A stretch of DNA of 64,000 bases. Source: Algimonas porphyrae (GTDB lineage: Bacteria > Pseudomonadota > Alphaproteobacteria > Caulobacterales > Maricaulaceae). A program made the position numbers and the translations under genes. Of the stretch, positions 1 to 64,000 are shown piece after piece (the stretch's first letter is position 1; each line of letters begins with the position of its first letter). Under the pieces are notes generated by a model that was given only the letters and a program-made list of their open reading frames with translations, was not told where the DNA came from and ran no database searches. Where the stretch lies: positions 2,048,001-2,112,000 of the forward strand of contig NZ_CP163424.1 of assembly GCF_041429795.1 (NCBI RefSeq), read 5' to 3'.

Positions 1-2
1 CG

Positions 3-464
3 GATTACCGCTATCATGTCGCCGTTGAGAATCATGTCGAACCCGGTCACTTCACCGAAAAGCTGACGGACTGTTTCGTTGCAGGCTGTCTACCCTTCTA
101 TTTCGGCGATCCGGATTATGCCCGAATTTTCCCGGCGGACGCTGTGATCCCCATCGACATTGAAGACATTGAAGGAACGATAGACGTCATCCGGATGGCC
201 ATCGTTCAGGACGCTTACGAGGCGCGTCAGTCGGTCCTGATGAAGGCGCGTGAGATTACATTGGACCGGTTCAACACTTTGCGCGCCGTCGCGAACAAGG
301 TCGAAACACTTTTCGATGCAACTGCGCCGCGAGGGGGCACCATTGCAGGTCGGCATGCCTTTCGGCGTGATCACCCCATTCAGGCTTTACGAGATGCCTT
401 GTTCATACGGCGCGCCCGGCAAAGCTCCTTTTCCTCGCCCCTGCAACGGCGATCAACGGATTAG
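3..464 (+). CDS. Alpha-1,3-fucosyltransferase-like protein (GT10), 3' part
   Basis: The reading frame enters from the left edge, so the 5' part lies outside the window; 153 codons are visible. The first residues contain VENHVEPGHFTEKL followed by FVAGCLPFYFGDPDY. This matches the conserved donor-binding segment of glycosyltransferase family 10 (the family pattern is roughly E-N-x-x-x-x-x-Y-x-T-E-K, then G-x-x-P-x-Y-x-G). GT10 enzymes transfer fucose from GDP-fucose to surface glycans such as O-antigen. The rest is an unremarkable C-terminal region ending in a basic tail. A GT10-like enzyme using another sugar nucleotide is possible. The neighbouring glycan genes, if any, are outside the window. 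Confidence 0.75.
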   Translation, partial: DYRYHVAVENHVEPGHFTEKLTDCFVAGCLPFYFGDPDYARIFPADAVIPIDIEDIEGTIDVIRMAIVQDAYEARQSVLMKAREITLDRFNTLRAVANKVETLFDATAPRGGTIAGRHAFRRDHPIQALRDALFIRRARQSSFSSPLQRRSTD

Positions 465-542
465 TCCTTGCCGCACCGCATCGAAATGGTGATATTATAA
501 CCCATAGAAGGCGTTGGGATGCGCTGGATGAAGGAACATTTC

Positions 543-3158
543 ATGTTTGGATATACGATCCGTGCCGTAGCCGCCTCGGCTGCACTTGTGCTCATGTCAG
601 CGACGTCGGCCATGGCAACCGATGGTCCCGCACGCGGAGTTGCAGGTAGCGAGATGGATGCCGTCGCTAAGTTCCGTCAGATGGGAACAGAGTTCCGCGC
701 GCCGAATATCTATCGGTCTGCGTCCGGTGCACCCGGTCCGGGCTACTGGCAGCAACGCGCCAATGTCGACATTGACGCAACGCTGGACGAAAACACGCAG
801 CGCATTTCCGCCGAGATGGACATAGACTATGTCAACAACTCGCCCGACACACTGACCTATATCTGGTTGGCTCTTGATCAGAACCGCTTCAAGGACGGGA
901 GCCTGGCGCGCGAAAGTGCAACAGCCGCCGCGTCCGGGACCAGCCGTGGCGATGCCAGCGGATCTTCGGATCGGATCAGCTTCGGACAGCTCCGCTATAA
1001 TCAGGCCATGAAGGATCGGACCTACGGGTTCGAATTTCGACAAATCGCGACGATGAATGGCGAAGCCTTGCCAACATTTCTCAACAACTCGATGCTGCGG
1101 ATCGACTTGCCTGAACCCCTTGCCCCCGGCGAAACGTTCAGCTTTCAGGTCGATTGGGACCATAATATCATCGACGAGGTCGCTGTTGGCGGTCGTGGCG
1201 GGTTCGAATATTTCGAGGATGACGACAACCATATCTTCGCTCTCGCGCAATGGTTCCCTCGTCTCGCCGCCTACACCGACTATACCGGCTGGCAGAATAA
1301 GCAGTTCCTAGGCCGCGGAGAATTCACGCTAGAATTTGGTGACTATTCGGTCGACCTGACGGTTCCAAGCGATCACATTGTTTCTGCCACGGGTGTTTTG
1401 CAGAATCCGCGCGACGTGTTGACGCCGACACAACGCCGTCGTCTGGACGAAGCGGGAACGAAAGAGCCGATCTATATCGTCACACCCGAAGAAGCGGTCG
1501 AGAATGAGAAGATCAAAGAAAGCGGGACAAAAACATGGCGTTTTCAAGCTGATAATGTGCGGGACTTCGCCTGGTCATCATCGCGCAAATATATCTGGGA
1601 CGCGATGATCTTCGAGCAGGACGATGCCGACAACCCCGAAGTCCTCGCTATGAGTTTCTTCCCTAAGGAGGCGGATCCGATCTGGTCCCGCTTTTCGACC
1701 CAAGCCGTCGTACATACCATGGATGTCTATAACCGTTTCGCGTTCAATTACCCCTATCCGACATCGCAAAGTGTCAATGCCTGGGAACGCGGCGGGATGG
1801 AATATCCCATGATCACCTTTAATGGCTACCGTCCCTATGAAGACGAAAAGTCAGGCGAAGTCGTTTACTCACGCGACACCAAATATGGCCTGATCGGCGT
1901 CATCATCCACGAAATCGGACATATCTACTTCCCGATGACCGTCAATTCGGATGAACGTCGCTGGACCTGGATGGATGAAGGGATCAACACCTTTCTCGAA
2001 TATATGGCGGAATATGAGTGGGAGGAAAACTTCCCAATCCGGCGCAACATGCAGAACCCGCTGGATGAAATCACGCGCTACATGACCAGTTCCAATCAGG
2101 TGCCGATCATGACACAGTCCGATTCCGTGCTGCAATTCGGTCCAAATGCCTACGCCAAACCTGCCGCTGCCCTGATCGTCCTGCGCGAAACCGTGATGGG
2201 ACGTGAAGCGTTCGACTTCGCTTTCCGCGAATATAGTCGTCGCTGGAAGTTCAAACGCCCAACGCCGGAGGATTTCTTCCGAACGATGGAAGATGCCTCG
2301 GCTGTCGACCTCGACTGGTTCTGGCGCGGCTGGTTCTACGGGACCGATCATGTCGACATGGCGATCACGAGCGTACGTGAATATCAGGTCGGCACGAATG
2401 ACCCCGACGTTGAGAAGACAGCGGATCGCGACGAAGACCTAGTGCGCTATCCCGAGAACATCGTGCAGCGTCGCAACCGCGAGGAGGGTCTGACGACCCG
2501 TGTCGAACGGTTCGAGGACCTGAACGACTTCTACAATGAAAACGACAAGTTCGCGGTGACGAATGCAGACCGCAATACGTTCAAGGCCTGGGTTGATGGG
2601 CTCCGGGATTGGGAACGCGCCGCCTATGACCGCGCAATGGAAGACGGCGAGTATTTCTACTTCGTCGACTTTGAAAATCAAGGAGGCTTGATTTCACCCC
2701 TTCCCCTGACGCTGAGCTTTGCGGACGGCACGACCGAAGAAATGATGGTGCCTGCGGAAATCTGGCGACGGAATTCCAAGTCCGTCACGAAACTGATCGT
2801 TCGCAACAAACGCATTACAGGGATCATACTGGACGCCGCCCACCAGACGGCTGACGCGGATTTTTCCGATAACGCCTTTCCGCAATCTGTCCGCTCGGAT
2901 CGTCTGACTGCGTTCAAGTCGAACGCATCCCGCCGCAGCATGATGGCCGACATGTTGAGAGAATTACGCAAGGATGAATCGGCTGGAGGCCCGGCAGACA
3001 CGACGCAGGATCTGCCGCTCCGCCGGTCCGAGGATGATCCAGATGCCGAGCCCGACATAAGTGATGACGCCCTCCAAGACGCGGAGACGGAGACAAGAAC
3101 GGAACGCCCATCCTTACGTGACACGCTTCGCCGGATGCTGGGCCGTGACGGTGAATAG
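543..3158 (+). CDS. Secreted M1-family (gluzincin) metallopeptidase
   Basis: The product has 871 residues. An N-terminal signal peptide ends near SATSAMA, so the protein is exported. HEIGH at residues 456-460, followed 18 residues later by Glu479 in a WMDEG context, forms the HEXXH-x18-E zinc site of M1 aminopeptidases. GGMEYP at 417-422 corresponds to the family's GxMEN substrate-binding motif. The C-terminal ~70 residues are charged and probably disordered. In-frame ATGs exist at 519 and 528, but 543 is preferred because a GAAGGA ribosome binding site lies 7-8 nt upstream and translation there starts directly at the signal peptide. The stop overlaps the start of the next gene, a DUF6702-like protein, so the two are probably co-expressed. 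Substrate is unknown; probably periplasmic peptides. Confidence 0.9.
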   Translation: MFGYTIRAVAASAALVLMSATSAMATDGPARGVAGSEMDAVAKFRQMGTEFRAPNIYRSASGAPGPGYWQQRANVDIDATLDENTQRISAEMDIDYVNNSPDTLTYIWLALDQNRFKDGSLARESATAAASGTSRGDASGSSDRISFGQLRYNQAMKDRTYGFEFRQIATMNGEALPTFLNNSMLRIDLPEPLAPGETFSFQVDWDHNIIDEVAVGGRGGFEYFEDDDNHIFALAQWFPRLAAYTDYTGWQNKQFLGRGEFTLEFGDYSVDLTVPSDHIVSATGVLQNPRDVLTPTQRRRLDEAGTKEPIYIVTPEEAVENEKIKESGTKTWRFQADNVRDFAWSSSRKYIWDAMIFEQDDADNPEVLAMSFFPKEADPIWSRFSTQAVVHTMDVYNRFAFNYPYPTSQSVNAWERGGMEYPMITFNGYRPYEDEKSGEVVYSRDTKYGLIGVIIHEIGHIYFPMTVNSDERRWTWMDEGINTFLEYMAEYEWEENFPIRRNMQNPLDEITRYMTSSNQVPIMTQSDSVLQFGPNAYAKPAAALIVLRETVMGREAFDFAFREYSRRWKFKRPTPEDFFRTMEDASAVDLDWFWRGWFYGTDHVDMAITSVREYQVGTNDPDVEKTADRDEDLVRYPENIVQRRNREEGLTTRVERFEDLNDFYNENDKFAVTNADRNTFKAWVDGLRDWERAAYDRAMEDGEYFYFVDFENQGGLISPLPLTLSFADGTTEEMMVPAEIWRRNSKSVTKLIVRNKRITGIILDAAHQTADADFSDNAFPQSVRSDRLTAFKSNASRRSMMADMLRELRKDESAGGPADTTQDLPLRRSEDDPDAEPDISDDALQDAETETRTERPSLRDTLRRMLGRDGE

Positions 3159-3642
3159 ACGCCGCATGATTCAGGCGTACCTCGCTCTGGCTCTGGCCGG
3201 TTCCTACACTGTGCCGGCTTTTGCGCATCGCCTGGCGCGTACTGAGACCGAAATCCGCATTGAGGCCAACGGCCAGCTATCCATCATCCATGTCTACCAT
3301 CTTCAGGACGCGCAGAACGCGCTCTACAAGGCCGGCCTGATCGAGCGTCCTGATCTGATGTCACTCCAGTCGCGTGCGAAACTGGCGCTTTACACGGAGA
3401 GCAGCTTCGCGTTGCTGGAAAACGGTCAGCCTGTGTCGCTCACACTTATTGGCGCGGAGGTTCAAGGCGATAGCATCTATGTCTATCAGGAAGGGACCAC
3501 GACTGCTGACGCGTTGAGTGTCGATGCCCGCATGCTGCGCGGACTGATTAAAGGGCAATCCAATAGTGTTAACATCATCCGGAACAACCGGACCGTTACA
3601 CTTGATTTTCGCGGAGATGACGGCCCGAAACCGGTTGCCTGA
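3151..3642 (+). CDS. DUF6702-like exported protein paired with the M1 peptidase
   Basis: A small exported protein (163 residues from GTG 3151; an in-frame ATG at 3166 is an alternative start). The signal peptide (AYLALALAGSYTVPAFA) is followed by AHRLARTETEIRIEANG and a VYHLQDAQNAL segment. That layout resembles the DUF6702 family, small periplasmic proteins often encoded next to M1 peptidases. The GTG start overlaps the peptidase stop by 8 nt, suggesting translational coupling. A much longer upstream in-frame extension to 3061 lies inside the peptidase gene, lacks a signal peptide at its start and was rejected. Function is unknown; the family call rests on remembered sequence pattern only. 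Confidence 0.65.
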   Translation: MNRRRMIQAYLALALAGSYTVPAFAHRLARTETEIRIEANGQLSIIHVYHLQDAQNALYKAGLIERPDLMSLQSRAKLALYTESSFALLENGQPVSLTLIGAEVQGDSIYVYQEGTTTADALSVDARMLRGLIKGQSNSVNIIRNNRTVTLDFRGDDGPKPVA

Positions 3643-3669
3643 TCACGGGGCGGCGCTTAGGCCTTTTCC

Positions 3670-4317
3670 ATGCTGACGCTTCATCACCTGAACAATTCCC
3701 GGTCCCAGCGGATCCTCTGGCTACTCGAGGAGCTCGGCACTGACTATGACATCCGGGCTTATCAGCGTGATACCAATACAAGCCGCGCGCCCGCGGAGCT
3801 GAAAGCGATTCACCCGCTCGGCAAAAGTCCGGTCATCGAACATGATCACCTTGTCATTGCGGAGACAGGCGCGATCATCGTCTATCTGCTGGATCAGTTC
3901 GGAGCCGATGCGGACGGAAACTGCCGTTTCCGTCCCGACAAAGGGACGCAGGATTATGTCGATTACGTCCATTTCCTGCATTTTGCCGAAGGCTCGGCCA
4001 TGCTGCCGCTTCTGCTCGCGCTTTATACGGGTTTTCTCGGTGACGCAGCCACGCCGATCCAGCCCATGATCATGGACGAAATACGCAAGGTTCTCGACTA
4101 TTGCGAATATACATTGATCCGAAACGAGTGGTTCGCTGGGGACTCCCTTACCGGAGCCGATTTTGCGATGATCTTCCCGCTGGAAGCTGCAAAAGCGCGC
4201 GGGCGTCTGAAGGGTTATGACGCGTGCAACGATTATGTCGAGAGAGTCTGGGCTCGTCCGGCCTATCGGCGGGCCTTGGAGCGCGGCGGCGATTATGATT
4301 ACGGGCCGCGGTCATAA
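3670..4317 (+). CDS. Glutathione S-transferase family protein
   Basis: The product has 215 residues, the usual GST length. The N-terminal thioredoxin-like half begins [20 protein letters not shown], with the Asn-Asn-Ser-Arg-Ser segment placed where the catalytic Ser/Tyr sits. The cis-Pro segment is GKSPVIEHD, and [13 protein letters not shown] is the glutathione-binding turn. The C-terminal helical half holds the motif [14 protein letters not shown] near residue 160. GSTs conjugate or reduce electrophiles using glutathione in the cytoplasm. It follows the DUF6702-like gene by 27 nt and may share its transcript. The substrate cannot be told from sequence. Confidence 0.88.
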
Positions 4318-4345
4318 ACGCGACCTACGACTTACGGGACAATCC

Positions 4346-4762
4346 ATGACAGCTCTGGCCTTTCATCTCGCGGCCCCCATTCGGGACAAGGAGGAAGCCC
4401 GACGCTATTATCGCGACGTCTTAGGCTGTACTGTCGGGCGGGAAGCCGAGCGCTGGATCGATTTCGACTTTTTCGGTCATCAACTCAGCCTGCATGTCTG
4501 CAATGAACCCGAATCTCTTGCGACCAATCAGGTCGATGGCAAGGATGTCCCGGTCCGGCACTTCGGGGCGGTTCTCGAATGGCAAGCCTGGAACGCTTTG
4601 AAAGATCGTCTGGTCGAAGCGAAGACGGAATTCGTCATCGACCCTTATCTGCGATTTGAAGGTGAAGCCGGCGAGCAGGCTACAATGTTCTTCCTCGATC
4701 CCAGTGGAAATGCATTGGAATTCAAAAGCTTCAGAGATCCTGCTCAACTCTTCGTGGCCTAG
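4346..4762 (+). CDS. VOC (glyoxalase/dioxygenase fold) family protein
   Basis: The product has 138 residues from ATG 4346. Translation from here begins directly at the first beta-alpha module ([20 protein letters not shown]), whereas the longer in-frame extension to 4217 lies inside the GST gene. Candidate metal ligands of the vicinal-oxygen-chelate fold are His7, a His in the LSLHV strand, and the Glu in NALEFKSF near the C-terminus. The family includes glyoxalases, fosfomycin-resistance enzymes and dioxygenases; nothing here fixes the reaction. It lies 28 nt after the GST gene, so a detoxification pairing is plausible but inferred. Confidence 0.8.
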
Positions 4763-4773
4763 ACAGCGCGCTC

Positions 4774-5499
4774 CTAGAATGCACGCTCTATGAAAATACG
4801 GACCTGGTTGTCATCCGCTGCATCGGTCAGGCCATGCAATGTTCCCAGATAGATTGCGACCTGATCCGTCAGATCAAATTCGATAAAGGGGCCGATTTCG
4901 GCTTTATTACCCTTGAAGACATGGATGCCGCCCGTATCGCCAAAATCGACATAGCTGTGAAAACCAAGCCTGACGCCATTTTCAGGTAGCTTGCGGGAGA
5001 GTTCGAAACGTCCCTGAAACTGCAGTTCATCATTGGTGCGCTGCGCGACCTGAAGCGTATTCATCATGACGGCGCGGGCTCGCCAGTTACCCGGCAGGGA
5101 CCATTGGTTGAGCCAGTTCATACGAACTTCCTCTGGGCGGCCATCGCCGCGCGTGCGCGCTTCGAAACGCAGGCCCGTCTGATAATCCTTGCCGTCCGGG
5201 GTAATCTGCCAGACCGCTTCGAGCCGTGCAAAATCATAGTCGAAATCGGATGACGCAGTTTCGCGCAATGCAAGAATACCGCGTAGACGAAAATTCCCGC
5301 TGAGGGCGCGTTCATAGTGGAAGCGTTGTGCCCATTTCGCATTGTCACCAGGTGCATCGATCACAGCTGCTGCACGATATTCAGCATTATGATCGTCTAC
5401 ATTCACGACTGGCCCGAAAACGCCTGTAACATTCTGTGCGAAGGCGGGCGCTGCGGTCAGAAAGCTGATGCAAAGGGTGAGGATGAGTAAGAGTCGCAT
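4774..5499 (-). CDS. Putative outer-membrane beta-barrel protein
   Basis: The product has 241 residues with a clear signal peptide (LLLILTLCISFLTAAPAFA). The mature part alternates polar and hydrophobic residues in strand-like stretches and ends RIFIERAF. A C-terminal aromatic residue after an alternating strand is the usual signal for BAM-dependent outer-membrane insertion. I recognise no family. Its ATG overlaps the pirin stop by one base (TGATG), so its translation is probably coupled to pirin. It is convergent with the VOC gene, 11 nt away. Confidence 0.6.
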   Translation of the reverse strand: MRLLLILTLCISFLTAAPAFAQNVTGVFGPVVNVDDHNAEYRAAAVIDAPGDNAKWAQRFHYERALSGNFRLRGILALRETASSDFDYDFARLEAVWQITPDGKDYQTGLRFEARTRGDGRPEEVRMNWLNQWSLPGNWRARAVMMNTLQVAQRTNDELQFQGRFELSRKLPENGVRLGFHSYVDFGDTGGIHVFKGNKAEIGPFIEFDLTDQVAIYLGTLHGLTDAADDNQVRIFIERAF

Positions 5500-6347
5500 C
5501 AGAATACCATTGTCTCAGGGAGCGGAATAAAGTCGCTTTCATCACCGGGAACAGTCGGAAAGTCTCCATTTCTCCAGGCTTCGGCCGCCTTGCGGATACG
5601 CTCTCGCCGGGACGATACAAAATTCCATTTCATAAATCGTTTCCCAACAGGGTCTCCACCAACGACAGCAAACCGTGTACGGCCACGCGCCGTGACCGGA
5701 TGTTCGCCAGGCGTCAGAACCGACAGAATGAATGGGTCTGATGTCGCATCGCCAATTTCGAGCGCACCTTCGACGACATAGATCGCGGCTTCCGTGGCGG
5801 ATGGCAGGTCTATGGTGGCCCCATCCGGCAGGTCGACTTCGTAGTAAACCGTCTCCGAGAACGTCTCGACCGGGGACGTCAGATCGAAGGCGGATCCCAT
5901 CATGATGCGGATATTGGCGCCATTGGGAAGTGCTCTGACCGGTATTGTGTCCGCTGGATGATGATGGAAGCTGGCGTCGCGCTCTTCCTCATGATCTGGC
6001 AGCGCTAGCCAGAGCTGCAACCCATGCAACCGATACCCTTCTGCGCGCAGCGTATCGCGTGTCCGCTCACTATGAACCATCCCGTTACCCGTGACCATCA
6101 GGTTGATAGCCCCCGGATGAATGGGCATGGAATTACCGAGACTGTCACGATGCCAGATCTCACCCTCGAACAGATAAGTCACTGTCGCGATCCCGATATG
6201 CGGGTGCGGCCTGACATCCATGCCTTCTCCTGGATCATAGTCCACAGGACCGAAATGGTCGAAAAAGACCCACGGACCAACGGACCGCTGACTGACAAAG
6301 GGCAGCGCACGGCGGACAGTAAACCCGTCCCCTAATGATTTGACCAT
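5499..6347 (-). CDS. Pirin family protein
   Basis: The product has 282 residues from ATG 6347, beginning MVKSLGDGFTVRRALP. A longer in-frame start at 6428 would add 27 poorly conserved residues and reach past the divergent GST start. The bicupin metal site is visible: His48 and His50 in RPHPHIG, and His92 and Glu94 in GMVHSERT, the four ligands typical of pirins. Bacterial pirins are iron-binding cytoplasmic proteins; some have quercetinase activity and some act on metabolic enzymes. The stop overlaps the start of the barrel protein. It is divergent from the GST at 6421. Confidence 0.9.
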   Translation of the reverse strand: MVKSLGDGFTVRRALPFVSQRSVGPWVFFDHFGPVDYDPGEGMDVRPHPHIGIATVTYLFEGEIWHRDSLGNSMPIHPGAINLMVTGNGMVHSERTRDTLRAEGYRLHGLQLWLALPDHEEERDASFHHHPADTIPVRALPNGANIRIMMGSAFDLTSPVETFSETVYYEVDLPDGATIDLPSATEAAIYVVEGALEIGDATSDPFILSVLTPGEHPVTARGRTRFAVVGGDPVGKRFMKWNFVSSRRERIRKAAEAWRNGDFPTVPGDESDFIPLPETMVF

Positions 6348-6420
6348 GGGTTTGAGAGACGCCTTGATCGCGCCTGAAGAAGTCGACAACATGGAACAGG
6401 ATTTACGGAGAAGCCTGCTC

Positions 6421-7053
6421 ATGCTCAAGCTTTATGATTGCTCGACCGCCCCTTCACCGCGTCGCGCACGGATGTTCATGGCGGAAAAAGGCCTGGACTG
6501 GGAGACGGTGGAGATCGACTTGCGTTCCGGCGAACAGATGTCGCCCGATTATCGTGCGGTCAATCCACGCGCGACCGTTCCGGCACTGATGACAGAAGAT
6601 GGTAATATTCTGACCGAGAATCTGGCAATCGCCGCCTATGTCGAGGCCCTTCACCCTGATCCGCCCTTGATGGGCAGGACTGCTCTGGAAAAAGCGCGTG
6701 TGCTGGAGTGGGACTTCCGCTGTACGATGGAGGGGTTGCTCGCCATTGCTGAGATACTGCGTAATAGCTCGCCGCACATGAAGGACCGTGCCCTGCCCGG
6801 CCCGCGTAATCTGGAACAGATCTCAGCCTTGGCCGATAGAGGACGCAAACGGCTCGCCTGGTTCTTCGAAGATATGGAAACACACCTCACAGCTACCGAC
6901 TATGTGGCAGGTGATCATTACACCATGGCAGATATCACAATGACGGTCGTGTTCGATTTCTCTAAATGGGTGAAGGCTCAACCGGATGGCGATAACGCCG
7001 CCATCCATGACTATATGGCACGCATGCGCGAACGACCGTCATACAGTCTTTGA
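6421..7053 (+). CDS. Glutathione S-transferase family protein
   Basis: The product has 210 residues starting MLKLYDCSTAPSPRRARMFM, the canonical GST beginning with a CSTAPSPRR active-site loop. Pro in NPRATVPAL is the cis-proline and TENLAIAAYVEALHP the glutathione-contacting helix. The C-terminal domain carries YTMADITMTVVFDF. A start at 6340 is open, but GGAG about 10 nt before 6421 and the family's N-terminus favour 6421. It is divergent from pirin, with a 73-nt gap that must hold both promoters. It differs clearly from the GST at 3670, so this is not a recent duplication. Confidence 0.88.
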   Translation: MLKLYDCSTAPSPRRARMFMAEKGLDWETVEIDLRSGEQMSPDYRAVNPRATVPALMTEDGNILTENLAIAAYVEALHPDPPLMGRTALEKARVLEWDFRCTMEGLLAIAEILRNSSPHMKDRALPGPRNLEQISALADRGRKRLAWFFEDMETHLTATDYVAGDHYTMADITMTVVFDFSKWVKAQPDGDNAAIHDYMARMRERPSYSL

Positions 7054-7090
7054 GGGTTGAGCTAGGATTTCATGCGGTTATGTATGCAGA

Positions 7091-7888
7091 ATGACATCAA
7101 TGACGCCTGATCAGATCAAAGTCCCTCGCATTCCCCGTTGCTGGGTGAAGGCGATGCGCCATTTTCGCAATCTGATCGCCGATAAGGAAGATACGTCGCA
7201 AGTCTTTCACATTACCAACGCATTGAATGGCAATGACTTATACAAGGCATTCAATCGGTTTCTTGCCCACCCTGAAGGGCGTAAACGGTTTGAAGAGCGT
7301 CGTTATCTCCCGCAACTGCTTGATAATCGGGACATTCTCCGCGCAATGCCGAAAGGCTCCCTGGCGGACGCCTATTGCAATTTCATGGATCGCGAAGGCC
7401 TGACCGCACAGGGTCTGGTTGATGAATTCGACCGCTTTGCAAAGGATATCGACGATCAGCGGACACCCGAATTCAAATGGTACAATAATCGGTCCCGGGA
7501 CACGCATGACATGCTGCATGTCCTGACCGGATATGGACGCGATGCGCTCGGCGAGACCAGCGTACTGGCCTATAGCTATCAGCAAACGTCCGGTCTCGGC
7601 ATTCAGTTCATCGCCTATATGGGCGCAATTGAGGTCAAACGCTGGGCTCCGAAAGGCGCACCTGTCCTTGGGTCCATTCGCGAAGCGGCGCGGCGGGGAA
7701 AAGCTGCCGAGAATATCATGCTTCACGATCTAATGGATCTGCTGCCACGCCCCATCGAGGATGTTCGGGAGATGCTGAATATCACTCCTATGACCGTCTA
7801 CCCGGAAGTCCACAGACAGATGCGTGAAGCCGGACTCGATCCGTATGAGGCTGTCGGCGGCCCTGTCAGCGAACCTGTTGCGGCTTAG
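7091..7888 (+). CDS. Coq4-family ubiquinone biosynthesis protein
   Basis: The product has 265 residues. His139-Asp140-x-x-His143 followed by 11 residues and Glu155 (THDMLHVLTGY...GE) is the HDxxH-x11-E metal site of Coq4. Coq4 supports ubiquinone biosynthesis and has been linked to removal of the C1 carboxyl of the quinone ring precursor. Bacterial homologues are common in Alphaproteobacteria. It follows the GST after 37 nt and converges on the cupin gene with a 4-nt overlap of stop codons. A role in quinone supply would fit an aerobic cell with complex I, but the exact reaction here is inferred from the family. Confidence 0.85.
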   Translation: MTSMTPDQIKVPRIPRCWVKAMRHFRNLIADKEDTSQVFHITNALNGNDLYKAFNRFLAHPEGRKRFEERRYLPQLLDNRDILRAMPKGSLADAYCNFMDREGLTAQGLVDEFDRFAKDIDDQRTPEFKWYNNRSRDTHDMLHVLTGYGRDALGETSVLAYSYQQTSGLGIQFIAYMGAIEVKRWAPKGAPVLGSIREAARRGKAAENIMLHDLMDLLPRPIEDVREMLNITPMTVYPEVHRQMREAGLDPYEAVGGPVSEPVAA

Positions 7889-8349
7889 GTCAAGCGCTCG
7901 ATCCAGTCTTCTGCATCGGGCCAGCCGGCAAGCAATTGGTCACTGTCAGCCAGCTCGAACCCGGCAAATTCGAAGCCCGGCATGACGGTGCAACCGACCA
8001 GACAATAGTCATCAGGTTGTTCTAGCGCCGCTCCAAACCAGACACCGGCCTTGATAAGGATTTGCGGATGACTTGTTGTCAAACGCTCCGACCGTATCGA
8101 TCCATCCGCATCCAGCGAATAGATGATCAGCGGTCCGCCCCGATGATGAAACCATATTTCGTCGGCATCGATCCGGTGAAAACGGGACACATCCTTGCCC
8201 GACAGAAGATAGAAGATCGATGTACCGACTGGCCGCAGCCCCATCGGCGTATTGACGGTCAGTTCCGCCCGGTACGTCTCACGATAGAATCCGCCTTCGG
8301 GGTGCGGTTGCAGTGCCAGGCTTTCGATCAAGTCTTGCGCGTCGGACAT
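7885..8349 (-). CDS. DUF985-type cupin domain protein
   Basis: The product has 154 residues from ATG 8349. The motifs HPEGGFYRETYR, FYLLSGKDVSRFHRID, EIWFHHRGGPLIIY and the GCTVMPGFEFAGFEL C-terminal strand are the landmarks of the Cupin_5/DUF985 family. The histidines in FHRID and WFHHRG probably bind a metal. No reaction is established for most members. A start at 8394 would run through the rpsU terminator hairpin and is unlikely. The rpsU terminator lies immediately upstream, so this gene probably has its own weak promoter or depends on read-through. Confidence 0.85.
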   Translation of the reverse strand: MSDAQDLIESLALQPHPEGGFYRETYRAELTVNTPMGLRPVGTSIFYLLSGKDVSRFHRIDADEIWFHHRGGPLIIYSLDADGSIRSERLTTSHPQILIKAGVWFGAALEQPDDYCLVGCTVMPGFEFAGFELADSDQLLAGWPDAEDWIERLT

Positions 8350-8360
8350 GGAAACTCCCA

Positions 8361-8388
8361 AAGAAAAAGCCGCCCTCGCGGACGGCTT
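8361..8388 (-). terminator. Intrinsic terminator after rpsU
   Basis: On the minus strand a 9-bp stem AAGCCGTCC/GGGCGGCTT with a GCGA loop, including one G-U pair, is followed by TTTTTCTTT. It lies 24 nt past the rpsU stop and just before the cupin start. Confidence 0.88.
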
Positions 8389-8412
8389 CTTCAATCAGAT
8401 AGGTAGCAAAAT

Positions 8413-8646
8413 CTAGCGGCGACGCTTCTTCTTGCTCGGGATCAGACCTTCGATCTGAGCCCGCTTGCGCGCCAGCTTGCGCGCACGACGAACGGCTTCC
8501 GCCTGTTCGCGAACCCGCTTCTCAGATGGCTTTTCATAATGTTTGCGAGACTTCATCTCACGCAGGATGCCTTCATTCTGCAGCTTTTTCTTCAGCGCGC
8601 GAAGGGCCTGATCGACATTGTTCTGGCGGACGTAGATTTCGACCAT
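8413..8646 (-). CDS. rpsU: 30S ribosomal protein S21
   Basis: The product has 77 residues from ATG 8646: [20 protein letters not shown], then a strongly basic helix and a C-terminal KKKRRR. This is the alphaproteobacterial S21. S21 sits near the anti-Shine-Dalgarno end of 16S rRNA and affects initiation on structured or SD-containing mRNAs. The start at 8646 matches the family; the in-frame ATG at 8658 adds only four residues. It is a single-gene unit with its own leader and a strong terminator. The leader contains a hairpin followed by a T-run and a 22-nt palindrome, listed separately. Confidence 0.95.
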
Positions 8647-8671
8647 GTGTCGGTTCAACTCTCTTTCATGT

Positions 8672-8693
8672 TCGATACGATGCAGTGTATCGA
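8672..8693 (-). other. Palindrome in the rpsU leader
   Basis: TCGATAC and GTATCGA are perfect 7-nt inverted repeats separated by 8 nt, 26 nt upstream of the rpsU start. It could be an mRNA stem-loop close to the ribosome binding site or an operator. No factor is known to me. Confidence 0.5.
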
Positions 8694-8711
8694 GGGTGTC
8701 GTTTCAATAGC

Positions 8712-8739
8712 AAAAGGCCCCGGGTTGCCCGCGGAGCCT
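8712..8739 (-). other. Terminator-like hairpin in the rpsU leader
   Basis: On the minus strand AGGCTCCG pairs with CGGGGCCT (one U-G pair) and is followed by TTTT. It lies upstream of rpsU, where a terminator of an upstream gene is not expected because the next gene is divergent. It may be a 5' stabilising stem or an attenuator. Confidence 0.45.
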
Positions 8740-8752
8740 GCGTTCGGTCGGG

Positions 8753-8782
8753 GACATAGTGGCAATTCCCCGTCCCCGCAAG
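8753..8782 (-). promoter_or_regulatory. Candidate rpsU promoter
   Basis: Minus-strand CTTGCG (8777-8782) and TATGTC (8753-8758) are separated by 18 nt. Transcription from here would include both leader hairpins. The match to consensus is only moderate. Confidence 0.35.
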
Positions 8783-8828
8783 GCATTTTTGCGGTTGGCA
8801 GATGGCGTGAATACGCCATTGTCGCGCC

Positions 8829-9785
8829 ATGAACTATAACGATCCTACGTTCGTAAGCTGTGATGGGTTCCAACTCGCGACCTACCCGGATGGGCCCGAA
8901 ACAGCCACACCCGTTCTGATGATCCATGGCTGGCCGGAGCTGGCTTATAGCTGGCAGACGACGGTGCCGGCTCTGCGGGATGCGGGCTATCGTACCCTGC
9001 CCTACGACCTGCTAGGTTACGGGCATTCTGACGCGCCGAAAGCGGTCAATCATTACGGCATCGCCAACCTTGTCGGCCATGTCGAAGCGATTCTCGATCA
9101 TTACGGGATCCAGAAAGCGATCATGCTCGGTCACGATTGGGGCGGGATCATTCTCTGGCACGTCGTGCGTATGCTCAAGCAACGGACGATCGCGGCAATA
9201 TCGATCAGCACACCTCATGTCGGACGCGCGCCGATTGACCCGATGGCGATTTTCGAGAAGCGCTATGGGAAGAACCACTATTTCGTCGAGTTTCGGGACC
9301 GGACGGATGCGGTCGAAGCCTTATTCAATTCCAATCCGGACGCGTTCTTCCGGATGATGTTCAGGACTTCACCCGATGGGGTCGAACTGACGCCTGAACT
9401 GACAGAGCTGCCTCGCCGCTTTGCCGACTATTTGGCCGCAGGTGCGCCGGACAATGGCAAGATGGTCGTCACACCGGAACAGCGCGCCGTCTATACGGAC
9501 GCCTACCGCAAAAACGGGTTCCTTCCGGGAATGAACTATTACCGGAACACAACGGCGAACTGGGAACTTGCCAAAGGGCTCAGCACACAGATCGAGGTTT
9601 CCTCTTTGATGATCAGTCCAGCCAACGACTTCTTCCTGCCACCCAGCGTGACTGACCCAATGGTGAAAACCGTGCCTGATCTGACGCGGGTCACGATTCC
9701 GAATTGCGGTCACTGGGCCATGTGGGACCAGCCAGAGGCGGTGAACACCACCATTCTGGACTGGCTTACAGATCGTGGTTTCTGA
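8829..9785 (+). CDS. Alpha/beta hydrolase, epoxide-hydrolase-like
   Basis: The product has 318 residues. HGWPE at 33-37 provides the oxyanion hole (HGxP motif), and Asp103 in GHDWGG is the nucleophile. His295 in CGHWAMWDQ is the catalytic base. Asp rather than Ser at the nucleophile elbow, together with HGWPE, points to the epoxide hydrolase/haloalkane dehalogenase branch. The lid region (residues ~140-240) carries the YYRNTTANWE segment, whose tyrosine could polarise an epoxide. There is no signal peptide, so it is cytoplasmic. It is convergent with and abuts the amidohydrolase gene. A fluoroacetate- or haloalkane-type dehalogenase remains possible. Confidence 0.82.
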   Translation: MNYNDPTFVSCDGFQLATYPDGPETATPVLMIHGWPELAYSWQTTVPALRDAGYRTLPYDLLGYGHSDAPKAVNHYGIANLVGHVEAILDHYGIQKAIMLGHDWGGIILWHVVRMLKQRTIAAISISTPHVGRAPIDPMAIFEKRYGKNHYFVEFRDRTDAVEALFNSNPDAFFRMMFRTSPDGVELTPELTELPRRFADYLAAGAPDNGKMVVTPEQRAVYTDAYRKNGFLPGMNYYRNTTANWELAKGLSTQIEVSSLMISPANDFFLPPSVTDPMVKTVPDLTRVTIPNCGHWAMWDQPEAVNTTILDWLTDRGF

Positions 9786-12700
9786 TCAGTCTTCCCACCA
9801 GTAAGGCAAGCGCTTGGCATCGCCAGTCGCGACCTCATTCATGGTCGAACTATCGTAAAGCCGCCCACCAATCATCACATGTGTCAGGCTTTCCGCATTC
9901 GCAATATCGGCCAGCGGATCCTTGTCCATAATGACAAGATCGGCAAGCTTACCCGCCTTGATGGATCCGATGTCATTCGACATGCCGAGATGTCGTGCCG
10001 GTTCCGTCGTCGCGGTCATGAGGGCCTGTAACGGACTCATACCGCCACGCTGAAAGCTCTGCATTTCCCAATGCGCCGCAAGACCTTCACGTTGGCCATG
10101 GGCACCGATGCTGACGGGAACGCCCGCTTCCATCAGAACCTTGGACACAGCCGCTGCATCATCATCGGCATAATCCTCAATCGGAGCCATCTGACGCCGG
10201 ACAGAGCGCGGCTGCAGGATTGTCGGCGGAACGTGACGCGAAAGTAGCGGATGCTTCCAGACCTCAGTCGTCTGATAGTAATAGTCCTCACCGCGCACAC
10301 CGCCATAGGTCACGGCCAGAGTCGGCGTGTAAGCGACATTGGTCTGGCTGAACATCTGCACGACATCATCATAGATCGCGTAGAGCGGCAGATTATGTTC
10401 CACGGACGTGTTGCCATCCTGAACGAGTGACATGTCCATGTGATATTGCGACCCGCCTTCCGCAACGACAAGGATGTCGGCTTCACGCGAGGCTTCCACC
10501 ACCTGTTGACGCTGGTCGCGGCGCGGCTGGTTATAGTTTTTCACAGCGAGTGCGCCTTGATTGGCAAGGCGGTCGACGTGCTCCTTCGCGTCGTCATAGC
10601 TTTCGATCGAGGCATAAAAGCCTGGCGCTTTGGCTCCATAGATCACTTCGCCCGTCGAGAAGATGCGCGGGGCTAGTAGCTTGCCTGCGCGCTGCATTTC
10701 AGCGGCCGGGAATATCAGCTCGGCGCTGGAACTCGGATCGAAGATCGTGGTCACACCCAGTGCGAGTGTCGCCACTGTCTCCCAGTTCTGCTGCGGCACA
10801 AGTCCGGCTACGCCCTGCGGGCCATGCGCATGCGCATCGATAAACCCTGGCGTGACGGTCTTGCCGGACAGATCGACTTCAATGACCCCGTCCGGAATGC
10901 GTACGGATTCGCCTACGGATTCGATGCGGTCGCCATTGATCAGAATTGTGCCGGATTCGATCACACCGCCATCATCCCCCTCCATGGTCACGATACGGAT
11001 ATTGGTCAGGGCGATGCGCCCGTCTGGTTTGTCTGCTGCCACAGAGACACGAAGCGTCTCACCCTTGGTCACAGGCTCGAAATCCTCATCGGCCATCTGC
11101 GCGGATGTGGCTGAAAAGACCGTTGGTCCGAGGGTCCAGTAGAGTTCGCCGCGATTTGTCCAACTCGGATAGGTCGCGCCACCTTCGCTCACCTTGGTGA
11201 CGGGCAGTGCCTTGCTGGACCGCCCCGCCGAGACGGATTGCGGCCCCGGCAGCATCGGCATGACGTAGAGATTATAGTTTTCCCGGAATGCGACCTGACG
11301 ACCGTCCGGGCTGACGACAAAAGTTTGCGCCATCGTGTTGGTCGCATGAACGCGTTCATTTGTCCCGGCAAGGTCAACACTGGCCAGTTCGCGTAAGCTA
11401 TTAGCCGACCGTGTGAAGAAGACTCGGTTCTCGGCGCCGTCAAAATGCGGAGCCGAGCCTGATGTTGCAATCCGCTTCGGCTCTCCGCCGGTAACAGACT
11501 GAATGAACAGCCCTGTATTATCGCTCCATTTCGGATCGACCAGATTTCCGCCGCGACGTTTTTCATAGGTCACGATACGGCCCGATGGCGACAGTCTTGG
11601 GTTCCGGTAGTGCCCCTTGCGTGTCGTGACGTCGGATATCGCCCGTGACGACAGATCGATCGTGTGGATCGTGCTGAGATCGGCATCAGTCCAAGAAACG
11701 AAAACGATGGAGCGACCATCCCGGGAAAAAGCGGGATGGAGTTCTCTGACGTTATCGCCGAGCGACGTCAGACGGTCAATCTGTCCACTACGCTGATCAC
11801 GAAGATATAATTTCCCGAGGCTTTCAAAAACCAGACGACTGCCATCCGGTGAAATATGCGCAAATCGCGGCATTTCGGACTGAACGGTGTCGGGCGCGAC
11901 GTCGACCATTGGACGCGGGGCATCGAGTACGTCACGCGTATCGTTCACGCGAAACTCGATATGGTCGATCGAGTCCGTGTCGATATCATAGCGATGGATC
12001 TTGCCACGCGCCCAGAAATAGATCGACCGACTGTCCGGTGACCAATCCGTATTGGGATAGACTCCGGTGATGGCCCATGTTTCCTGCAAATCCTGATCCA
12101 GATGATCGAAGATCATTCGCTCTTCACCACTATCGAGATCACGGATGAACAACTTGGATTCCGCCCGGACCCGTTTGACATAAGCCAGATACTTGCCATC
12201 TGGTGACGGGGCTGGACGTGTTGCGCCGCCGGGCCCGCCAGCTGCGACCGTGGTCTCCCCAGTCACCATGTCATAGCGCTTGATCTGGAAGAGCTCCGTG
12301 TTCGAATCCTGCGCATATTCGAAGATCGGACCGGAGGTAATGTTCTGACTATAATAGAGGCCGTCGCCATCCGGCGTAAACATGGGCTCCCCCAGTTCCT
12401 TTTGATGCGCTTCGGATGGGCGTTTCACGAGCTGAACGCCTGAACCACCCTTGGTCGAGTAGAGCCAGATCTCGCCAACGCCGGCCGAACGCGACGTCGT
12501 GAAGTGCTTGCGCGCCGCGATGAAATCTCCGGATGGATGCCATGTCGGATTGTTCAGCAGGCGAAAGCTCTCCTTGGTGACTTGCTGCATCTCTGAGCCA
12601 TCGACATTCATGGTCCAGATATTGTCGCCCCCGGCCCGGTCGGAGGTAAAGGCGATCCGTTTCCCGTCCGGAGAGAAACGCGGCTGCATCTCCCAGGCAA

Positions 12701-12986
12701 AACCAGATGCAATGTTTGTCGCCGTGCCGCCGGTAACAGGCATAGTGTAGATATCGCCGAGCATGTCGAAGGCGATCGTCTGTCCGTCCGGCGATACGTC
12801 CAGACTCATCCAGGTCCCTTCGGTCACGTCGATCTTGATCTTACGGCTTTCGCCCGGTGGATCTGTGACGTCCCATGTTTCTTTGGCATCCGACTCCTCA
12901 TCCGCCAGCGCAGGCGTCGCCATTGTGAGCGACATCAGACACGCGATAGATAGAGCGGCAGAGCCGAGCAGAAATTGACGATACAT
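9786..12986 (-). CDS. Periplasmic amidohydrolase with N-terminal WD40/TolB-like propeller
   Basis: The product has 1066 residues. A signal peptide ends near MATPALA. Residues ~50-620 hold repeated SPDGxxIAF-type blades (PD40/TolB-like beta-propeller). The C-terminal ~400 residues are a metal-dependent amidohydrolase: TPGFIDAHAHG with His719 and His721 as the HxH ligands, a Lys in LAVKNYNQP as the candidate bridging residue, and further His in SVEHNLP and IGAHGQ. Such fusions are annotated as amidohydrolase or imidazolonepropionase-like proteins of unknown substrate. The propeller may gate peptide-like substrates. It is a single gene, convergent with the hydrolase, with about 145 nt upstream. 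Confidence 0.85.
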   Translation of the reverse strand: MYRQFLLGSAALSIACLMSLTMATPALADEESDAKETWDVTDPPGESRKIKIDVTEGTWMSLDVSPDGQTIAFDMLGDIYTMPVTGGTATNIASGFAWEMQPRFSPDGKRIAFTSDRAGGDNIWTMNVDGSEMQQVTKESFRLLNNPTWHPSGDFIAARKHFTTSRSAGVGEIWLYSTKGGSGVQLVKRPSEAHQKELGEPMFTPDGDGLYYSQNITSGPIFEYAQDSNTELFQIKRYDMVTGETTVAAGGPGGATRPAPSPDGKYLAYVKRVRAESKLFIRDLDSGEERMIFDHLDQDLQETWAITGVYPNTDWSPDSRSIYFWARGKIHRYDIDTDSIDHIEFRVNDTRDVLDAPRPMVDVAPDTVQSEMPRFAHISPDGSRLVFESLGKLYLRDQRSGQIDRLTSLGDNVRELHPAFSRDGRSIVFVSWTDADLSTIHTIDLSSRAISDVTTRKGHYRNPRLSPSGRIVTYEKRRGGNLVDPKWSDNTGLFIQSVTGGEPKRIATSGSAPHFDGAENRVFFTRSANSLRELASVDLAGTNERVHATNTMAQTFVVSPDGRQVAFRENYNLYVMPMLPGPQSVSAGRSSKALPVTKVSEGGATYPSWTNRGELYWTLGPTVFSATSAQMADEDFEPVTKGETLRVSVAADKPDGRIALTNIRIVTMEGDDGGVIESGTILINGDRIESVGESVRIPDGVIEVDLSGKTVTPGFIDAHAHGPQGVAGLVPQQNWETVATLALGVTTIFDPSSSAELIFPAAEMQRAGKLLAPRIFSTGEVIYGAKAPGFYASIESYDDAKEHVDRLANQGALAVKNYNQPRRDQRQQVVEASREADILVVAEGGSQYHMDMSLVQDGNTSVEHNLPLYAIYDDVVQMFSQTNVAYTPTLAVTYGGVRGEDYYYQTTEVWKHPLLSRHVPPTILQPRSVRRQMAPIEDYADDDAAAVSKVLMEAGVPVSIGAHGQREGLAAHWEMQSFQRGGMSPLQALMTATTEPARHLGMSNDIGSIKAGKLADLVIMDKDPLADIANAESLTHVMIGGRLYDSSTMNEVATGDAKRLPYWWED

Positions 12987-13079
12987 GAAGGTCCCCTTAG
13001 AAGATTTTTTCGAAGGCTATCAGGCCTGAGACGCAAGGTCATCGCCGAACCGATCACAAGACCGGGATATTTTGCCAAG

Positions 13080-13103
13080 AAAAAACCCGCGCCTAAGCAC
13101 GGG
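13080..13103 (-). terminator. Intrinsic terminator of the lipoprotein/M48 operon
   Basis: On the minus strand a 7-bp stem CCCGTGC/GCGCGGG with a TTAG loop is followed by TTTTTT. It lies 29 nt after the stop of the small lipoprotein gene. Confidence 0.88.
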
Positions 13104-13131
13104 CCAAACCAATTCGAACCTTACAGAATTC

Positions 13132-13704
13132 CTACAAGCGTGCCGACGTCAGGGCACGTCGAGCCTCCTCTGCGTCCCGATCATAATAGACACGCGTAGG
13201 TGCAACATAAATTCCCATGGCCAAACCCATGTCAGTTTCAGAAACCCGCATAATGCCTTTGGCTGCCAAACCTAACTCATAGAAACCTTGGAAATCGAAC
13301 CCGACACCGTCTTCGCCGGCAAACGTCGTTGTCTCGACCGAAGAAACTTCGATGTTTTTCATATCGAGTGACGCTAGTGACGCCGTCGCGAATTCAACCA
13401 ACTCAAGCTGTGACATGCCGGATTTGTAGTCCACTTCTTCTTGTGTGCCGCCTTTTCCCGCTTTCAGATCGTGTCCCTCTTCGATCATGTAGACCGCAAG
13501 CATGTTGAGATCCAAGCCTTCACGGGTTAATGCCGCACCCTGCACACCTTCACTCTTGCGCTTAAAGGCACTCCAATTCTGGTTCAGATTTAGCGTAAAG
13601 GGCTCTGCGACGAATGCGCCAGACGGTGCAAGCACGGGCCCTGTCGCACAGGCCGACAGGAACGCTGCCGCTGATAGAAACAGGATTTTCGTTTTCAATT
13701 TCAT
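13132..13704 (-). CDS. Putative lipoprotein of unknown function
   Basis: The product has 190 residues. The N-terminus KTKILFLSAAAFLSACATG has a lipobox (LSAC), so it should be a lipid-anchored envelope protein. The mature part is a mixed alpha/beta domain with no motif I recognise. The central VETTTFAGEDGVGFDFQGF segment suggests a compact periplasmic domain. It is the last gene of a three-gene operon, 8 nt after the M48 peptidase, and is followed by a strong terminator. Co-transcription suggests it works with the protease. Confidence 0.75.
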   Translation of the reverse strand: MKLKTKILFLSAAAFLSACATGPVLAPSGAFVAEPFTLNLNQNWSAFKRKSEGVQGAALTREGLDLNMLAVYMIEEGHDLKAGKGGTQEEVDYKSGMSQLELVEFATASLASLDMKNIEVSSVETTTFAGEDGVGFDFQGFYELGLAAKGIMRVSETDMGLAMGIYVAPTRVYYDRDAEEARRALTSARL

Positions 13705-13712
13705 CGGATTTC

Positions 13713-14900
13713 CTAGGTTTTCATCATGGAGCGGACCAAAGCTGCGTCTGGCGCGTCAGGCGCAGCTTCCAGATAGCTTTGAAAAGCCTGACGGGCTTCA
13801 TCTTCGCGTCCCAGTTTCTGATAGAGGTCGCCAAGATCCCGATAAAGGACAGGCGGCGCATCAGGACGTTCTGCACCTCGCTTCCAAACCCTTATGGCAT
13901 TGGCATGGTCGCCTTCATTGTTGCGAAGCATGTAAACACGCCCCTCCACATAATCCAGCACCCCCAAATCTTCATCAAAGCTACGCTTACGCTCGAGTAG
14001 ATTCAGAATGGCTCCATAGTCCCGCATCTGTAGCTCGACTGTGTACCAATCTAGCAGGAATGGTCTTATGCGGGCCCGATAGGCTGCAGCATTATCCTTC
14101 TGTGAGCGGTTTCTGAGCCCGTTCGCTTTTTCCCTTAGAGCGTCTAAACGCAATTGAGGTGTCGGGTGTGAATCGAACAAGGCCGATCGTGAACGATTGC
14201 CCCGCTTTCGGCGTTTTTTGTTACTGGATGCCTGCTCTTCGGCCTGAAGATTACTCCATATCCGTGATGCAGCCTCAGCAACATAACCCGCTTCGACCAT
14301 CCGGTCGAAGCCGATCAGATCGGCTTCTGACTCCTGTTCCCGTGAAAAGGAAAAATAGTCCCCGACACCGGCCAAAAGAACGAGTGGACTGGCATATCCA
14401 AGTGTCGCGACATTTACGAAAGTCATCGCGTTATTGGTATTCTCAGCCCGGTTTACGCGCTCTAGCGAGTGCTGCTCTACGTAATGACCAAACTCATGAC
14501 CAAGAACAGCGAACAATTCCGCCTCGCTATCGGCGCGCAACATAAGACCCGAGTAAACGGCCATCGCGCCATTGGGTAACATAAAGGCATTAAAAACAGG
14601 CGCTTCGATAAGGTAAACTCGGAGCTCCCCGGCATACTCTCCCGCAGCTTTCTGAACTAGCGAGTCGACATAGGTTATTAATCCGGGGTCTTTGATCCGC
14701 CCTCCAGACAAACGTACGTCGTCTTCGAACTTGTTCGATTGATATTCCAGCGAAGCAAGACGACTTGACGAGTCCTGAATACCGGCCCCGACCGCTCGCG
14801 AGCCGGCATCTGTCGTCGCACACGCAGCGACAGAACATACCAAGCCTGATATCAGCAAAATGCGGCTCAGCACGCGATCAGCTTTCATCGACTTCGCCAT
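13713..14900 (-). CDS. M48-family metallopeptidase lipoprotein with C-terminal TPR region (BepA-like)
   Basis: The product has 395 residues from ATG 14900; ATG 14888 is also possible and better matches the signal peptide. The lipobox is in CSVAACATT. HEFGH at 135-139, with a downstream EQESEADLIGFD providing the third zinc ligand, is the M48 active site. The C-terminal ~130 residues have TPR-like helices (VLYRDLGDLYQKLGREDEARQAF is the clearest repeat). M48 plus TPR is the architecture of BepA, which degrades or assists stalled outer-membrane proteins. The start overlaps the end of the upstream lipoprotein gene. A role in envelope quality control is inferred from architecture. Confidence 0.88.
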   Translation of the reverse strand: MAKSMKADRVLSRILLISGLVCSVAACATTDAGSRAVGAGIQDSSSRLASLEYQSNKFEDDVRLSGGRIKDPGLITYVDSLVQKAAGEYAGELRVYLIEAPVFNAFMLPNGAMAVYSGLMLRADSEAELFAVLGHEFGHYVEQHSLERVNRAENTNNAMTFVNVATLGYASPLVLLAGVGDYFSFSREQESEADLIGFDRMVEAGYVAEAASRIWSNLQAEEQASSNKKRRKRGNRSRSALFDSHPTPQLRLDALREKANGLRNRSQKDNAAAYRARIRPFLLDWYTVELQMRDYGAILNLLERKRSFDEDLGVLDYVEGRVYMLRNNEGDHANAIRVWKRGAERPDAPPVLYRDLGDLYQKLGREDEARQAFQSYLEAAPDAPDAALVRSMMKT

Positions 14901-15621
14901 CCGTAAATGGACCTTGATCCATGATGGCCTTCACGACGCGATCGGCACCTTCCGGATCACGCGCATCGGATCCTGAAAAAGCCGTGCCCGACTGTGCGCG
15001 TATCCAGACGACATCCCCTGTCTGTAAATCCACGAGAGACACATAGGTCCCGCGAAACGACGACAGACCCGGTGTGTAGCCTGTTACCCCACCGATCAGC
15101 AACTTAGTCATGACCGAGCCACCGCTTTCGATCGACGTGCGGTTCGTCAGAAAAGCTGCATAATCTGCGCCAGTTGCATCGTACAGGCTCTTTGCATCCT
15201 CACCGAGCGAGTAGGTCATCAATTGCCCCTCCGCATGAGGAAGCGGAGTCAGAAGCGTGCCAGGCAGCAGAGGGACAACATGCCTGCCCATCGTATTTGT
15301 CACTTGCTGTTGAAGCAGAAGGAGCTGGTCGATGTCTTCGATCTGCCCCGCGTAAGGTTCGAACTCAATGACGGTCTCACCTGTTGCTTCGAGATGTTCT
15401 CGAAGCGATTGCGTAAAATTTTCGGTTACCTGTTCCGTCCAGTCTGCTCTCAAGTCGGATGCACCGAGTTTGACGAAATAGACTTCGGCATCCACCGGCA
15501 TCTGTAGAACTTTGACGGATTGTCTTGGTTCGTCGAAAGAACTGGCATTCTTGACATTGGCGGTTGCGCAGGCAGTCGCGAACATGGCCCCTAAAGCGAC
15601 TGCAGCGTTTCTTCGTTTCAT
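14878..15621 (-). CDS. Putative lipoprotein, first gene of the M48 operon
   Basis: The product has 247 residues. A short basic N-region and hydrophobic stretch end at ATACAT, a weak lipobox. The body has an alpha/beta fold with two notable stretches: GADYAAFLTNRTSIESGG, and YVSLVDLQTGDVVWIRA near the C-terminus. The latter resembles lipoproteins that carry a GNA1162/YajG-like domain, but I cannot assign a family. It overlaps the M48 peptidase gene by 11-23 nt depending on that gene's start, a strong sign of coupled expression. Confidence 0.7.
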   Translation of the reverse strand: MKRRNAAVALGAMFATACATANVKNASSFDEPRQSVKVLQMPVDAEVYFVKLGASDLRADWTEQVTENFTQSLREHLEATGETVIEFEPYAGQIEDIDQLLLLQQQVTNTMGRHVVPLLPGTLLTPLPHAEGQLMTYSLGEDAKSLYDATGADYAAFLTNRTSIESGGSVMTKLLIGGVTGYTPGLSSFRGTYVSLVDLQTGDVVWIRAQSGTAFSGSDARDPEGADRVVKAIMDQGPFTDGEVDES

Positions 15622-15727
15622 TAGATGTTCCCCTCAGACTTATAATTTTCAACTGTCGATGGGGTATTGTCAGGTCAACAAATAATCTGAATTTTGACCG
15701 AGAGAGATCAAATTCATAACATTTCAT

Positions 15728-15754
15728 AAAAAAACCCGCGCCCAAGCGCGGGTT
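15728..15754 (-). terminator. Intrinsic terminator of the TonB receptor gene
   Basis: On the minus strand a perfect 9-bp stem AACCCGCGC/GCGCGGGTT with a TTGG loop runs into a stretch of seven or more T. It starts 24 nt after the receptor stop codon. Confidence 0.92.
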
Positions 15755-15777
15755 CATATTGGCGAAATGACTGTCGC

Positions 15778-17991
15778 CTAAAAGCGCTTTGTGACTTCGA
15801 CGCCGTAGATGGAGGGCTCGTTGATGAAGCCGGTGAAATTATTGAAATCCACAGCGCCTTCCAGTTCCGTCACGCCGAAGGCGTTGCGGACATAGGCAGC
15901 GATTTCGAAGTCATCATTATGGACATAACCCCCTCTTAGACCGACCTCGGTGAGGCTGTCGCTGCGGAACTCTGCGCTGTCATACAGAAAGAAGTTCACT
16001 TCGCTACGATAGGCCATGTCCGTAAAGACGAAGAGTTCGCCCGCATTCGAGACAGGCAGTCCGAAGCGCGCCGAAACATTGGCGATATATTTCGGCGCCT
16101 GCGGCAGGCTGTTTCCATTGATTAGCGCGTTCCCTGTCACCGGATTAACCCGGTCCAGTATGGTGCAGGGTGCGCCGCACGGTCCGACTTCGAGCGCCGT
16201 GTCCTGAATCTCCGTGTCATTGATCGAAAAGCCCGCTGTCAGTTCGACATGATCCGTCGGATCGAAACTCGCATCCACTTCCAGACCACTACCTTTGACA
16301 GCGTCGGCATTGAGAAGCTGATTGAAGTTCCCGGCCCCGCCAACGGCTGTAAGCTGCTGATTATCCGTTTCGAAATAGAAGACCGTCGCGTTCAGGGTTC
16401 CGCGCCCATCGAGAAAACGTGATTTGAAGCCGACATCAAAGGAGTCAATCGTCTCCGTATCGGCGACTGTCACGGCGTCCCCGAACACGATCCGTCCCTG
16501 CACATTTGGGGCGCGGAAACCGCGTGAATAACGGGCGAACAGGTTCAGCGCTTCATTGGCGGCGTAGTTGAGGGCCAAATCACCGGTCACGACCGTATCG
16601 TCCAGATCCTGCGACACTGGACCAAGCGTGCCGGAGCCGAACGGGCCGATGGTCCGCGACGCAACGAAATCCTTATTTTCAAGCGACAGACGCAAACCGG
16701 CTGTTGCCGTTAACCGTTCGCTGGCCTGCAACTCCATGGATGTGAACAGGGCAAAGGCTTCCGTGTCCTGATCCTGCACGGCGCGGCCATTGACACCGCC
16801 ACCGAACAACGTGTCGAAGGACAGGCTTTCAATTTCGAGGTTTTCAAAAAACGCGAAGCCGCCTAGCGTCACGTTCAATGCATCCGTTGCATCGAAATTG
16901 TAACGCAGTTCCTGCGTCCATTGGCTGTGGCCTGTAATATTGTCCTGACTTTCTGCCGCGAACGGGATGAATCCCGGCCCTGAAGGCGGAGCGAAGACCG
17001 CACCGAAGCCGCCATCAACATCGCCGCGCGCATCGACCCGCACACTTTCAAATGCAGAAATCGACGTCAGCGTGCCTTTGCCAAAATCCGTGTCAATGGT
17101 CAGGGACGCGCCAAGGTTCTCGACATTCAGGATTTGTGTTGCGTCCTGTGCCGCTGTGAATCGATCAAAGCCCGGGACAAGGCCACCCGTGCCGGGCTGA
17201 ATGGCATTGGCGCGGAATGTCCGTGATCCGCCATCCAGTTTGCGACCATGCAGGTTCAGCAGAATATCTGTCGTGCCAGTGGGTTCGAACAGGAATTGAA
17301 GGCGACCAGCATATTCCTCGAACTCCTCAAAGCCGGATTCGGATGGATTGGGCGCAACATTGTCGACATAGTCGCCACGGCTCTGAAACAGGCCCGACAG
17401 ACGGGCCGAAACCTTATCGCCAAGCGGACCGCTAACGGCCCCTTCCAGATCCACCGTATCAAAGCGGCCATAGCCAGCCCGGATATAGCCTTCGGCTTCA
17501 CGGGTCGGTCGCGCGCTTTCGAACGTGATTACACCGGCTGGCGTATTGCGCCCAAATAATGTGCCCTGTGGGCCGCGAAGTACCTCGACGCGGTCCAGAT
17601 CGAAAACTGGAAATCCCTTCAGGATCGGATTTTCGAGTACGACGCCATCGTAAACCAGACTGACGGGTTGGTTCGCATTGAGGTCGAAATCAGTATTGCC
17701 GAGGCCGCGAATATAGAACCGCGGAAATGTGCGCCCAAAAGAGCCTTCAGCATAAAGGCTGGGTACGCGGGCCGACAGGAAGAGAATGTCTTCACCGCCG
17801 GAGCTGATGACATCGAGCTCTTCGCCCCGGACGACATCAAGAGACAGCGGGACGTCTTGAAGGCTTTGCTCCCGCTTTTGCGCGGTCACGATCACCTCGT
17901 CCGTAACGTCTTGTGCATGGGCCGGTGTCAGGCTGGTCCCAGCCATGAGAACCGCGCTCAATGCGGCGGTTGTAAGTTTTAGGGATGTCAT
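15778..17991 (-). CDS. TonB-dependent outer-membrane receptor
   Basis: The product has 737 residues from ATG 17991, which begins the signal peptide MTSLKLTTAALSAVLMAG ending AHA. DEVIVTAQKREQSLQDVPLS is the TonB box and plug start typical of alphaproteobacterial receptors. The plug includes VEVLRGPQGTLFGRNTPAG, and the barrel ends VEVTKRF with a terminal Phe. It imports an unknown ligand (siderophore, vitamin or carbohydrate) using the TonB-ExbBD system. It stands alone, with its own promoter and terminator and no nearby transporter or catabolic genes. The ATG at 18015 would place eight extra residues before the signal peptide. Confidence 0.95.
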   Translation of the reverse strand: MTSLKLTTAALSAVLMAGTSLTPAHAQDVTDEVIVTAQKREQSLQDVPLSLDVVRGEELDVISSGGEDILFLSARVPSLYAEGSFGRTFPRFYIRGLGNTDFDLNANQPVSLVYDGVVLENPILKGFPVFDLDRVEVLRGPQGTLFGRNTPAGVITFESARPTREAEGYIRAGYGRFDTVDLEGAVSGPLGDKVSARLSGLFQSRGDYVDNVAPNPSESGFEEFEEYAGRLQFLFEPTGTTDILLNLHGRKLDGGSRTFRANAIQPGTGGLVPGFDRFTAAQDATQILNVENLGASLTIDTDFGKGTLTSISAFESVRVDARGDVDGGFGAVFAPPSGPGFIPFAAESQDNITGHSQWTQELRYNFDATDALNVTLGGFAFFENLEIESLSFDTLFGGGVNGRAVQDQDTEAFALFTSMELQASERLTATAGLRLSLENKDFVASRTIGPFGSGTLGPVSQDLDDTVVTGDLALNYAANEALNLFARYSRGFRAPNVQGRIVFGDAVTVADTETIDSFDVGFKSRFLDGRGTLNATVFYFETDNQQLTAVGGAGNFNQLLNADAVKGSGLEVDASFDPTDHVELTAGFSINDTEIQDTALEVGPCGAPCTILDRVNPVTGNALINGNSLPQAPKYIANVSARFGLPVSNAGELFVFTDMAYRSEVNFFLYDSAEFRSDSLTEVGLRGGYVHNDDFEIAAYVRNAFGVTELEGAVDFNNFTGFINEPSIYGVEVTKRF

Positions 17992-18024
17992 GGGGACTCT
18001 CGAAAGGTGTAGCAATGATTGCGC

Positions 18025-18053
18025 GCTAAAGGCCGCGACCGCTTTCAGGTCAA
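18025..18053 (-). promoter_or_regulatory. Candidate promoter of the TonB receptor gene
   Basis: Minus-strand TTGACC (18048-18053) and TTTAGC (18025-18030) are separated by 17 nt and lie 34 nt before the start codon. Confidence 0.45.
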
Positions 18054-18115
18054 CCGCTTAACGATTGTTTGGCAACAACTTCTCGTGAGAGTTGAGTGAG
18101 GTAGAAGCTTCGGGA

Positions 18116-19847
<1,732 letters not shown>

Positions 19848-19962
19848 CCAACGGATGAATTCCATCGGGTGACTCCGGGGTCGACGTCAACCCACCAGTT
19901 CGTTTGTGCACAGTTAAGTGAAACGTAGGAATAGGATTCAGGCCGTCCCGCGAATGGAACGA

Positions 19963-20301
19963 CTACTCGTCGGTTGCGGATTCGTCGGCTGCAGGTTCGC
20001 CAGTTTCAGTATCGATTGCGACAGCACCATCCACGTCGTTACCATCGAGCCGTGACGTATTGTTCGTCTCCAGCGCGAAAACCACAGACAGAAGCAGCGA
20101 CAGGATCAGGAAGATCGTGCCGAGGATCGCAGTCATGCGCGCAACGGATGTGGTCGCTGCGCGGCCTGACATGAAACCCGATCCACCGCCGCCACCGCCG
20201 CCGCCAATCCCCAGCGCCCCGCCTTCGGAGCGCTGAATCAGGATCAGGCCGGTCATGATGACCGAGATGATAAGAAGGATGACGAGCAGAACGGTAGACA
20301 T
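19963..20301 (-). CDS. secG: Protein translocase subunit SecG
   Basis: The product has 112 residues. It has two membrane segments (LLVILLIISVIMTGLILIQ and a second near residues 57-77) separated by a glycine-rich loop leading to GFMSGRAATT. This is the SecG layout, followed by an acidic tail common in Alphaproteobacteria. SecG assists SecYE-mediated export. secG next to pyrG is the usual order in this group. Confidence 0.95.
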   Translation of the reverse strand: MSTVLLVILLIISVIMTGLILIQRSEGGALGIGGGGGGGGSGFMSGRAATTSVARMTAILGTIFLILSLLLSVVFALETNNTSRLDGNDVDGAVAIDTETGEPAADESATDE

Positions 20302-20388
20302 AGAGCTTTGCTTGAAGGTCGGTCGACGAAGGACGCGCCCATAGACCGGACGCGCGGCGACTTCCAGTCAGAATGTCTGTCGCAAAAA

Positions 20389-20871
20389 CTAGAGATCGCA
20401 GCCCATCGGACCAGCCATGCCTTTCAGATAGGCCCGACGAACGAGACCCCGCTGATAGGCCATTCTGGCATCGCGTTCATTACTGGCCGCACCGGATACG
20501 GCCCGGACGACGCCGCGAAAGGGAATCAGAATGCTGCCGATGGCGCTGGATGATGCATTGAGAGCCAAGCGTTCGCGTCGTTCTGCTTCATCTTCGGGAA
20601 CATCGAGGTCTTCACCCAGCAAGGCATTGAGTGCGACGACTTCTTCGGAGAGCGCAGAGCAGGTTTCCGGAGTCTCCGCATAAGGGTTTTCAAGTGAGAG
20701 CAAGGCCTCAGGAATATCGATATCATCCAGCCCGAGATCATTGACTGGCGTCACGACCGCCTGCTCGACGCTCATCGTGTCCTCACCCCGAAAGGTCGTA
20801 TCATCAGCCGTGGAGGCGCAAGCGCTGATGACCAACGACGTCAGGATAATCGGCATGAATAAACGTGTCAT
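20389..20871 (-). CDS. Putative small lipoprotein of unknown function
   Basis: The product has 160 residues from ATG 20871 (MTRLFMPIILTSLVISACAS), giving a clean signal peptide with the lipobox ISAC. The mature part has an acidic linker, then an Asp/Glu-rich helix (LLGEDLDVPEDEAERRERL) and a C-terminal basic region with AYQRGLVRRAYLKG. Two cysteines, in TCSALS and near the C-terminus (MGCDL), could form a disulphide. It lies 61 nt after thiG on the same strand. I know no family for it. Confidence 0.65.
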   Translation of the reverse strand: MTRLFMPIILTSLVISACASTADDTTFRGEDTMSVEQAVVTPVNDLGLDDIDIPEALLSLENPYAETPETCSALSEEVVALNALLGEDLDVPEDEAERRERLALNASSSAIGSILIPFRGVVRAVSGAASNERDARMAYQRGLVRRAYLKGMAGPMGCDL

Positions 20872-20932
20872 GATAGCTCTACGCAAAGCGGTGTTGTTGG
20901 TTTCAGATTGGACATGATCAAATCTGAACGGA

Positions 20933-21715
20933 TCAGATCAGACCGGCCAGAGGCGAGCTGGGGTCGGCATAGCGTTTCTTCGGCATCCGGCCTGCCAGAT
21001 AGGCTTCACGACCCGCAATCACAGCATGTTTCATGGCGCGGGCCATGCGAATCGGATCTTTCGCTTCCGCGATAGCCGTGTTCATCAGGACGCCGTCACA
21101 GCCCAGTTCCATCGCAATCGTCGCGTCCGACGCCGTTCCGACACCGGCATCGACGATGACCGGGACGGATGATTGTTCGATAATCAACCGGATATTGACG
21201 GGGTTCTGTATGCCAAGCCCGGACCCAATCGGCGCGCCCAGCGGCATGATGGCCGCCGCGCCCATATCTTCAAGCTTTCGCGTAAAGACCGGGTCGTCCG
21301 AGCAATAGACCATGACGTCGAAACCATCTTCTTTGAGGAGCTTCATGGCTCGGAGCGTCTCCTCCATATCTGGATAAAGATGTTTCGGGTCGGACAGAAC
21401 CTCCAGTTTTACCAGATCCCAGCCGCCCGCCTCGCGCGCCAGCCTGAGGGTTCGCACGGCGTCTTCTCCAGTAAAGCAACCCGCCGTATTGGGTAGATAG
21501 GTCGTGTCATCCGGATCGATAAAATCAGCCAGCATCGGCGCGGATGGGTCCGACAGATTAACGCGCCGGACCGCAACAGTCACAATCTCAGCGCCGGACG
21601 CGTCGAGCGCATCGGCATTCTGCTGATAATCCGCATATTTTCCGGTCCCGATGATCAGGCGAGACATGTAGTCCCGCCCCGCAATCGTCAGGACATCTTT
21701 TTTTACAGCAGACAC
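20933..21715 (-). CDS. thiG: Thiazole synthase
   Basis: The product has 260 residues from a GTG start placed immediately after the thiS stop. [14 protein letters not shown], the Schiff-base lysine in [24 protein letters not shown] and [21 protein letters not shown] are classic ThiG motifs of the TIM barrel. ThiG condenses deoxyxylulose 5-phosphate, dehydroglycine and ThiS thiocarboxylate into the thiamine thiazole. Its deoxyxylulose 5-phosphate substrate is also used by the IspC encoded at 40.9-42.1 kb. No thiC, thiE or thiO is in the window. Confidence 0.96.
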
Positions 21716-21919
21716 TTAGCCGCCTCCGATAAAGTGAATGATCTCGAGAACGTCATGGTCTTCAAGCCTCACATTGGTGAAACTCGACTTAGGAACAACG
21801 CTAAGGTTGCGTTCGATCGCAATTTTCTTTTCCGGCAATCCGAGATGCGCGATCAGCCCTGCGATGGTGAGGCCATCGGGCAAATCGTCGTGATTTTCAC
21901 CATTTATGATCAGATGCAT
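21716..21919 (-). CDS. thiS: Sulfur carrier protein ThiS
   Basis: The product has 67 residues from ATG 21919 (MHLIINGENHDDLPDG). It shows a ubiquitin-like fold with a C-terminal Gly-Gly, the end that is adenylated and thiocarboxylated. A longer in-frame start at 22000 would overlap the divergent aroQ gene and lacks family support. The stop codon touches the thiG GTG, so the two are translated as a pair. Only 67 nt separate it from aroQ, too little for a full TPP riboswitch outside coding DNA. Confidence 0.93.
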   Translation of the reverse strand: MHLIINGENHDDLPDGLTIAGLIAHLGLPEKKIAIERNLSVVPKSSFTNVRLEDHDVLEIIHFIGGG

Positions 21920-21986
21920 CGTCTCTGTCGCTTGTTTGACCGGGGCGCGGGCGTTAACACGCACATTCACTTGCGCAAAGACGGCG

Positions 21987-22427
21987 ATGCCAAAAGTCAT
22001 TCACATCATCAACGGCCCCAATCTCAATCTGCTCGGCACGAGAGAGCCGGAGGTCTATGGCTCGCAGACGCTTGAAGATATCGAAGCGATGGTCAGGGCC
22101 TCTGCGGGTGATGCTACCATCGTGTTTCATCAATCCAACGTCGAGGGCGAACTGGTCGTTTTCATACAGGAGGCTGGTAGGTCCGCCGACGCCATCATCC
22201 TCAATCCCGCTGCGTACACCCATAGCTCGGTCGCAATCTATGACGCCCTCAAGGCCGTCCCCATACCTGCAGTTGAAGTTCACCTTTCGCAACCCGCTGC
22301 GCGGGAGAGTTTTCGCCGTAGATCGCTTGTTTCCGAGGCCGTAACCGGCACGATTAGTGGTTTTGGTGCAAACTCTTATCTTTTAGGGCTGCAAGCGGCG
22401 CTCAAACTCGCTAAAGGGGGCGGATAA
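21987..22427 (+). CDS. aroQ: 3-Dehydroquinate dehydratase, type II
   Basis: The product has 146 residues from ATG 21987. HIINGPNLNLLGTREPEVYG is the type II signature with the catalytic Tyr. QSNVEGELV, NPAAYTHSSVAIYDAL (catalytic His) and EVHLS complete the active site. It dehydrates 3-dehydroquinate in the shikimate pathway. It starts the aroQ-accB-accC-trpGDC run, with a 20-nt gap to accB. The aroQ-accB-accC order is common in proteobacteria. Confidence 0.97.
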   Translation: MPKVIHIINGPNLNLLGTREPEVYGSQTLEDIEAMVRASAGDATIVFHQSNVEGELVVFIQEAGRSADAIILNPAAYTHSSVAIYDALKAVPIPAVEVHLSQPAARESFRRRSLVSEAVTGTISGFGANSYLLGLQAALKLAKGGG

Positions 22428-22447
22428 TTTCGGCACGGAGACCCATC

Positions 22448-22933
22448 ATGGCCGCCTCGAAAGGCAATAACGATCTGGAACTGATCAAGGAACTCGCCAA
22501 AGTTCTGGATCAGACCGACTTGACCGAAATCGAAATGAAGAAGGGCGACCTGAAGATCCGGGTCTCCAAGAACGGCTCCCCTAGCGCTGCACCGCAAATG
22601 ATCGCGGCCAGTGCGCCAGCCCCAGTTGCCGCCGCTGCGCCTGCTCAGGCGCCGTCCGCACCTGCGCCCATGCCGGCGGTCGAGAGCAAGGATGGCCATC
22701 CCGACGCCGTGACCTCCCCGATGGTTGGCACATGCTATCTGCGCCCCTCACCAGACGCTGACGCGTTCGCAGAAATCGGCGCGCAAGTTAAAGAGGGTGA
22801 TACGATCATGCTGGTCGAGGCGATGAAGACCTTCAATCCGATCACGGCCCCGAAATCCGGAAAACTCTCTGCCGTCTATGTCGAGGATGTTTCCCCCGTC
22901 GAATTCGGCGATTCCCTGTTTCTGATCGAATAG
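22448..22933 (+). CDS. accB: Biotin carboxyl carrier protein of acetyl-CoA carboxylase
   Basis: The product has 161 residues. The N-terminal helical part ([20 protein letters not shown]) is followed by an Ala/Pro-rich linker (residues ~45-78) and the biotinyl domain with Lys127 in EAMKTF. The usual EAMKM is EAMKT here, as in many AccB proteins. It carries carboxybiotin between biotin carboxylase and carboxyltransferase. The BirA that should biotinylate it is encoded at 56.5-57.2 kb. Confidence 0.96.
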
Positions 22934-22946
22934 GTCCAAGGCCGTC

Positions 22947-24296
22947 ATGATCAGCAAGGTTCTCATTGCCAATCGCGGTGAAATCGCGCTCCGGATCCAC
23001 CGGGCCTGTAAGGAAATGGGTCTGTCCTCCGTAGCAATCCATTCGACAGCGGATAAGGATGCGATGCATGTTCGTCTTGCAGACGAATCCGTCTGTGTCG
23101 GTCCACCTTCCAGCACCAATAGCTATCTCAACATTCCAGCCATCATCGCGGCCTGCGAGATTACGGGCGCGGATGCCGTCCATCCGGGCTACGGCTTTCT
23201 GTCAGAGAATGCCCGTTTCGCGGAAATCGTCGAAGCGCACGGCCTGACCTTTATCGGCCCCACACCCGAACATATCCGCGTGATGGGCGACAAGATTACG
23301 GCCAAGGCAACGGTGGCTGCGGCGGGCATCCCCGTCGTGCCTGGCAGTGACGGCGAAGTGGAGGATTTCAACGCCGCAAAATCGATCGCTAAGGACATCG
23401 GCTTCCCCGTTCTGATCAAGGCCGCAGCCGGCGGCGGCGGGCGGGGCATGCGCCTTGCGAAAACCGAAGCCGATCTCGACGAAGCCTTGCGTTCAGCACA
23501 AACGGAGGCTGAAGCCGCGTTCGGCAATGGAGCGGTCTATCTGGAACGCTATCTGACCGGTCCACGTCACATCGAAATACAGGTTCTGGCCGATACGCAT
23601 GGCAATGTCGTCCATCTTGGCGAACGTGATTGCTCGCTACAGCGACGCAATCAGAAAGTTCTGGAAGAAGCACCCTCTCCCGCTCTGACGCCTGAGGAGC
23701 GGGCGGAGATCGGAGAGATCACGGCCAAGGCAATCAAGGCGATCGGCTATCGCGGTGCAGGCACAGTCGAATATCTCTACGAGAATGGCGAATTCTTCTT
23801 CATCGAGATGAACACGCGCCTTCAGGTCGAGCACCCCGTCACGGAAGAAATCACTGGGATCGACCTTGTTCGCGAACAGATCCGCGTCGCATCCGGTTTG
23901 CCACTGAATTACCGGCAGGAGGACATCAAGTTCAAAGGACACTCGATCGAGTGCCGTATCAATGCCGAACATCCGTTCACCTTCGCCCCCTCGCCCGGAA
24001 AAGTCGTCGATTTCCACGCGCCCGGCGGAATGAATACACGTTTGGATTCAGGACTTTACACCGGCTACTCTGTCCCGCCACATTATGACAGTCTGGTCGG
24101 CAAGTTGATTGTCTGGGGTCACACACGCGACGGGGCCATCCTGCGGTTGCGGCGGGCACTGGGCGAGATGGTCGTGTCCGGCATAACGACCAACAAAGCC
24201 TTGCATGAGGCCCTCATCGAAGATCCGGAATTCCAGTCGGGCGATTATAACATTCACTGGCTGGAAGCGTGGCTGAAAGACCGTACCGACAGCTGA
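22947..24296 (+). CDS. accC: Biotin carboxylase subunit of acetyl-CoA carboxylase
   Basis: The product has 449 residues, the normal length. [19 protein letters not shown] begins the preATP-grasp domain, [12 protein letters not shown] is the glycine-rich ATP loop, and [18 protein letters not shown] holds the catalytic Glu/Asn/Arg cluster. It carboxylates biotin on AccB using ATP and bicarbonate. Its TGA overlaps the ATG of trpG by one base, which is unusual because the next gene belongs to tryptophan synthesis. Confidence 0.97.
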
Positions 24297-24880
24297 TGCT
24301 GCTGGTTATCGACAATTACGACAGCTTTACCTTCAATCTCGTCCATTACGCGCAGGAGCTGGGCGCGACGACCGAGGTCGTACGCAACGACGAACTGACG
24401 GTCGACCAGGCCCTGGACGCCGGCGCTGCGGCGATCCTGCTGTCGCCGGGTCCTTGCACACCAGACGATGCCGGCATCTGTCTGGATCTGATCCGTAGGG
24501 CTCCCGACACGCTTCCTCTGCTTGGCATCTGTCTTGGTATGCAGGCCATGGGGCAGGCCTTTGGCGGCCACGTCGTACGGGCCAAGGAGATCATGCACGG
24601 CAAGACATCCCCCGTCTTTCACAATGGAATCGGCCTGTTTGACGGTCTCGACAGTCCGTTCGAAGCCACCCGTTATCATAGCCTTGCCGTCGAACGGAAA
24701 AGCCTGCCCGGAGAGCTGCGTGTGAATGGCTGGACGGATGACGGGGAAATTATGGGGCTTCATCACGCGACCCGGCCTATTCACGGACTACAATTCCACC
24801 CTGAGAGCATTGCATCAGAGAATGGTCATGCGTTGATTGCCAATTTCCTGCGTATTGCTGGTTTACACCAAGCCGTATGA
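24296..24880 (+). CDS. trpG: Anthranilate synthase component II (glutamine amidotransferase)
   Basis: The product has 194 residues from ATG 24296. LVIDNYDSFTFNLVHY is the TrpG start. Cys79 in GICLGMQ is the nucleophile, and the C-terminal LQFHPESIAS provides the His/Glu of the triad. It supplies ammonia to TrpE, which is not encoded in this window. It might also serve PabB for p-aminobenzoate, as in organisms with one shared amidotransferase. One-base overlap with accC and a 4-base ATGA overlap with trpD show tight coupling. Confidence 0.95.
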   Translation: MLLVIDNYDSFTFNLVHYAQELGATTEVVRNDELTVDQALDAGAAAILLSPGPCTPDDAGICLDLIRRAPDTLPLLGICLGMQAMGQAFGGHVVRAKEIMHGKTSPVFHNGIGLFDGLDSPFEATRYHSLAVERKSLPGELRVNGWTDDGEIMGLHHATRPIHGLQFHPESIASENGHALIANFLRIAGLHQAV

Positions 24881-25890
24881 GTTTCGACACCGACATCCTC
24901 AAAGGACTGAGCCGGAATGTGCGACCGAGCGAAGACCAGCTGCGAGACGCACTGACCTCCATCTTGGCTGGTGACGCGCAATCCGAACAAATTGCTGCAT
25001 TGCTGCTGGGTCTCGAAATGATCGGGCTCGGCGCGCGCGAAGTCCGGATTGGAACGGAGGTCATGCGCGCCAATATGAAACCCGTGGAGATCGATGCGGA
25101 CATCATCGACATTGTCGGCACCGGCGGAACGGGGCTGCATACCTTATCCATCTCTACCGCGACGGCCATTGTCTGCGCAGCGGCCGGCGCAAAAGTCGCC
25201 AAACATGGCAATCGCGCGGCCTCCTCACTGACAGGAACGGCTGACACACTGTCGGAACTGGGTGTCAATCTGGATGTCACACCTCATCGCACGGCTGATA
25301 TCATTCAGTCTGTCGGCCTCGGTTTCCTCTTCGCGCCGAACCATCACCCGGCCATGCGTCACGTCGGCCCTGCCCGGAAAGCGCTTGGAATCAGAACCTT
25401 GTTCAACATGCTCGGCCCGATGAGCAACCCGGCGGGCGCGCAGCGAATGCTGCTCGGCGTCTGCGATGATAGGTGGCGACGTCCAATGGCTGAAGCCCTG
25501 CGGGATCTGGGCGCTGAACATCTCTGGGTCGTCCATGGCAGCGACGGACTCGACGAAATCACAACAACCGGCCCCACCTATGTCACGGAAGTGAAAGACG
25601 GACGCATCGCTGATTTCACGATTTCGCCTCAGAGCTACGGTTTAGAGCTAGCAACGCTGGGCAGCTTGCGTGGCGGACATCCTTCTGAAAACGCGGCGTC
25701 ACTGACCGACCTTCTGGATGGCAACGCCAGCGATTACCGCGACATCGTTATCTTGAACGCTGGGGCAGCCCTGATGATTGCCGGTTTGGCGGGCGATGTC
25801 GTCAGCGGCATGGATATGGCCCGCTCAGCGATCGACAGCTTTCACGCACGCCGCATTCTGGCTGAGCTTGTGGTGGAAACGAACCGATGA
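24877..25890 (+). CDS. trpD: Anthranilate phosphoribosyltransferase
   Basis: The product has 337 residues. DIVGTGGTGLHTLSIST is the PRPP-binding GTGGD-like loop (here GTGGTG), KHGNRAASSLTGTADTLSELG is the conserved anthranilate/PRPP segment, and FLFAPNHHPAM the third motif. It converts anthranilate and PRPP to phosphoribosyl anthranilate. The usual loop Asp is Thr here, with a downstream residue perhaps compensating. ATGA overlaps link it to trpG and trpC. Confidence 0.96.
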   Translation: MSFDTDILKGLSRNVRPSEDQLRDALTSILAGDAQSEQIAALLLGLEMIGLGAREVRIGTEVMRANMKPVEIDADIIDIVGTGGTGLHTLSISTATAIVCAAAGAKVAKHGNRAASSLTGTADTLSELGVNLDVTPHRTADIIQSVGLGFLFAPNHHPAMRHVGPARKALGIRTLFNMLGPMSNPAGAQRMLLGVCDDRWRRPMAEALRDLGAEHLWVVHGSDGLDEITTTGPTYVTEVKDGRIADFTISPQSYGLELATLGSLRGGHPSENAASLTDLLDGNASDYRDIVILNAGAALMIAGLAGDVVSGMDMARSAIDSFHARRILAELVVETNR

Positions 25891-26666
25891 GCGATGTTCC
25901 CGACATTCTGGCACGCATCGCAGCTTACAAGATCGACGAAGTGAGAGCGCTTGATCTGGACGCCATCGACCGGGCCATCGACTTGGCACCACGACCCAGA
26001 GGGTTCAAGACAGCCTTGCAAGCTGCAGCTGCTCCGGCTTTGATCTGTGAAGTCAAAAAAGCCTCGCCCAGCAAAGGGGTGATCCGGGATGATTTCGATC
26101 CTGTTTCAATTGCAGGCGCATATGAACGGGGCGGCGCGACATGCCTCTCGGTTCTGACGGACGCTCCGGGATTTCAGGGTAGCGCCGATATTTTCAGGCA
26201 GGTCCGGAACATATCTGACCTCCCTCTTTTGCGTAAGGATTTCATGATCGGAACCGAACAGGTCCGGGAATCGCGTGCGATGGGTGCGGACGCCATTCTC
26301 GTCATTCTTGCGATGACGGATGACAGGACCTCGGCTTCAATCATGGCAGAAGCCGAAGCACTCGGCATGGATGCGTTGGTCGAGACCCATGATGCGGCTG
26401 AAATGGAACGGGCCGTTGCGCTCGGGGCGACGCTTATCGGGGTCAACAACCGCGATTTACGTACATTCGAAACAAGTCTTTCAACTTTTGGCCGGGTTGC
26501 CGGGCATGCGCCCGACACAGCCCTCTTGGTCGCGGAGAGCGGTATTTTCACGGAATATGACATCGACCAGCTCACATCCGCAGGCGCGCAAGCCTTCCTG
26601 ATTGGAGAAAGTCTGATGCGGCAAACCGATGTCGAATTGGCGACCCGTCGATTAAGAGGCGCATAA
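25887..26666 (+). CDS. trpC: Indole-3-glycerol phosphate synthase
   Basis: The product has 259 residues with a (beta/alpha)8 fold. CEVKKASPSKGVIRDDFDP carries the catalytic lysine. LLRKDFMIGTEQVRESRAMGADAIL, VETHDAAEMERA, IGVNNRDLRTFE and VAESGIF are family motifs. It closes the indole ring from CdRP. Unlike the E. coli enzyme it is not fused to TrpF. In related genomes moaC and moeA often lie between trpC and lexA; here lexA follows directly after 72 nt. Confidence 0.96.
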   Translation: MSDVPDILARIAAYKIDEVRALDLDAIDRAIDLAPRPRGFKTALQAAAAPALICEVKKASPSKGVIRDDFDPVSIAGAYERGGATCLSVLTDAPGFQGSADIFRQVRNISDLPLLRKDFMIGTEQVRESRAMGADAILVILAMTDDRTSASIMAEAEALGMDALVETHDAAEMERAVALGATLIGVNNRDLRTFETSLSTFGRVAGHAPDTALLVAESGIFTEYDIDQLTSAGAQAFLIGESLMRQTDVELATRRLRGA

Positions 26667-26674
26667 ACCTTTCC

Positions 26675-26701
26675 TTGACAGAATCGGAACAAGTGTAGAA
26701 C
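26675..26701 (+). promoter_or_regulatory. lexA promoter
   Basis: TTGACAG (26675-26681) and TGTAGAAC (26694-26701) are separated by 12 nt. This fits the Caulobacter housekeeping pattern TTGACGS-N10-14-GCTANAWC with few mismatches. The SOS box overlaps the spacer and -10 region. Confidence 0.6.
26687..26701 (+). promoter_or_regulatory. SOS box (LexA operator) of lexA
   Basis: GAAC-AAGTGTA-GAAC is an exact GAAC-N7-GAAC, the reverse complement of the alphaproteobacterial LexA site GTTC-N7-GTTC. It lies 38-52 nt upstream of the lexA start and covers the -10 element, as expected for autorepression. Confidence 0.9.
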
Positions 26702-26711
26702 AGAGTGCAAT

Positions 26712-26726
26712 GTTGCCTGTTTGTTC
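26712..26726 (+). promoter_or_regulatory. Possible second, imperfect SOS box
   Basis: GTTG-CCTGTTT-GTTC differs from GTTC-N7-GTTC at one base and lies in the opposite orientation to the first box, between it and the lexA start codon. It may be a second LexA site or chance. Confidence 0.4.
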
Positions 26727-26738
26727 AAGGACTCCGTC

Positions 26739-27380
26739 ATGCTGACCCAGAAACAGAAAGATCTTCTGCTCCTCATCGATACCCGTATTCGCGCGGTCGG
26801 TGTGCCACCTTCCTATGATGAAATGAAAGATGCACTCGGTCTGGCGTCGAAATCGGGAATACACAGGCTGATTACGGCTCTGGAGGAACGCGGCTTCGTG
26901 CGGCGTCTCCCCAACAAAGCTCGTGCACTGGAAGTGATCAAACTGCCGCAAGGGCTGCAAAAGGATGAGCCGCTTGCGCCCGTTGCTGCCAATGATAGCT
27001 ACGAAATTCCGTTTGTCGGAAAGATTGCGGCAGGCTTACCGATTGCAGCAATCGAGGACTCCCATAATCTCATGAGCGTGCCGCCCTCAATGCTAGGTAA
27101 TGGCGACCATTACGCGCTTGAGATCGAAGGCGAATCCATGACCGGCGCAGGCATCATGGACGGCGATGTCGTCGTCGTTCGCAAAACCAATACGGCCCGG
27201 AATAACGAAATCGTAGTCGCATTGGTCGATCAGGACGAAGCGACTTTGAAGCGGATCTATAAACGCGACGGTGTAGTCGAACTGATTGCGGAAAATCCGG
27301 ATTATCCGACGCGCAGCTATGGACCTGACCGTGTCGAGGTTCAGGGTGTCCTTGTTGGCCTCGTCCGCAATTACAACTAA
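26739..27380 (+). CDS. lexA: LexA repressor
   Basis: The product has 213 residues from ATG 26739, with AAGGA 7 nt upstream. The N-terminal winged-helix domain reads LTQKQKDLLLLIDTRI through SKSGIHRLITALEERGFVRRLPNKARALE. The autocleavage bond is Ala98-Gly99 in AAGLPI, and the protease dyad is Ser133 (EGESM) and Lys171 (ATLKRI). On DNA damage RecA filaments trigger cleavage and the SOS regulon is induced. Its own SOS box overlaps the promoter. A second locus with a perfect SOS box lies at 51.0 kb in this window. Confidence 0.97.
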   Translation: MLTQKQKDLLLLIDTRIRAVGVPPSYDEMKDALGLASKSGIHRLITALEERGFVRRLPNKARALEVIKLPQGLQKDEPLAPVAANDSYEIPFVGKIAAGLPIAAIEDSHNLMSVPPSMLGNGDHYALEIEGESMTGAGIMDGDVVVVRKTNTARNNEIVVALVDQDEATLKRIYKRDGVVELIAENPDYPTRSYGPDRVEVQGVLVGLVRNYN

Positions 27381-27393
27381 ACCGTCTGCTAAC

Positions 27394-29487
27394 TCAGCGT
27401 CTACGCCCCTTTCCCCACGGTCTGTTCCGACGGTTGGGATGGATGATCGGCACAAGGGTGAGCGTCTCCTTCATGATCAGATGAACGCCGCCGGTTCGTG
27501 ACAAGACGCGCTGATCAATCAGCATAGCTTGGCATCCGCGCCTCGCCACCGGACCCGCGTCTCGATCGACCAGCACTACCAGATCACTGTCTCGACAGGC
27601 GTCAGGCACTTCTGAAGGGGCCTCGACGATCGTGACGACGTGATCCTTGTGCGTGAAACGACAAGCCAACGCATCGCAATTGGCAAAGTCATCATGGTAG
27701 TTACGCCAGGACAGTTCGGGTTCACCCGAAGCTCGTGCGAACTGCTCCCGTCCATAACGGTCAGCCCGGGCCGAGCTTGTCACCGCGAGCGTTTCGTCGA
27801 TCAGGCTGACGCGCCCGCTTTTGCTGATACGCATATCGGCGCGCGGAGCCATGACCCAAAGACAGAGCGAAATGGCCATGACGCCACACCCGATGATTAC
27901 GGCCCGCCGCGTTGCAAAACAGGCGAGCGCAAACCCCAGCCCGTAGGTTGCAATGGTCAGAGGCGCGCTGGCCTTCACAGTACCGACAGCGCCGGGAAGC
28001 CCGCTGACCCAGTCAGACACGCGCAGCATCATCTCGATCAACATTCCCATCAGCCAGAGCGGCAACCCGTCAAGCCCGAGCGGCATCAGGATGAGCGATA
28101 TGATGCCGAGTGCCATGACGAGCGGAAACACGCTCATCGCCGCCATATTGGCAAGTAGGCCATAATTGGCGAACCGGCCGAAATGCAGGAGTGCGAAACC
28201 GCCTGTCGCGAAGCCCGCAATCAGGCTGGTACCAAACAGAGATCCATAAAACCGTTTGATCCTATCCCGAAAGGATTCGCTGCGATGGTGTGGCCGCCAC
28301 CGGTCCCAAGCTCTGAAGATAACAACCATGGCAGCCACAGCGGCAAATGACATCTGAAAACCGACGCTGGTCAACGCTTCTGGTCGCAGTAGCAATGTCA
28401 GAAAGGCGGCCACAGCGACGGAACGGATACTGATCGCACGTCGATCGAGCAGGATCGCCGTAAATGCCACACTGACCATGATATAGGCACGTTGCGTTGC
28501 AACCGATGCGCCTGACAGTCCCAGATAAAGCGTAGACGCGATGATCGCGATGAAAGCGGCAATCTTCCGGACATCCCGCCCGCGAGAAAAGGGCTCGATC
28601 GCGGCCAGAGCCAGCGAGATGGTGACGAAAACACCGAACGCGACCAGACCCATATGAAGCCCGGATATGGCTAGAATATGCGCCAATCCGGACGCGCGAA
28701 GACTATCCGTCTGGTCGTCCGGAATATGATGGCGAATCCCCGTCAACAGAGCAACCTGAACTCCGGCGGTTCGATCCGGCGCGCGCGTCATGACGTGATT
28801 GGCGATCGTGTGGCGCGTGGCGTGAATGAGCCGTTGCAGTCGGGCCCTGACTGACATGTCCTCCGTGAGCCTCTGCGGGTCGGATATCGCAAAGCCTGAT
28901 CCAGCCAGGCCGTCGAAAAAAGCCCGTCTCGCCGGGTCGTAGCCATTTGGCACGGCGGGTCCTGGCAGGGGACCCAGAACGGCCTCGATGGCAATATGCT
29001 CGCCGACATCAAGCGATTGCAGCACACGGCCACCCCTGATCCGCACTGCGGAGGGCATTCCCGTATCCGGCACCGGATCAATCGCCGTCAATTCGATCCG
29101 GAGACGGGAGCGACCGCCCTGCTGTTCGATGTCGGACACCCAACCGGTGACCGTGTAGCGCCTTTCGTCGAGGAGCGGATTTGTGTCGGATTGTGCGGTA
29201 TGAAGGACGGACCAGGCGAGGCCAGCGCACATAAAAACAAAGCACAATATCAGTCCGGCAAACAGGTCGGGAATAAAGCGCAACAAGGCCAGACTCAGAC
29301 CCAGAACGAGACCGATAACCCAGAGGGAAGGCTCCGTCGGCCAAGCGAAATAGAGGCCGATGCCAATGGCCATAGACATAACCGCCAGTTCGAAACCGAT
29401 TTGCGCGGGCAGAACCGTTTTCGCCATGTCTATAAACGCAGCCGGAAACTGCAGGCGCGACCGGAATTGGCTTTCAAACGCCTCCAT
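27394..29487 (-). CDS. comEC: ComEC/Rec2-family DNA-uptake channel protein
   Basis: The product has 697 residues from ATG 29487; the frame stays open to 29604 but would overlap gltX. The N-terminal membrane segments and DUF4131 region (residues ~20-170) are followed by the competence domain with LRASGLAHILAISGLHMGLVAFG and many membrane helices. The C-terminal ~130 residues are a soluble domain. The metallo-beta-lactamase domain of Bacillus ComEC is absent, as usual in Alphaproteobacteria. It would form the inner-membrane channel for transforming DNA. No other competence gene is nearby. It is convergent with lexA (13 nt) and divergent from gltX (50 nt). Confidence 0.9.
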   Translation of the reverse strand: MEAFESQFRSRLQFPAAFIDMAKTVLPAQIGFELAVMSMAIGIGLYFAWPTEPSLWVIGLVLGLSLALLRFIPDLFAGLILCFVFMCAGLAWSVLHTAQSDTNPLLDERRYTVTGWVSDIEQQGGRSRLRIELTAIDPVPDTGMPSAVRIRGGRVLQSLDVGEHIAIEAVLGPLPGPAVPNGYDPARRAFFDGLAGSGFAISDPQRLTEDMSVRARLQRLIHATRHTIANHVMTRAPDRTAGVQVALLTGIRHHIPDDQTDSLRASGLAHILAISGLHMGLVAFGVFVTISLALAAIEPFSRGRDVRKIAAFIAIIASTLYLGLSGASVATQRAYIMVSVAFTAILLDRRAISIRSVAVAAFLTLLLRPEALTSVGFQMSFAAVAAMVVIFRAWDRWRPHHRSESFRDRIKRFYGSLFGTSLIAGFATGGFALLHFGRFANYGLLANMAAMSVFPLVMALGIISLILMPLGLDGLPLWLMGMLIEMMLRVSDWVSGLPGAVGTVKASAPLTIATYGLGFALACFATRRAVIIGCGVMAISLCLWVMAPRADMRISKSGRVSLIDETLAVTSSARADRYGREQFARASGEPELSWRNYHDDFANCDALACRFTHKDHVVTIVEAPSEVPDACRDSDLVVLVDRDAGPVARRGCQAMLIDQRVLSRTGGVHLIMKETLTLVPIIHPNRRNRPWGKGRRR

Positions 29488-29537
29488 GTTCTTGCATAGA
29501 GCGCACCCTGCTCTAGATCGCAAGAGACGCCCTCGAC

Positions 29538-30944
29538 ATGACCCGACCCGTCCGCACCCGATTTGCGCCTTCGCCGACGGGTTTTTTGCATATTGGCGGT
29601 GCACGGACAGCTTTGTTCAATCGGTATTTTGCAGACCATGTTGGCGGCGAAATGTGTCTCCGGATCGAAGATACGGACCGCGAGCGCTCAACCGATGCAG
29701 CGACCCAAGCCATTATCGATGGTCTTGACTGGCTTGGCGTGCATCACGATGGTCCCATAATCTATCAAAGCCAGCAGCAAGACCAACATGTCGAGGCAGC
29801 AGAGGCGCTGATCAAATCCGGCGCAGCCTATCGCTGCTATCTGTGCGACGATGACGTCCAGTCACTGCGTGACACGGCCCGCGAAATTGGCGCGGCCTTC
29901 CGCTCACCCTATCGCGATGGCGACGAGGGCAGTGGCGATTACGTTGTGCGGTTCAAAGTGCCTGATGGCGTCACGATCATCGAAGACGCCGTCCAAGGAC
30001 AGGTGAAATGGGACAACCGGACCTTTGACGATCTGGTTCTACTGCGCTCAGACGGCACCCCGACCTATATGCTCTCGGTCGTCGTGGATGATCATGATAT
30101 GGGCATCACGCACGTCATTCGGGGCGATGATCACCTGATCAATGCCGGCCGACAGCAGCAACTCTATGATGCCTTGCAGTGGGACGCGCCGAGCTGGGCG
30201 CATGTGCCGCTTATTCATGGCCCCGACGGCAAGAAACTCTCCAAACGCCACGGCGCGTTAGGCATCGAAGCCTATCGGGAAATGGGCTATCTGCCATCCG
30301 GCCTTAGAAACTATCTCGTTAAATTGGGATGGGCCCATGGCGACAGTGAAATCTTCCTGAATGATCGGGCCATTAGTGAGGTATTCGGCCTCGATGGAAT
30401 CAATTCGGCGCCCGCCCGGCTGGATTTCGACAAGATGGCTTTCATCAACGCGCAACATATTGCCGAAATGCCCGCACCGGCACTCTTGGACGCGGCAAGG
30501 CCCTTCCTGGCAGTACGTGCGGAAGCCCCTCTCACCACGCCTGTTCTCGAGCGTATCGAGAAAGCACTCCCGACTTTGCGCCCCCGATCCAAGACCTTGA
30601 TCGAACTGGCCGACAACGCAGCCTATCTTTTTACCCGTAGACCACTCGAAATCACCGGTAAGACAGCGAAATCACTGCGACGGGAAGGAACTGCGACGTT
30701 GGCGCGCGCTTTGACATCCAGACTGGAATCCTTAGAAGATGAGACGTGGACGTCTGACGTCTTACATACGGCCCTGACCGATTTCGTCAGCGAGCAAAAT
30801 ATCGGTTTCGGCAAGATCGGAGCGCCCATTCGGGCTGCACTGACAGCCGGGTCGCCGTCACCGGATTTACACGAGGTTCTGGCGCTTTTGGGGCGTGACG
30901 AAACCTTGGGCCGAATTGAGGATGCAATGCCCCTGATGGGCTGA
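29538..30944 (+). CDS. gltX: Glutamyl-tRNA synthetase
   Basis: The product has 468 residues. [20 protein letters not shown] holds the HIGH-type motif (HIGG, residues 18-21), and [11 protein letters not shown] holds KLSKR at 233-237, so this is a class I synthetase. The anticodon-binding C-terminal domain begins around residue 330. It charges tRNA-Glu. Many Alphaproteobacteria have two GltX paralogues, one of which charges tRNA-Gln for GatCAB; which one this is cannot be told here. gltA follows after 13 nt. Confidence 0.95.
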
Positions 30945-30957
30945 ATTGAAGAGAGCT

Positions 30958-32262
30958 ATGGAAAACAAAGTCAAACAAGTCGGAACATCAACGATCAGCG
31001 TCAATGGCGGTGATCCTGCCGAATTTGCCGTTCTATCCGGAACGATGGGTCAACCTGCCATCGATGTGCGCAACCTGTCCAAACAAACCGGTCATTTTAC
31101 GTTCGATCCCGGTTACACATCGACCTGTTCGACCGAATCCCAGATCACCTTCATCGATGGCGGAAAAGGTCAGCTTCTCTATCGCGGCTATCCGATCGAG
31201 CAGCTCGCCGAAAAATCCACGTTCCTGGAAGTCGCCTATCTGCTCGTGAATGGCGAGTTGCCGAACAAGAAACAATTCGATTCATTCACGGCGACGATCA
31301 CCAATCACACGATGCTGCACGACAAGGTCGAAAGCTTTTTCAATGGCTTCCGACGAGATTCTCATCCGATGGCCATGCTGACTGGGACGGTCGGTGCCCT
31401 GTCCGGTTTCTATCATGACGATCAACACACGACGGAAGATGAAGCCCGCAACGTCGCCATTCACCGCATCATCGCGAAGATTCCGACACTCGCAGCCCGC
31501 TGCTACAAATACCGGGTCGGACAGCCGCACATGTATCCAGACAACAGCCTGTCCTATGCTGGCAATTTCCTGCGCATGTGTTTTGCCGTTCCGGCTGAAC
31601 CTTATCATGTCAATCCGGTCATCGAATCCGCGATGGACAAGATTTTCATTCTTCATGCCGACCACGAACAGAACGCGTCGACATCGACGGTGCGCTTGGC
31701 TGGATCTTCGGGTGCCAACCCCTATGCCTGCATCGCCGCCGGTATTGCCTGCCTGTGGGGCCCCAGCCATGGCGGCGCGAATGAAGCAGCGCTCAACATG
31801 TTGCGCGAAATCGGCTCGGTCGACCGCATCCCCGAATATATTGCCCGGGCCAAGGACAAGTCCGACCCGTTCCGCCTGATGGGCTTTGGTCACCGTGTCT
31901 ATAAAGCCACGGACCCGCGGGCCAACGTCATGCGCAAGACGACGCACGAGGTTCTCGGAGAGCTCGGCATTACGAACCCTGTGCTCGAAGTCGCTATGGA
32001 ATTGGAAAAGATCGCGACGAATGAGGACTATTTCGTCCAGCGCGGTCTTTACCCGAATGTCGATTTCTATTCCGGTATCGTTCTATCCGCTCTCGGTTTC
32101 CCGACCGACATGTTCACCGTTCTTTTCGCCCTGGCTCGGACGACAGGCTGGATCAGTCAGTGGAACGAGATGTTGGAAGATCCGAGCCAGCGTATCGGTC
32201 GGCCACGGCAGCTCTATACCGGACCGACGGAACGCGATTACGTTTCGCTCGACAACCGCTAA
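30958..32262 (+). CDS. gltA: Citrate synthase (type II)
   Basis: The product has 434 residues from ATG 30958, with GAAGAG upstream. [47 protein letters not shown] (active-site His) and [13 protein letters not shown] (second His) are family landmarks. The active-site Asp lies in NVDFYSGIV. It condenses oxaloacetate and acetyl-CoA. The length and NADH-binding-like N-terminal domain suggest the hexameric Gram-negative type. It is convergent with lpxB, with a 4-nt overlap. Confidence 0.97.
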
Positions 32263-33401
32263 ACCAGTAGATCAAGAACGGCGCGTGCGGCCTTGTCGGA
32301 CGCGTTCTCTCCTCCAGCACCCATCTCGCGCGTTTGCTGGATCAGTCGCTTCGCGATTTCTACTCGCTGCTCATCAGTCCTGATCATGTCGAAAAGCGCC
32401 TTCGCAGGTTCAGGGCCATCGACGGCGTCCTGTATATATTCCGGCATCAGGGTTTCCCCGGCTGCAATATTGACGAGCGAGATGTGATCGGGCTTCATCA
32501 GGCGTTTCGCAATCGCATGGGTTAGAGGCGACAGTCTGTACATCACGACAGTCGGCACACCTGCAGCCGCCAGTTGTGTCGTAATCGTGCCGGAACAGGC
32601 AATGGCACCACTGAGAGCGGGCAGTACATCCAGCAAGCGGTTCTGTCCGACGGCCATGATCTGACTGCCTTTCAGCAATTCGTCGATTTCAGTACGGATA
32701 TTGTCCGCAACGATACAAATGGAGCGGTGCCCCCCGGTCAACGACTGCAAGACATCATCCGCAGCCAGAATGGCGGGGGCAACCCTTTCAATTTCTGACG
32801 GACGGCTGCCGGGGAACAGGCCGATAACGGTCTCTTCCGGCGCGATGCCCAGATCAGCCCTCATGGCTTGCGCGTCGCCGCTACCATAGTCCGTATCCAG
32901 AACCGGATTGCCGACAAAGCTCTGCGGCAGACCAACCGCATCGAAATAGGGGGCATCCATCGGCTGCGTCGACAAGAGATGGTCGATATAGCGTGCGAGA
33001 ACTTTGGCGCGTCCGGATCGCATTGCCCAGACTTGTGGCGCGACATATTTGATGATCTTGCCTTTGTACCCTTGTTTCTTAAGGGCTTTGGCAATCCGAA
33101 CCATCAGACCCCAACTATCGATCAGAACGACCGCACGCGGATCTTCGGCCATGATGATCGCAACGGCTTCCTGAACCTTTTTCAGAACAAACGGGTAGGC
33201 TGTAAGCCCCTCTACAAACCCCAGAATTGCGAGTTCCTCGACACGCATGAGGCTCTTCTGACCGCTCGTTTCGACGGCCTCGCCTCCGATAATCGCGATG
33301 GAACATTCAGGGGAATGCTGTCTGAGCGCCTGAATGAGGCCTGCGCTCAATGCATCTCCAGACGGCTCTGCCGAAACGATGAGAAGATCAGTCGAGATCA
33401 C
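32259..33401 (-). CDS. lpxB: Lipid-A-disaccharide synthase
   Basis: The product has 380 residues from a GTG start at 33401 ([16 protein letters not shown]), close to the E. coli length of 382. Typical motifs are [43 protein letters not shown] and FVGNPVLD. This is a GT-B fold enzyme that joins UDP-2,3-diacylglucosamine and lipid X. The upstream in-frame extension to 33497 lies inside lpxI. The start overlaps the lpxI stop by 14 nt. It is the last gene of the long envelope cluster. Confidence 0.96.
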
Positions 33402-34251
33402 GAACCGGACGCTTCGGCAATCCAATGACAAACAGGCCGAACTTGTCGGCCAATGCGGCCGTCTGAACCCTGTCGATGACAAAGGCCTCGCCCGCATCAG
33501 CGATGATCCCTGCCAGCCCGGCTATGGCGGCAAGCTCGACGGTCCGTGGCCCCAATGTCGGCAGATCCACGCGCTGATCCTGACCTGGCTTCAGCCGCTT
33601 GGCCAGCACGCCCTGGCGATCCGACGCAGTTCCCCTGAGTGCGGCAGGTAGACCGGCAACACGTTCCAGCATCGCGTCCGTACCTTCCTGGGCTTCGACC
33701 GCCAGAACGACGCCGTCCACGACGACAGCGCCCTGCCCGATATCGGAACGTCCAATCAGTTCCGCGACTTCCATGGCACGCTGCGCATCGGCACGATGAC
33801 CTTCTGACATTGTCAGCGTGCCGAGGGGGCCATCAGCTAGCAATAATCGCGCGCAAAGCGCTTGCGGCGCAATAATTTCAAAGCCTTTCTGCTCGAAGAT
33901 GCCCATCACATGCCGCAATAACACATCGTCGCCTTGCCGAGCTGCATTCAGTGTGCCGGGCAGATAGCGCATGGCCGCAAAATCAGGCTTAAAAGTCGAG
34001 AAGTCGGGACGACCAACCGTCCCTGCCAGACAGACATGAGTTACTTTTGATTTCGTGAAGAGTTTCAGGAGCTTGCCAAAGCTTGATAAAGGCATGCGAA
34101 GAGACCCCGTAAACCGTCCCGGCGGTGAATCGGACTCCACTTCAACGATCGTCAACATGCTGTCAGTTTCGGCCACGGCCTGTGCGACATGAACCGGCAA
34201 ATCGCCGCCACCAGCGATCAATCCAACATGCGGGATCGACTTCGTACTCAC
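33388..34251 (-). CDS. lpxI: UDP-2,3-diacylglucosamine pyrophosphatase LpxI
   Basis: The product has 287 residues. VGLIAGGGDLPVHVAQ begins the N-terminal domain, and the C-terminal DUF1009-type domain includes DIGQGAVVVDGVVLAVEAQEGTDAML and LPTLGPRTVE. LpxI replaces LpxH in Alphaproteobacteria such as Caulobacter, hydrolysing UDP-2,3-diacylglucosamine to lipid X. It sits between lpxA and lpxB, where its substrate pathway predicts. ATGA overlaps lpxA. Confidence 0.95.
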   Translation of the reverse strand: MSTKSIPHVGLIAGGGDLPVHVAQAVAETDSMLTIVEVESDSPPGRFTGSLRMPLSSFGKLLKLFTKSKVTHVCLAGTVGRPDFSTFKPDFAAMRYLPGTLNAARQGDDVLLRHVMGIFEQKGFEIIAPQALCARLLLADGPLGTLTMSEGHRADAQRAMEVAELIGRSDIGQGAVVVDGVVLAVEAQEGTDAMLERVAGLPAALRGTASDRQGVLAKRLKPGQDQRVDLPTLGPRTVELAAIAGLAGIIADAGEAFVIDRVQTAALADKFGLFVIGLPKRPVRDLD

Positions 34252-35048
34252 CGCCGCATGTCCGGCAAAGTCAGGTTACGACCGCTCTGAGCCTTGATGA
34301 ACTGGATAATCTCCATCACCAACGGCTCCTCGGCATAGAGTTTGGCTGCATCCTCGATACGCTCAGCAAAAGTGCCTTCATAGGCAAACAGAAGGCGGTA
34401 GGCTGCGCGCATCCGGTGAATTTGCGTCCTGTCGAAGCCCCGGCGTTTCAAGCCAATGACGTTCAGGCCTTGAAGATGGGCGGCATTCCCCATGACGAGA
34501 CCATAGGGAATAACGTCATTCGTCACGAGCGCCATGCCTGCGACAAAGGCGTGATCACCAATGCGCGTATGCTGGTGGATCGCGCTGACCCCGCCCAGCG
34601 TTACATAATGACCAATCTGGACGTTTCCGCCAAGCTGCGCGTAATTGGACAGAGTGACATTGTTGCCGACCTGACATTCGTGCGCGACGTGCGAACCGAC
34701 CATGAAATAGCCGTCATTGCCGATGCGTGTGACCGGTTTTCCGACATCCGTTCCGGGATGTATATTGACCATTTCCCGAAACACACAGCGTTCACCAATC
34801 TCGATGCCGACTTGACCGCCACCGCCGTGTTTGAAGTCCTGCGGTGGGTAACCCATGGAGACTTGTGGGTAGAGCGTGCAGTCCGCACCAACACGCGTAT
34901 AACCATCCAGCGTCACATGGCTAACCAACTTGCATCGATCCCCTAGCGTGACGCCCTGCCCGATCGTGCAGAAGGGACCGATCTCGACATCCGCGCCCAA
35001 TTCAGCCTTGGCATCGACAATTGCAGATGGGTGTATGGTGACAGACAT
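34248..35048 (-). CDS. lpxA: UDP-N-acetylglucosamine acyltransferase
   Basis: The product has 266 residues. The left-handed beta-helix has hexapeptide repeats such as VEIGPFCTIGQGVTLGD. The catalytic His region is SAIHQHTRIGDHAFVAGMALV, and a C-terminal helical domain starts near NVIGLKRRGF. It transfers a 3-hydroxyacyl group to UDP-GlcNAc, the first lipid A step. It is 2 nt downstream of fabZ. Confidence 0.97.
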   Translation of the reverse strand: MSVTIHPSAIVDAKAELGADVEIGPFCTIGQGVTLGDRCKLVSHVTLDGYTRVGADCTLYPQVSMGYPPQDFKHGGGGQVGIEIGERCVFREMVNIHPGTDVGKPVTRIGNDGYFMVGSHVAHECQVGNNVTLSNYAQLGGNVQIGHYVTLGGVSAIHQHTRIGDHAFVAGMALVTNDVIPYGLVMGNAAHLQGLNVIGLKRRGFDRTQIHRMRAAYRLLFAYEGTFAERIEDAAKLYAEEPLVMEIIQFIKAQSGRNLTLPDMRR

Positions 35049-35050
35049 GC

Positions 35051-35500
35051 CTATTCGTCAAACGTCAGCGGGCTGGCGAGGAACTCGATCGTCAGCGCAC
35101 GCTGACCTTCACATTCCGCCCGACCGACGAAGCGGTAAATATTGCGGCGAACATCCTGCAGTTCCGCAAACAAGTCCAGCGTCTCGCCGGGCACGACCGG
35201 ACGCCTGAACCGCGCCTTGTTAATCCCTGTAAAGGCAAGAAAAGCGCCGTCATGAACCATGCCGCCGAGCAGCCCGGTGAGCGCCCCTGTCTGCGCGACC
35301 ATCTCAATCATCAAGACGCCAGGCAGAATGGGCCGATCCGGGAAATGTCCCCGAAAGACATCCCAGTCAGGTGCGACGTGAACCTGTGCATGCGTTGCGC
35401 GCCCATCGAAGGCAAGCACGCGGTCGACGAGCAGCGCGGGAGCGGAGTGTGGCAAAAGCCCGGCGACATCGTCGCGTTCCAGCGGGAGTGTGTGCGTCAT
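35051..35500 (-). CDS. fabZ: 3-Hydroxyacyl-[acyl-carrier-protein] dehydratase FabZ
   Basis: The product has 149 residues with a hotdog fold. [22 protein letters not shown] holds the catalytic His and Glu. It dehydrates hydroxyacyl-ACP, competing with LpxA and LpxD for the same pool, and is therefore usually encoded between them. The start overlaps the lpxD stop by an ATGA-type junction. Confidence 0.97.
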
Positions 35501-36429
35501 TTCCGAATATCCCGTTTTGCCTTGGCAACAATACGCATATGATCTCGGATCGGCATAGCCGGAATACCGGACCAGGTCTCGCCTGCGGGAACATCATGCA
35601 TGACACCTGCAAAGGCGGCCAGACGCGCGCCGGGACCGACCGTAATATGATCGGCAAGCCCGGCACTGCCGCCCATCAGCACCCCCTCGCCGATATGACA
35701 TGAGCCTGAAATTCCAACCCGACCTGCCAAAGCACATCCCCGTTCCAGTACGCAGTTGTGGGCGATCTGGACTAGATTGTCGATCTGGCAATCATCGCCG
35801 ATCACCGTATCGCCTAACTGGCCACGATCGATGCAGGTGTTGGAACCGATTCGGACATTCCGGCCAATCAGCACGCGCCCCACATGTGGAACTGACATTA
35901 TCGCGCCATCCGGTCCTGTAACCACACCAAAGCCGGTCCCACCGATGACGGTACATGCACCGATATGTGTGTCATCGCCGATGATGGCATTCGTAATAAC
36001 CGAATTCGGGCCAATCGATACATTAGATCCAATGACGACCCCCGGACCGATGATCGTCGAGGGGTGGATATGGCTATCCTGTGCGATCTCGGCAGGCCGC
36101 TTCGCCGCTTTAACCAGAATATCCGTGGCACGGGCCAATTGATATTTGGGGGCCTTGCAGATCAGCGGGACGATGTTCCGCTCCGCCACAGCGTCTGCTA
36201 AGGCATCAGTGACGAAACAGGCCGAGGCTTTCGCGGTTTCTAGCGTTGGAGAATGCTTCCGGCTTTCGAGAAATGCCAACGAGCCCGCCTGTGATGTCAC
36301 AAGCGGCGCCGGTTCGAAAATACGGGTTTCGGCGAGAGAGCCTTCGGGTGCAGCAAGATCAAGTCGCGCGCAGAGATCGGACACTGACAGCCCGCCCTCG
36401 ATCAGTTCATAGAAACGCGTATCGATCAT
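35497..36429 (-). CDS. lpxD: UDP-3-O-(3-hydroxyacyl)glucosamine N-acyltransferase
   Basis: The product has 310 residues. The N-terminal uridine-binding domain (residues ~1-100) precedes a hexapeptide beta-helix ([21 protein letters not shown]). The catalytic region is [15 protein letters not shown], with His in IAHN. It adds the second acyl chain of lipid A. The ATG at 36429 has no clear Shine-Dalgarno sequence and lies 12 nt after a strong hairpin, which may lower its translation relative to skp and bamA. Confidence 0.96.
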
Positions 36430-36441
36430 ATCGAACGAATA

Positions 36442-36461
36442 AGGGGCGGATAACCGCCCCT
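36442..36461 (-). other. Perfect 8-bp hairpin between skp and lpxD
   Basis: AGGGGCGG and CCGCCCCT flank a 4-nt loop. On the minus strand TTATTCGTT follows, a poor T-run, so it could be a weak terminator or an mRNA-stability stem separating bamA-skp from the lpx genes. Confidence 0.6.
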
Positions 36462-36504
36462 CAAAACACGTCCCGTGTCAGCACGTAACGCGTATCGCGA
36501 TATC

Positions 36505-37089
36505 TCAGGATCCTGTGCGATCAACTGGGATGCGCTCCCGGACGACAGGAACGGTCGTCATTTCCGCATTCAGACGGGAAAGGACTGTCGCCGTGATGTC
36601 GGCCGGTTCGCCATAGATCACCAGCTGCTTTTCCAGAACAACATCGGCATTCCGCTCTCTGGCGATTTGATCGATAATCGTCTTCATTTTGGCCGAGACG
36701 AGCTGACGCGCTTTGGCCTCTGTCATCTGGAGCTCGCGCTGAGCAACAGCCGTGTCCTGACGCAATTTCAGAGCGCTTTTCTGGAAGGTCTGAAGTTGAG
36801 ACACCAAGGCGGCGTCCTGACGGATTTGCGCTTCGGACTTACCGTCCGTCTGCAGTTCCAGATTTTTCTTCTGTGACTCGAGCGGAGTCGCCTGTGCGCT
36901 CAGCTGCGCGCCTGTGCTTTTCGCCATGGTTTCGACCTGACGGGCAATATGCTGCCCGACCGCGCTATCATTATAAGCCTTGGTCGTATCGACGACGAGG
37001 ATTGTGCTCTGCGCGAAGGCGGCTGCGCTGGTGACCATGGCAATGGCCCCGCCAATGGCGACGCGGCGAAGGGTTGTCAATGTAAGCAT
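36505..37089 (-). CDS. skp: Skp/OmpH-family periplasmic chaperone
   Basis: The product has 194 residues from ATG 37089, with GAGG about 8 nt upstream. The signal peptide ends TSAAAFA. The mature part starts STILVVDTTKAYNDS and continues as a long coiled-coil rich in Lys, Gln and Ala, the tentacles of Skp. It carries unfolded outer-membrane proteins to BamA. It lies 1 nt after bamA. The longer in-frame extension to 37185 overlaps bamA and lacks a signal peptide. Confidence 0.92.
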   Translation of the reverse strand: MLTLTTLRRVAIGGAIAMVTSAAAFAQSTILVVDTTKAYNDSAVGQHIARQVETMAKSTGAQLSAQATPLESQKKNLELQTDGKSEAQIRQDAALVSQLQTFQKSALKLRQDTAVAQRELQMTEAKARQLVSAKMKTIIDQIARERNADVVLEKQLVIYGEPADITATVLSRLNAEMTTVPVVRERIPVDRTGS

Positions 37090-37090
37090 G

Positions 37091-39643
37091 CTAGAACCTC
37101 GTACGGGTTGTGAACTGGAACGACTGTCTGTCGTCGAAAGGTTGTTTGACGATCGGCTGCGCGAAATCGAAGCGGATCGGGCCAAACGGGCTCTCCCAAA
37201 AGATGCTGGCTCCCGCCGTTACGCGTGGGTCGAGCGTGTCGACCGTGCGCTGGCAGATAACCCCCGCCGCCGTCACGCCGTCGCAGCTGGCACCAGCTGT
37301 CAGGCCCGAAGCACCGGGATCCGTTATAATGTTATACTGGAAACTCTCATCCAGTAGGCCGACTGTGCCAGCTTCGATGAAGAATGAACCGAGAAGCTGG
37401 GGTAATCCAACAGGAAAACTCACCTCAGCCGCAGCCAGTCCGAACAAATTGCCGCCCTGAGCTTGCGCGCGGCCGTCAAAGCCACCCGCAGCGGTCGGAA
37501 TGAGCGTCGAACCTGTCTCCGCCACATAATTGACCACGCGCGGACCGATACCGGCATTATCGAAGCCGCGGAAATCGAAGTTGCCCTTGAAATACCGGTC
37601 ATTAATCTGAACGGGGTCACCACCCCAGCCGCGGATATAGCCCCCTGAAAGCGAGGCCGACGCGATAACACCTGGGAACAGGCCTTTATAATAGTTACCG
37701 CGGACATCCGTGCGAAGGTAGCGGACATCGCCGCCAATACCGGCGACATCCTGGCTGAATCGCGCATCGAAACCACCGGTGGGCGTAATCGGATCATTCC
37801 GCCGATCCCATCCGAACGTGTAGCCGAATATGGATGACAGACGCCCGCCAACCTGCTGACAGAGCGACAAAAGCTGTGTGCTCTGGGCGGACAACTGACC
37901 GGTCTGCGAGGCCTGTAGCACCTGATCACACTGATTTTCTTGAGGAAACTCGATCGATTCCGATCGTAACGAATAACGCGCAGACAGACTTGTGTTCTGA
38001 GTCAGTGGGAAAGCCAAACTGACCTGACCACCCGTCCGCGTCGAGCGGAAACCGGCTTCGTCCAGGAAGTCGATAACAACATCGAAGAGCTCGATGCTGC
38101 CTGCAAGATTTCGTCCGAGAAAGCGTGGTTCCGTAAAGCGCAAATCGATTTCGCGGCGGTTCGATGAAGCTCGGATGACCGCACGCAGCAACTGTCCACG
38201 ACCGCGCAGGTTACGCTGCGTAATGGACAGGTCGACCAAGAATGCATCTGCAGAGGAGAAACCGGCAGAGAAAGACAGTTCACCCGTAGGTTGCTCTGTC
38301 ACGCGGACTTCGACAACGGCACGGTCAGGCGACGATCCCTGGCTTTCTTCGATTTCGACTTCTTCAAAGAAGCGAAGCGCCCGAACACGATTGCGCGACC
38401 GATCCAGCAGGATCCTATTGAACGCATCGCCTTCGACCAGTTCGAGCTCGCGACGGATGACGTAGTCCAGTGTCGTCGTGTTGCCGACAATATCGATCCG
38501 CTCGATGTAGACGCGCGGCCCCTCAACGACGTTGAAGACGAGATCGACCGTCTTCGTCTCGCGATCTAGACGAAGATCCTGTTGAATATCGACGAAGGCG
38601 TAACCACTAGTTCCGGCTGCAAAATTGAGATTGTCGATCGCATTCTCGATTTGCGAGGAGTTATAGACTTCCCCCTCCTCGATATTGACAAGTCTTTCTA
38701 GGAAGTCCTTATTCAGCGCCTCCAGCTCCGTTTCAACGCTGATATCCCCCCAACGATACTCGCCGCCTTCATCTAGCGTAAAGGTGATGTAGAAATCTTC
38801 CTGATCGGGGGTTAGCTCCGCGACTGCGGACACGACGCGGAAATCCGCGAAGCCCCGATTGGTATAGAAGGTGCGCAACTGCTCACGGTCGAATTCGAGC
38901 CGGGCTGGATCGTAATTATCGTTCGAGTCGAAGAACTTGTACCAGCTTGATTCCGACGTCGCGATTTCCTTACGAAGCTTACGGTCTGAAAATTCAGTGT
39001 TGCCAATAAAATTGATGCTCTTGACGCCGGTGACCGGGCCTTCGGAAATCTCGAAGATCAGATCGACCCGGTTCTGAGGCTGCTCGACAACCTTCGGCTC
39101 GACTGTGGCGCCAAAACGACCAGACTGCCGATACAGTTCGATGATACGCTGAACATCTTCCTGGACCTGCGCACGCGTGAAGAGAGAGCGTGGTTCCGCG
39201 CTGATTTCATCATTGATCTTGTCACTCTTCAGAGAGCGGTTTCCCTCGAAGACAACGCGGTTGATGATAGGATTTTCAATGACCTGGATCAGAACGTTTC
39301 CGTCACGCGGATCGATCAGCACGTCTGCAAACAGGCCTGTCGAATACAGAGTTTTCAGGCTCAAATCGATGCGTTCTTCGGAATAGGGATCGCCCGGGGA
39401 GAACAGCAGATAAGAGGCGACCGTATTGGCTTCGACGCGCTGATTGCCCGTGACCTGAATACTGCGGATACGCGTCGGGGGTTGATAGGCTGGAGCCGTC
39501 TCAGGCGCAGCGGCAGCAGCATCCTGTCGGGCTGATGCCGCGCCTGGAAGCGCCAATGCGCCCAAGATAGCCAGCACAAACAACAGCGACGCGCAGTGCG
39601 ACGACAAGGTGCGCAATTCCGTCCGTATGTGGAGAGGTCCCAT
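37091..39643 (-). CDS. bamA: Outer-membrane protein assembly factor BamA
   Basis: The product has 850 residues. The signal peptide ends near GAASA. Five POTRA domains (residues ~55-430) begin IRSIQVTGNQRVEANTV. The C-terminal 16-strand barrel ends FQFTTRTRF. The L6 motif, usually VRGF, reads FRGF here in FKGNFDFRGFDNAGIG. BamA inserts beta-barrel proteins, among them the TonB receptor and probably the barrel-like protein at 4.8 kb. It is 14 nt downstream of rseP. Confidence 0.97.
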   Translation of the reverse strand: MGPLHIRTELRTLSSHCASLLFVLAILGALALPGAASARQDAAAAAPETAPAYQPPTRIRSIQVTGNQRVEANTVASYLLFSPGDPYSEERIDLSLKTLYSTGLFADVLIDPRDGNVLIQVIENPIINRVVFEGNRSLKSDKINDEISAEPRSLFTRAQVQEDVQRIIELYRQSGRFGATVEPKVVEQPQNRVDLIFEISEGPVTGVKSINFIGNTEFSDRKLRKEIATSESSWYKFFDSNDNYDPARLEFDREQLRTFYTNRGFADFRVVSAVAELTPDQEDFYITFTLDEGGEYRWGDISVETELEALNKDFLERLVNIEEGEVYNSSQIENAIDNLNFAAGTSGYAFVDIQQDLRLDRETKTVDLVFNVVEGPRVYIERIDIVGNTTTLDYVIRRELELVEGDAFNRILLDRSRNRVRALRFFEEVEIEESQGSSPDRAVVEVRVTEQPTGELSFSAGFSSADAFLVDLSITQRNLRGRGQLLRAVIRASSNRREIDLRFTEPRFLGRNLAGSIELFDVVIDFLDEAGFRSTRTGGQVSLAFPLTQNTSLSARYSLRSESIEFPQENQCDQVLQASQTGQLSAQSTQLLSLCQQVGGRLSSIFGYTFGWDRRNDPITPTGGFDARFSQDVAGIGGDVRYLRTDVRGNYYKGLFPGVIASASLSGGYIRGWGGDPVQINDRYFKGNFDFRGFDNAGIGPRVVNYVAETGSTLIPTAAGGFDGRAQAQGGNLFGLAAAEVSFPVGLPQLLGSFFIEAGTVGLLDESFQYNIITDPGASGLTAGASCDGVTAAGVICQRTVDTLDPRVTAGASIFWESPFGPIRFDFAQPIVKQPFDDRQSFQFTTRTRF

Positions 39644-39657
39644 TCGCGGCAGTCCGG

Positions 39658-40833
39658 TTACAAGCTTCTGAAATAGCCGATATCGTTAATGGTAAGAACG
39701 ACAAAAAGCGCAAGTAACACAGCCATTCCCACCCTGAAACCGAGCTCCTGCTTTTTTTGGCTCAACGGTTTCCCGGCGACCGCTTCATACGCGTAGAACA
39801 TCAGATGTCCACCGTCGAGCATAGGGATCGGGATTAAATTCGCGAAACCCAAGGCAACGGAGATCGCTGCTGCCAGCTGCAACATACGAAATGTGAAGGC
39901 CTTGACCTTGTCGCTGACCGGTATTTCGGTTCGCGCGACATCAACAGTCGACTTGCCGACCATCGTGGCAATACGCCCAACGCTACCAAGCTGCTTACCA
40001 TCTTCTTTCCCGTTGAAAATCCGACCAATATAGTGGCCCGTCGCGCTGATCGTATTACCGACCTGCTGCGTTCCGAACATTAGGGCCGTAACGGGATTAT
40101 ATGTGCGCGTCTCCATCTCCGCGTCCGGCGACAGGCCGACGCCAAACTTGCCGCGCGTCATTCGGCCACCGATGAAATCCTTGTCCTCTATCATACGAGG
40201 AACGACGATTATCGTTTCCAGACGGCCACCCCGCTCAATAACCGTCTCGATTGGAGTATTCCCGCGCAGCTGAATATGTCGCGCCATATCCACCCAGTCA
40301 GAGATGTCTCGCCCGTCCATTGCGACAATCTTGTCGCCCGGCAATATTCCGGCCTGCGCGGCCGCGCTCTCGGCCTCGACTTCGCCGATAAGGGCTTCCG
40401 GATGGGTCGTACCGACCCACATTACGGCAATCGCGAACAGAATGGCCGCCAGAATGAAATTTGCGATCGGGCCGGCGAGAACGACGAGAGCACGCTGCCA
40501 GACAGGACGGAAGTGGAAAATATCGCTCACATCGCCATGATCAGCCCGGATCTGCTCCAGTGCCGCCTGATCAGGGTTGGAAGCCGCTCCGGCATCGCCT
40601 GCAAACTTTACATAGCCACCCAGAGGAATGCGCGAAATCATCCAGTTGGTGCCGGAAGATTTGGAACGACGCTGCCAGATGGCCTTGCCGAAACCGATAG
40701 AAAACCGTTCGACCTTCATTCCAAAGGCACGGGCCACGCTATAGTGGCCGAGCTCATGAAAGAAGACCAATGCAGAGATCACGACAAAGAAGGCGATCGC
40801 GGCAAGGAAGAGATATAAAAGTTCGGCGAGCAC
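39658..40833 (-). CDS. rseP: RIP zinc metalloprotease RseP (site-2 protease)
   Basis: The product has 391 residues. HELGH at 26-30 inside the first membrane helix and Asp340 in PIPMLDGGHL form the intramembrane zinc site. A PDZ domain lies around residues 130-200 (AAQAGILPGDKIVAMDG). In Caulobacter the orthologue MmpA cleaves PodJ; in E. coli RseP releases sigma E. Placement between dxr and bamA is conserved. It lies 62 nt after dxr. Confidence 0.95.
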   Translation of the reverse strand: MLAELLYLFLAAIAFFVVISALVFFHELGHYSVARAFGMKVERFSIGFGKAIWQRRSKSSGTNWMISRIPLGGYVKFAGDAGAASNPDQAALEQIRADHGDVSDIFHFRPVWQRALVVLAGPIANFILAAILFAIAVMWVGTTHPEALIGEVEAESAAAQAGILPGDKIVAMDGRDISDWVDMARHIQLRGNTPIETVIERGGRLETIIVVPRMIEDKDFIGGRMTRGKFGVGLSPDAEMETRTYNPVTALMFGTQQVGNTISATGHYIGRIFNGKEDGKQLGSVGRIATMVGKSTVDVARTEIPVSDKVKAFTFRMLQLAAAISVALGFANLIPIPMLDGGHLMFYAYEAVAGKPLSQKKQELGFRVGMAVLLALFVVLTINDIGYFRSL

Positions 40834-40895
40834 GGGGTCCTGACACTGGCGGCCCGATTCCGGGTCTGTCAGGCGATTAGCGCATTAGAAGGCGC

Positions 40896-42068
40896 TTACA
40901 AGTTTACAATATGCTCATTTGCAGCAGCGCGCGCCAGGCCATCAAAATGCATAACTGACTGCATGGCACCCGAGCTGCAGGCGAAATCGCTCTCTGCACT
41001 CAATTTTTCCAACGCCAGTTCGCAAGTCTTCGCAATGTCGAGAAACGCGATACGACCCTGTAGAAAAGCTTCGACAGCCACTTCATTCGCTGCGTTAAGG
41101 ACACACGCCGCCTGCCCGCCAGCTTCCAGTGCTTCACGTGCCAGGCGCAACGCCGGGAACCGGACCAGGTCCGGCTTGAAGAATGTCAGCGCCCCAAGTT
41201 CAGGGAAGTTCAGCGGCGCGACCGGTGTTTCCATCCGGTTGGGCCAGCCCAGCGCATAGGCAATCGGCGTGCGCATATCGGGCGACCCCATCTGGGACAG
41301 GACGGAACCGTCAACATATTCGACCATGGAATGGATCACGGATTGCGGGTGGATCACGACATCGATTTCATGTGACGGACGGTCGAACAGCCAGGCCGCT
41401 TCGATCAATTCCAGCCCTTTATTCATCAACGTCGCGGAATTGATGCTGATCTTCGACCCCATCGACCAGACGGGGTGCGCCAGCGCATCTTCCCGTGTGA
41501 CACGCTGCAGATCATCCAGCGACGTCTCCCGGAAAGGGCCGCCCGAAGCCGTGAGAATCAGCCTGCGTACGCCTGCTGGCCGGTCACGATCCAGGACCTG
41601 GAAGATGGCGTTATGCTCGGAATCGACCGGCAATAGCGTCGTCTTGTGACGCTTCACGGCAGTCATGAAGGTCGCGCCCGCACAGACAAGACATTCCTTA
41701 TTAGCGAGGGCAACGGTATTGCCTTGGGACACCGCAGCCAATGTTGGGGGGAGTCCGGCTGCACCGACGATCGCGGCCATCGTGATGTCAACGGGCCGTT
41801 CCGCCATTTCGGTGACACCGTCGGGTCCTGAAAGAATGTCGATATCATGGCCCGACAGAGCGGACTTCAGCTCTGCAGCGCAGGTCTCATCGGCAATTGC
41901 CACACAATCGGCGTCGAACTGGATAGCCTGTCTGGCAAGACGCGAGACATTCCGATTGGCCGAAAGGCCGACCACCTTGAACTCACCGGGCTGAGCGCGT
42001 TCCAGCAGATCAAGCGTGCTGAGACCGATCGACCCGGTCGATCCTAATACCGAAATACGCCGCGTCAT
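40896..42068 (-). CDS. dxr: 1-Deoxy-D-xylulose 5-phosphate reductoisomerase
   Basis: The product has 390 residues. RISVLGSTGSIGLSTLDLL is the NADPH site, LLPVDSEHNAIFQ the metal/substrate motif, ILTASGGPFRE the next, and HPVWSMGSKISINSATLMNKGLE the catalytic loop region. It makes MEP, the committed step to isoprenoids including the undecaprenyl chain built by UppS two genes upstream. ATGA overlap with cdsA. Confidence 0.97.
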   Translation of the reverse strand: MTRRISVLGSTGSIGLSTLDLLERAQPGEFKVVGLSANRNVSRLARQAIQFDADCVAIADETCAAELKSALSGHDIDILSGPDGVTEMAERPVDITMAAIVGAAGLPPTLAAVSQGNTVALANKECLVCAGATFMTAVKRHKTTLLPVDSEHNAIFQVLDRDRPAGVRRLILTASGGPFRETSLDDLQRVTREDALAHPVWSMGSKISINSATLMNKGLELIEAAWLFDRPSHEIDVVIHPQSVIHSMVEYVDGSVLSQMGSPDMRTPIAYALGWPNRMETPVAPLNFPELGALTFFKPDLVRFPALRLAREALEAGGQAACVLNAANEVAVEAFLQGRIAFLDIAKTCELALEKLSAESDFACSSGAMQSVMHFDGLARAAANEHIVNL

Positions 42069-42892
42069 GCGATGGGCCAGCTATCGCCGATCAACATGAA
42101 CAACAGGGCTCCGCCGACGACGGCCAGCATCAAACTGTCCAGTCGGTCGAGCAATCCGCCATGTCCAGGCAGCAGTGTACCGGTGTCCTTAATGCCGACA
42201 CGGCGTTTGACGGTGCTCTCGAGAAGATCCCCGACCACGGAAAAAACGACGATCGGCACGGCCAGCAGAACAGACAGTGATATTGGCAGGCCGATGAAAA
42301 GCCCAGCTATGACAGCCACGACGGACGCGAAGATCAGTCCACACACGACCCCTGACCAAGTTTTGTTCGGTGACAATTTAGGTGCCAGCTTGGGCCCACC
42401 AATGGATGAGCCTCCGAAATAGGCTCCGACATCGGCCGCAATTACGATGACGATGATGAAGATGAGTTGCGTAAAACCGCGCGTATCAAAGCCGACATCT
42501 GAGCCCCGCAATAGGATCAGCAGCACCGCTGGCAAAATCACATAGGGCAGTCCGATAGCTGTCCAGCCGGTCCCTCCGCGTGGCAATCGTTCCGCCACGG
42601 CGAAGAAGGTCGCCACGCACAGAGCTGCAATCGCCCAGACCGGCAGACCCTGCACGGCATAGACAAGCGAGACGACCAATCCGATCATGGCGATCGATTG
42701 GCCGATCAGACCCGCATCCGGATCCGTCATCCGCATCCACTCATACATGATCCTGACAGCAATTAGCGCAACCAGAAGAGCCCAGACAAACCCGCCAATA
42801 TAGAAGGGCGCGATACATATCAGGACAAGAACGATGGCTGTGAGCAATCGCGGACCAAGATTTTTCCAGCGTGTCCCGGGGACCTCGACCAT
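42065..42892 (-). CDS. cdsA: Phosphatidate cytidylyltransferase
   Basis: The product has 275 residues with about eight membrane helices. The C-terminal signature STVKRRVGIKDTGTLLPGHGGLLDRLDS matches the CDP-alcohol synthase pattern, including K-R-x4-K-D and HGG. It makes CDP-diacylglycerol from phosphatidate and CTP. The start overlaps the uppS stop by one base (TGATG), and the stop overlaps dxr. Confidence 0.96.
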   Translation of the reverse strand: MVEVPGTRWKNLGPRLLTAIVLVLICIAPFYIGGFVWALLVALIAVRIMYEWMRMTDPDAGLIGQSIAMIGLVVSLVYAVQGLPVWAIAALCVATFFAVAERLPRGGTGWTAIGLPYVILPAVLLILLRGSDVGFDTRGFTQLIFIIVIVIAADVGAYFGGSSIGGPKLAPKLSPNKTWSGVVCGLIFASVVAVIAGLFIGLPISLSVLLAVPIVVFSVVGDLLESTVKRRVGIKDTGTLLPGHGGLLDRLDSLMLAVVGGALLFMLIGDSWPIA

Positions 42893-43590
42893 CAGGCGAC
42901 TTCCGACGTATCAGCCGCTCCGAAGCGGCGCTCGCGATGTGTATACTCTGTCAGGGCATCGATTAGATCAGACCGTTGGAAATCAGGCCACAACACATCT
43001 GTAAATACGAACTCCGCATAAGCGGCCTGCCAGAGCAGAAAATTCGAAATCCTTCGCTCCCCGCTTGTGCGTATGACGAGATCCGGATCAGGTTGGCCTG
43101 CCGTATCGAAGAACGCCCCGAACCCGGCTTCGTCCATGGTCGACATATCGGCCCCTGAAGCGACCGCCTTCGCGGCGGCTCTCAGCAGTTCGTCACGTCC
43201 ACCATAATTGAATGCGATGTTGAGATTGAAATCCGAATTGGTCGCCGTCTGCGACTCAGCCATATCGATGAGGCGGAGAACGTCAGCCTTCAGGCCCTGC
43301 CGGGTGCCAAGAATGCGTATCCGGACGCCTTCATCCGCAAGCCGTTTCAGATCCGCCTCAATATATTCGCGCATCAGCGCCATCAACGCTGCAATCTCCG
43401 CCTTGGGTCGTGTCCAGTTTTCTGTTGAAAAACTGTAGAGTGTCAGATGCTTGATACCGATTTCTGATGCATCTTCGACAATTCGCCGTACGGTTTCCAC
43501 GCCTGCGCGGTGACCAAAGCTGCGCGGACGGCGGCGGGCCTGCGCCCAGCGCCCATTGCCATCCATGATGATGGCGACATGATCTGGAAT
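42892..43590 (-). CDS. uppS: Undecaprenyl diphosphate synthase, non-canonical start
   Basis: This makes the C55 carrier lipid for peptidoglycan and O-antigen. MDGNGRWA with the catalytic Asp, SFGHRAGVETVRRI, LTLYSFSTENWTRP and DLVIRTSGERRISNFLLWQ are family motifs. The first ATG (43566) would begin at MDGNG and remove the conserved strand that normally precedes it. The in-frame codons upstream read IPDHVAII, exactly that strand, but no ATG, GTG or TTG occurs between there and the frr TAG at 43624. I place the start at ATT 43590 (232 residues), preceded by GAGGGG. ATA 43611 or stop-codon read-through from frr are alternatives; start at 43566 gives 224 residues. Confidence 0.85.
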   Translation of the reverse strand: MPDHVAIIMDGNGRWAQARRRPRSFGHRAGVETVRRIVEDASEIGIKHLTLYSFSTENWTRPKAEIAALMALMREYIEADLKRLADEGVRIRILGTRQGLKADVLRLIDMAESQTATNSDFNLNIAFNYGGRDELLRAAAKAVASGADMSTMDEAGFGAFFDTAGQPDPDLVIRTSGERRISNFLLWQAAYAEFVFTDVLWPDFQRSDLIDALTEYTHRERRFGAADTSEVA

Positions 43591-43623
43591 GGCCCCTCGA
43601 TATGCAGATATTCCGACGATGAT

Positions 43624-44178
43624 CTAGACCTGCATGATCTCTTCGGATTTGTGGGCCAGCGCGTCGTCGATCTTTCCGACAACCTCATCCGTTGCAGACT
43701 GCACATCTTTTTCATGTGCCTTCTGCTCATTCTCGCTCATTTCGCCGTCCTTTTCGAGGCGCTTGAGCGTGTTCATCGCGTCGCGTCGGACGTTGCGAAC
43801 GGCAATCTTGGCATTCTCCGAATATGTTCCCGCTACTTTGGCCAAGTCCCGTCGACGCTCCTCTGTCAGGGGCGGCATGGGAATGCGAAGGGTCGTGCCG
43901 TCGACAACAGGATTCAGGCCTAGCGAGCTTTGGCGCAGCGCCTTTTCGACAGGGCCAACCATGGTTTTGTCCCAGACAGATACGGTCAGCATGCGGGGTT
44001 CCGGAACGGAAACGGACCCGATCTGGTTAAGCGGCATTTCCGAGCCATAGGCAGACACAACGACACCGTCGAGCAGAGCCGCATTGGCCCGTCCTGTACG
44101 CAGACCGCCAAACTCCTTGCGCAGTGAGTTGAGCGCGCCATCCATCCGCTTCCGGTAATCTGATAGCTTAAATGTCAT
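43624..44178 (-). CDS. frr: Ribosome recycling factor
   Basis: The product has 184 residues, normal length. [31 protein letters not shown] is the hinge between domains I and II, and [17 protein letters not shown] is also diagnostic. With EF-G it splits post-termination ribosomes. It lies 43 nt after pyrH. Its TAG is in the same frame as uppS. Confidence 0.97.
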
Positions 44179-44221
44179 TACGCCGCTCCTTTACTGTCTA
44201 GTGGCATTCATCATGGCCAAA

Positions 44222-44938
44222 TCAAGCCTTTATCTGGGTCGATGTTCCCTCACCGGCCATAACCGCATCAAGACCACCCAGTTCGTGAATTGAAAAGACG
44301 ATAATTGGAATATCGTTTTCCCGCATCAATGTGACTGCCGATGCATCCATGACCTTCAGATCATCGGTCAGAACCTTATGATAGGACAGCGTTTCATAGC
44401 GCTTGGCATCAGGGTTCGTCTTCGGGTCTGAATCATAGACGCCGTCAACCTGTGTTCCTTTCAGCAAGGCATCGCAATCCATCTCCGCAGCGCGGAGCGC
44501 AGCGGCCGTATCTGTTGTAAAATAGGGATTGCCGGTTCCAGCTGCAAATATGACGACTCGGCCCTTTTCCATATGACGCACGGCCTTCCGGCGAATATAG
44601 CTTTCGCAGACGGTTTGCATCGGAATGGCCGACTGAACGCGTGTGTCCACGCCCATCTGTTCGAGCGCACTTTGCATGGCAAGCGCATTCATGACCGTCG
44701 CCAGCATGCCCATATAATCTGCCGTAGACCGCTCGATCCCTGTCGCTTGAGCCGATAAGCCCCGGAAAATATTCCCCGCACCGATCACCAAAGCGATCTG
44801 TAACCCTTTATCATTGGCAGCGGCCACTTCGCCCGCAATCCGCTTCACCGTATCCGTATCGATACCGTAATCCTGATCGCCCATCAGCGCTTCGCCTGAT
44901 ATCTTCAACAAGACACGCTTATATTTGTAAGTCGACAT
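44222..44938 (-). CDS. pyrH: UMP kinase
   Basis: The product has 238 residues with an amino-acid kinase fold. [11 protein letters not shown] is the phosphate loop, IGAGNIFRG the nucleotide site, and [20 protein letters not shown] the UMP region. It phosphorylates UMP to UDP, upstream of CTP made by PyrG. A candidate promoter and the tsf terminator lie just upstream, so this probably starts a new transcript running to frr and beyond. Confidence 0.97.
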
Positions 44939-44967
44939 AAGGTCCTCTGGCGAAGAATTTTCGCGGC

Positions 44968-44995
44968 TCTATCCCACACCGTCGGCATATCCAAG
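44968..44995 (-). promoter_or_regulatory. Candidate pyrH promoter
   Basis: Minus-strand CTTGGA (44990-44995) and GATAGA (44968-44973) are separated by 16 nt, directly after the tsf terminator and 30 nt before pyrH. Confidence 0.4.
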
Positions 44996-45005
44996 CCGCA
45001 GTCAC

Positions 45006-45039
45006 AAAAAAGCCCGCCCCGATCTAAACCGGGACGGGC
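45006..45039 (-). terminator. Intrinsic terminator of the rpsB-tsf operon
   Basis: On the minus strand a 10-bp stem GCCCGTCCCG/CGGGGCGGGC (one U-G pair) is followed by TTTTTT. It lies 22 nt past the tsf stop. Confidence 0.92.
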
Positions 45040-45061
45040 GAAATGCCATGAACGAGGGCAA

Positions 45062-45979
45062 TTAGCCTGCGACGGCTGCTGCGACCTCTTCGGCGAAGTT
45101 CTCTTCTTTCTTCTCGATCCCTTCACCGACGGCCATACGGACAAAGCCAGCCAGCTTGATGTCAGCGCCGAGCGTCTTGCTTTCATCGGCGAGAACGGTT
45201 TCGATCGTGCGTTCGCCATCCATGACGAAGACTTGCGTTGCCAGCACGCTTTCCTTGAAGAATTTCTGCATGCGACCTTCGACCATCTTGTCGACAATCG
45301 CTTCCGGCTTACCAGATTCCAAGGCCTCGGCTTTCAGCATCTCGCGTTCTTTCGAGACAATCGCGGCATCAAGATCTTCGACCGTATTGGCCAGAGGCGC
45401 GGTCGCGGCGACATGCATGGCAATCTTTTTAGCCAGTTCGCCGAGAGCCGCCTTATCGCCTGAGGATTCAAGCGCGACCAGAACGCCGATCTTACCCATA
45501 TCGGTCGCAACCGCGTTGTGAATGTAGCTGGACACGACGCCTTCCGACACGCTGAGCGACTCCATCCGGCGGAACGACATGTTCTCACCGATCTTGCCGA
45601 CCAGCTCTGTCAGATACTCCTTGACCGACTTGCCACCTTCCAGCTCGGCATCTGCCAGAGCATCGGAACTATCCATATCAAGCCCGCGCTGCGCGATCTT
45701 GGCGACAGCAGCCTGGAAGATTTCGTTACGAGCAACAAAGTCCGTCTCGGAATTGACTTCGACGGCAACGCCCTTGTTTCCATCCGTCGCAACCGCGACC
45801 AGACCTTCGGCAGCGACGCGAGAGGCTTTCTTGTCCGCTTTCGCGATACCTTTCTTGCGAAGCCAGTCGATTGCGGCTTCGATGTCGCCATCGTTCTCGT
45901 TCAGGGCTTTTTTACAGTCCATCATACCTGCGCCTGTCTTGTCGCGCAGCTCTTTGACCATTGCGGCAGTGATCGCCAT
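45062..45979 (-). CDS. tsf: Elongation factor Ts
   Basis: The product has 305 residues from ATG 45979, with GGAGAG upstream. ITAAMVKELRDKTGAGMMDCKKALNEN is the N-terminal signature, and ALNENDGDIEAAIDWLRKKG the UBA-like part. The core and coiled-coil follow. It recycles EF-Tu. The frame is open to 46018 without family support. Confidence 0.97.
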   Translation of the reverse strand: MAITAAMVKELRDKTGAGMMDCKKALNENDGDIEAAIDWLRKKGIAKADKKASRVAAEGLVAVATDGNKGVAVEVNSETDFVARNEIFQAAVAKIAQRGLDMDSSDALADAELEGGKSVKEYLTELVGKIGENMSFRRMESLSVSEGVVSSYIHNAVATDMGKIGVLVALESSGDKAALGELAKKIAMHVAATAPLANTVEDLDAAIVSKEREMLKAEALESGKPEAIVDKMVEGRMQKFFKESVLATQVFVMDGERTIETVLADESKTLGADIKLAGFVRMAVGEGIEKKEENFAEEVAAAVAG

Positions 45980-46039
45980 GGGTCTCTCCATCAGTCGATA
46001 CTGCGGCCATATCGGCACACAGTTGTTTATAAGGGGGTT

Positions 46040-46062
46040 CGCGCCGCAGATAGGGCGGCGCG
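46040..46062 (-). other. GC-rich hairpin between rpsB and tsf
   Basis: CGCGCCGC and GCGGCGCG are perfect 8-bp arms around a 7-nt loop in the 104-nt rpsB-tsf gap. No T-run follows on the minus strand, so it is more likely an RNA-processing or attenuating stem setting the S2 to EF-Ts ratio. Confidence 0.6.
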
Positions 46063-46083
46063 TGGTCTTTTAAAGAGGGCGGC

Positions 46084-47211
46084 TTAGGTCGCCGCTTTCA
46101 GCGCATCCTGATCCGTCTTGGCGCGCGGGGCACCACCGGCCAGCATGTCTTTGGCCTGCTGACGGAAATCGCCGTCTTTCAGCTTGCCGTTCAGACCCAG
46201 CGCCTCGTCGATCTCGGCGACTTTCTCGTCCGAAAGATTGGCGAGGACTTCGAGCGAATTGATACCGGCACCTTCGAGCTTTTCCTTGTAGACCGGACCA
46301 ATGCCGTCGATCAGGGCGATGTCTTCCAGTTTCGGAGCGACTTCAGCCATCTGTTCGGATGTTGCAGGCTTAGTCGTGAGCGGCTCGGCCGCCGGAGCTG
46401 GTGCAGCGTCTTCTGCGACAGAGGCAGCGTCTTCCGTAGCAGGAGCAGCTTCTTCCGGTGCAGCCATATCTATTGCGAGCTCTTCGGGGTTTTCGGCAGC
46501 GCCGAGGTCCATGCCGACGGACGCAGCGGCTTCGGTCATGCCGTCAAGCACAGCATCGGCCATCAATTCACAGTAAAGCTGGATGGCGCGGGCCGCGTCA
46601 TCATTGCCTGGAATCGGAATATCAGCTTCGGCCGGGTTACAGTTCGTGTCCAGAATGGCGACGACAGGAATGCCCAGACGACGCGCTTCCTTGATGGCGA
46701 TCGCTTCCTTGTTCGTGTCGATAACGAACATGATGTCGGGTTTTCCGCCCATATCCTTGATCCCGCCCAGTGTACGGTCCAGACGCTCGCGCTCACGGTC
46801 GAGATTGAGCATTTCCTTTTTCGTCAGACCCTGAACTTCTTCGCCCATGGCTTCGAGTTGTTTGAGACGGGCGATCGAATTGGACACGGTCTGCCAGTTG
46901 GTCAGCATGCCGCCGAGCCAACGATGGTTCACATAATACTGGGCGCAACGCTGTGCGGCCTGCGCAACGGGATCGGACGCAGCACGTTTCGTGCCGACAA
47001 AAAGAACGCGGCCACCCTTGGCGGCAATGTCGCGAACTTCCTTGAGCGCCTGATGCAGCAGCGGAACAGTCTGCGACAGATCGATGATGTGGATGTTGGA
47101 ACGGGCACCGAAGATGTACGGAGCCATTTTCGGATCCCAGCGGTGAGTCTGGTGACCGAAGTGAACACCAGCTTCGAGGAGCTGACGCATAGAAAAATCG
47201 GGAAGAGCCAT
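46084..47211 (-). CDS. rpsB: 30S ribosomal protein S2 with C-terminal extension
   Basis: The product has 375 residues from ATG 47211, with a strong AAGGAG site. The S2 core ([22 protein letters not shown] through [24 protein letters not shown]) ends near residue 225. An Ala/Glu/Pro-rich linker follows, then a folded-looking tail with a helix-hairpin-helix-like [15 protein letters not shown] from residue 302 and [15 protein letters not shown]. Standard S2 is about 240-260 residues. S2 binds the 30S head-body junction and S1; the tail's role is unknown. It starts the rpsB-tsf operon. Confidence 0.95.
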
Positions 47212-47340
47212 TGGATATCTCCTTCTTCCGGTTAGCCTGAATGCGGGGTTGAGGGAGCCAGAAAACAATCTGATCCCACCGGAACTGACATCTGCGCTAT
47301 ATGCACAGGGCCAAAACCCGCACGCGAATTGATGGCGCGC

Positions 47341-47369
47341 GCTATAACGGCGCGGACAGTGGATGCAAG
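47341..47369 (-). promoter_or_regulatory. Candidate rpsB promoter
   Basis: Minus-strand CTTGCA (47364-47369) and TATAGC (47341-47346) are 17 nt apart, close to the alphaproteobacterial consensus. It would give an untranslated leader of roughly 120 nt, room for S2 autoregulation, though no specific structure was identified. Confidence 0.55.
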
Positions 47370-47403
47370 CAGTTTATGCGGTTACGAACAAACCGTCAGA
47401 CCG

Positions 47404-50400
47404 TTAGGCGGCAATCTCTTCAATCGTTTCAATCGCCCGATTGGCTTTGAGCGCCTTTCGAATACCCGGATCGATCGCCCAGCTGCCGCTGAGTTGCCAC
47501 CGCGCCTCGCGTTCCGGGGTCAACGGCGCGGACAGCTCGATCACTCCGGATTGCAGATGCGGTGCATCCCGCAGCTTGCAAAGCATGGCTTCGAGTTCGT
47601 CCAGCGTCTCTGCGCGGGCGTCGCGCAAGCGGATCCGCAAGCCTCTAGGCGGAGCCGTCCCTGTCTCGGACCGATCGGAACCAGACAGTAAGGAGACAGA
47701 CTGGGCAAAGAAGCGCACGTCGCCGCCCTCACCCTCGACCCGAACCTCGCAGATCACGGCGTTGCCTGCAGACATGGTATCACGTTTCGAAAAAAGCAGG
47801 TCTTCGCGGATGAAGAGTTCATATTCGCCTGTCGGGTCAGACAGACCCAGATAGGCGAAACGCTTGCCATGTTTGGAACTGCGTTCCTGGCGGCGCCTGA
47901 CGATCCCGGCAACACGGAAATTCTTCTTGCCCTTGGCCACACACTCTTCGAGCTGGTTTGACAGAACGACTGAATGCGTATCATCGGAAAGATACTCATC
48001 CAGAGGGTGTCCGCCGAAATAGAAACCGACAGCCCCTAATTCATGCTCCAGGGCTTCGACAGTCGACCAGTCAGACTGTACGATCAGGTCCGGATCGGGC
48101 GTCGCGTCTTCGATACCCCCGAAGAGATTGACCTGAGCAGATTCACGCTCATGGGTCGCCAGCGCACCGATCTTCTGCAGAATTTCGGCGGATGCCAAGG
48201 CTGTCGCACGCGATACGCCAAGCCCGTCAAAGGCGCCTGACCGAGCGAGGTTTTCCATGGCCCGCTTATTGACGATCCGCATGTCGACACGCCGGGCAAA
48301 ATCATAAATGTCCGTGAAGAGTCCGCCGCTCTCGCGAACCGAGACGACATGTTTCATCGCCTCAAGCCCGACATTCTTGAGGGCGCCGAGGGCATAGAGG
48401 ACCTTCCCGTCCTTGACGTCGAAGTCAGCCATGGAGCGGTTGACGCAAGGCGGCTGGACTTCGACCCCGATGCGCTTCGCTTCTTGGAAGAAGAAGGCCA
48501 GCTTTTCGGCAACACCGAGGTCAAGACTCATGATCGCGGCTAGAAAATGGGCCGGATACAGCGCTTTCAGATAGGCCGTCTGGAACGAAATCATCGCATA
48601 GGCCGCAGCGTGCGACTTGTTAAAACCGTAGCCTGCAAATTCATTGACGAGATCGAAGATGCCGGCGGCCTGGTCCCGATCGACACCGCGCGCAACGGCG
48701 CCGTCGATGAATTTATCGCGCTGGCGGTCCATTTCCGCCTGATCCTTCTTGCCCATGGCCCGTCGCAGAAGATCGGCATCACCCAGTGAAAAGCCGGACA
48801 GGATCTTGGCGATTTCCATCACCTGCTCCTGGTAGATGATGATACCGTATGTTTCCTCCAGCAACTCCTGGAGCTTCGGGTGCGGATAGCGGATATCCTG
48901 CCGCCCGAACTTGCGTTCGATGAAATCCGGAATGTTGCGCATGGGTCCGGGTCGGTAGAGGGAGATGATGGCGGTCAACTCTTCGATCGAATCCGGCGCC
49001 AGCTTGCGCAGCGCGTCCCGCATGCCGGAACTTTCCAGTTGGAATACACCCGCCGTAAGCCCGTCGGCCAGCGGCTTGTACGGTTCCGGCACAGATGTAT
49101 CGACGGAGGCCAGGTCGACCTCTATACCGTCCTTGCGCAGCAGTCCAAGACAGCGATCGATCACTGTGAGCGTTTTCAAGCCAAGGAAATCGAATTTCAC
49201 GAGGCCGGCCTTTTCCGCCCACTTCATTGTAAACTGTGTCGCTGGCACTTCGGACCTCGGATCGCGATAAAGCGGCACAAGTTCGGTCAGTGGCCGGTCG
49301 CCAATGACGACCCCCGCCGCATGGGTCGACGCATTGCGGTAGAGCCCCTCCAGCGATAACGCCGTGTCCAGAAGGCGACGCACGGTCGGATCGGACCGCC
49401 TAGCGTCCTGTAATGCCGATTCCATATTGATTGCCTGCTGCAACGTGACGGGACTGGCAGGATTGTTCGGGACAAGCTTGGCCAGCCTGTCGACTTGGCC
49501 GAGTGGCATCTGCATGACTCGACCGACATCGCGCACCACCGCCCGTGCTTGCAATGTTCCGAAGGTGATGATCTGCGCGACTTGGCCATCGCCATATTTG
49601 TGGCGAACATAATCGATCACCTCACCACGCCGTTCCTGACAGAAATCAATATCGAAATCGGGCATGGAAACACGTTCGGGATTGAGGAAGCGCTCAAACA
49701 GCAGACCGAAGCGAAGCGGATCCAGATCCGTAATCGTCAAGGCCCAGGCGACGACAGAGCCCGCACCGGACCCGCGACCTGGGCCGACGGGAATATTCTG
49801 GGCCTTGGCCCATTTGATGAAGTCCGAGACGATCAGGAAATATCCTGGAAAGCCCATCTCCCGAATGACGTTGAGTTCGAATTCGAGCCGTTCGAAATAG
49901 ACCTCACGCGGTTCAGCCAGCGGCACTGACTCAAGCCTGGCTTCAAGGCCTGCATGCGCTTCGACCGACAGAATGTCGTCCTCGGACTGGCTGCCGTCGC
50001 CAAAATGCGGCAGGATCGGCTTACGCTTCGGGGCGCGAAACGCGCAACGCTGGGCGATGGCAAGCGTGTTAGCGAGCGCTTCGGGCAGATCCGAGAACAG
50101 CGCCAGCATTTCTTCGGACGACTTCAGATAGTGCCGGGTTGTCAGCTTGCGGCGATCCTGCTCCAAGACATATGACCCCTCGCTCATCGCGAGCAAGGTA
50201 TCGTGCGCGTCATACATTTCCGGACCCAGGAAATAGGGATCGTTCGTCGCGACAAGCGGTAAATCCATCGCATAGGCAAGGTCGATCAACTCGGGCTCAA
50301 TGCGTGACTGCTCCGGCAGGCCGTGTCGTTGCAGTTCGACATAGAGTGCGTTCGGAAACTGTGCCGCCAAGATGGAGAGCCAGCGTCTGGCTTCATCAGG

Positions 50401-50859
50401 GCGTCCCTGGATCAGAAGACGGTCGAGCGCTCCGTCCGTCCCTCCCGTCAGAGCGATGACGCCCTCCGTCCGTCCTGTCAGGCGGCTGGCCTTGATGTGA
50501 GGCACCTCCATTCCGTCAACATCCAGAAACGCTTCGGATGAGAGCGCCATGAGGTTTTCATAGCCAGTTTCGTTCTGGGCAAGCAGAACGAGGGACCCAT
50601 CAGGGTCTTTGTGCAACTGTCCGGGCTGTCTTTCCCCCTCGAGATCCATGGACAGGGTCACACCGATAATCGGTTGAATTCCCGCGCCGACCATGACCTC
50701 TGAAAATTCGAGTGCGCCGCAAAGATTGTTCGTATCGGTAATCGCGATTGCGGGCTGTCGATAGCTGTTAAGACGATCCGCCGTCTCTTTCATCTTCAGC
50801 GCGCCTTCCAGCAAGGAATAGGGCGAGCGCATCCTCAGATGAACGAAGTCGCGGATCAT
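47404..50859 (-). CDS. dnaE: DNA polymerase III alpha subunit
   Basis: The product has 1151 residues. The N-terminal PHP domain starts FVHLRMRSPYSLLEGALKM. The catalytic palm has Asp401 and Asp403 in PDFDIDF, the same numbering as E. coli, with GPGRGSGAGSVVAW just before. Later come the tandem HhH, OB and C-terminal domains. It is the replicative polymerase. Its ribosome binding site (GGAGG) overlaps the end of the 31-codon ORF 5 nt upstream, and the only evident promoter for both carries an SOS box. Confidence 0.97.
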   Translation of the reverse strand: MIRDFVHLRMRSPYSLLEGALKMKETADRLNSYRQPAIAITDTNNLCGALEFSEVMVGAGIQPIIGVTLSMDLEGERQPGQLHKDPDGSLVLLAQNETGYENLMALSSEAFLDVDGMEVPHIKASRLTGRTEGVIALTGGTDGALDRLLIQGRPDEARRWLSILAAQFPNALYVELQRHGLPEQSRIEPELIDLAYAMDLPLVATNDPYFLGPEMYDAHDTLLAMSEGSYVLEQDRRKLTTRHYLKSSEEMLALFSDLPEALANTLAIAQRCAFRAPKRKPILPHFGDGSQSEDDILSVEAHAGLEARLESVPLAEPREVYFERLEFELNVIREMGFPGYFLIVSDFIKWAKAQNIPVGPGRGSGAGSVVAWALTITDLDPLRFGLLFERFLNPERVSMPDFDIDFCQERRGEVIDYVRHKYGDGQVAQIITFGTLQARAVVRDVGRVMQMPLGQVDRLAKLVPNNPASPVTLQQAINMESALQDARRSDPTVRRLLDTALSLEGLYRNASTHAAGVVIGDRPLTELVPLYRDPRSEVPATQFTMKWAEKAGLVKFDFLGLKTLTVIDRCLGLLRKDGIEVDLASVDTSVPEPYKPLADGLTAGVFQLESSGMRDALRKLAPDSIEELTAIISLYRPGPMRNIPDFIERKFGRQDIRYPHPKLQELLEETYGIIIYQEQVMEIAKILSGFSLGDADLLRRAMGKKDQAEMDRQRDKFIDGAVARGVDRDQAAGIFDLVNEFAGYGFNKSHAAAYAMISFQTAYLKALYPAHFLAAIMSLDLGVAEKLAFFFQEAKRIGVEVQPPCVNRSMADFDVKDGKVLYALGALKNVGLEAMKHVVSVRESGGLFTDIYDFARRVDMRIVNKRAMENLARSGAFDGLGVSRATALASAEILQKIGALATHERESAQVNLFGGIEDATPDPDLIVQSDWSTVEALEHELGAVGFYFGGHPLDEYLSDDTHSVVLSNQLEECVAKGKKNFRVAGIVRRRQERSSKHGKRFAYLGLSDPTGEYELFIREDLLFSKRDTMSAGNAVICEVRVEGEGGDVRFFAQSVSLLSGSDRSETGTAPPRGLRIRLRDARAETLDELEAMLCKLRDAPHLQSGVIELSAPLTPEREARWQLSGSWAIDPGIRKALKANRAIETIEEIAA

Positions 50860-50864
50860 AGGGT

Positions 50865-50960
50865 TCAGCCTCCGATTACCATTATCCAGACCGACATCAT
50901 GGTCACAAATGCTGCGAGAACGATAGCGGCCCCAAGGTCGTGCGCGAACTGTTTCATCAT
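50865..50960 (-). CDS. 31-residue membrane protein, candidate SOS-induced division inhibitor (SidA-like)
   Basis: A 31-codon ORF starting ATG-ATG at 50960 with AAGGGG 6 nt upstream, ending TGA at 50865, five nt before dnaE. The product begins MMKQFAHDLG and continues as one hydrophobic helix (AAIVLAAFVTMMSVWIMVIGG), so a single-pass inner-membrane microprotein is predicted. A perfect SOS box lies 41-55 nt upstream. Caulobacter SidA is a 29-residue, single-pass, LexA-controlled protein that blocks septation through FtsW/FtsN. Size, membrane segment and SOS control match. As I recall, sidA also lies beside dnaE, but I cannot verify this. A mere leader peptide for dnaE is the alternative. Confidence 0.75.
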   Translation of the reverse strand: MMKQFAHDLGAAIVLAAFVTMMSVWIMVIGG

Positions 50961-51000
50961 GGTTATCCCCTTACTTATTCAGGTGCTGCCACTTTGTTCT

Positions 51001-51015
51001 GTTCTTATTTTGTTC
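51001..51015 (-). promoter_or_regulatory. Perfect SOS box upstream of the small ORF and dnaE
   Basis: Plus-strand GTTC-TTATTTT-GTTC matches GTTC-N7-GTTC exactly. In transcription sense it reads GAACAAAATAAGAAC, strongly resembling the lexA operator. Confidence 0.88.
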
Positions 51016-51025
51016 CGCAGTCAAG
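51004..51025 (-). promoter_or_regulatory. Candidate promoter of small ORF-dnaE
   Basis: Minus-strand CTTGAC (51020-51025) is a perfect -35. A weak -10-like TAAGAAC overlaps the SOS box about 12 nt downstream. The arrangement (CTTGAC, then GGAACA, then AGAACAGA) parallels the lexA promoter. Confidence 0.5.
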
Positions 51026-51127
51026 TGAGCGGGATTGGTTTCCCCCATCGCGCCGCACGCAATGTGGATATTAAGGATGATCGTAAGTATACTGCAGAGA
51101 TACGTTAGAGCGTCAGAAACAGACTGT

Positions 51128-51829
51128 TCAATAGGACGGAAGAGTAGGAACGTATGAGACGATCAAGCCTTCGCGCACGGTCAGCAGACGGTCCATATAG
51201 GAGGCGAGTTCCATATTATGCGTGGCGACCAGCGCGGCCACGCCTTCCTGTCGCGTCAGGCGGTAAAGCTGATCGAATACGGTCGCGCTTGTCGCCGGAT
51301 CAAGATTGCCCGTCGGCTCGTCAGCCAGCAGGACTTGCGGCTTGTTAGCGAGCGCGCGCGCAATCGCTACACGTTGTTGCTCCCCGCCCGACATCTGACT
51401 GGGACGATGCGTCAGGCGCTCGGCAAGCCCCATCTCGCCCAGCAGGCGGCGGGCTTCCGACTTGGCTTCGCGGGCGCCCTTCCCGGCCACCATCTGGGGG
51501 ATCATGACATTCTCTTCCGCCGTGAACTCCTTCTGCAAGTGATGGAATTGATAAACCATGCCGATCCGGTCACGGCGGATGGCCGTCCGCTCATCATCCG
51601 GCAGGGCCAGACACTCGCGGCCATTGATGAAGACCTCGCCGTCATTCGGCTTTTCGAGCAAACCTGCCGCATGCAACATGGTCGACTTGCCGGACCCGGA
51701 AGGACCGATCAGCCCAACCATCTCGCCCGGAAAAATATCGACATCGGCTCCGGCTAGGACTTTCAGCAGCCCCGCACCGGATTTGTAGGAACGATGTAGC
51801 CCGCGAACGGATAGAACAGGTCTAGTCAT
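51128..51829 (-). CDS. lolD: Lipoprotein-releasing ABC transporter ATPase
   Basis: The product has 233 residues. [20 protein letters not shown] is Walker [16 protein letters not shown] the signature, and [16 protein letters not shown] Walker B, with a MacB/LolD-type context. It drives LolC-type permeases to release lipoproteins from the inner membrane to LolA. Several putative client lipoproteins are encoded in this window. It overlaps lolC by 8 nt. Confidence 0.93.
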
Positions 51830-53111
51830 AGCGCAGGGCCTCGACAGGATCGATCTTGGAAGCCTGCCAAGCCGGCCAGAACACGGCGAGCGCCGAAATC
51901 AGGAACCCCCAGAGTGCGACCGAGGCGACTTCCGACCAGACAATCTTGACCGGAATACGGTCCGTCAGCTGGTAAACGTCCTGCGGGAAGAGTTGAACGC
52001 CCATAATACTCTCGATGAAGCGCTGGATCGGGTAGAGGTTCAGACAGAACATCACGCCGACCACAAGGCCGACCAGCGTTCCGAGAATGCCGACTGTCGC
52101 TCCGCTCATGAGGAAGATGCGCAGAATTCCGCTGCGTGTCGTCCCGATAGTGCGCAGGATCGCAATATCGCGCGATTTGTTCTTCACCAGCATGATCATG
52201 GAAGCCAGAACGGGGAAAGCTGCGATAACGACCACGATCATGAAGATCAAGCGCATGGCGATCTGTTCGACGCGGAGGGCGCTGGCAGTCGACTGATTGC
52301 GGTCTTTCCAGGTCGATTGGTAGATCGGCTGCCCGGCAGCTTCGAAAATCGTGTCACGCAGGGTCTCGATCTCGTCTGGATCCTCAAGACGAAGTTGAAC
52401 GTCACCAGCCGCCTGCCCGCCTTCAAAAAGCAGCGTGGCTTCGTCGAGATCCATATAGATGTAGGTCTGATTAGTGATGAACAGGCCGACATCGAAGATC
52501 GCGCCTATCGTGTAGGTCTTCCGGATCGGCACAGCACCGGATACAGTCTGTCGCGTTCGCGGGGAATAGACGAGCAGCGGATCGCCGACCTGAAGGCCTA
52601 GCCCCTGCGCCATGGCAGACCCAATCGCTATGGCCTGCTCAGACCCGTCGCCCATCCCAAGCGAACGCAAGTCGCCCTGGATCACTCCGCTGGCAATCAG
52701 TTCGAACGCCATCAGATCGTCAGGCGCGATCCCGATAACCTGCGCGAGTGCAAACTGACCATTGGCCTGAACGCCTGTATAATGCTGCGTAAACTGAAAC
52801 GCATTTTCCACACCGGGCACCATCTGCATTCTGGCTTCCAGATCCGCGACTTGTTCACGCGTCGGACTGGCTTGGGCCGTCGCGACATAGACATGGCCTT
52901 CGCTCCCGATCGTCAGGCGGATCATGTCGGACCGGAACCCGTTCATGATCGACATGATGGTGATCATCGCGGCAATTGCGAGCATGATGCAAGTAAAGCT
53001 GATGACGGCAATGAAACCGACGCCCCCCTGACTTTTCTTAGCCCGCAAATATCGCATGGATATCTTACGTTCGACGGCACCGAATGCCGCATTTTGTTGC
53101 GTGCTAGACAT
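51822..53111 (-). CDS. lolC: Lipoprotein-releasing ABC transporter permease (LolC/LolE/LolF type)
   Basis: The product has 429 residues from ATG 53111. Four membrane helices, one near residues 35-60 (FIAVISFTCIMLAIAAMITIMSIMNG) and three in the C-terminal third, flank a large periplasmic domain. ILRTIGTTRSGILRIFLMSG is the coupling helix for LolD. A single permease gene here suggests a homodimeric or LolF-like transporter. The gene upstream in related genomes, proS, is absent, leaving a 131-nt gap with no other feature than a short inverted repeat. Confidence 0.92.
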   Translation of the reverse strand: MSSTQQNAAFGAVERKISMRYLRAKKSQGGVGFIAVISFTCIMLAIAAMITIMSIMNGFRSDMIRLTIGSEGHVYVATAQASPTREQVADLEARMQMVPGVENAFQFTQHYTGVQANGQFALAQVIGIAPDDLMAFELIASGVIQGDLRSLGMGDGSEQAIAIGSAMAQGLGLQVGDPLLVYSPRTRQTVSGAVPIRKTYTIGAIFDVGLFITNQTYIYMDLDEATLLFEGGQAAGDVQLRLEDPDEIETLRDTIFEAAGQPIYQSTWKDRNQSTASALRVEQIAMRLIFMIVVVIAAFPVLASMIMLVKNKSRDIAILRTIGTTRSGILRIFLMSGATVGILGTLVGLVVGVMFCLNLYPIQRFIESIMGVQLFPQDVYQLTDRIPVKIVWSEVASVALWGFLISALAVFWPAWQASKIDPVEALRYD

Positions 53112-53242
53112 GGCGTTTCCACGGATTATTGCGCTTTGACGCAATCACGGAGGGTCGAACCACCATCATATCAGCCATGCATTTCATTATGCGCGCTTAG
53201 CGGCGTGATCAGCTTGCCGCAAGCGAGCGCTTGCAGCGTTGA

Positions 53243-53518
53243 TTACCCCGCATTCTCGCCCCGCATCCATGATCCCAGACGTTCCCATGTCAGCCAGCCA
53301 CTATTCACGACCAGGACGACAAGAACGAAAAAGATCAAGGCCAGACCGGTGGCCCAGATCACCTTCCGGACCATATCCGGGCGCGTTGGCGCCCCGGGCT
53401 CCGTACCCGGTTCGATGGCGTTCTCCTCCGCCTGCCCGCGTATCCCGATCGGCAGCACGATAAAGAGCGAGAGCCACCACAAGATCATGAAGGTCGCCAA
53501 GCCGGTGAACCAGTTCAT
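53243..53518 (-). CDS. DUF1467 family inner-membrane protein
   Basis: The product has 91 residues with two membrane helices (FMILWWLSLFIVLPIGI and WATGLALIFFVLVVLVVNS) joined by an acidic proline-rich loop (EENAIEPGTEPGAPTRP). That loop and the LFIVLPIGIRGQAE segment are typical of DUF1467 proteins, found next to mce and lol genes in Alphaproteobacteria. Function is unknown. Confidence 0.88.
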   Translation of the reverse strand: MNWFTGLATFMILWWLSLFIVLPIGIRGQAEENAIEPGTEPGAPTRPDMVRKVIWATGLALIFFVLVVLVVNSGWLTWERLGSWMRGENAG

Positions 53519-53574
53519 GTGATATCCTTCACTTTCCTGCAGCTTTTCGACAATGTTGCTGGTCTCGGAATGGC

Positions 53575-53991
53575 TTAGTGCCCAGCTTTAGCTGTTTCCA
53601 TCAGTTCGATCAGGACCCCGCCGCTATCACCCGGATGCAGGAAAATGACGAGCGTACCATGGGCACCAATACGAGGTTCATTGAGGACCCGCATGCCGCG
53701 ATCCTCCATCAGCGCCTTCGCGACATGAATATCGGCGACCTCGAAACAGACATGATGCTGTCCGCCCCTCGGGTTGCGCTCCAGAAATTTCAGGATCGGT
53801 GAACTCTCGCCATATGGTTCGATCAGCTCGATCTGACCGCTGGGAAGATTGACGAAAGCGAAACTGACACCTTGTGGCGGAAGCGGTTCTGGTTCCGTGA
53901 TATCCGTCGCGCCGAGGATGTCGCGATAAAAAGCTATCGCCTCGCGGATGTCCGGAACGGCGACACCGACATGGTTAAGAGGTCCGATCAT
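53575..53991 (-). CDS. mce: Methylmalonyl-CoA epimerase
   Basis: The product has 138 residues from ATG 53991 (MIGPLNHVGVAVPDIREA). It is a VOC-fold enzyme with metal ligands His in LNHVGVAV, Gln/Glu in QIELIEP, His in GQHHVCFEV and Glu in VLIELME. It interconverts the 2R and 2S epimers in propionyl-CoA breakdown; the mutase is not in the window. It follows rnj after 1 nt. Confidence 0.93.
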   Translation of the reverse strand: MIGPLNHVGVAVPDIREAIAFYRDILGATDITEPEPLPPQGVSFAFVNLPSGQIELIEPYGESSPILKFLERNPRGGQHHVCFEVADIHVAKALMEDRGMRVLNEPRIGAHGTLVIFLHPGDSGGVLIELMETAKAGH

Positions 53992-53992
53992 G

Positions 53993-55684
53993 TCATGCCG
54001 CCTTTCTGACGATATGGGCGTGAATGTCGACAACGGCCCGCTTGCCGGTTCTGTCCCGGACGATACGTTTCACACGCCCACGAAGTTTGTCCTCGATAGC
54101 GTCCTCGTCCTTGCGCGCTTTTGATGGCAGCTCGTTAAAAGCATCATCTGCTGCATCAATCACCGCATCGATCAATTCATCCATGATCATACCGTTCTCG
54201 CCCTCCGGGAAACCGGTGATCCGAGGCTCCGGGCCGCTGATCATCTTGCCTTTCTCATTGACGACAAGGCTCACGCCGACATGCCCCGCATAGGCCATCT
54301 TTCGGCGCAGACGAAGACCGTCATCCGACGCAGAAACGATCTCACCGCCATCTTCGAACAGGCGTCCGCTCGGAACAATGTCGATCACCTCAGGCCCTTT
54401 CGGCGCGAGTTTGACCATTTCACCGTTACGACCGGGTTGTGCCTTGGATACGCCGACAGACTTGGCAAAGCGCGCATGCTCTAGAAGATGTCGGCGCTCA
54501 CCATGCACGGGAATGGCTGTCTCGGGTTGCACCCATTCATACATGCGCGCCAGTTCGTCCCGGTTCGGGTGGCCGGACACATGTATCGGACGGTCCTTTT
54601 CAGTGACGATTTCCACGCCATCGTCGGCCAGCGCGTTTTGCAGCGCGAAAATGCCCAGTTCATTGCCCGGAATGATCTTGGAACTGAAGATCACGACATC
54701 GCCGCGCTTGAACTTGACCGTCCGGTGGTTGCCTTCGGCAATCCGGGACAGAGCCGCGCGCGGTTCGCCCTGACTGCCCGTACAGAGATAAAGGACGTGA
54801 CCCGCTGGCATGGCAACCGCTTCGTCCTCACTCAGCAAATGTCCGACATCCGAGAGCATGCCGACTGATTTCGCAGCCGCAGTCATCCGCTTCATCGACC
54901 GCCCGATCAGACAGACGGATCGGTTGTTCGCACGCGCCGCATACATCACGGATTGAAGCCGTGCCACGTTCGACGCAAAGGTCGCGACCGCTACACCACG
55001 TCCCTCATATTCACCGATCAATCGTGTGAGTTCTTCGCGAACGCCCTCCTCGGACCCGCTCTCACCCGGCGAAAATACGTTCGTACTGTCGCAAATCATG
55101 GCGAGCACGCCCTCATCGCTCAGCGCTTTCAATGCGGCTTCATCCACGCCGTCGCCGATTTGCGGGTTCGGATCGATCTTCCAGTCGCCCGTATGCAAAA
55201 CTGTGCCGAGATCGGTCCGGATCACCAGGGCATTCGGCTCCGGAATGGAGTGGGTCAGTGTGATGAGCTCGAAATGGAAAGGTCCAAGATCAAATTGTCC
55301 CTTCAGGGGAATTTCGATCAGTTCGACTTCATCCAGCAGACCGGCTTCGGCCAGGCGGTCCTTAACCAGCCACATGGTGAAGGGCGTCGCATAGACCGGA
55401 CAACGCAGACGGGGCCATAGTCGGGCCAAGGCACCCATATGATCCTCATGCGCATGCGTCAGGACAATACCGAGCAGATTGTGACGATGGGCCTCGATAA
55501 AGGCCGTGTCGGGCATGATGATGTCCACGCCGGGCGTCGAGGCATTGCCGAAGGTCACTCCGATATCGACAATGACCCATTTGCGATGATCCTGACGGCC
55601 ATGGCCGAACAGATTAAGATTCATGCCGATTTCGCCCGATCCGCCTAACGGCAGGAAGACAAAGTCTGTATCAGTTTTGGCCAT
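53993..55684 (-). CDS. rnj: Ribonuclease J
   Basis: The product has 563 residues. [12 protein letters not shown] is the HxHxDH-type metallo-beta-lactamase motif, followed by [18 protein letters not shown], and a beta-CASP region with SSKIIPGNE and [12 protein letters not shown]-like segments. It has 5' exo- and endoribonuclease activity in mRNA decay and rRNA maturation. It overlaps the coaX stop by 14 nt. Confidence 0.95.
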
Positions 55685-56453
55685 TCGGTCCGTTCAGTTT
55701 CCAGATTTCGAGGAGTCCCCTGATCGTCAGATCCGGGTCATAATGCTCAATTGTTTCACTGGCTCCGTCGAACAGGCTTGCCACGCCGCCTGTCCCTACA
55801 ACCGTGAACGGACGCCCATCCTCTTCAATGATCCGCCTGACAAGGCCGTCGATCAGTCCGATATAGCCCCAGAAGACTCCGGACTGCATGGCGGAGACCG
55901 TATCCGTGCCGATGATAGCCGCAGGTCGCTTGATTTCGATCCGCGGAAGCTGTGCGGCGGCCTCATGCAGGGCACGCATGGACAGATTGATGCCAGGAGC
56001 AATGATGCCGCCTTCAAAGTGCCGATCGGCGGACACGATGTCGAAGGTCGTCGCCGTACCGCTGTCGATCAGGATCAGTGGTCCATCATAGACCACCGCC
56101 GCCCCTAACGCGTTGACGAGGCGGTCAGCGCCGACCTGTTCCGGATTATCCAGACGCACTTTCACGCCGAGATCAACGCCGACTTCGCCGACTATGACCG
56201 GTTCGACACCCATATGGCGACGCGCAAGGTTGCGAAGATTGAACAGAGATTGGGGCACCACAGTGGAAATCACGCAGTCGCCAATATCGGCGAAGCGCAA
56301 ACCGGCCATGTCCATAAGCTGGTAGAACCAAACCGCATATTCATCCGCCGTCCGGGCGGAGTCCGTCGCAATACGCCACTGCCCCGCCCAGCCATTCTGA
56401 TTATAGATGGCGAAGAGCGTGTTGGTGTTTCCGCTATCGATGACCAGCAGCAT
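55671..56453 (-). CDS. coaX: Type III pantothenate kinase
   Basis: The product has 260 residues. [16 protein letters not shown] carries Asp6 of the ATP site, [11 protein letters not shown] is the pantothenate motif, and [13 protein letters not shown] the third. It makes 4'-phosphopantothenate for coenzyme A. It lies 3 nt after birA, a common pairing. Confidence 0.96.
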
Positions 56454-56456
56454 AAT

Positions 56457-57176
56457 TTACCCGAATGCGACATCGCCCGCATGGACGCGCGTCTGTGTGC
56501 CATTGTCGAGGGTTAGACACAATGCACCATCCGGGGCCAGGTTCTCGAATATGCCCGACATGCCGTTGACCGTGACTCGTCGACCCAGATGATGCGCACG
56601 TGCCAGCCAGTCTGTTCTGATCGGATCGAAACCTCTCAGCCTTAACCGTTCGATCTGATCCATCACCTGAGCTGAGAGGACAGCCAGAACAAACTCTGCG
56701 CCCGTATAGAGCGGTTGAGGCTCTGCGAGGTCCATTGGGGACATTCCAGCGACCAAATGGGTCGCTGCGTAAGGCAGGTCGTCCGGGTGGGACACCAGAT
56801 TAATACCGATGCCAATCAGAAGCGCTTCGGCTTCTCGCTCGACCAGCAGACCGCTAACCTTGGCGCCCCCGAGCAGGACATCATTCGGCCATTTCAGCGT
56901 AACCGGCTGCACCGGACGGTAAACGTCCAGTGTACTCGCGATTGCCAGAGACGCCGCAAACCCATGCAGCGCCGACTGGGCCGGTGGCAAATCATTCGGC
57001 AGGAGCAGTGTCGCATACAGATTGCCAACAGCACTGACCCATTGCCGATCCCGGCGGCCCCGCCCTGCAGTCTGCTGCGCTGCACGCACCCAGAGCGGGC
57101 CTCGTTCACCCGCCTGATAGAGCGCACGGGCTTCGTCCTGGGTCGATCCAACCCTGTCGCGATGAATGAACTGCAA
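56457..57176 (-). CDS. birA: Biotin-[acetyl-CoA-carboxylase] ligase
   Basis: The product has 239 residues and lacks the N-terminal repressor domain, so it is a ligase only. AGRGRRDRQW is the biotin loop; most homologues have Gly where Asp is here (GRGRRGR). VTLKWPNDVLLGGAKVSG and GIGINLVSHPDD are the other active-site motifs. Its substrate AccB is encoded at 22.4 kb. It follows nuoN after 4 nt. Confidence 0.95.
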   Translation of the reverse strand: MQFIHRDRVGSTQDEARALYQAGERGPLWVRAAQQTAGRGRRDRQWVSAVGNLYATLLLPNDLPPAQSALHGFAASLAIASTLDVYRPVQPVTLKWPNDVLLGGAKVSGLLVEREAEALLIGIGINLVSHPDDLPYAATHLVAGMSPMDLAEPQPLYTGAEFVLAVLSAQVMDQIERLRLRGFDPIRTDWLARAHHLGRRVTVNGMSGIFENLAPDGALCLTLDNGTQTRVHAGDVAFG

Positions 57177-57180
57177 GCGG

Positions 57181-58617
57181 CTAGAACAAGGCTGCAGCAG
57201 CGCTGTCGAGAAGGCCCTGAGCCGGGATGGTCAGGAAGGGCAGCAGGAACAGCAGAAGAATGACAAGAGCCGATCCTGTCGAAACGAAACGCAGGCTGGC
57301 GGGGGCATCGACAAATTCCTGAGCGGGGTCATCGAACCAGATCGTCTTTATGATACGCAGATAGTAGAAAGCACCGATAACGGAGGCTAGCAGAGCCGCG
57401 ACAACGAGCCACCACAGACCTGCATCGACAGCGGGCCAGAACGCAAACAGTTTACCCCAGAAGCCAAGCAAGGGCGGTATACCCATCAGCGAGAAGAAAA
57501 AGGCTGTCAGAACCAGCGCCATTGGCCGGTTCGTCTCCGCCAGACCCGACAGGTCGGAAATCTGTTCGACCATGCCGTTCCGGATCCGCATTTGCAGGAT
57601 GGTTGCAAACACACCCACCGATGTAATGACGTAAATCGTCATGAAGATCAGCATGCCTTTCAGCCCGAACACGGTTCCTGCTGCCAGTGGAACGAGCGCG
57701 TAACCCATATTCGCGATTGAAGAATAGGCCATTAGACGCTTGATATTCGTCTGCATCAGCGCGCCGATCGCGCCCACAAACATGGAGAAGATGGCCAAGG
57801 CGGCAATCACTTGCTGCCATTGCATGAATGCATCCTCCAGAGGGCCGAATAGCAGGCGGGCGATCAGAGCCATGGCCGCAAATTTGGGAGCCGAGGCAAA
57901 GAAGCCCGTGACCGGCGTCGGTGCGCCTTCATACACGTCCGGCGTCCACATGTGGAACGGGGCCGCAGATATCTTGAATGCCAGACCACACATCATAAAG
58001 ACCATACCGCCGACAATGCCGGGGTTCAGGCCGTCAGTTTCAATCGCCGCCGCAATTCCGGCAAAATCGAGGTGCCCTGTAAAGCCGTAGATCAGCGATG
58101 CACCGTAGAGCAGAAGGCCGGACGACAGAGCGCCAAGCACGAAATATTTCAGACCCGCTTCGGATGCACGCAGACTGTCACGGTTAAACGCGGCCATCAC
58201 ATAAAGCGACAGCGCCTGCATCTCCAGCCCGATGTAAAGAGCCAGCAGGTTATTGGCGCTGACCATGATCGACATACCTAGTACGGCGTAGATCATCAGC
58301 ACGGAGAATTCGAACCGGTCCAGTCCCTCGGCTTTGAAATAAGGCCGCATGAAAACCAGAGCGACTGCCGCCGTTAGACCGATGATCAGTTTCGAATAAT
58401 GCGAGAAATCGTCGACGATCAGCAAACCGTTGAAAGACAGACCCTCCGGACGCCCCAGGAGGAAACCAAGCAGAGCGAAGACGATCAGAACGATGATGGC
58501 GAACCAGCGCATGACATCGGCCTGTCGCTCATTCGCGACGAAGAGGCTGAGCAGGACGACGAAGAGAGTCTGGCCGGCGAGCAGAAGTTCCGGCGCCATA
58601 AGGGAGAGCGTTTCCAT
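57181..58617 (-). CDS. nuoN: NADH-quinone oxidoreductase subunit N
   Basis: The product has 478 residues from ATG 58617, with about 14 membrane helices. The antiporter-like core includes GLEMQALSLYVMAAFNRDS with the conserved Glu, and lysines in AFKISAAPFHMWTPDVYEGAPTPVT and IKRLMAYSSIANMGY. It is one of three proton-pumping subunits of complex I. It lies 1 nt after nuoM. Confidence 0.97.
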   Translation of the reverse strand: METLSLMAPELLLAGQTLFVVLLSLFVANERQADVMRWFAIIVLIVFALLGFLLGRPEGLSFNGLLIVDDFSHYSKLIIGLTAAVALVFMRPYFKAEGLDRFEFSVLMIYAVLGMSIMVSANNLLALYIGLEMQALSLYVMAAFNRDSLRASEAGLKYFVLGALSSGLLLYGASLIYGFTGHLDFAGIAAAIETDGLNPGIVGGMVFMMCGLAFKISAAPFHMWTPDVYEGAPTPVTGFFASAPKFAAMALIARLLFGPLEDAFMQWQQVIAALAIFSMFVGAIGALMQTNIKRLMAYSSIANMGYALVPLAAGTVFGLKGMLIFMTIYVITSVGVFATILQMRIRNGMVEQISDLSGLAETNRPMALVLTAFFFSLMGIPPLLGFWGKLFAFWPAVDAGLWWLVVAALLASVIGAFYYLRIIKTIWFDDPAQEFVDAPASLRFVSTGSALVILLLFLLPFLTIPAQGLLDSAAAALF

Positions 58618-58618
58618 C

Positions 58619-60160
58619 TTAATTCCCTCCGGCCAGTTCAGGCACTGCCGTATCGGTCTGGAAGTCTGTGATGAGCTGTTCCACACTTGCTGCCGTCACA
58701 TCGGTCACAAGCGCCGGGTAGACACCGAGAATGATTGTGAAGAGCGCCAGGATACCGAGAATGAACCACTCCCGTGCCGTCACATCCGTGATCACGTCGA
58801 GCTTCTCGTTCACCTGCTCGCCAAAGACCGTTTCGCGGTAGAGATGGAGTGCGTACATGGCAGACAGGATCATGCCGAGCGCAGCCCCTGCTGCCACCCA
58901 CGGGTTAACCTGATACGCCCCGATCATGGTCAGGATTTCACCGACAAACCCGCTTGTTCCGGGCAGCCCGACATTGGCCATGGTGAACAGCAGGAAGAAG
59001 ACGGCGAATATCGGCATGCGTTTTACCAGTCCGCCATAGAAGGCGATCTCGCGCGTATGCATCCGGTCATAGACGACACCGACACAGAAAAAGAGCGCGC
59101 CAGACACCAGACCATGGCTAATCATCTGGAAAATGCCGCCTTGAATACCCTGCAGATTGAAGGTGAAAATCCCCATCGTCACAAAGCCCATATGAGCCAC
59201 GGAACTATAGGCGATCAGCTTTTTCATATCCGTCTGCCTGTAGGCCACGAGAGATGTATAGATGATCGCAATTACGGAGAGCGCGAAAATCAAAGGTGCG
59301 AATGTCAATGATGCATCCGGGAAATAGGGCAGAGAGAAGCGCAGGAAGCCATATCCGCCCAGTTTAAGCAGAATGCCCGCCAGAATGACCGAACCCGCCG
59401 TCGGAGCCTGAACATGCGCATCCGGCAACCAGGTGTGTACGGGCCACATGGGCATCTTTACTGCAAAGGATGCGAAGAAGGCCAGCCAGAGCCAGGTCTG
59501 GATATTCCCGGGAATGTCCAGATCCTTGAGATCGCGCATATCGGTCGTCGCCTGGCCGAATTGATCGGCCGACGCCCCGTAGAGCCATAGGATCGCAGCG
59601 AGCATCAGGACAGAGCCTAGCAGCGTATACAGAAAGAACTTGTAGGATGCGTAGACCCGGTTCGCCCCGCCCCAGACGCCGATGATAATGAACATCGGGA
59701 TCAGAACTGCCTCGAAGAAGATGTAGAACAAGATCAGATCCAGCGCACAGAAGACACCGATCATCAGGCTTTCCAGCAATAGGAACGCGATCATGTAATC
59801 GACCTTGCGGGTCTTGATCGATGTCTCTGATGCCAGAATGCAGAGCGGCGTTAAGAACGCCGTGAGCACGATGAACAGCACGGAAATGCCGTCCACACCC
59901 ATACGGAAGTCGATGCCGCCACCCAGCCAGGGAGCCTCGTCAACGAACTGAAATCCGGGATTGCTGGTATCGAAGTCAATTACAAGGACGATCGACAGGA
60001 GCAGAACGATCACGCTGACCAGAAGCGCCGTCCGCGGCGCATTGCGTTCAATCTGTTCCCGACCGTCATCGCTCGTCAGACGGGAAACCAGAGACAGGAA
60101 CAGGGCGCCGATCAGCGGAATAATCACGAGCATCGGCAGAATAGGCAGGTTCGAAAACAT
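58619..60160 (-). CDS. nuoM: NADH-quinone oxidoreductase subunit M
   Basis: The product has 513 residues. [18 protein letters not shown] contains the conserved Glu, [21 protein letters not shown] a key lysine, and [16 protein letters not shown] the central lysine region. It is a proton-translocating membrane-arm subunit. The spacing to nuoL is 4 nt. Confidence 0.97.
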
Positions 60161-60164
60161 GATC

Positions 60165-62210
60165 TTACCCTCCCAGACCGCGTAGGCCGATCAGGATCAG
60201 TATGGAGACACCGATCAGCATGACGAACGCATAGTGGAAAACTTTGCCGGACTGTATCCGGGACAGCCGACGCGAGACGCCCGCCGTGAAAGCGGCAACG
60301 CCATTGGGGCCGAACCGGTCGATGATACCGACGTCGATAACCTTCCAGAAGAAATCGCCGAGCGCACGGGCCCCACGAACGATGGTCGCGTCGTAAAGCT
60401 CGTCTATGTACCACTTATTCAACAGGAACCGGTAAAGTGGTGATCCTCCGGTTTCGCGAACTTCCGCGATACGGCGTTCCGTCCCACCATTGCGGTACAT
60501 GAACACAGCGATCAGGAAGCCGATAAAGGTAGCCACAAGCGGAGCGAAATAGACCCAGGTCGGATATTTGTGATGGCCGCCACTATAATCTCCGGCGCTT
60601 TCATAGCCTTCGGCTGCCGCATAGAGATTGGTCGGCGCAAGCGCGTGATACGCGTCCCCGACAGGCAATGCGCCGTGCCAGAACCCATCGACGCCGTAGC
60701 GGAAACTCTCATAGAAGGCCGCCCCGGCAAAGAGCGCGCCGATCGACAGCACGATCAGCGGAATGCGCATCGTCCAGGGGCTCTCATGAGCGTGTTCGAG
60801 CGTATGATGATCGCCCCGGAATTTACCGTGGAAGGTCATGAAGATCAGGCGCCAGCTGTAGAAGCTGGTCATCAGAGCGGCGACCAGGCCCATCCAGAAA
60901 GCGAACACCGCCGTGTTATGGCCTCCAGCAGCGCCGATTTCATAGGCAGCTTCGATCACGAAGTCCTTCGAGAAGAAGCCCGCAAAGCCCCAGCCCAGCA
61001 GCGGTATACCGACCCCTGTCAGGGCCAGTGTTCCGATAATCATACCAGTATAGGTCCATGGCACTTTGCGCCAGATGCCACCCATTTTACGCATATCCTG
61101 CTCATGGTGCAGCGCATGAATGACGGAACCCGCTCCGAGGAACAGCAGCGCCTTGAAGAATGCATGGGTGAAGAGGTGGAACATCGCCGCATTGTAGGCG
61201 CCGACACCGGCAGCGAAGAACATGTAGCCAAGCTGCGAACAGGTCGAATAGGCGATGACCCGCTTGATGTCGTTCTGAACCAGACCGACAGTCGCCGCGA
61301 AGAAGGCCGTAAACGCGCCGATCGCCGTGATGAACCCAGCCGTGATGGGGGCGGCGTCATAGATCGGGAATGCGCGGCAGACGAGGAAAACACCCGCCGT
61401 TACCATGGTTGCAGCATGGATCAGGGCAGAAACCGGTGTCGGCCCTTCCATCGCGTCAGGTAGCCAGACATGCAGAATGAACTGCGCCGACTTGCCCATC
61501 GCCCCAATAAAAAGGAGCATCGCGATCAGTTCCATCGCGTTGAGGTTCATGCCCAGAAAATCGAGGCGACGATCGCTATTCTCCGCAATCGCAGCGAAGA
61601 CCACGTCAAATTCGACAGAGCCGAAGACCAGGAAAATCGTCATCACACCCAGTGCCAGACCGACATCACCGACCCGGTTGGTCACGAAGGCCTTGATGGC
61701 GGCGGCATTGGCCGAAGGCTTTTTGTAGTAGTAACCGATCAGCAGATAGGAGGCGAGACCAACTCCTTCCCAGCCGAAGAAAAGCTGAATGAAATTGTCA
61801 GATGTCACCAGCATAAGCATGGCGAAGGTAAAGAGCGACAGATAGCAGAAGAAGCGCGGCTTGTAGTCGTCGTCCTCCATGTAACCGTAGCTATAGAGGT
61901 GAACGAGCGCAGAGACTGTCGTGATCACGATCAGCATGATCGCCGTAAGCGTGTCGATCTTCAGCGCCCAGTTCGCTTCCAGTCCGCCAATATCCAGCCA
62001 GCGCATCAATGTGATAACGGTGTCCGGCGCATCGCCGAAAGCGATCGCGAAAAAGGCGACCCATGACAGGATCGCCGACAGGAACAATAGTCCCGTCGTG
62101 ACAGCCATGCTAAGCGTCTCAGACAGCCAACCCCGCCCGAAACGGGTTCCGGCCATGCCAGCGATGATGAAGCCGATCAGCGGCCCAAAGACTATGGTCT
62201 GATAAAGCAA
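60165..62210 (-). CDS. nuoL: NADH-quinone oxidoreductase subunit L
   Basis: The product has 681 residues. [50 protein letters not shown] and [22 protein letters not shown] are NuoL landmarks. The C-terminal part holds the lateral amphipathic helix and last membrane helix. It is the distal proton channel of complex I. Confidence 0.97.
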
Positions 62211-62214
62211 GAGA

Positions 62215-62541
62215 TCAGCCCTTCATCAGGTCGATATCTTCGACCTCGATACTGCCGCGGTTACGGAAGTAGACAACAAGAATGGCAAGGCCGACAGCGG
62301 CCTCGGCGGCGGCGACTGTAAGGATGAACAGCGCAAATATCTGTCCGTCAATAGGGTTCACACCGGGCATGTCTGGCATATGTGCTGAAAACGCCACGAA
62401 GTTGATATTCACGGCCAGCAGGATCAATTCCACGCACATCAGGATGACGATGACGTTCTTACGGTTCACGAAGATGCCGAACACACCGATCATGAACAGG
62501 ATCGCCGCGACGATCAGATAATGAGACAGTCCGATTACCAT
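62215..62541 (-). CDS. nuoK: NADH-quinone oxidoreductase subunit K
   Basis: The product has 108 residues with three membrane helices. [21 protein letters not shown], then [18 protein letters not shown] with the conserved Glu, and [17 protein letters not shown] with the second Glu. It is slightly longer than usual because of a charged C-terminal tail. Confidence 0.97.
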
Positions 62542-62565
62542 CTTTTCCCCTCCCAGCCGCGCGGG

Positions 62566-63165
62566 CTAGCCCAGCCCTTGTCCGGGCTCGATATCGACAA
62601 GCTCGACGCCCTCTTCACGTGTGCGCGCCATTTGCGCATTCGCGTCTTGACGGCGCACGCCTTCACGGCTGCGAAGCGTCAGGACGATGGCCCCGATCAT
62701 CGCAACGAGAAGAATAAATCCGGCGGCTTCGAAAGCGCCGGCATATTGTGTATAAAGAACCGCGCCAAAGGCTTCGAGATTGGTCATCTCCGCATCGGCT
62801 TTCACGATCGGACGTCCACCGTCCGTGAAGTAGGCGGCCCCGATGAAGATCATCTCAATGAAAACGATCCCGGCCACGATCCCGCCGATCGGCGCATAGC
62901 GCAGAAAACCGCTCTTCAGTTCGACGAAATCAACATCCAGCATCATCACGACAAACAGGAAAAGGACGGCGACAGCCCCGACATAGACCATCACAAGAAG
63001 CAAGGCTAGAAACTCCGCCCCCAGCAGAATGAAGAGGCCCGCCGCACTGAAAAACGTCAGAATGAGATACATGACCGAGTGCACGGGATTTTTCGACGCC
63101 ACAACCATGGCGGCGGCTGCAATAGCGATCGTTGCAAGGATGTAAAATGCGATGGCCGCGATCAC
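62566..63165 (-). CDS. nuoJ: NADH-quinone oxidoreductase subunit J
   Basis: The product has 199 residues with five membrane helices. KNPVHSVMYLILTFFSAAGLF and LLLVMVYVGAVAVLFLFVVMML (the pi-bulge helix) are characteristic. It lies 24 nt before nuoK and 56 nt after nuoI. Confidence 0.96.
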   Translation of the reverse strand: MIAAIAFYILATIAIAAAAMVVASKNPVHSVMYLILTFFSAAGLFILLGAEFLALLLVMVYVGAVAVLFLFVVMMLDVDFVELKSGFLRYAPIGGIVAGIVFIEMIFIGAAYFTDGGRPIVKADAEMTNLEAFGAVLYTQYAGAFEAAGFILLVAMIGAIVLTLRSREGVRRQDANAQMARTREEGVELVDIEPGQGLG

Positions 63166-63221
63166 GACTGGCTCTCTTTTTTATCTATCTGCCGACGGGG
63201 TCGGCAGTGAATCGCGCCCCC

Positions 63222-63710
63222 TTAACGGTAGGGCGCATCCATGGCTAGGTTCTTGGCGATTTCGGTTTCCCATCTGTCCCCATTTGCGAGCAGCTTATCC
63301 TTGTCATAATAAAGCTCCTCCCGGGTTTCAGTGGCAAATTCATAGTTAGGCCCTTCGACAATGGCGTCGACCGGACAGGCTTCCTGACACAGACCGCAAT
63401 AGATGCATTTGACCATGTCGATGTCGTAGCGGGTTGTCCGGCGCGATCCGTCGGGGCGGGGTTCGGCCTCGATGATGATCGCCTGAGCCGGGCAGATCGC
63501 TTCGCAGAGCTTGCAGGCGATGCAGCGCTCTTCGCCTGATGCGTAACGGCGCAGGGCATGTTCGCCCCGGAAACGCGGGCTTAGCGGCCCCTTCTCGAAC
63601 GGATAGTTCACCGTGACTTTGGGCCGGAAGAAGTAGCGCATGGCCAGATTGAAGGCGCTGACAAACTCCAGCAGCAGCGCACCGCGAATGAATTGTTTGA
63701 CGCGAGACAT
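63222..63710 (-). CDS. nuoI: NADH-quinone oxidoreductase subunit I
   Basis: The product has 162 residues. Two ferredoxin-like motifs, [14 protein letters not shown] and [16 protein letters not shown], bind the 4Fe-4S clusters N6a and N6b that pass electrons towards quinone. Its ATG overlaps the nuoH TGA by one base. Confidence 0.97.
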
Positions 63711-64000
63711 TATGAGGCCCCCGTAAGGACGACGACACCGGAAACGATCAGGACGGCGACAAGCGAGGTCGGCAGGAACACTTTCCAGCCGAGGCGCATG
63801 AGCTGGTCATAGCGGTAACGCGGGACGATCGCCTTCACCATAGCAAACAGGAAGAAGATGAAGGCCGTCTTGAGAACAAACCAGAAGACGGGCGGCAGGA
63901 ACTGCACACCAATATCGATAGGCGCATGCCATCCGCCGAGGAATAAAATGACCATCATCGCCGAGAGCAGCATGATGTTTACATACTCGGCGAAGAAAAA
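63710..64000 (-). CDS. nuoH: NADH-quinone oxidoreductase subunit H, C-terminal part
   Basis: The frame runs out of the right edge of the window; 96 codons are visible. [24 protein letters not shown] and the [23 protein letters not shown] segment are typical of the NuoH C-terminus. It forms the quinone-binding chamber with NuoB and NuoD. Confidence 0.95.

Follow-up and report, generated by a model that had tools for sequence, protein, structure and literature searches.

Directly upstream of dnaE in Algimonas porphyrae, behind a LexA (SOS) box, lies a short open reading frame (ORF), and the question that this locus raises is whether it is a gene in its own right, which gene it would then be and how far the same arrangement extends beyond this genome. 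The window, the whole stretch of 64,000 nucleotides that was analysed, carries the ORF on the minus strand at 50865-50960 (31 codons and a stop). It begins with ATG-ATG and gives a product of 31 residues, MMKQFAHDLGAAIVLAAFVTMMSVWIMVIGG, or of 30 if translation starts at the second in-frame ATG, with a Shine-Dalgarno sequence AAGGGG (50967-50972, minus) placed 6 nt 5' of the first ATG. The best 19-residue Kyte-Doolittle mean is 2.49 and the product has a single hydrophobic helix. The LexA box GAACAAAATAAGAAC, an exact GAAC-N7-GAAC, is found at 51001-51015 on the minus strand, 40 nt 5' of the ATG, with a -35-like TTGACT at 51019-51024 (minus) a further 3 nt beyond it (CTTGAC at 51020-51025). 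The ORF with its AAGGGG site, its one helix and its place before dnaE had been described correctly, coordinates included, in an earlier sequence-only reading of this DNA, and the exact SOS box and CTTGAC -35 element that it placed upstream are both present. A pattern scan of 50700-51300 returned, on the minus strand, no sigma-70-type site using TTGACT and no terminator-like site.

The neighbour on the downstream side is dnaE, encoding the DNA polymerase III alpha subunit (47404-50859, minus; NCBIfam NF004226 over its cut-off), the start of which at 50859 is 5 nt 3' of the ORF stop. A GGAGG seen by eye inside the 3' end of the ORF (50869-50873, minus) is the probable ribosome site of dnaE, and translational coupling of the two frames through it is possible. 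Upstream on the same strand is a gene for an ABC ATPase of the LolD type (51128-51829, minus; the best match is LolD, below the curated cut-off). Between this gene and the SOS box is a DnaA-box-like motif, TGTGGATAT (51063-51071, plus), which agrees in 8 of 9 positions with the DnaA box consensus; it may be part of a basal, replication-linked dnaE promoter and is one candidate for the source of basal dnaE expression. Among 10 loci in which this interval was read, a perfect TTATCCACA was seen in four (L102, L115, L117, L123) and TAATATCCACA in two, L107 and the window's own. Pfam and NCBIfam scans of the 31-residue peptide gave no match above cut-off; a prokaryotic diacylglycerol kinase (PF01219) was considered and rejected, as its score of 13.7 bits is below the cut-off (22.3) and the likeness is limited to the one helix. 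A plasmid search with the locus gave no match.

The number of SOS boxes in 64 kb is by itself not beyond chance, with 3 exact boxes against 2.25 expected and at least 3 in 39 of 100 shuffles, and genome-wide the pattern occurs 110 times, as compared with 69 for its backward reading. GAAC-N7-GAAC is nevertheless most likely the LexA site in this genome, because exact boxes precede both lexA and the recA match. The gene of the presumed repressor, lexA (26739-27380, plus), has its box GAACAAGTGTAGAAC at 26687-26701 on the plus strand, 6 nt behind a TTGACA, a layout similar to that before the small ORF, where the spacing is 3 nt; in the case of the recA match the box is about 180 nt upstream. Another exact box (G000:C1:2276883-2276897) is followed some 230 nt on by a weak match to the RecA family at 2277125-2277466, which is below cut-off and within a frame of 495 residues that is possibly RadA, so that this RadA-like frame is a possible further SOS gene. 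What makes the box before the small ORF significant is that it is conserved upstream of the ORF across families.

A peptide search gave a match in 26 of 60 genomes at E <= 10, and 23 of these 26 (the organism's own included) belong to the genus or the family, their E values being no higher than 0.04. The ratio pN/pS of the ORF is 0.05-0.37 in 14 pairs from the window's family, and changes at codon positions 1, 2 and 3 number 943, 503 and 1881 over 139 pairs that are not independent. Judged from this pattern of substitution, the frame is under purifying selection. Conservation of frame and box in close relatives was one of the two points on which the sequence-only reading had proposed to be judged; the comparison has been run, frame and box are both conserved, and the reading is not refuted. 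A second weak profile match in the same genome (G000:C1:1265565, E 0.009) has no exact box and no dnaE at its locus.

SidA of Caulobacter is a 29-residue inner membrane protein that is induced by LexA cleavage and interacts with FtsW (PMC4211646). A 29-residue ORF with an ATG start is found behind a box, directly before dnaE and with dnaE 35 nt downstream, in one of the genomes compared (G139). This genome is taken by us to be C. crescentus: its PopZ is identical to the C. crescentus sequence, and a reading of its FtsW from the ATG for a 390-residue product puts A31, F145 and A246 where the names of the published mutants place them. The sidA gene of C. crescentus is presumably located before dnaE, and the 29-residue ORF behind the box supports this. 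Around 90 of the 97 exact boxes in that genome (the 7 with GC-rich spacers were left out) the sole other hydrophobic ORF of 26-33 residues is L377, which is more than 110 nt from its box and has a TTG start or an inner ATG. When an ORF from the genus Caulobacter was searched for in 75 genomes of that genus, 71 gave a match, among them all 60 of the good ones. The window's ORF had been put forward as a functional analogue or ortholog of SidA, and this is supported; as a 29-codon ORF stands behind a box at the same place in the C. crescentus-type genome, an ortholog is better supported than a mere analogue, even though direct similarity is weak. On the comparisons made here, the ORF is a real gene and can be regarded with good confidence as an ortholog of sidA.

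The place before dnaE allows the ORF to be looked for from dnaE itself. An ORF was counted as SidA-like if it had 28-37 residues, one hydrophobic helix and an ATG start (GTG was allowed in L186) and was upstream of dnaE, with a hydropathy cut-off of 1.25, as at 1.6 four loci of the Caulobacter family (L152, L161-L163) were missed. For L104, L115, L222 and L227 the peptide was assigned manually, and a peptide-motif filter was intended for nine loci with several candidates. The sample from the order comprised 90 loci from the best-scoring listed part of 383 genomes with a dnaE match, to which six Caulobacter-genus loci (two of them counted) and 30 loci of one further family (f2) were added. The ORF precedes dnaE in every locus read from the window's family (f1; 50, counting that of the window), and likewise in all 22 of Caulobacter's family (f3; 20 and the two Caulobacter-genus loci), in the four further Caulobacter-genus loci outside that count, in all 12 of family f5 and in 4 of 8 of family f4. 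Family f2, of the same order, has it in 0 of 30 loci, where looser rules brought up two TTG-started hydrophobic ORFs that are unlike SidA by eye. In six of these 30 loci an exact box, AT-rich in three of them, stands no farther than 520 nt from dnaE; the three with an AT-rich box (L448, L449, L451) have it 96-177 nt before dnaE without a small ORF, possibly SOS control of dnaE that remained after loss of sidA.

Within the Hyphomicrobiales the ORF precedes dnaE in 74 of 79 named loci, that is 73 and L054, in which it was located only on looking 519 nt upstream of dnaE. Three Bartonella and two Chelativorans loci (L023, L024, L035, L051, L094) have neither a SidA-like ORF nor an exact box in the 520 nt before dnaE, apparent losses to judge from these upstream regions; ORF and box are both present in two loci from uncultured Bartonella (L052, L064).

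Of 161 loci with the ORF, 139 have an exact box on its upstream side at a distance of 8-140 nt (f1 41/50 with the window, f3 21/22, f5 12/12, f4 3/4, Hyphomicrobiales 62/73). Nine of the 50 loci in the window's family keep the ORF and have no exact box, and in L133, L136, L138, L141, L144, L145, L147 and L150 of that family the second half of the box reads GAAA or GAAT for GAAC, which suggests that LexA control is weakened or altered in part of the family. Among the 139 loci, 108 have a TTGAC no more than 32 nt beyond the upstream edge of the box, against 2% in shuffles and mainly at offsets of 3, 14 and 19 nt; in f5 (1/12) and f4 (0/3) it is mostly absent.

Whether these ORFs share an origin was addressed through their sequences. 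A near-ungapped core alignment across families shows, by eye, D or E at column 8 in every one of its 34 rows, and F18 is found in 90% of rows or more, while the window ORF and the C. crescentus-type ORF are 24% identical. With a profile from which the family in question had been left out, the C. crescentus-type ORF scored 18.0 bits, the best of 9660 shuffles reaching 14.0, and the window ORF scored 14.3 bits, barely over the best shuffle at 14.2. Among 1211 other hydrophobic 30-mers from the window, taken with its sidA masked, the top score on the profile used for the window ORF was 8.9 bits; an unmasked version of this control gave maxima up to 40 bits that were presumably pieces of sidA. Members of the left-out family were above all 9660 shuffles in 20 of 22 cases for f3, 52 of 73 for Hyphomicrobiales, 3 of 50 for f1, 0 of 4 for f4 and 0 of 12 for f5, and above all 1211 hydrophobic 30-mers in 22/22, 66/73, 22/50, 4/4 and 0/12 respectively. 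Profiles from single families are too weak to join all families: one from Caulobacter's family alone gave the window ORF -1.2 bits, and one from the window's family alone gave the C. crescentus-type ORF 11.3 bits, where the 0.1% shuffle level was 10.4 and the best shuffle 15.1. Taken through intermediate families, the scores support a common origin for the ORFs of most families. As the profile of the remaining families recognised 0 of 12 ORFs of f5, homology there is argued from place and box.

If the ORF is sidA, a mode of action follows from what is known of Caulobacter, in which translation, induction by damage, insertion in the membrane and the block of FtsW are all carried over from published C. 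crescentus work. LexA bound to the box inside the promoter would keep sidA off, a repression that is predicted here from the exact promoter box, until DNA damage led to RecA-triggered cleavage of LexA and release of sidA. SidA would then enter the inner membrane as one helix and keep the septal wall synthase FtsW/FtsI/FtsN in an inactive state, as in the model of PMC4211646, so that cells would elongate without dividing until repair was complete. It is very probable that the window's ORF is such a LexA-repressed, damage-released, one-helix block of FtsW/FtsI/FtsN that holds division until repair. The sequence-only reading had named FtsW and FtsN together as what SidA inhibits; FtsW is named as the partner of SidA, and FtsN as that of DidA (PMC4211646). 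Since dnaE starts 5 nt after sidA, a shared transcript would probably raise dnaE as well during SOS.

The genome of A. porphyrae has lexA, recA and an FtsW-type protein, the match of the last, at 332.5 bits, falling slightly short of the curated cut-off of 337.5. It is known that the FtsW mutation A31K suppresses SidA in Caulobacter (PMC4211646), and AlphaFold 3 models place SidA on TM7 of FtsW at low confidence (PMC13396833). The FtsW of A. porphyrae retains F145 and A246 and has L at position 31, a combination that neither supports nor excludes binding of SidA.

The closeness of dnaE brings in a different explanation, namely that the ORF is an upstream leader that tunes the translation of dnaE, with the LexA box serving dnaE itself. 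A start of dnaE only 5 nt on and a GGAGG within the ORF end would suit a leader, dnaE is listed with the genes for which SOS regulation has been reported in C. crescentus (PMC3323433), a uORF role has been raised for small ORFs of 5'-UTRs in Sinorhizobium meliloti, where sORF25 lies before dnaE1 (PMC10117765), and some loci of f2 have a box before dnaE without the ORF. Yet the distance from ORF to dnaE runs from about 5 nt to more than 300 nt across loci while peptide, helix and acidic residue are kept, selection falls on the amino acids, and the presumed ortholog in Caulobacter is known to inhibit division, all of which makes a leader unlikely. Another explanation is a single-helix SOS membrane peptide with some other function, membrane-active or toxic as in the case of DinQ of E. 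coli, that had become like SidA by convergence. Small SOS peptides of one helix with other effects do exist (DinQ, PMC3567139) and direct similarity to SidA is low, but the fixed place before dnaE is common to the Caulobacter ORF, the alignment is near-ungapped with a shared acidic residue and an F-V core, and the leave-one-family-out scores exceed the controls, so that convergence is very unlikely. That ORF and box are both there by chance would agree with three exact boxes in 64 kb being the expected number, but this is excluded by conservation, purifying selection and the co-occurrence of box and ORF, and virtually no weight can be given to it.

The same unit was then looked for across the class. 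A profile search of 385 genomes of the class found 26 with a match at E <= 0.05. Not counting the window itself, 27 matched loci were examined. In 12 of them a dnaE start follows downstream, and 11 of these 12 also have an exact box; the remaining 15 are either unrelated or ambiguous, as in the case of L247, a short locus with box and ORF in which no dnaE start was seen. Three matches of this search (L241, L252, L253) are diacylglycerol kinase-like by eye. From dnaE, 89 loci in 68 further families were read, taken from the best-scoring listed part of 360 genomes with a dnaE match: 21 have both box and ORF and are spread over 12 families, 60 have neither, 6 have the box only (two of these, L271 and L272 of family f14, in fact having longer versions of the ORF) and 2 the ORF only. 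The co-occurrence has a one-sided Fisher p of 5e-13, inflated by related genomes, and the rates in shuffled sequence are 1.3% and 2.8%. Because best-scoring loci were read and some of the loci behind the dnaE profile carry the ORF, these frequencies may be biased upwards, and small-genome lineages were hardly sampled. As box and ORF occur together in loci of the class, it can be argued that the box serves the ORF, with the unit absent in many lineages.

It is likely, on this evidence, that SidA is an ancient and mostly unrecognised SOS division checkpoint across a large part of the Alphaproteobacteria, kept as a fixed unit of box, sidA and dnaE, that the LexA boxes assigned to dnaE mainly serve sidA, and that the unit in the window is tight enough to couple a block of division to a rise in polymerase. 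The window's own sidA is an ordinary one and suggests a checkpoint that extends far beyond the examples named so far in the literature searched; it is the probable spread through the class that is the interesting part. In that literature, which was mostly open-access and did not include the first report on SidA, Caulobacter is the only alphaproteobacterium with a named SOS division inhibitor, and no assignment of SidA outside that genus was met; the novelty of a class-wide spread is for this reason likely, although not proven by so limited a search. The fixed place of the ORF, which can be found from dnaE, provides a ready list of candidates that includes Rhizobium and its kin, and gives reason to re-read the LexA sites that have been assigned to dnaE. 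The alignment, with its conserved acidic residue and F-V core, is a basis for mapping how a helix of some 30 residues could stop FtsW.

Small membrane division inhibitors that are induced by damage are known elsewhere, DidA in C. crescentus and YneA, SosA and ChiZ in Gram-positives, and several such inhibitors have been modelled as binders of FtsW (PMC13396833). These are like the window's product in kind and unlike it in being other genes under other regulators; YneA has a LysM domain and SosA has none (PMC13396833). DidA, which is SOS-independent and binds FtsN (PMC4211646), was considered as an identity for the ORF and rejected, as DidA is induced independently of SOS through DriD whereas the window's ORF has an exact LexA box. 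A likeness in place is offered by sORF25 of S. meliloti, a novel small ORF found by Ribo-seq and proteogenomics in the 5'-UTR of dnaE1 (PMC10117765), the main text of which has no occurrence of SidA, LexA or DNA damage. It stands before dnaE1 as the SidA-like ORF stands before dnaE in 74 of 79 Hyphomicrobiales loci, and from its position it may be SidA. The nearest of the known systems is SidA of C. crescentus. The two are 24% identical, dnaE follows 5 nt on here and 35 nt on in the C. crescentus-type genome, FtsW differs at position 31, and the window's ORF is known as a sequence only; they are alike in length (29 and 31 residues), in the one helix, in the LexA box within the promoter, in the place directly before dnaE and in the shared acidic residue and F-V core.
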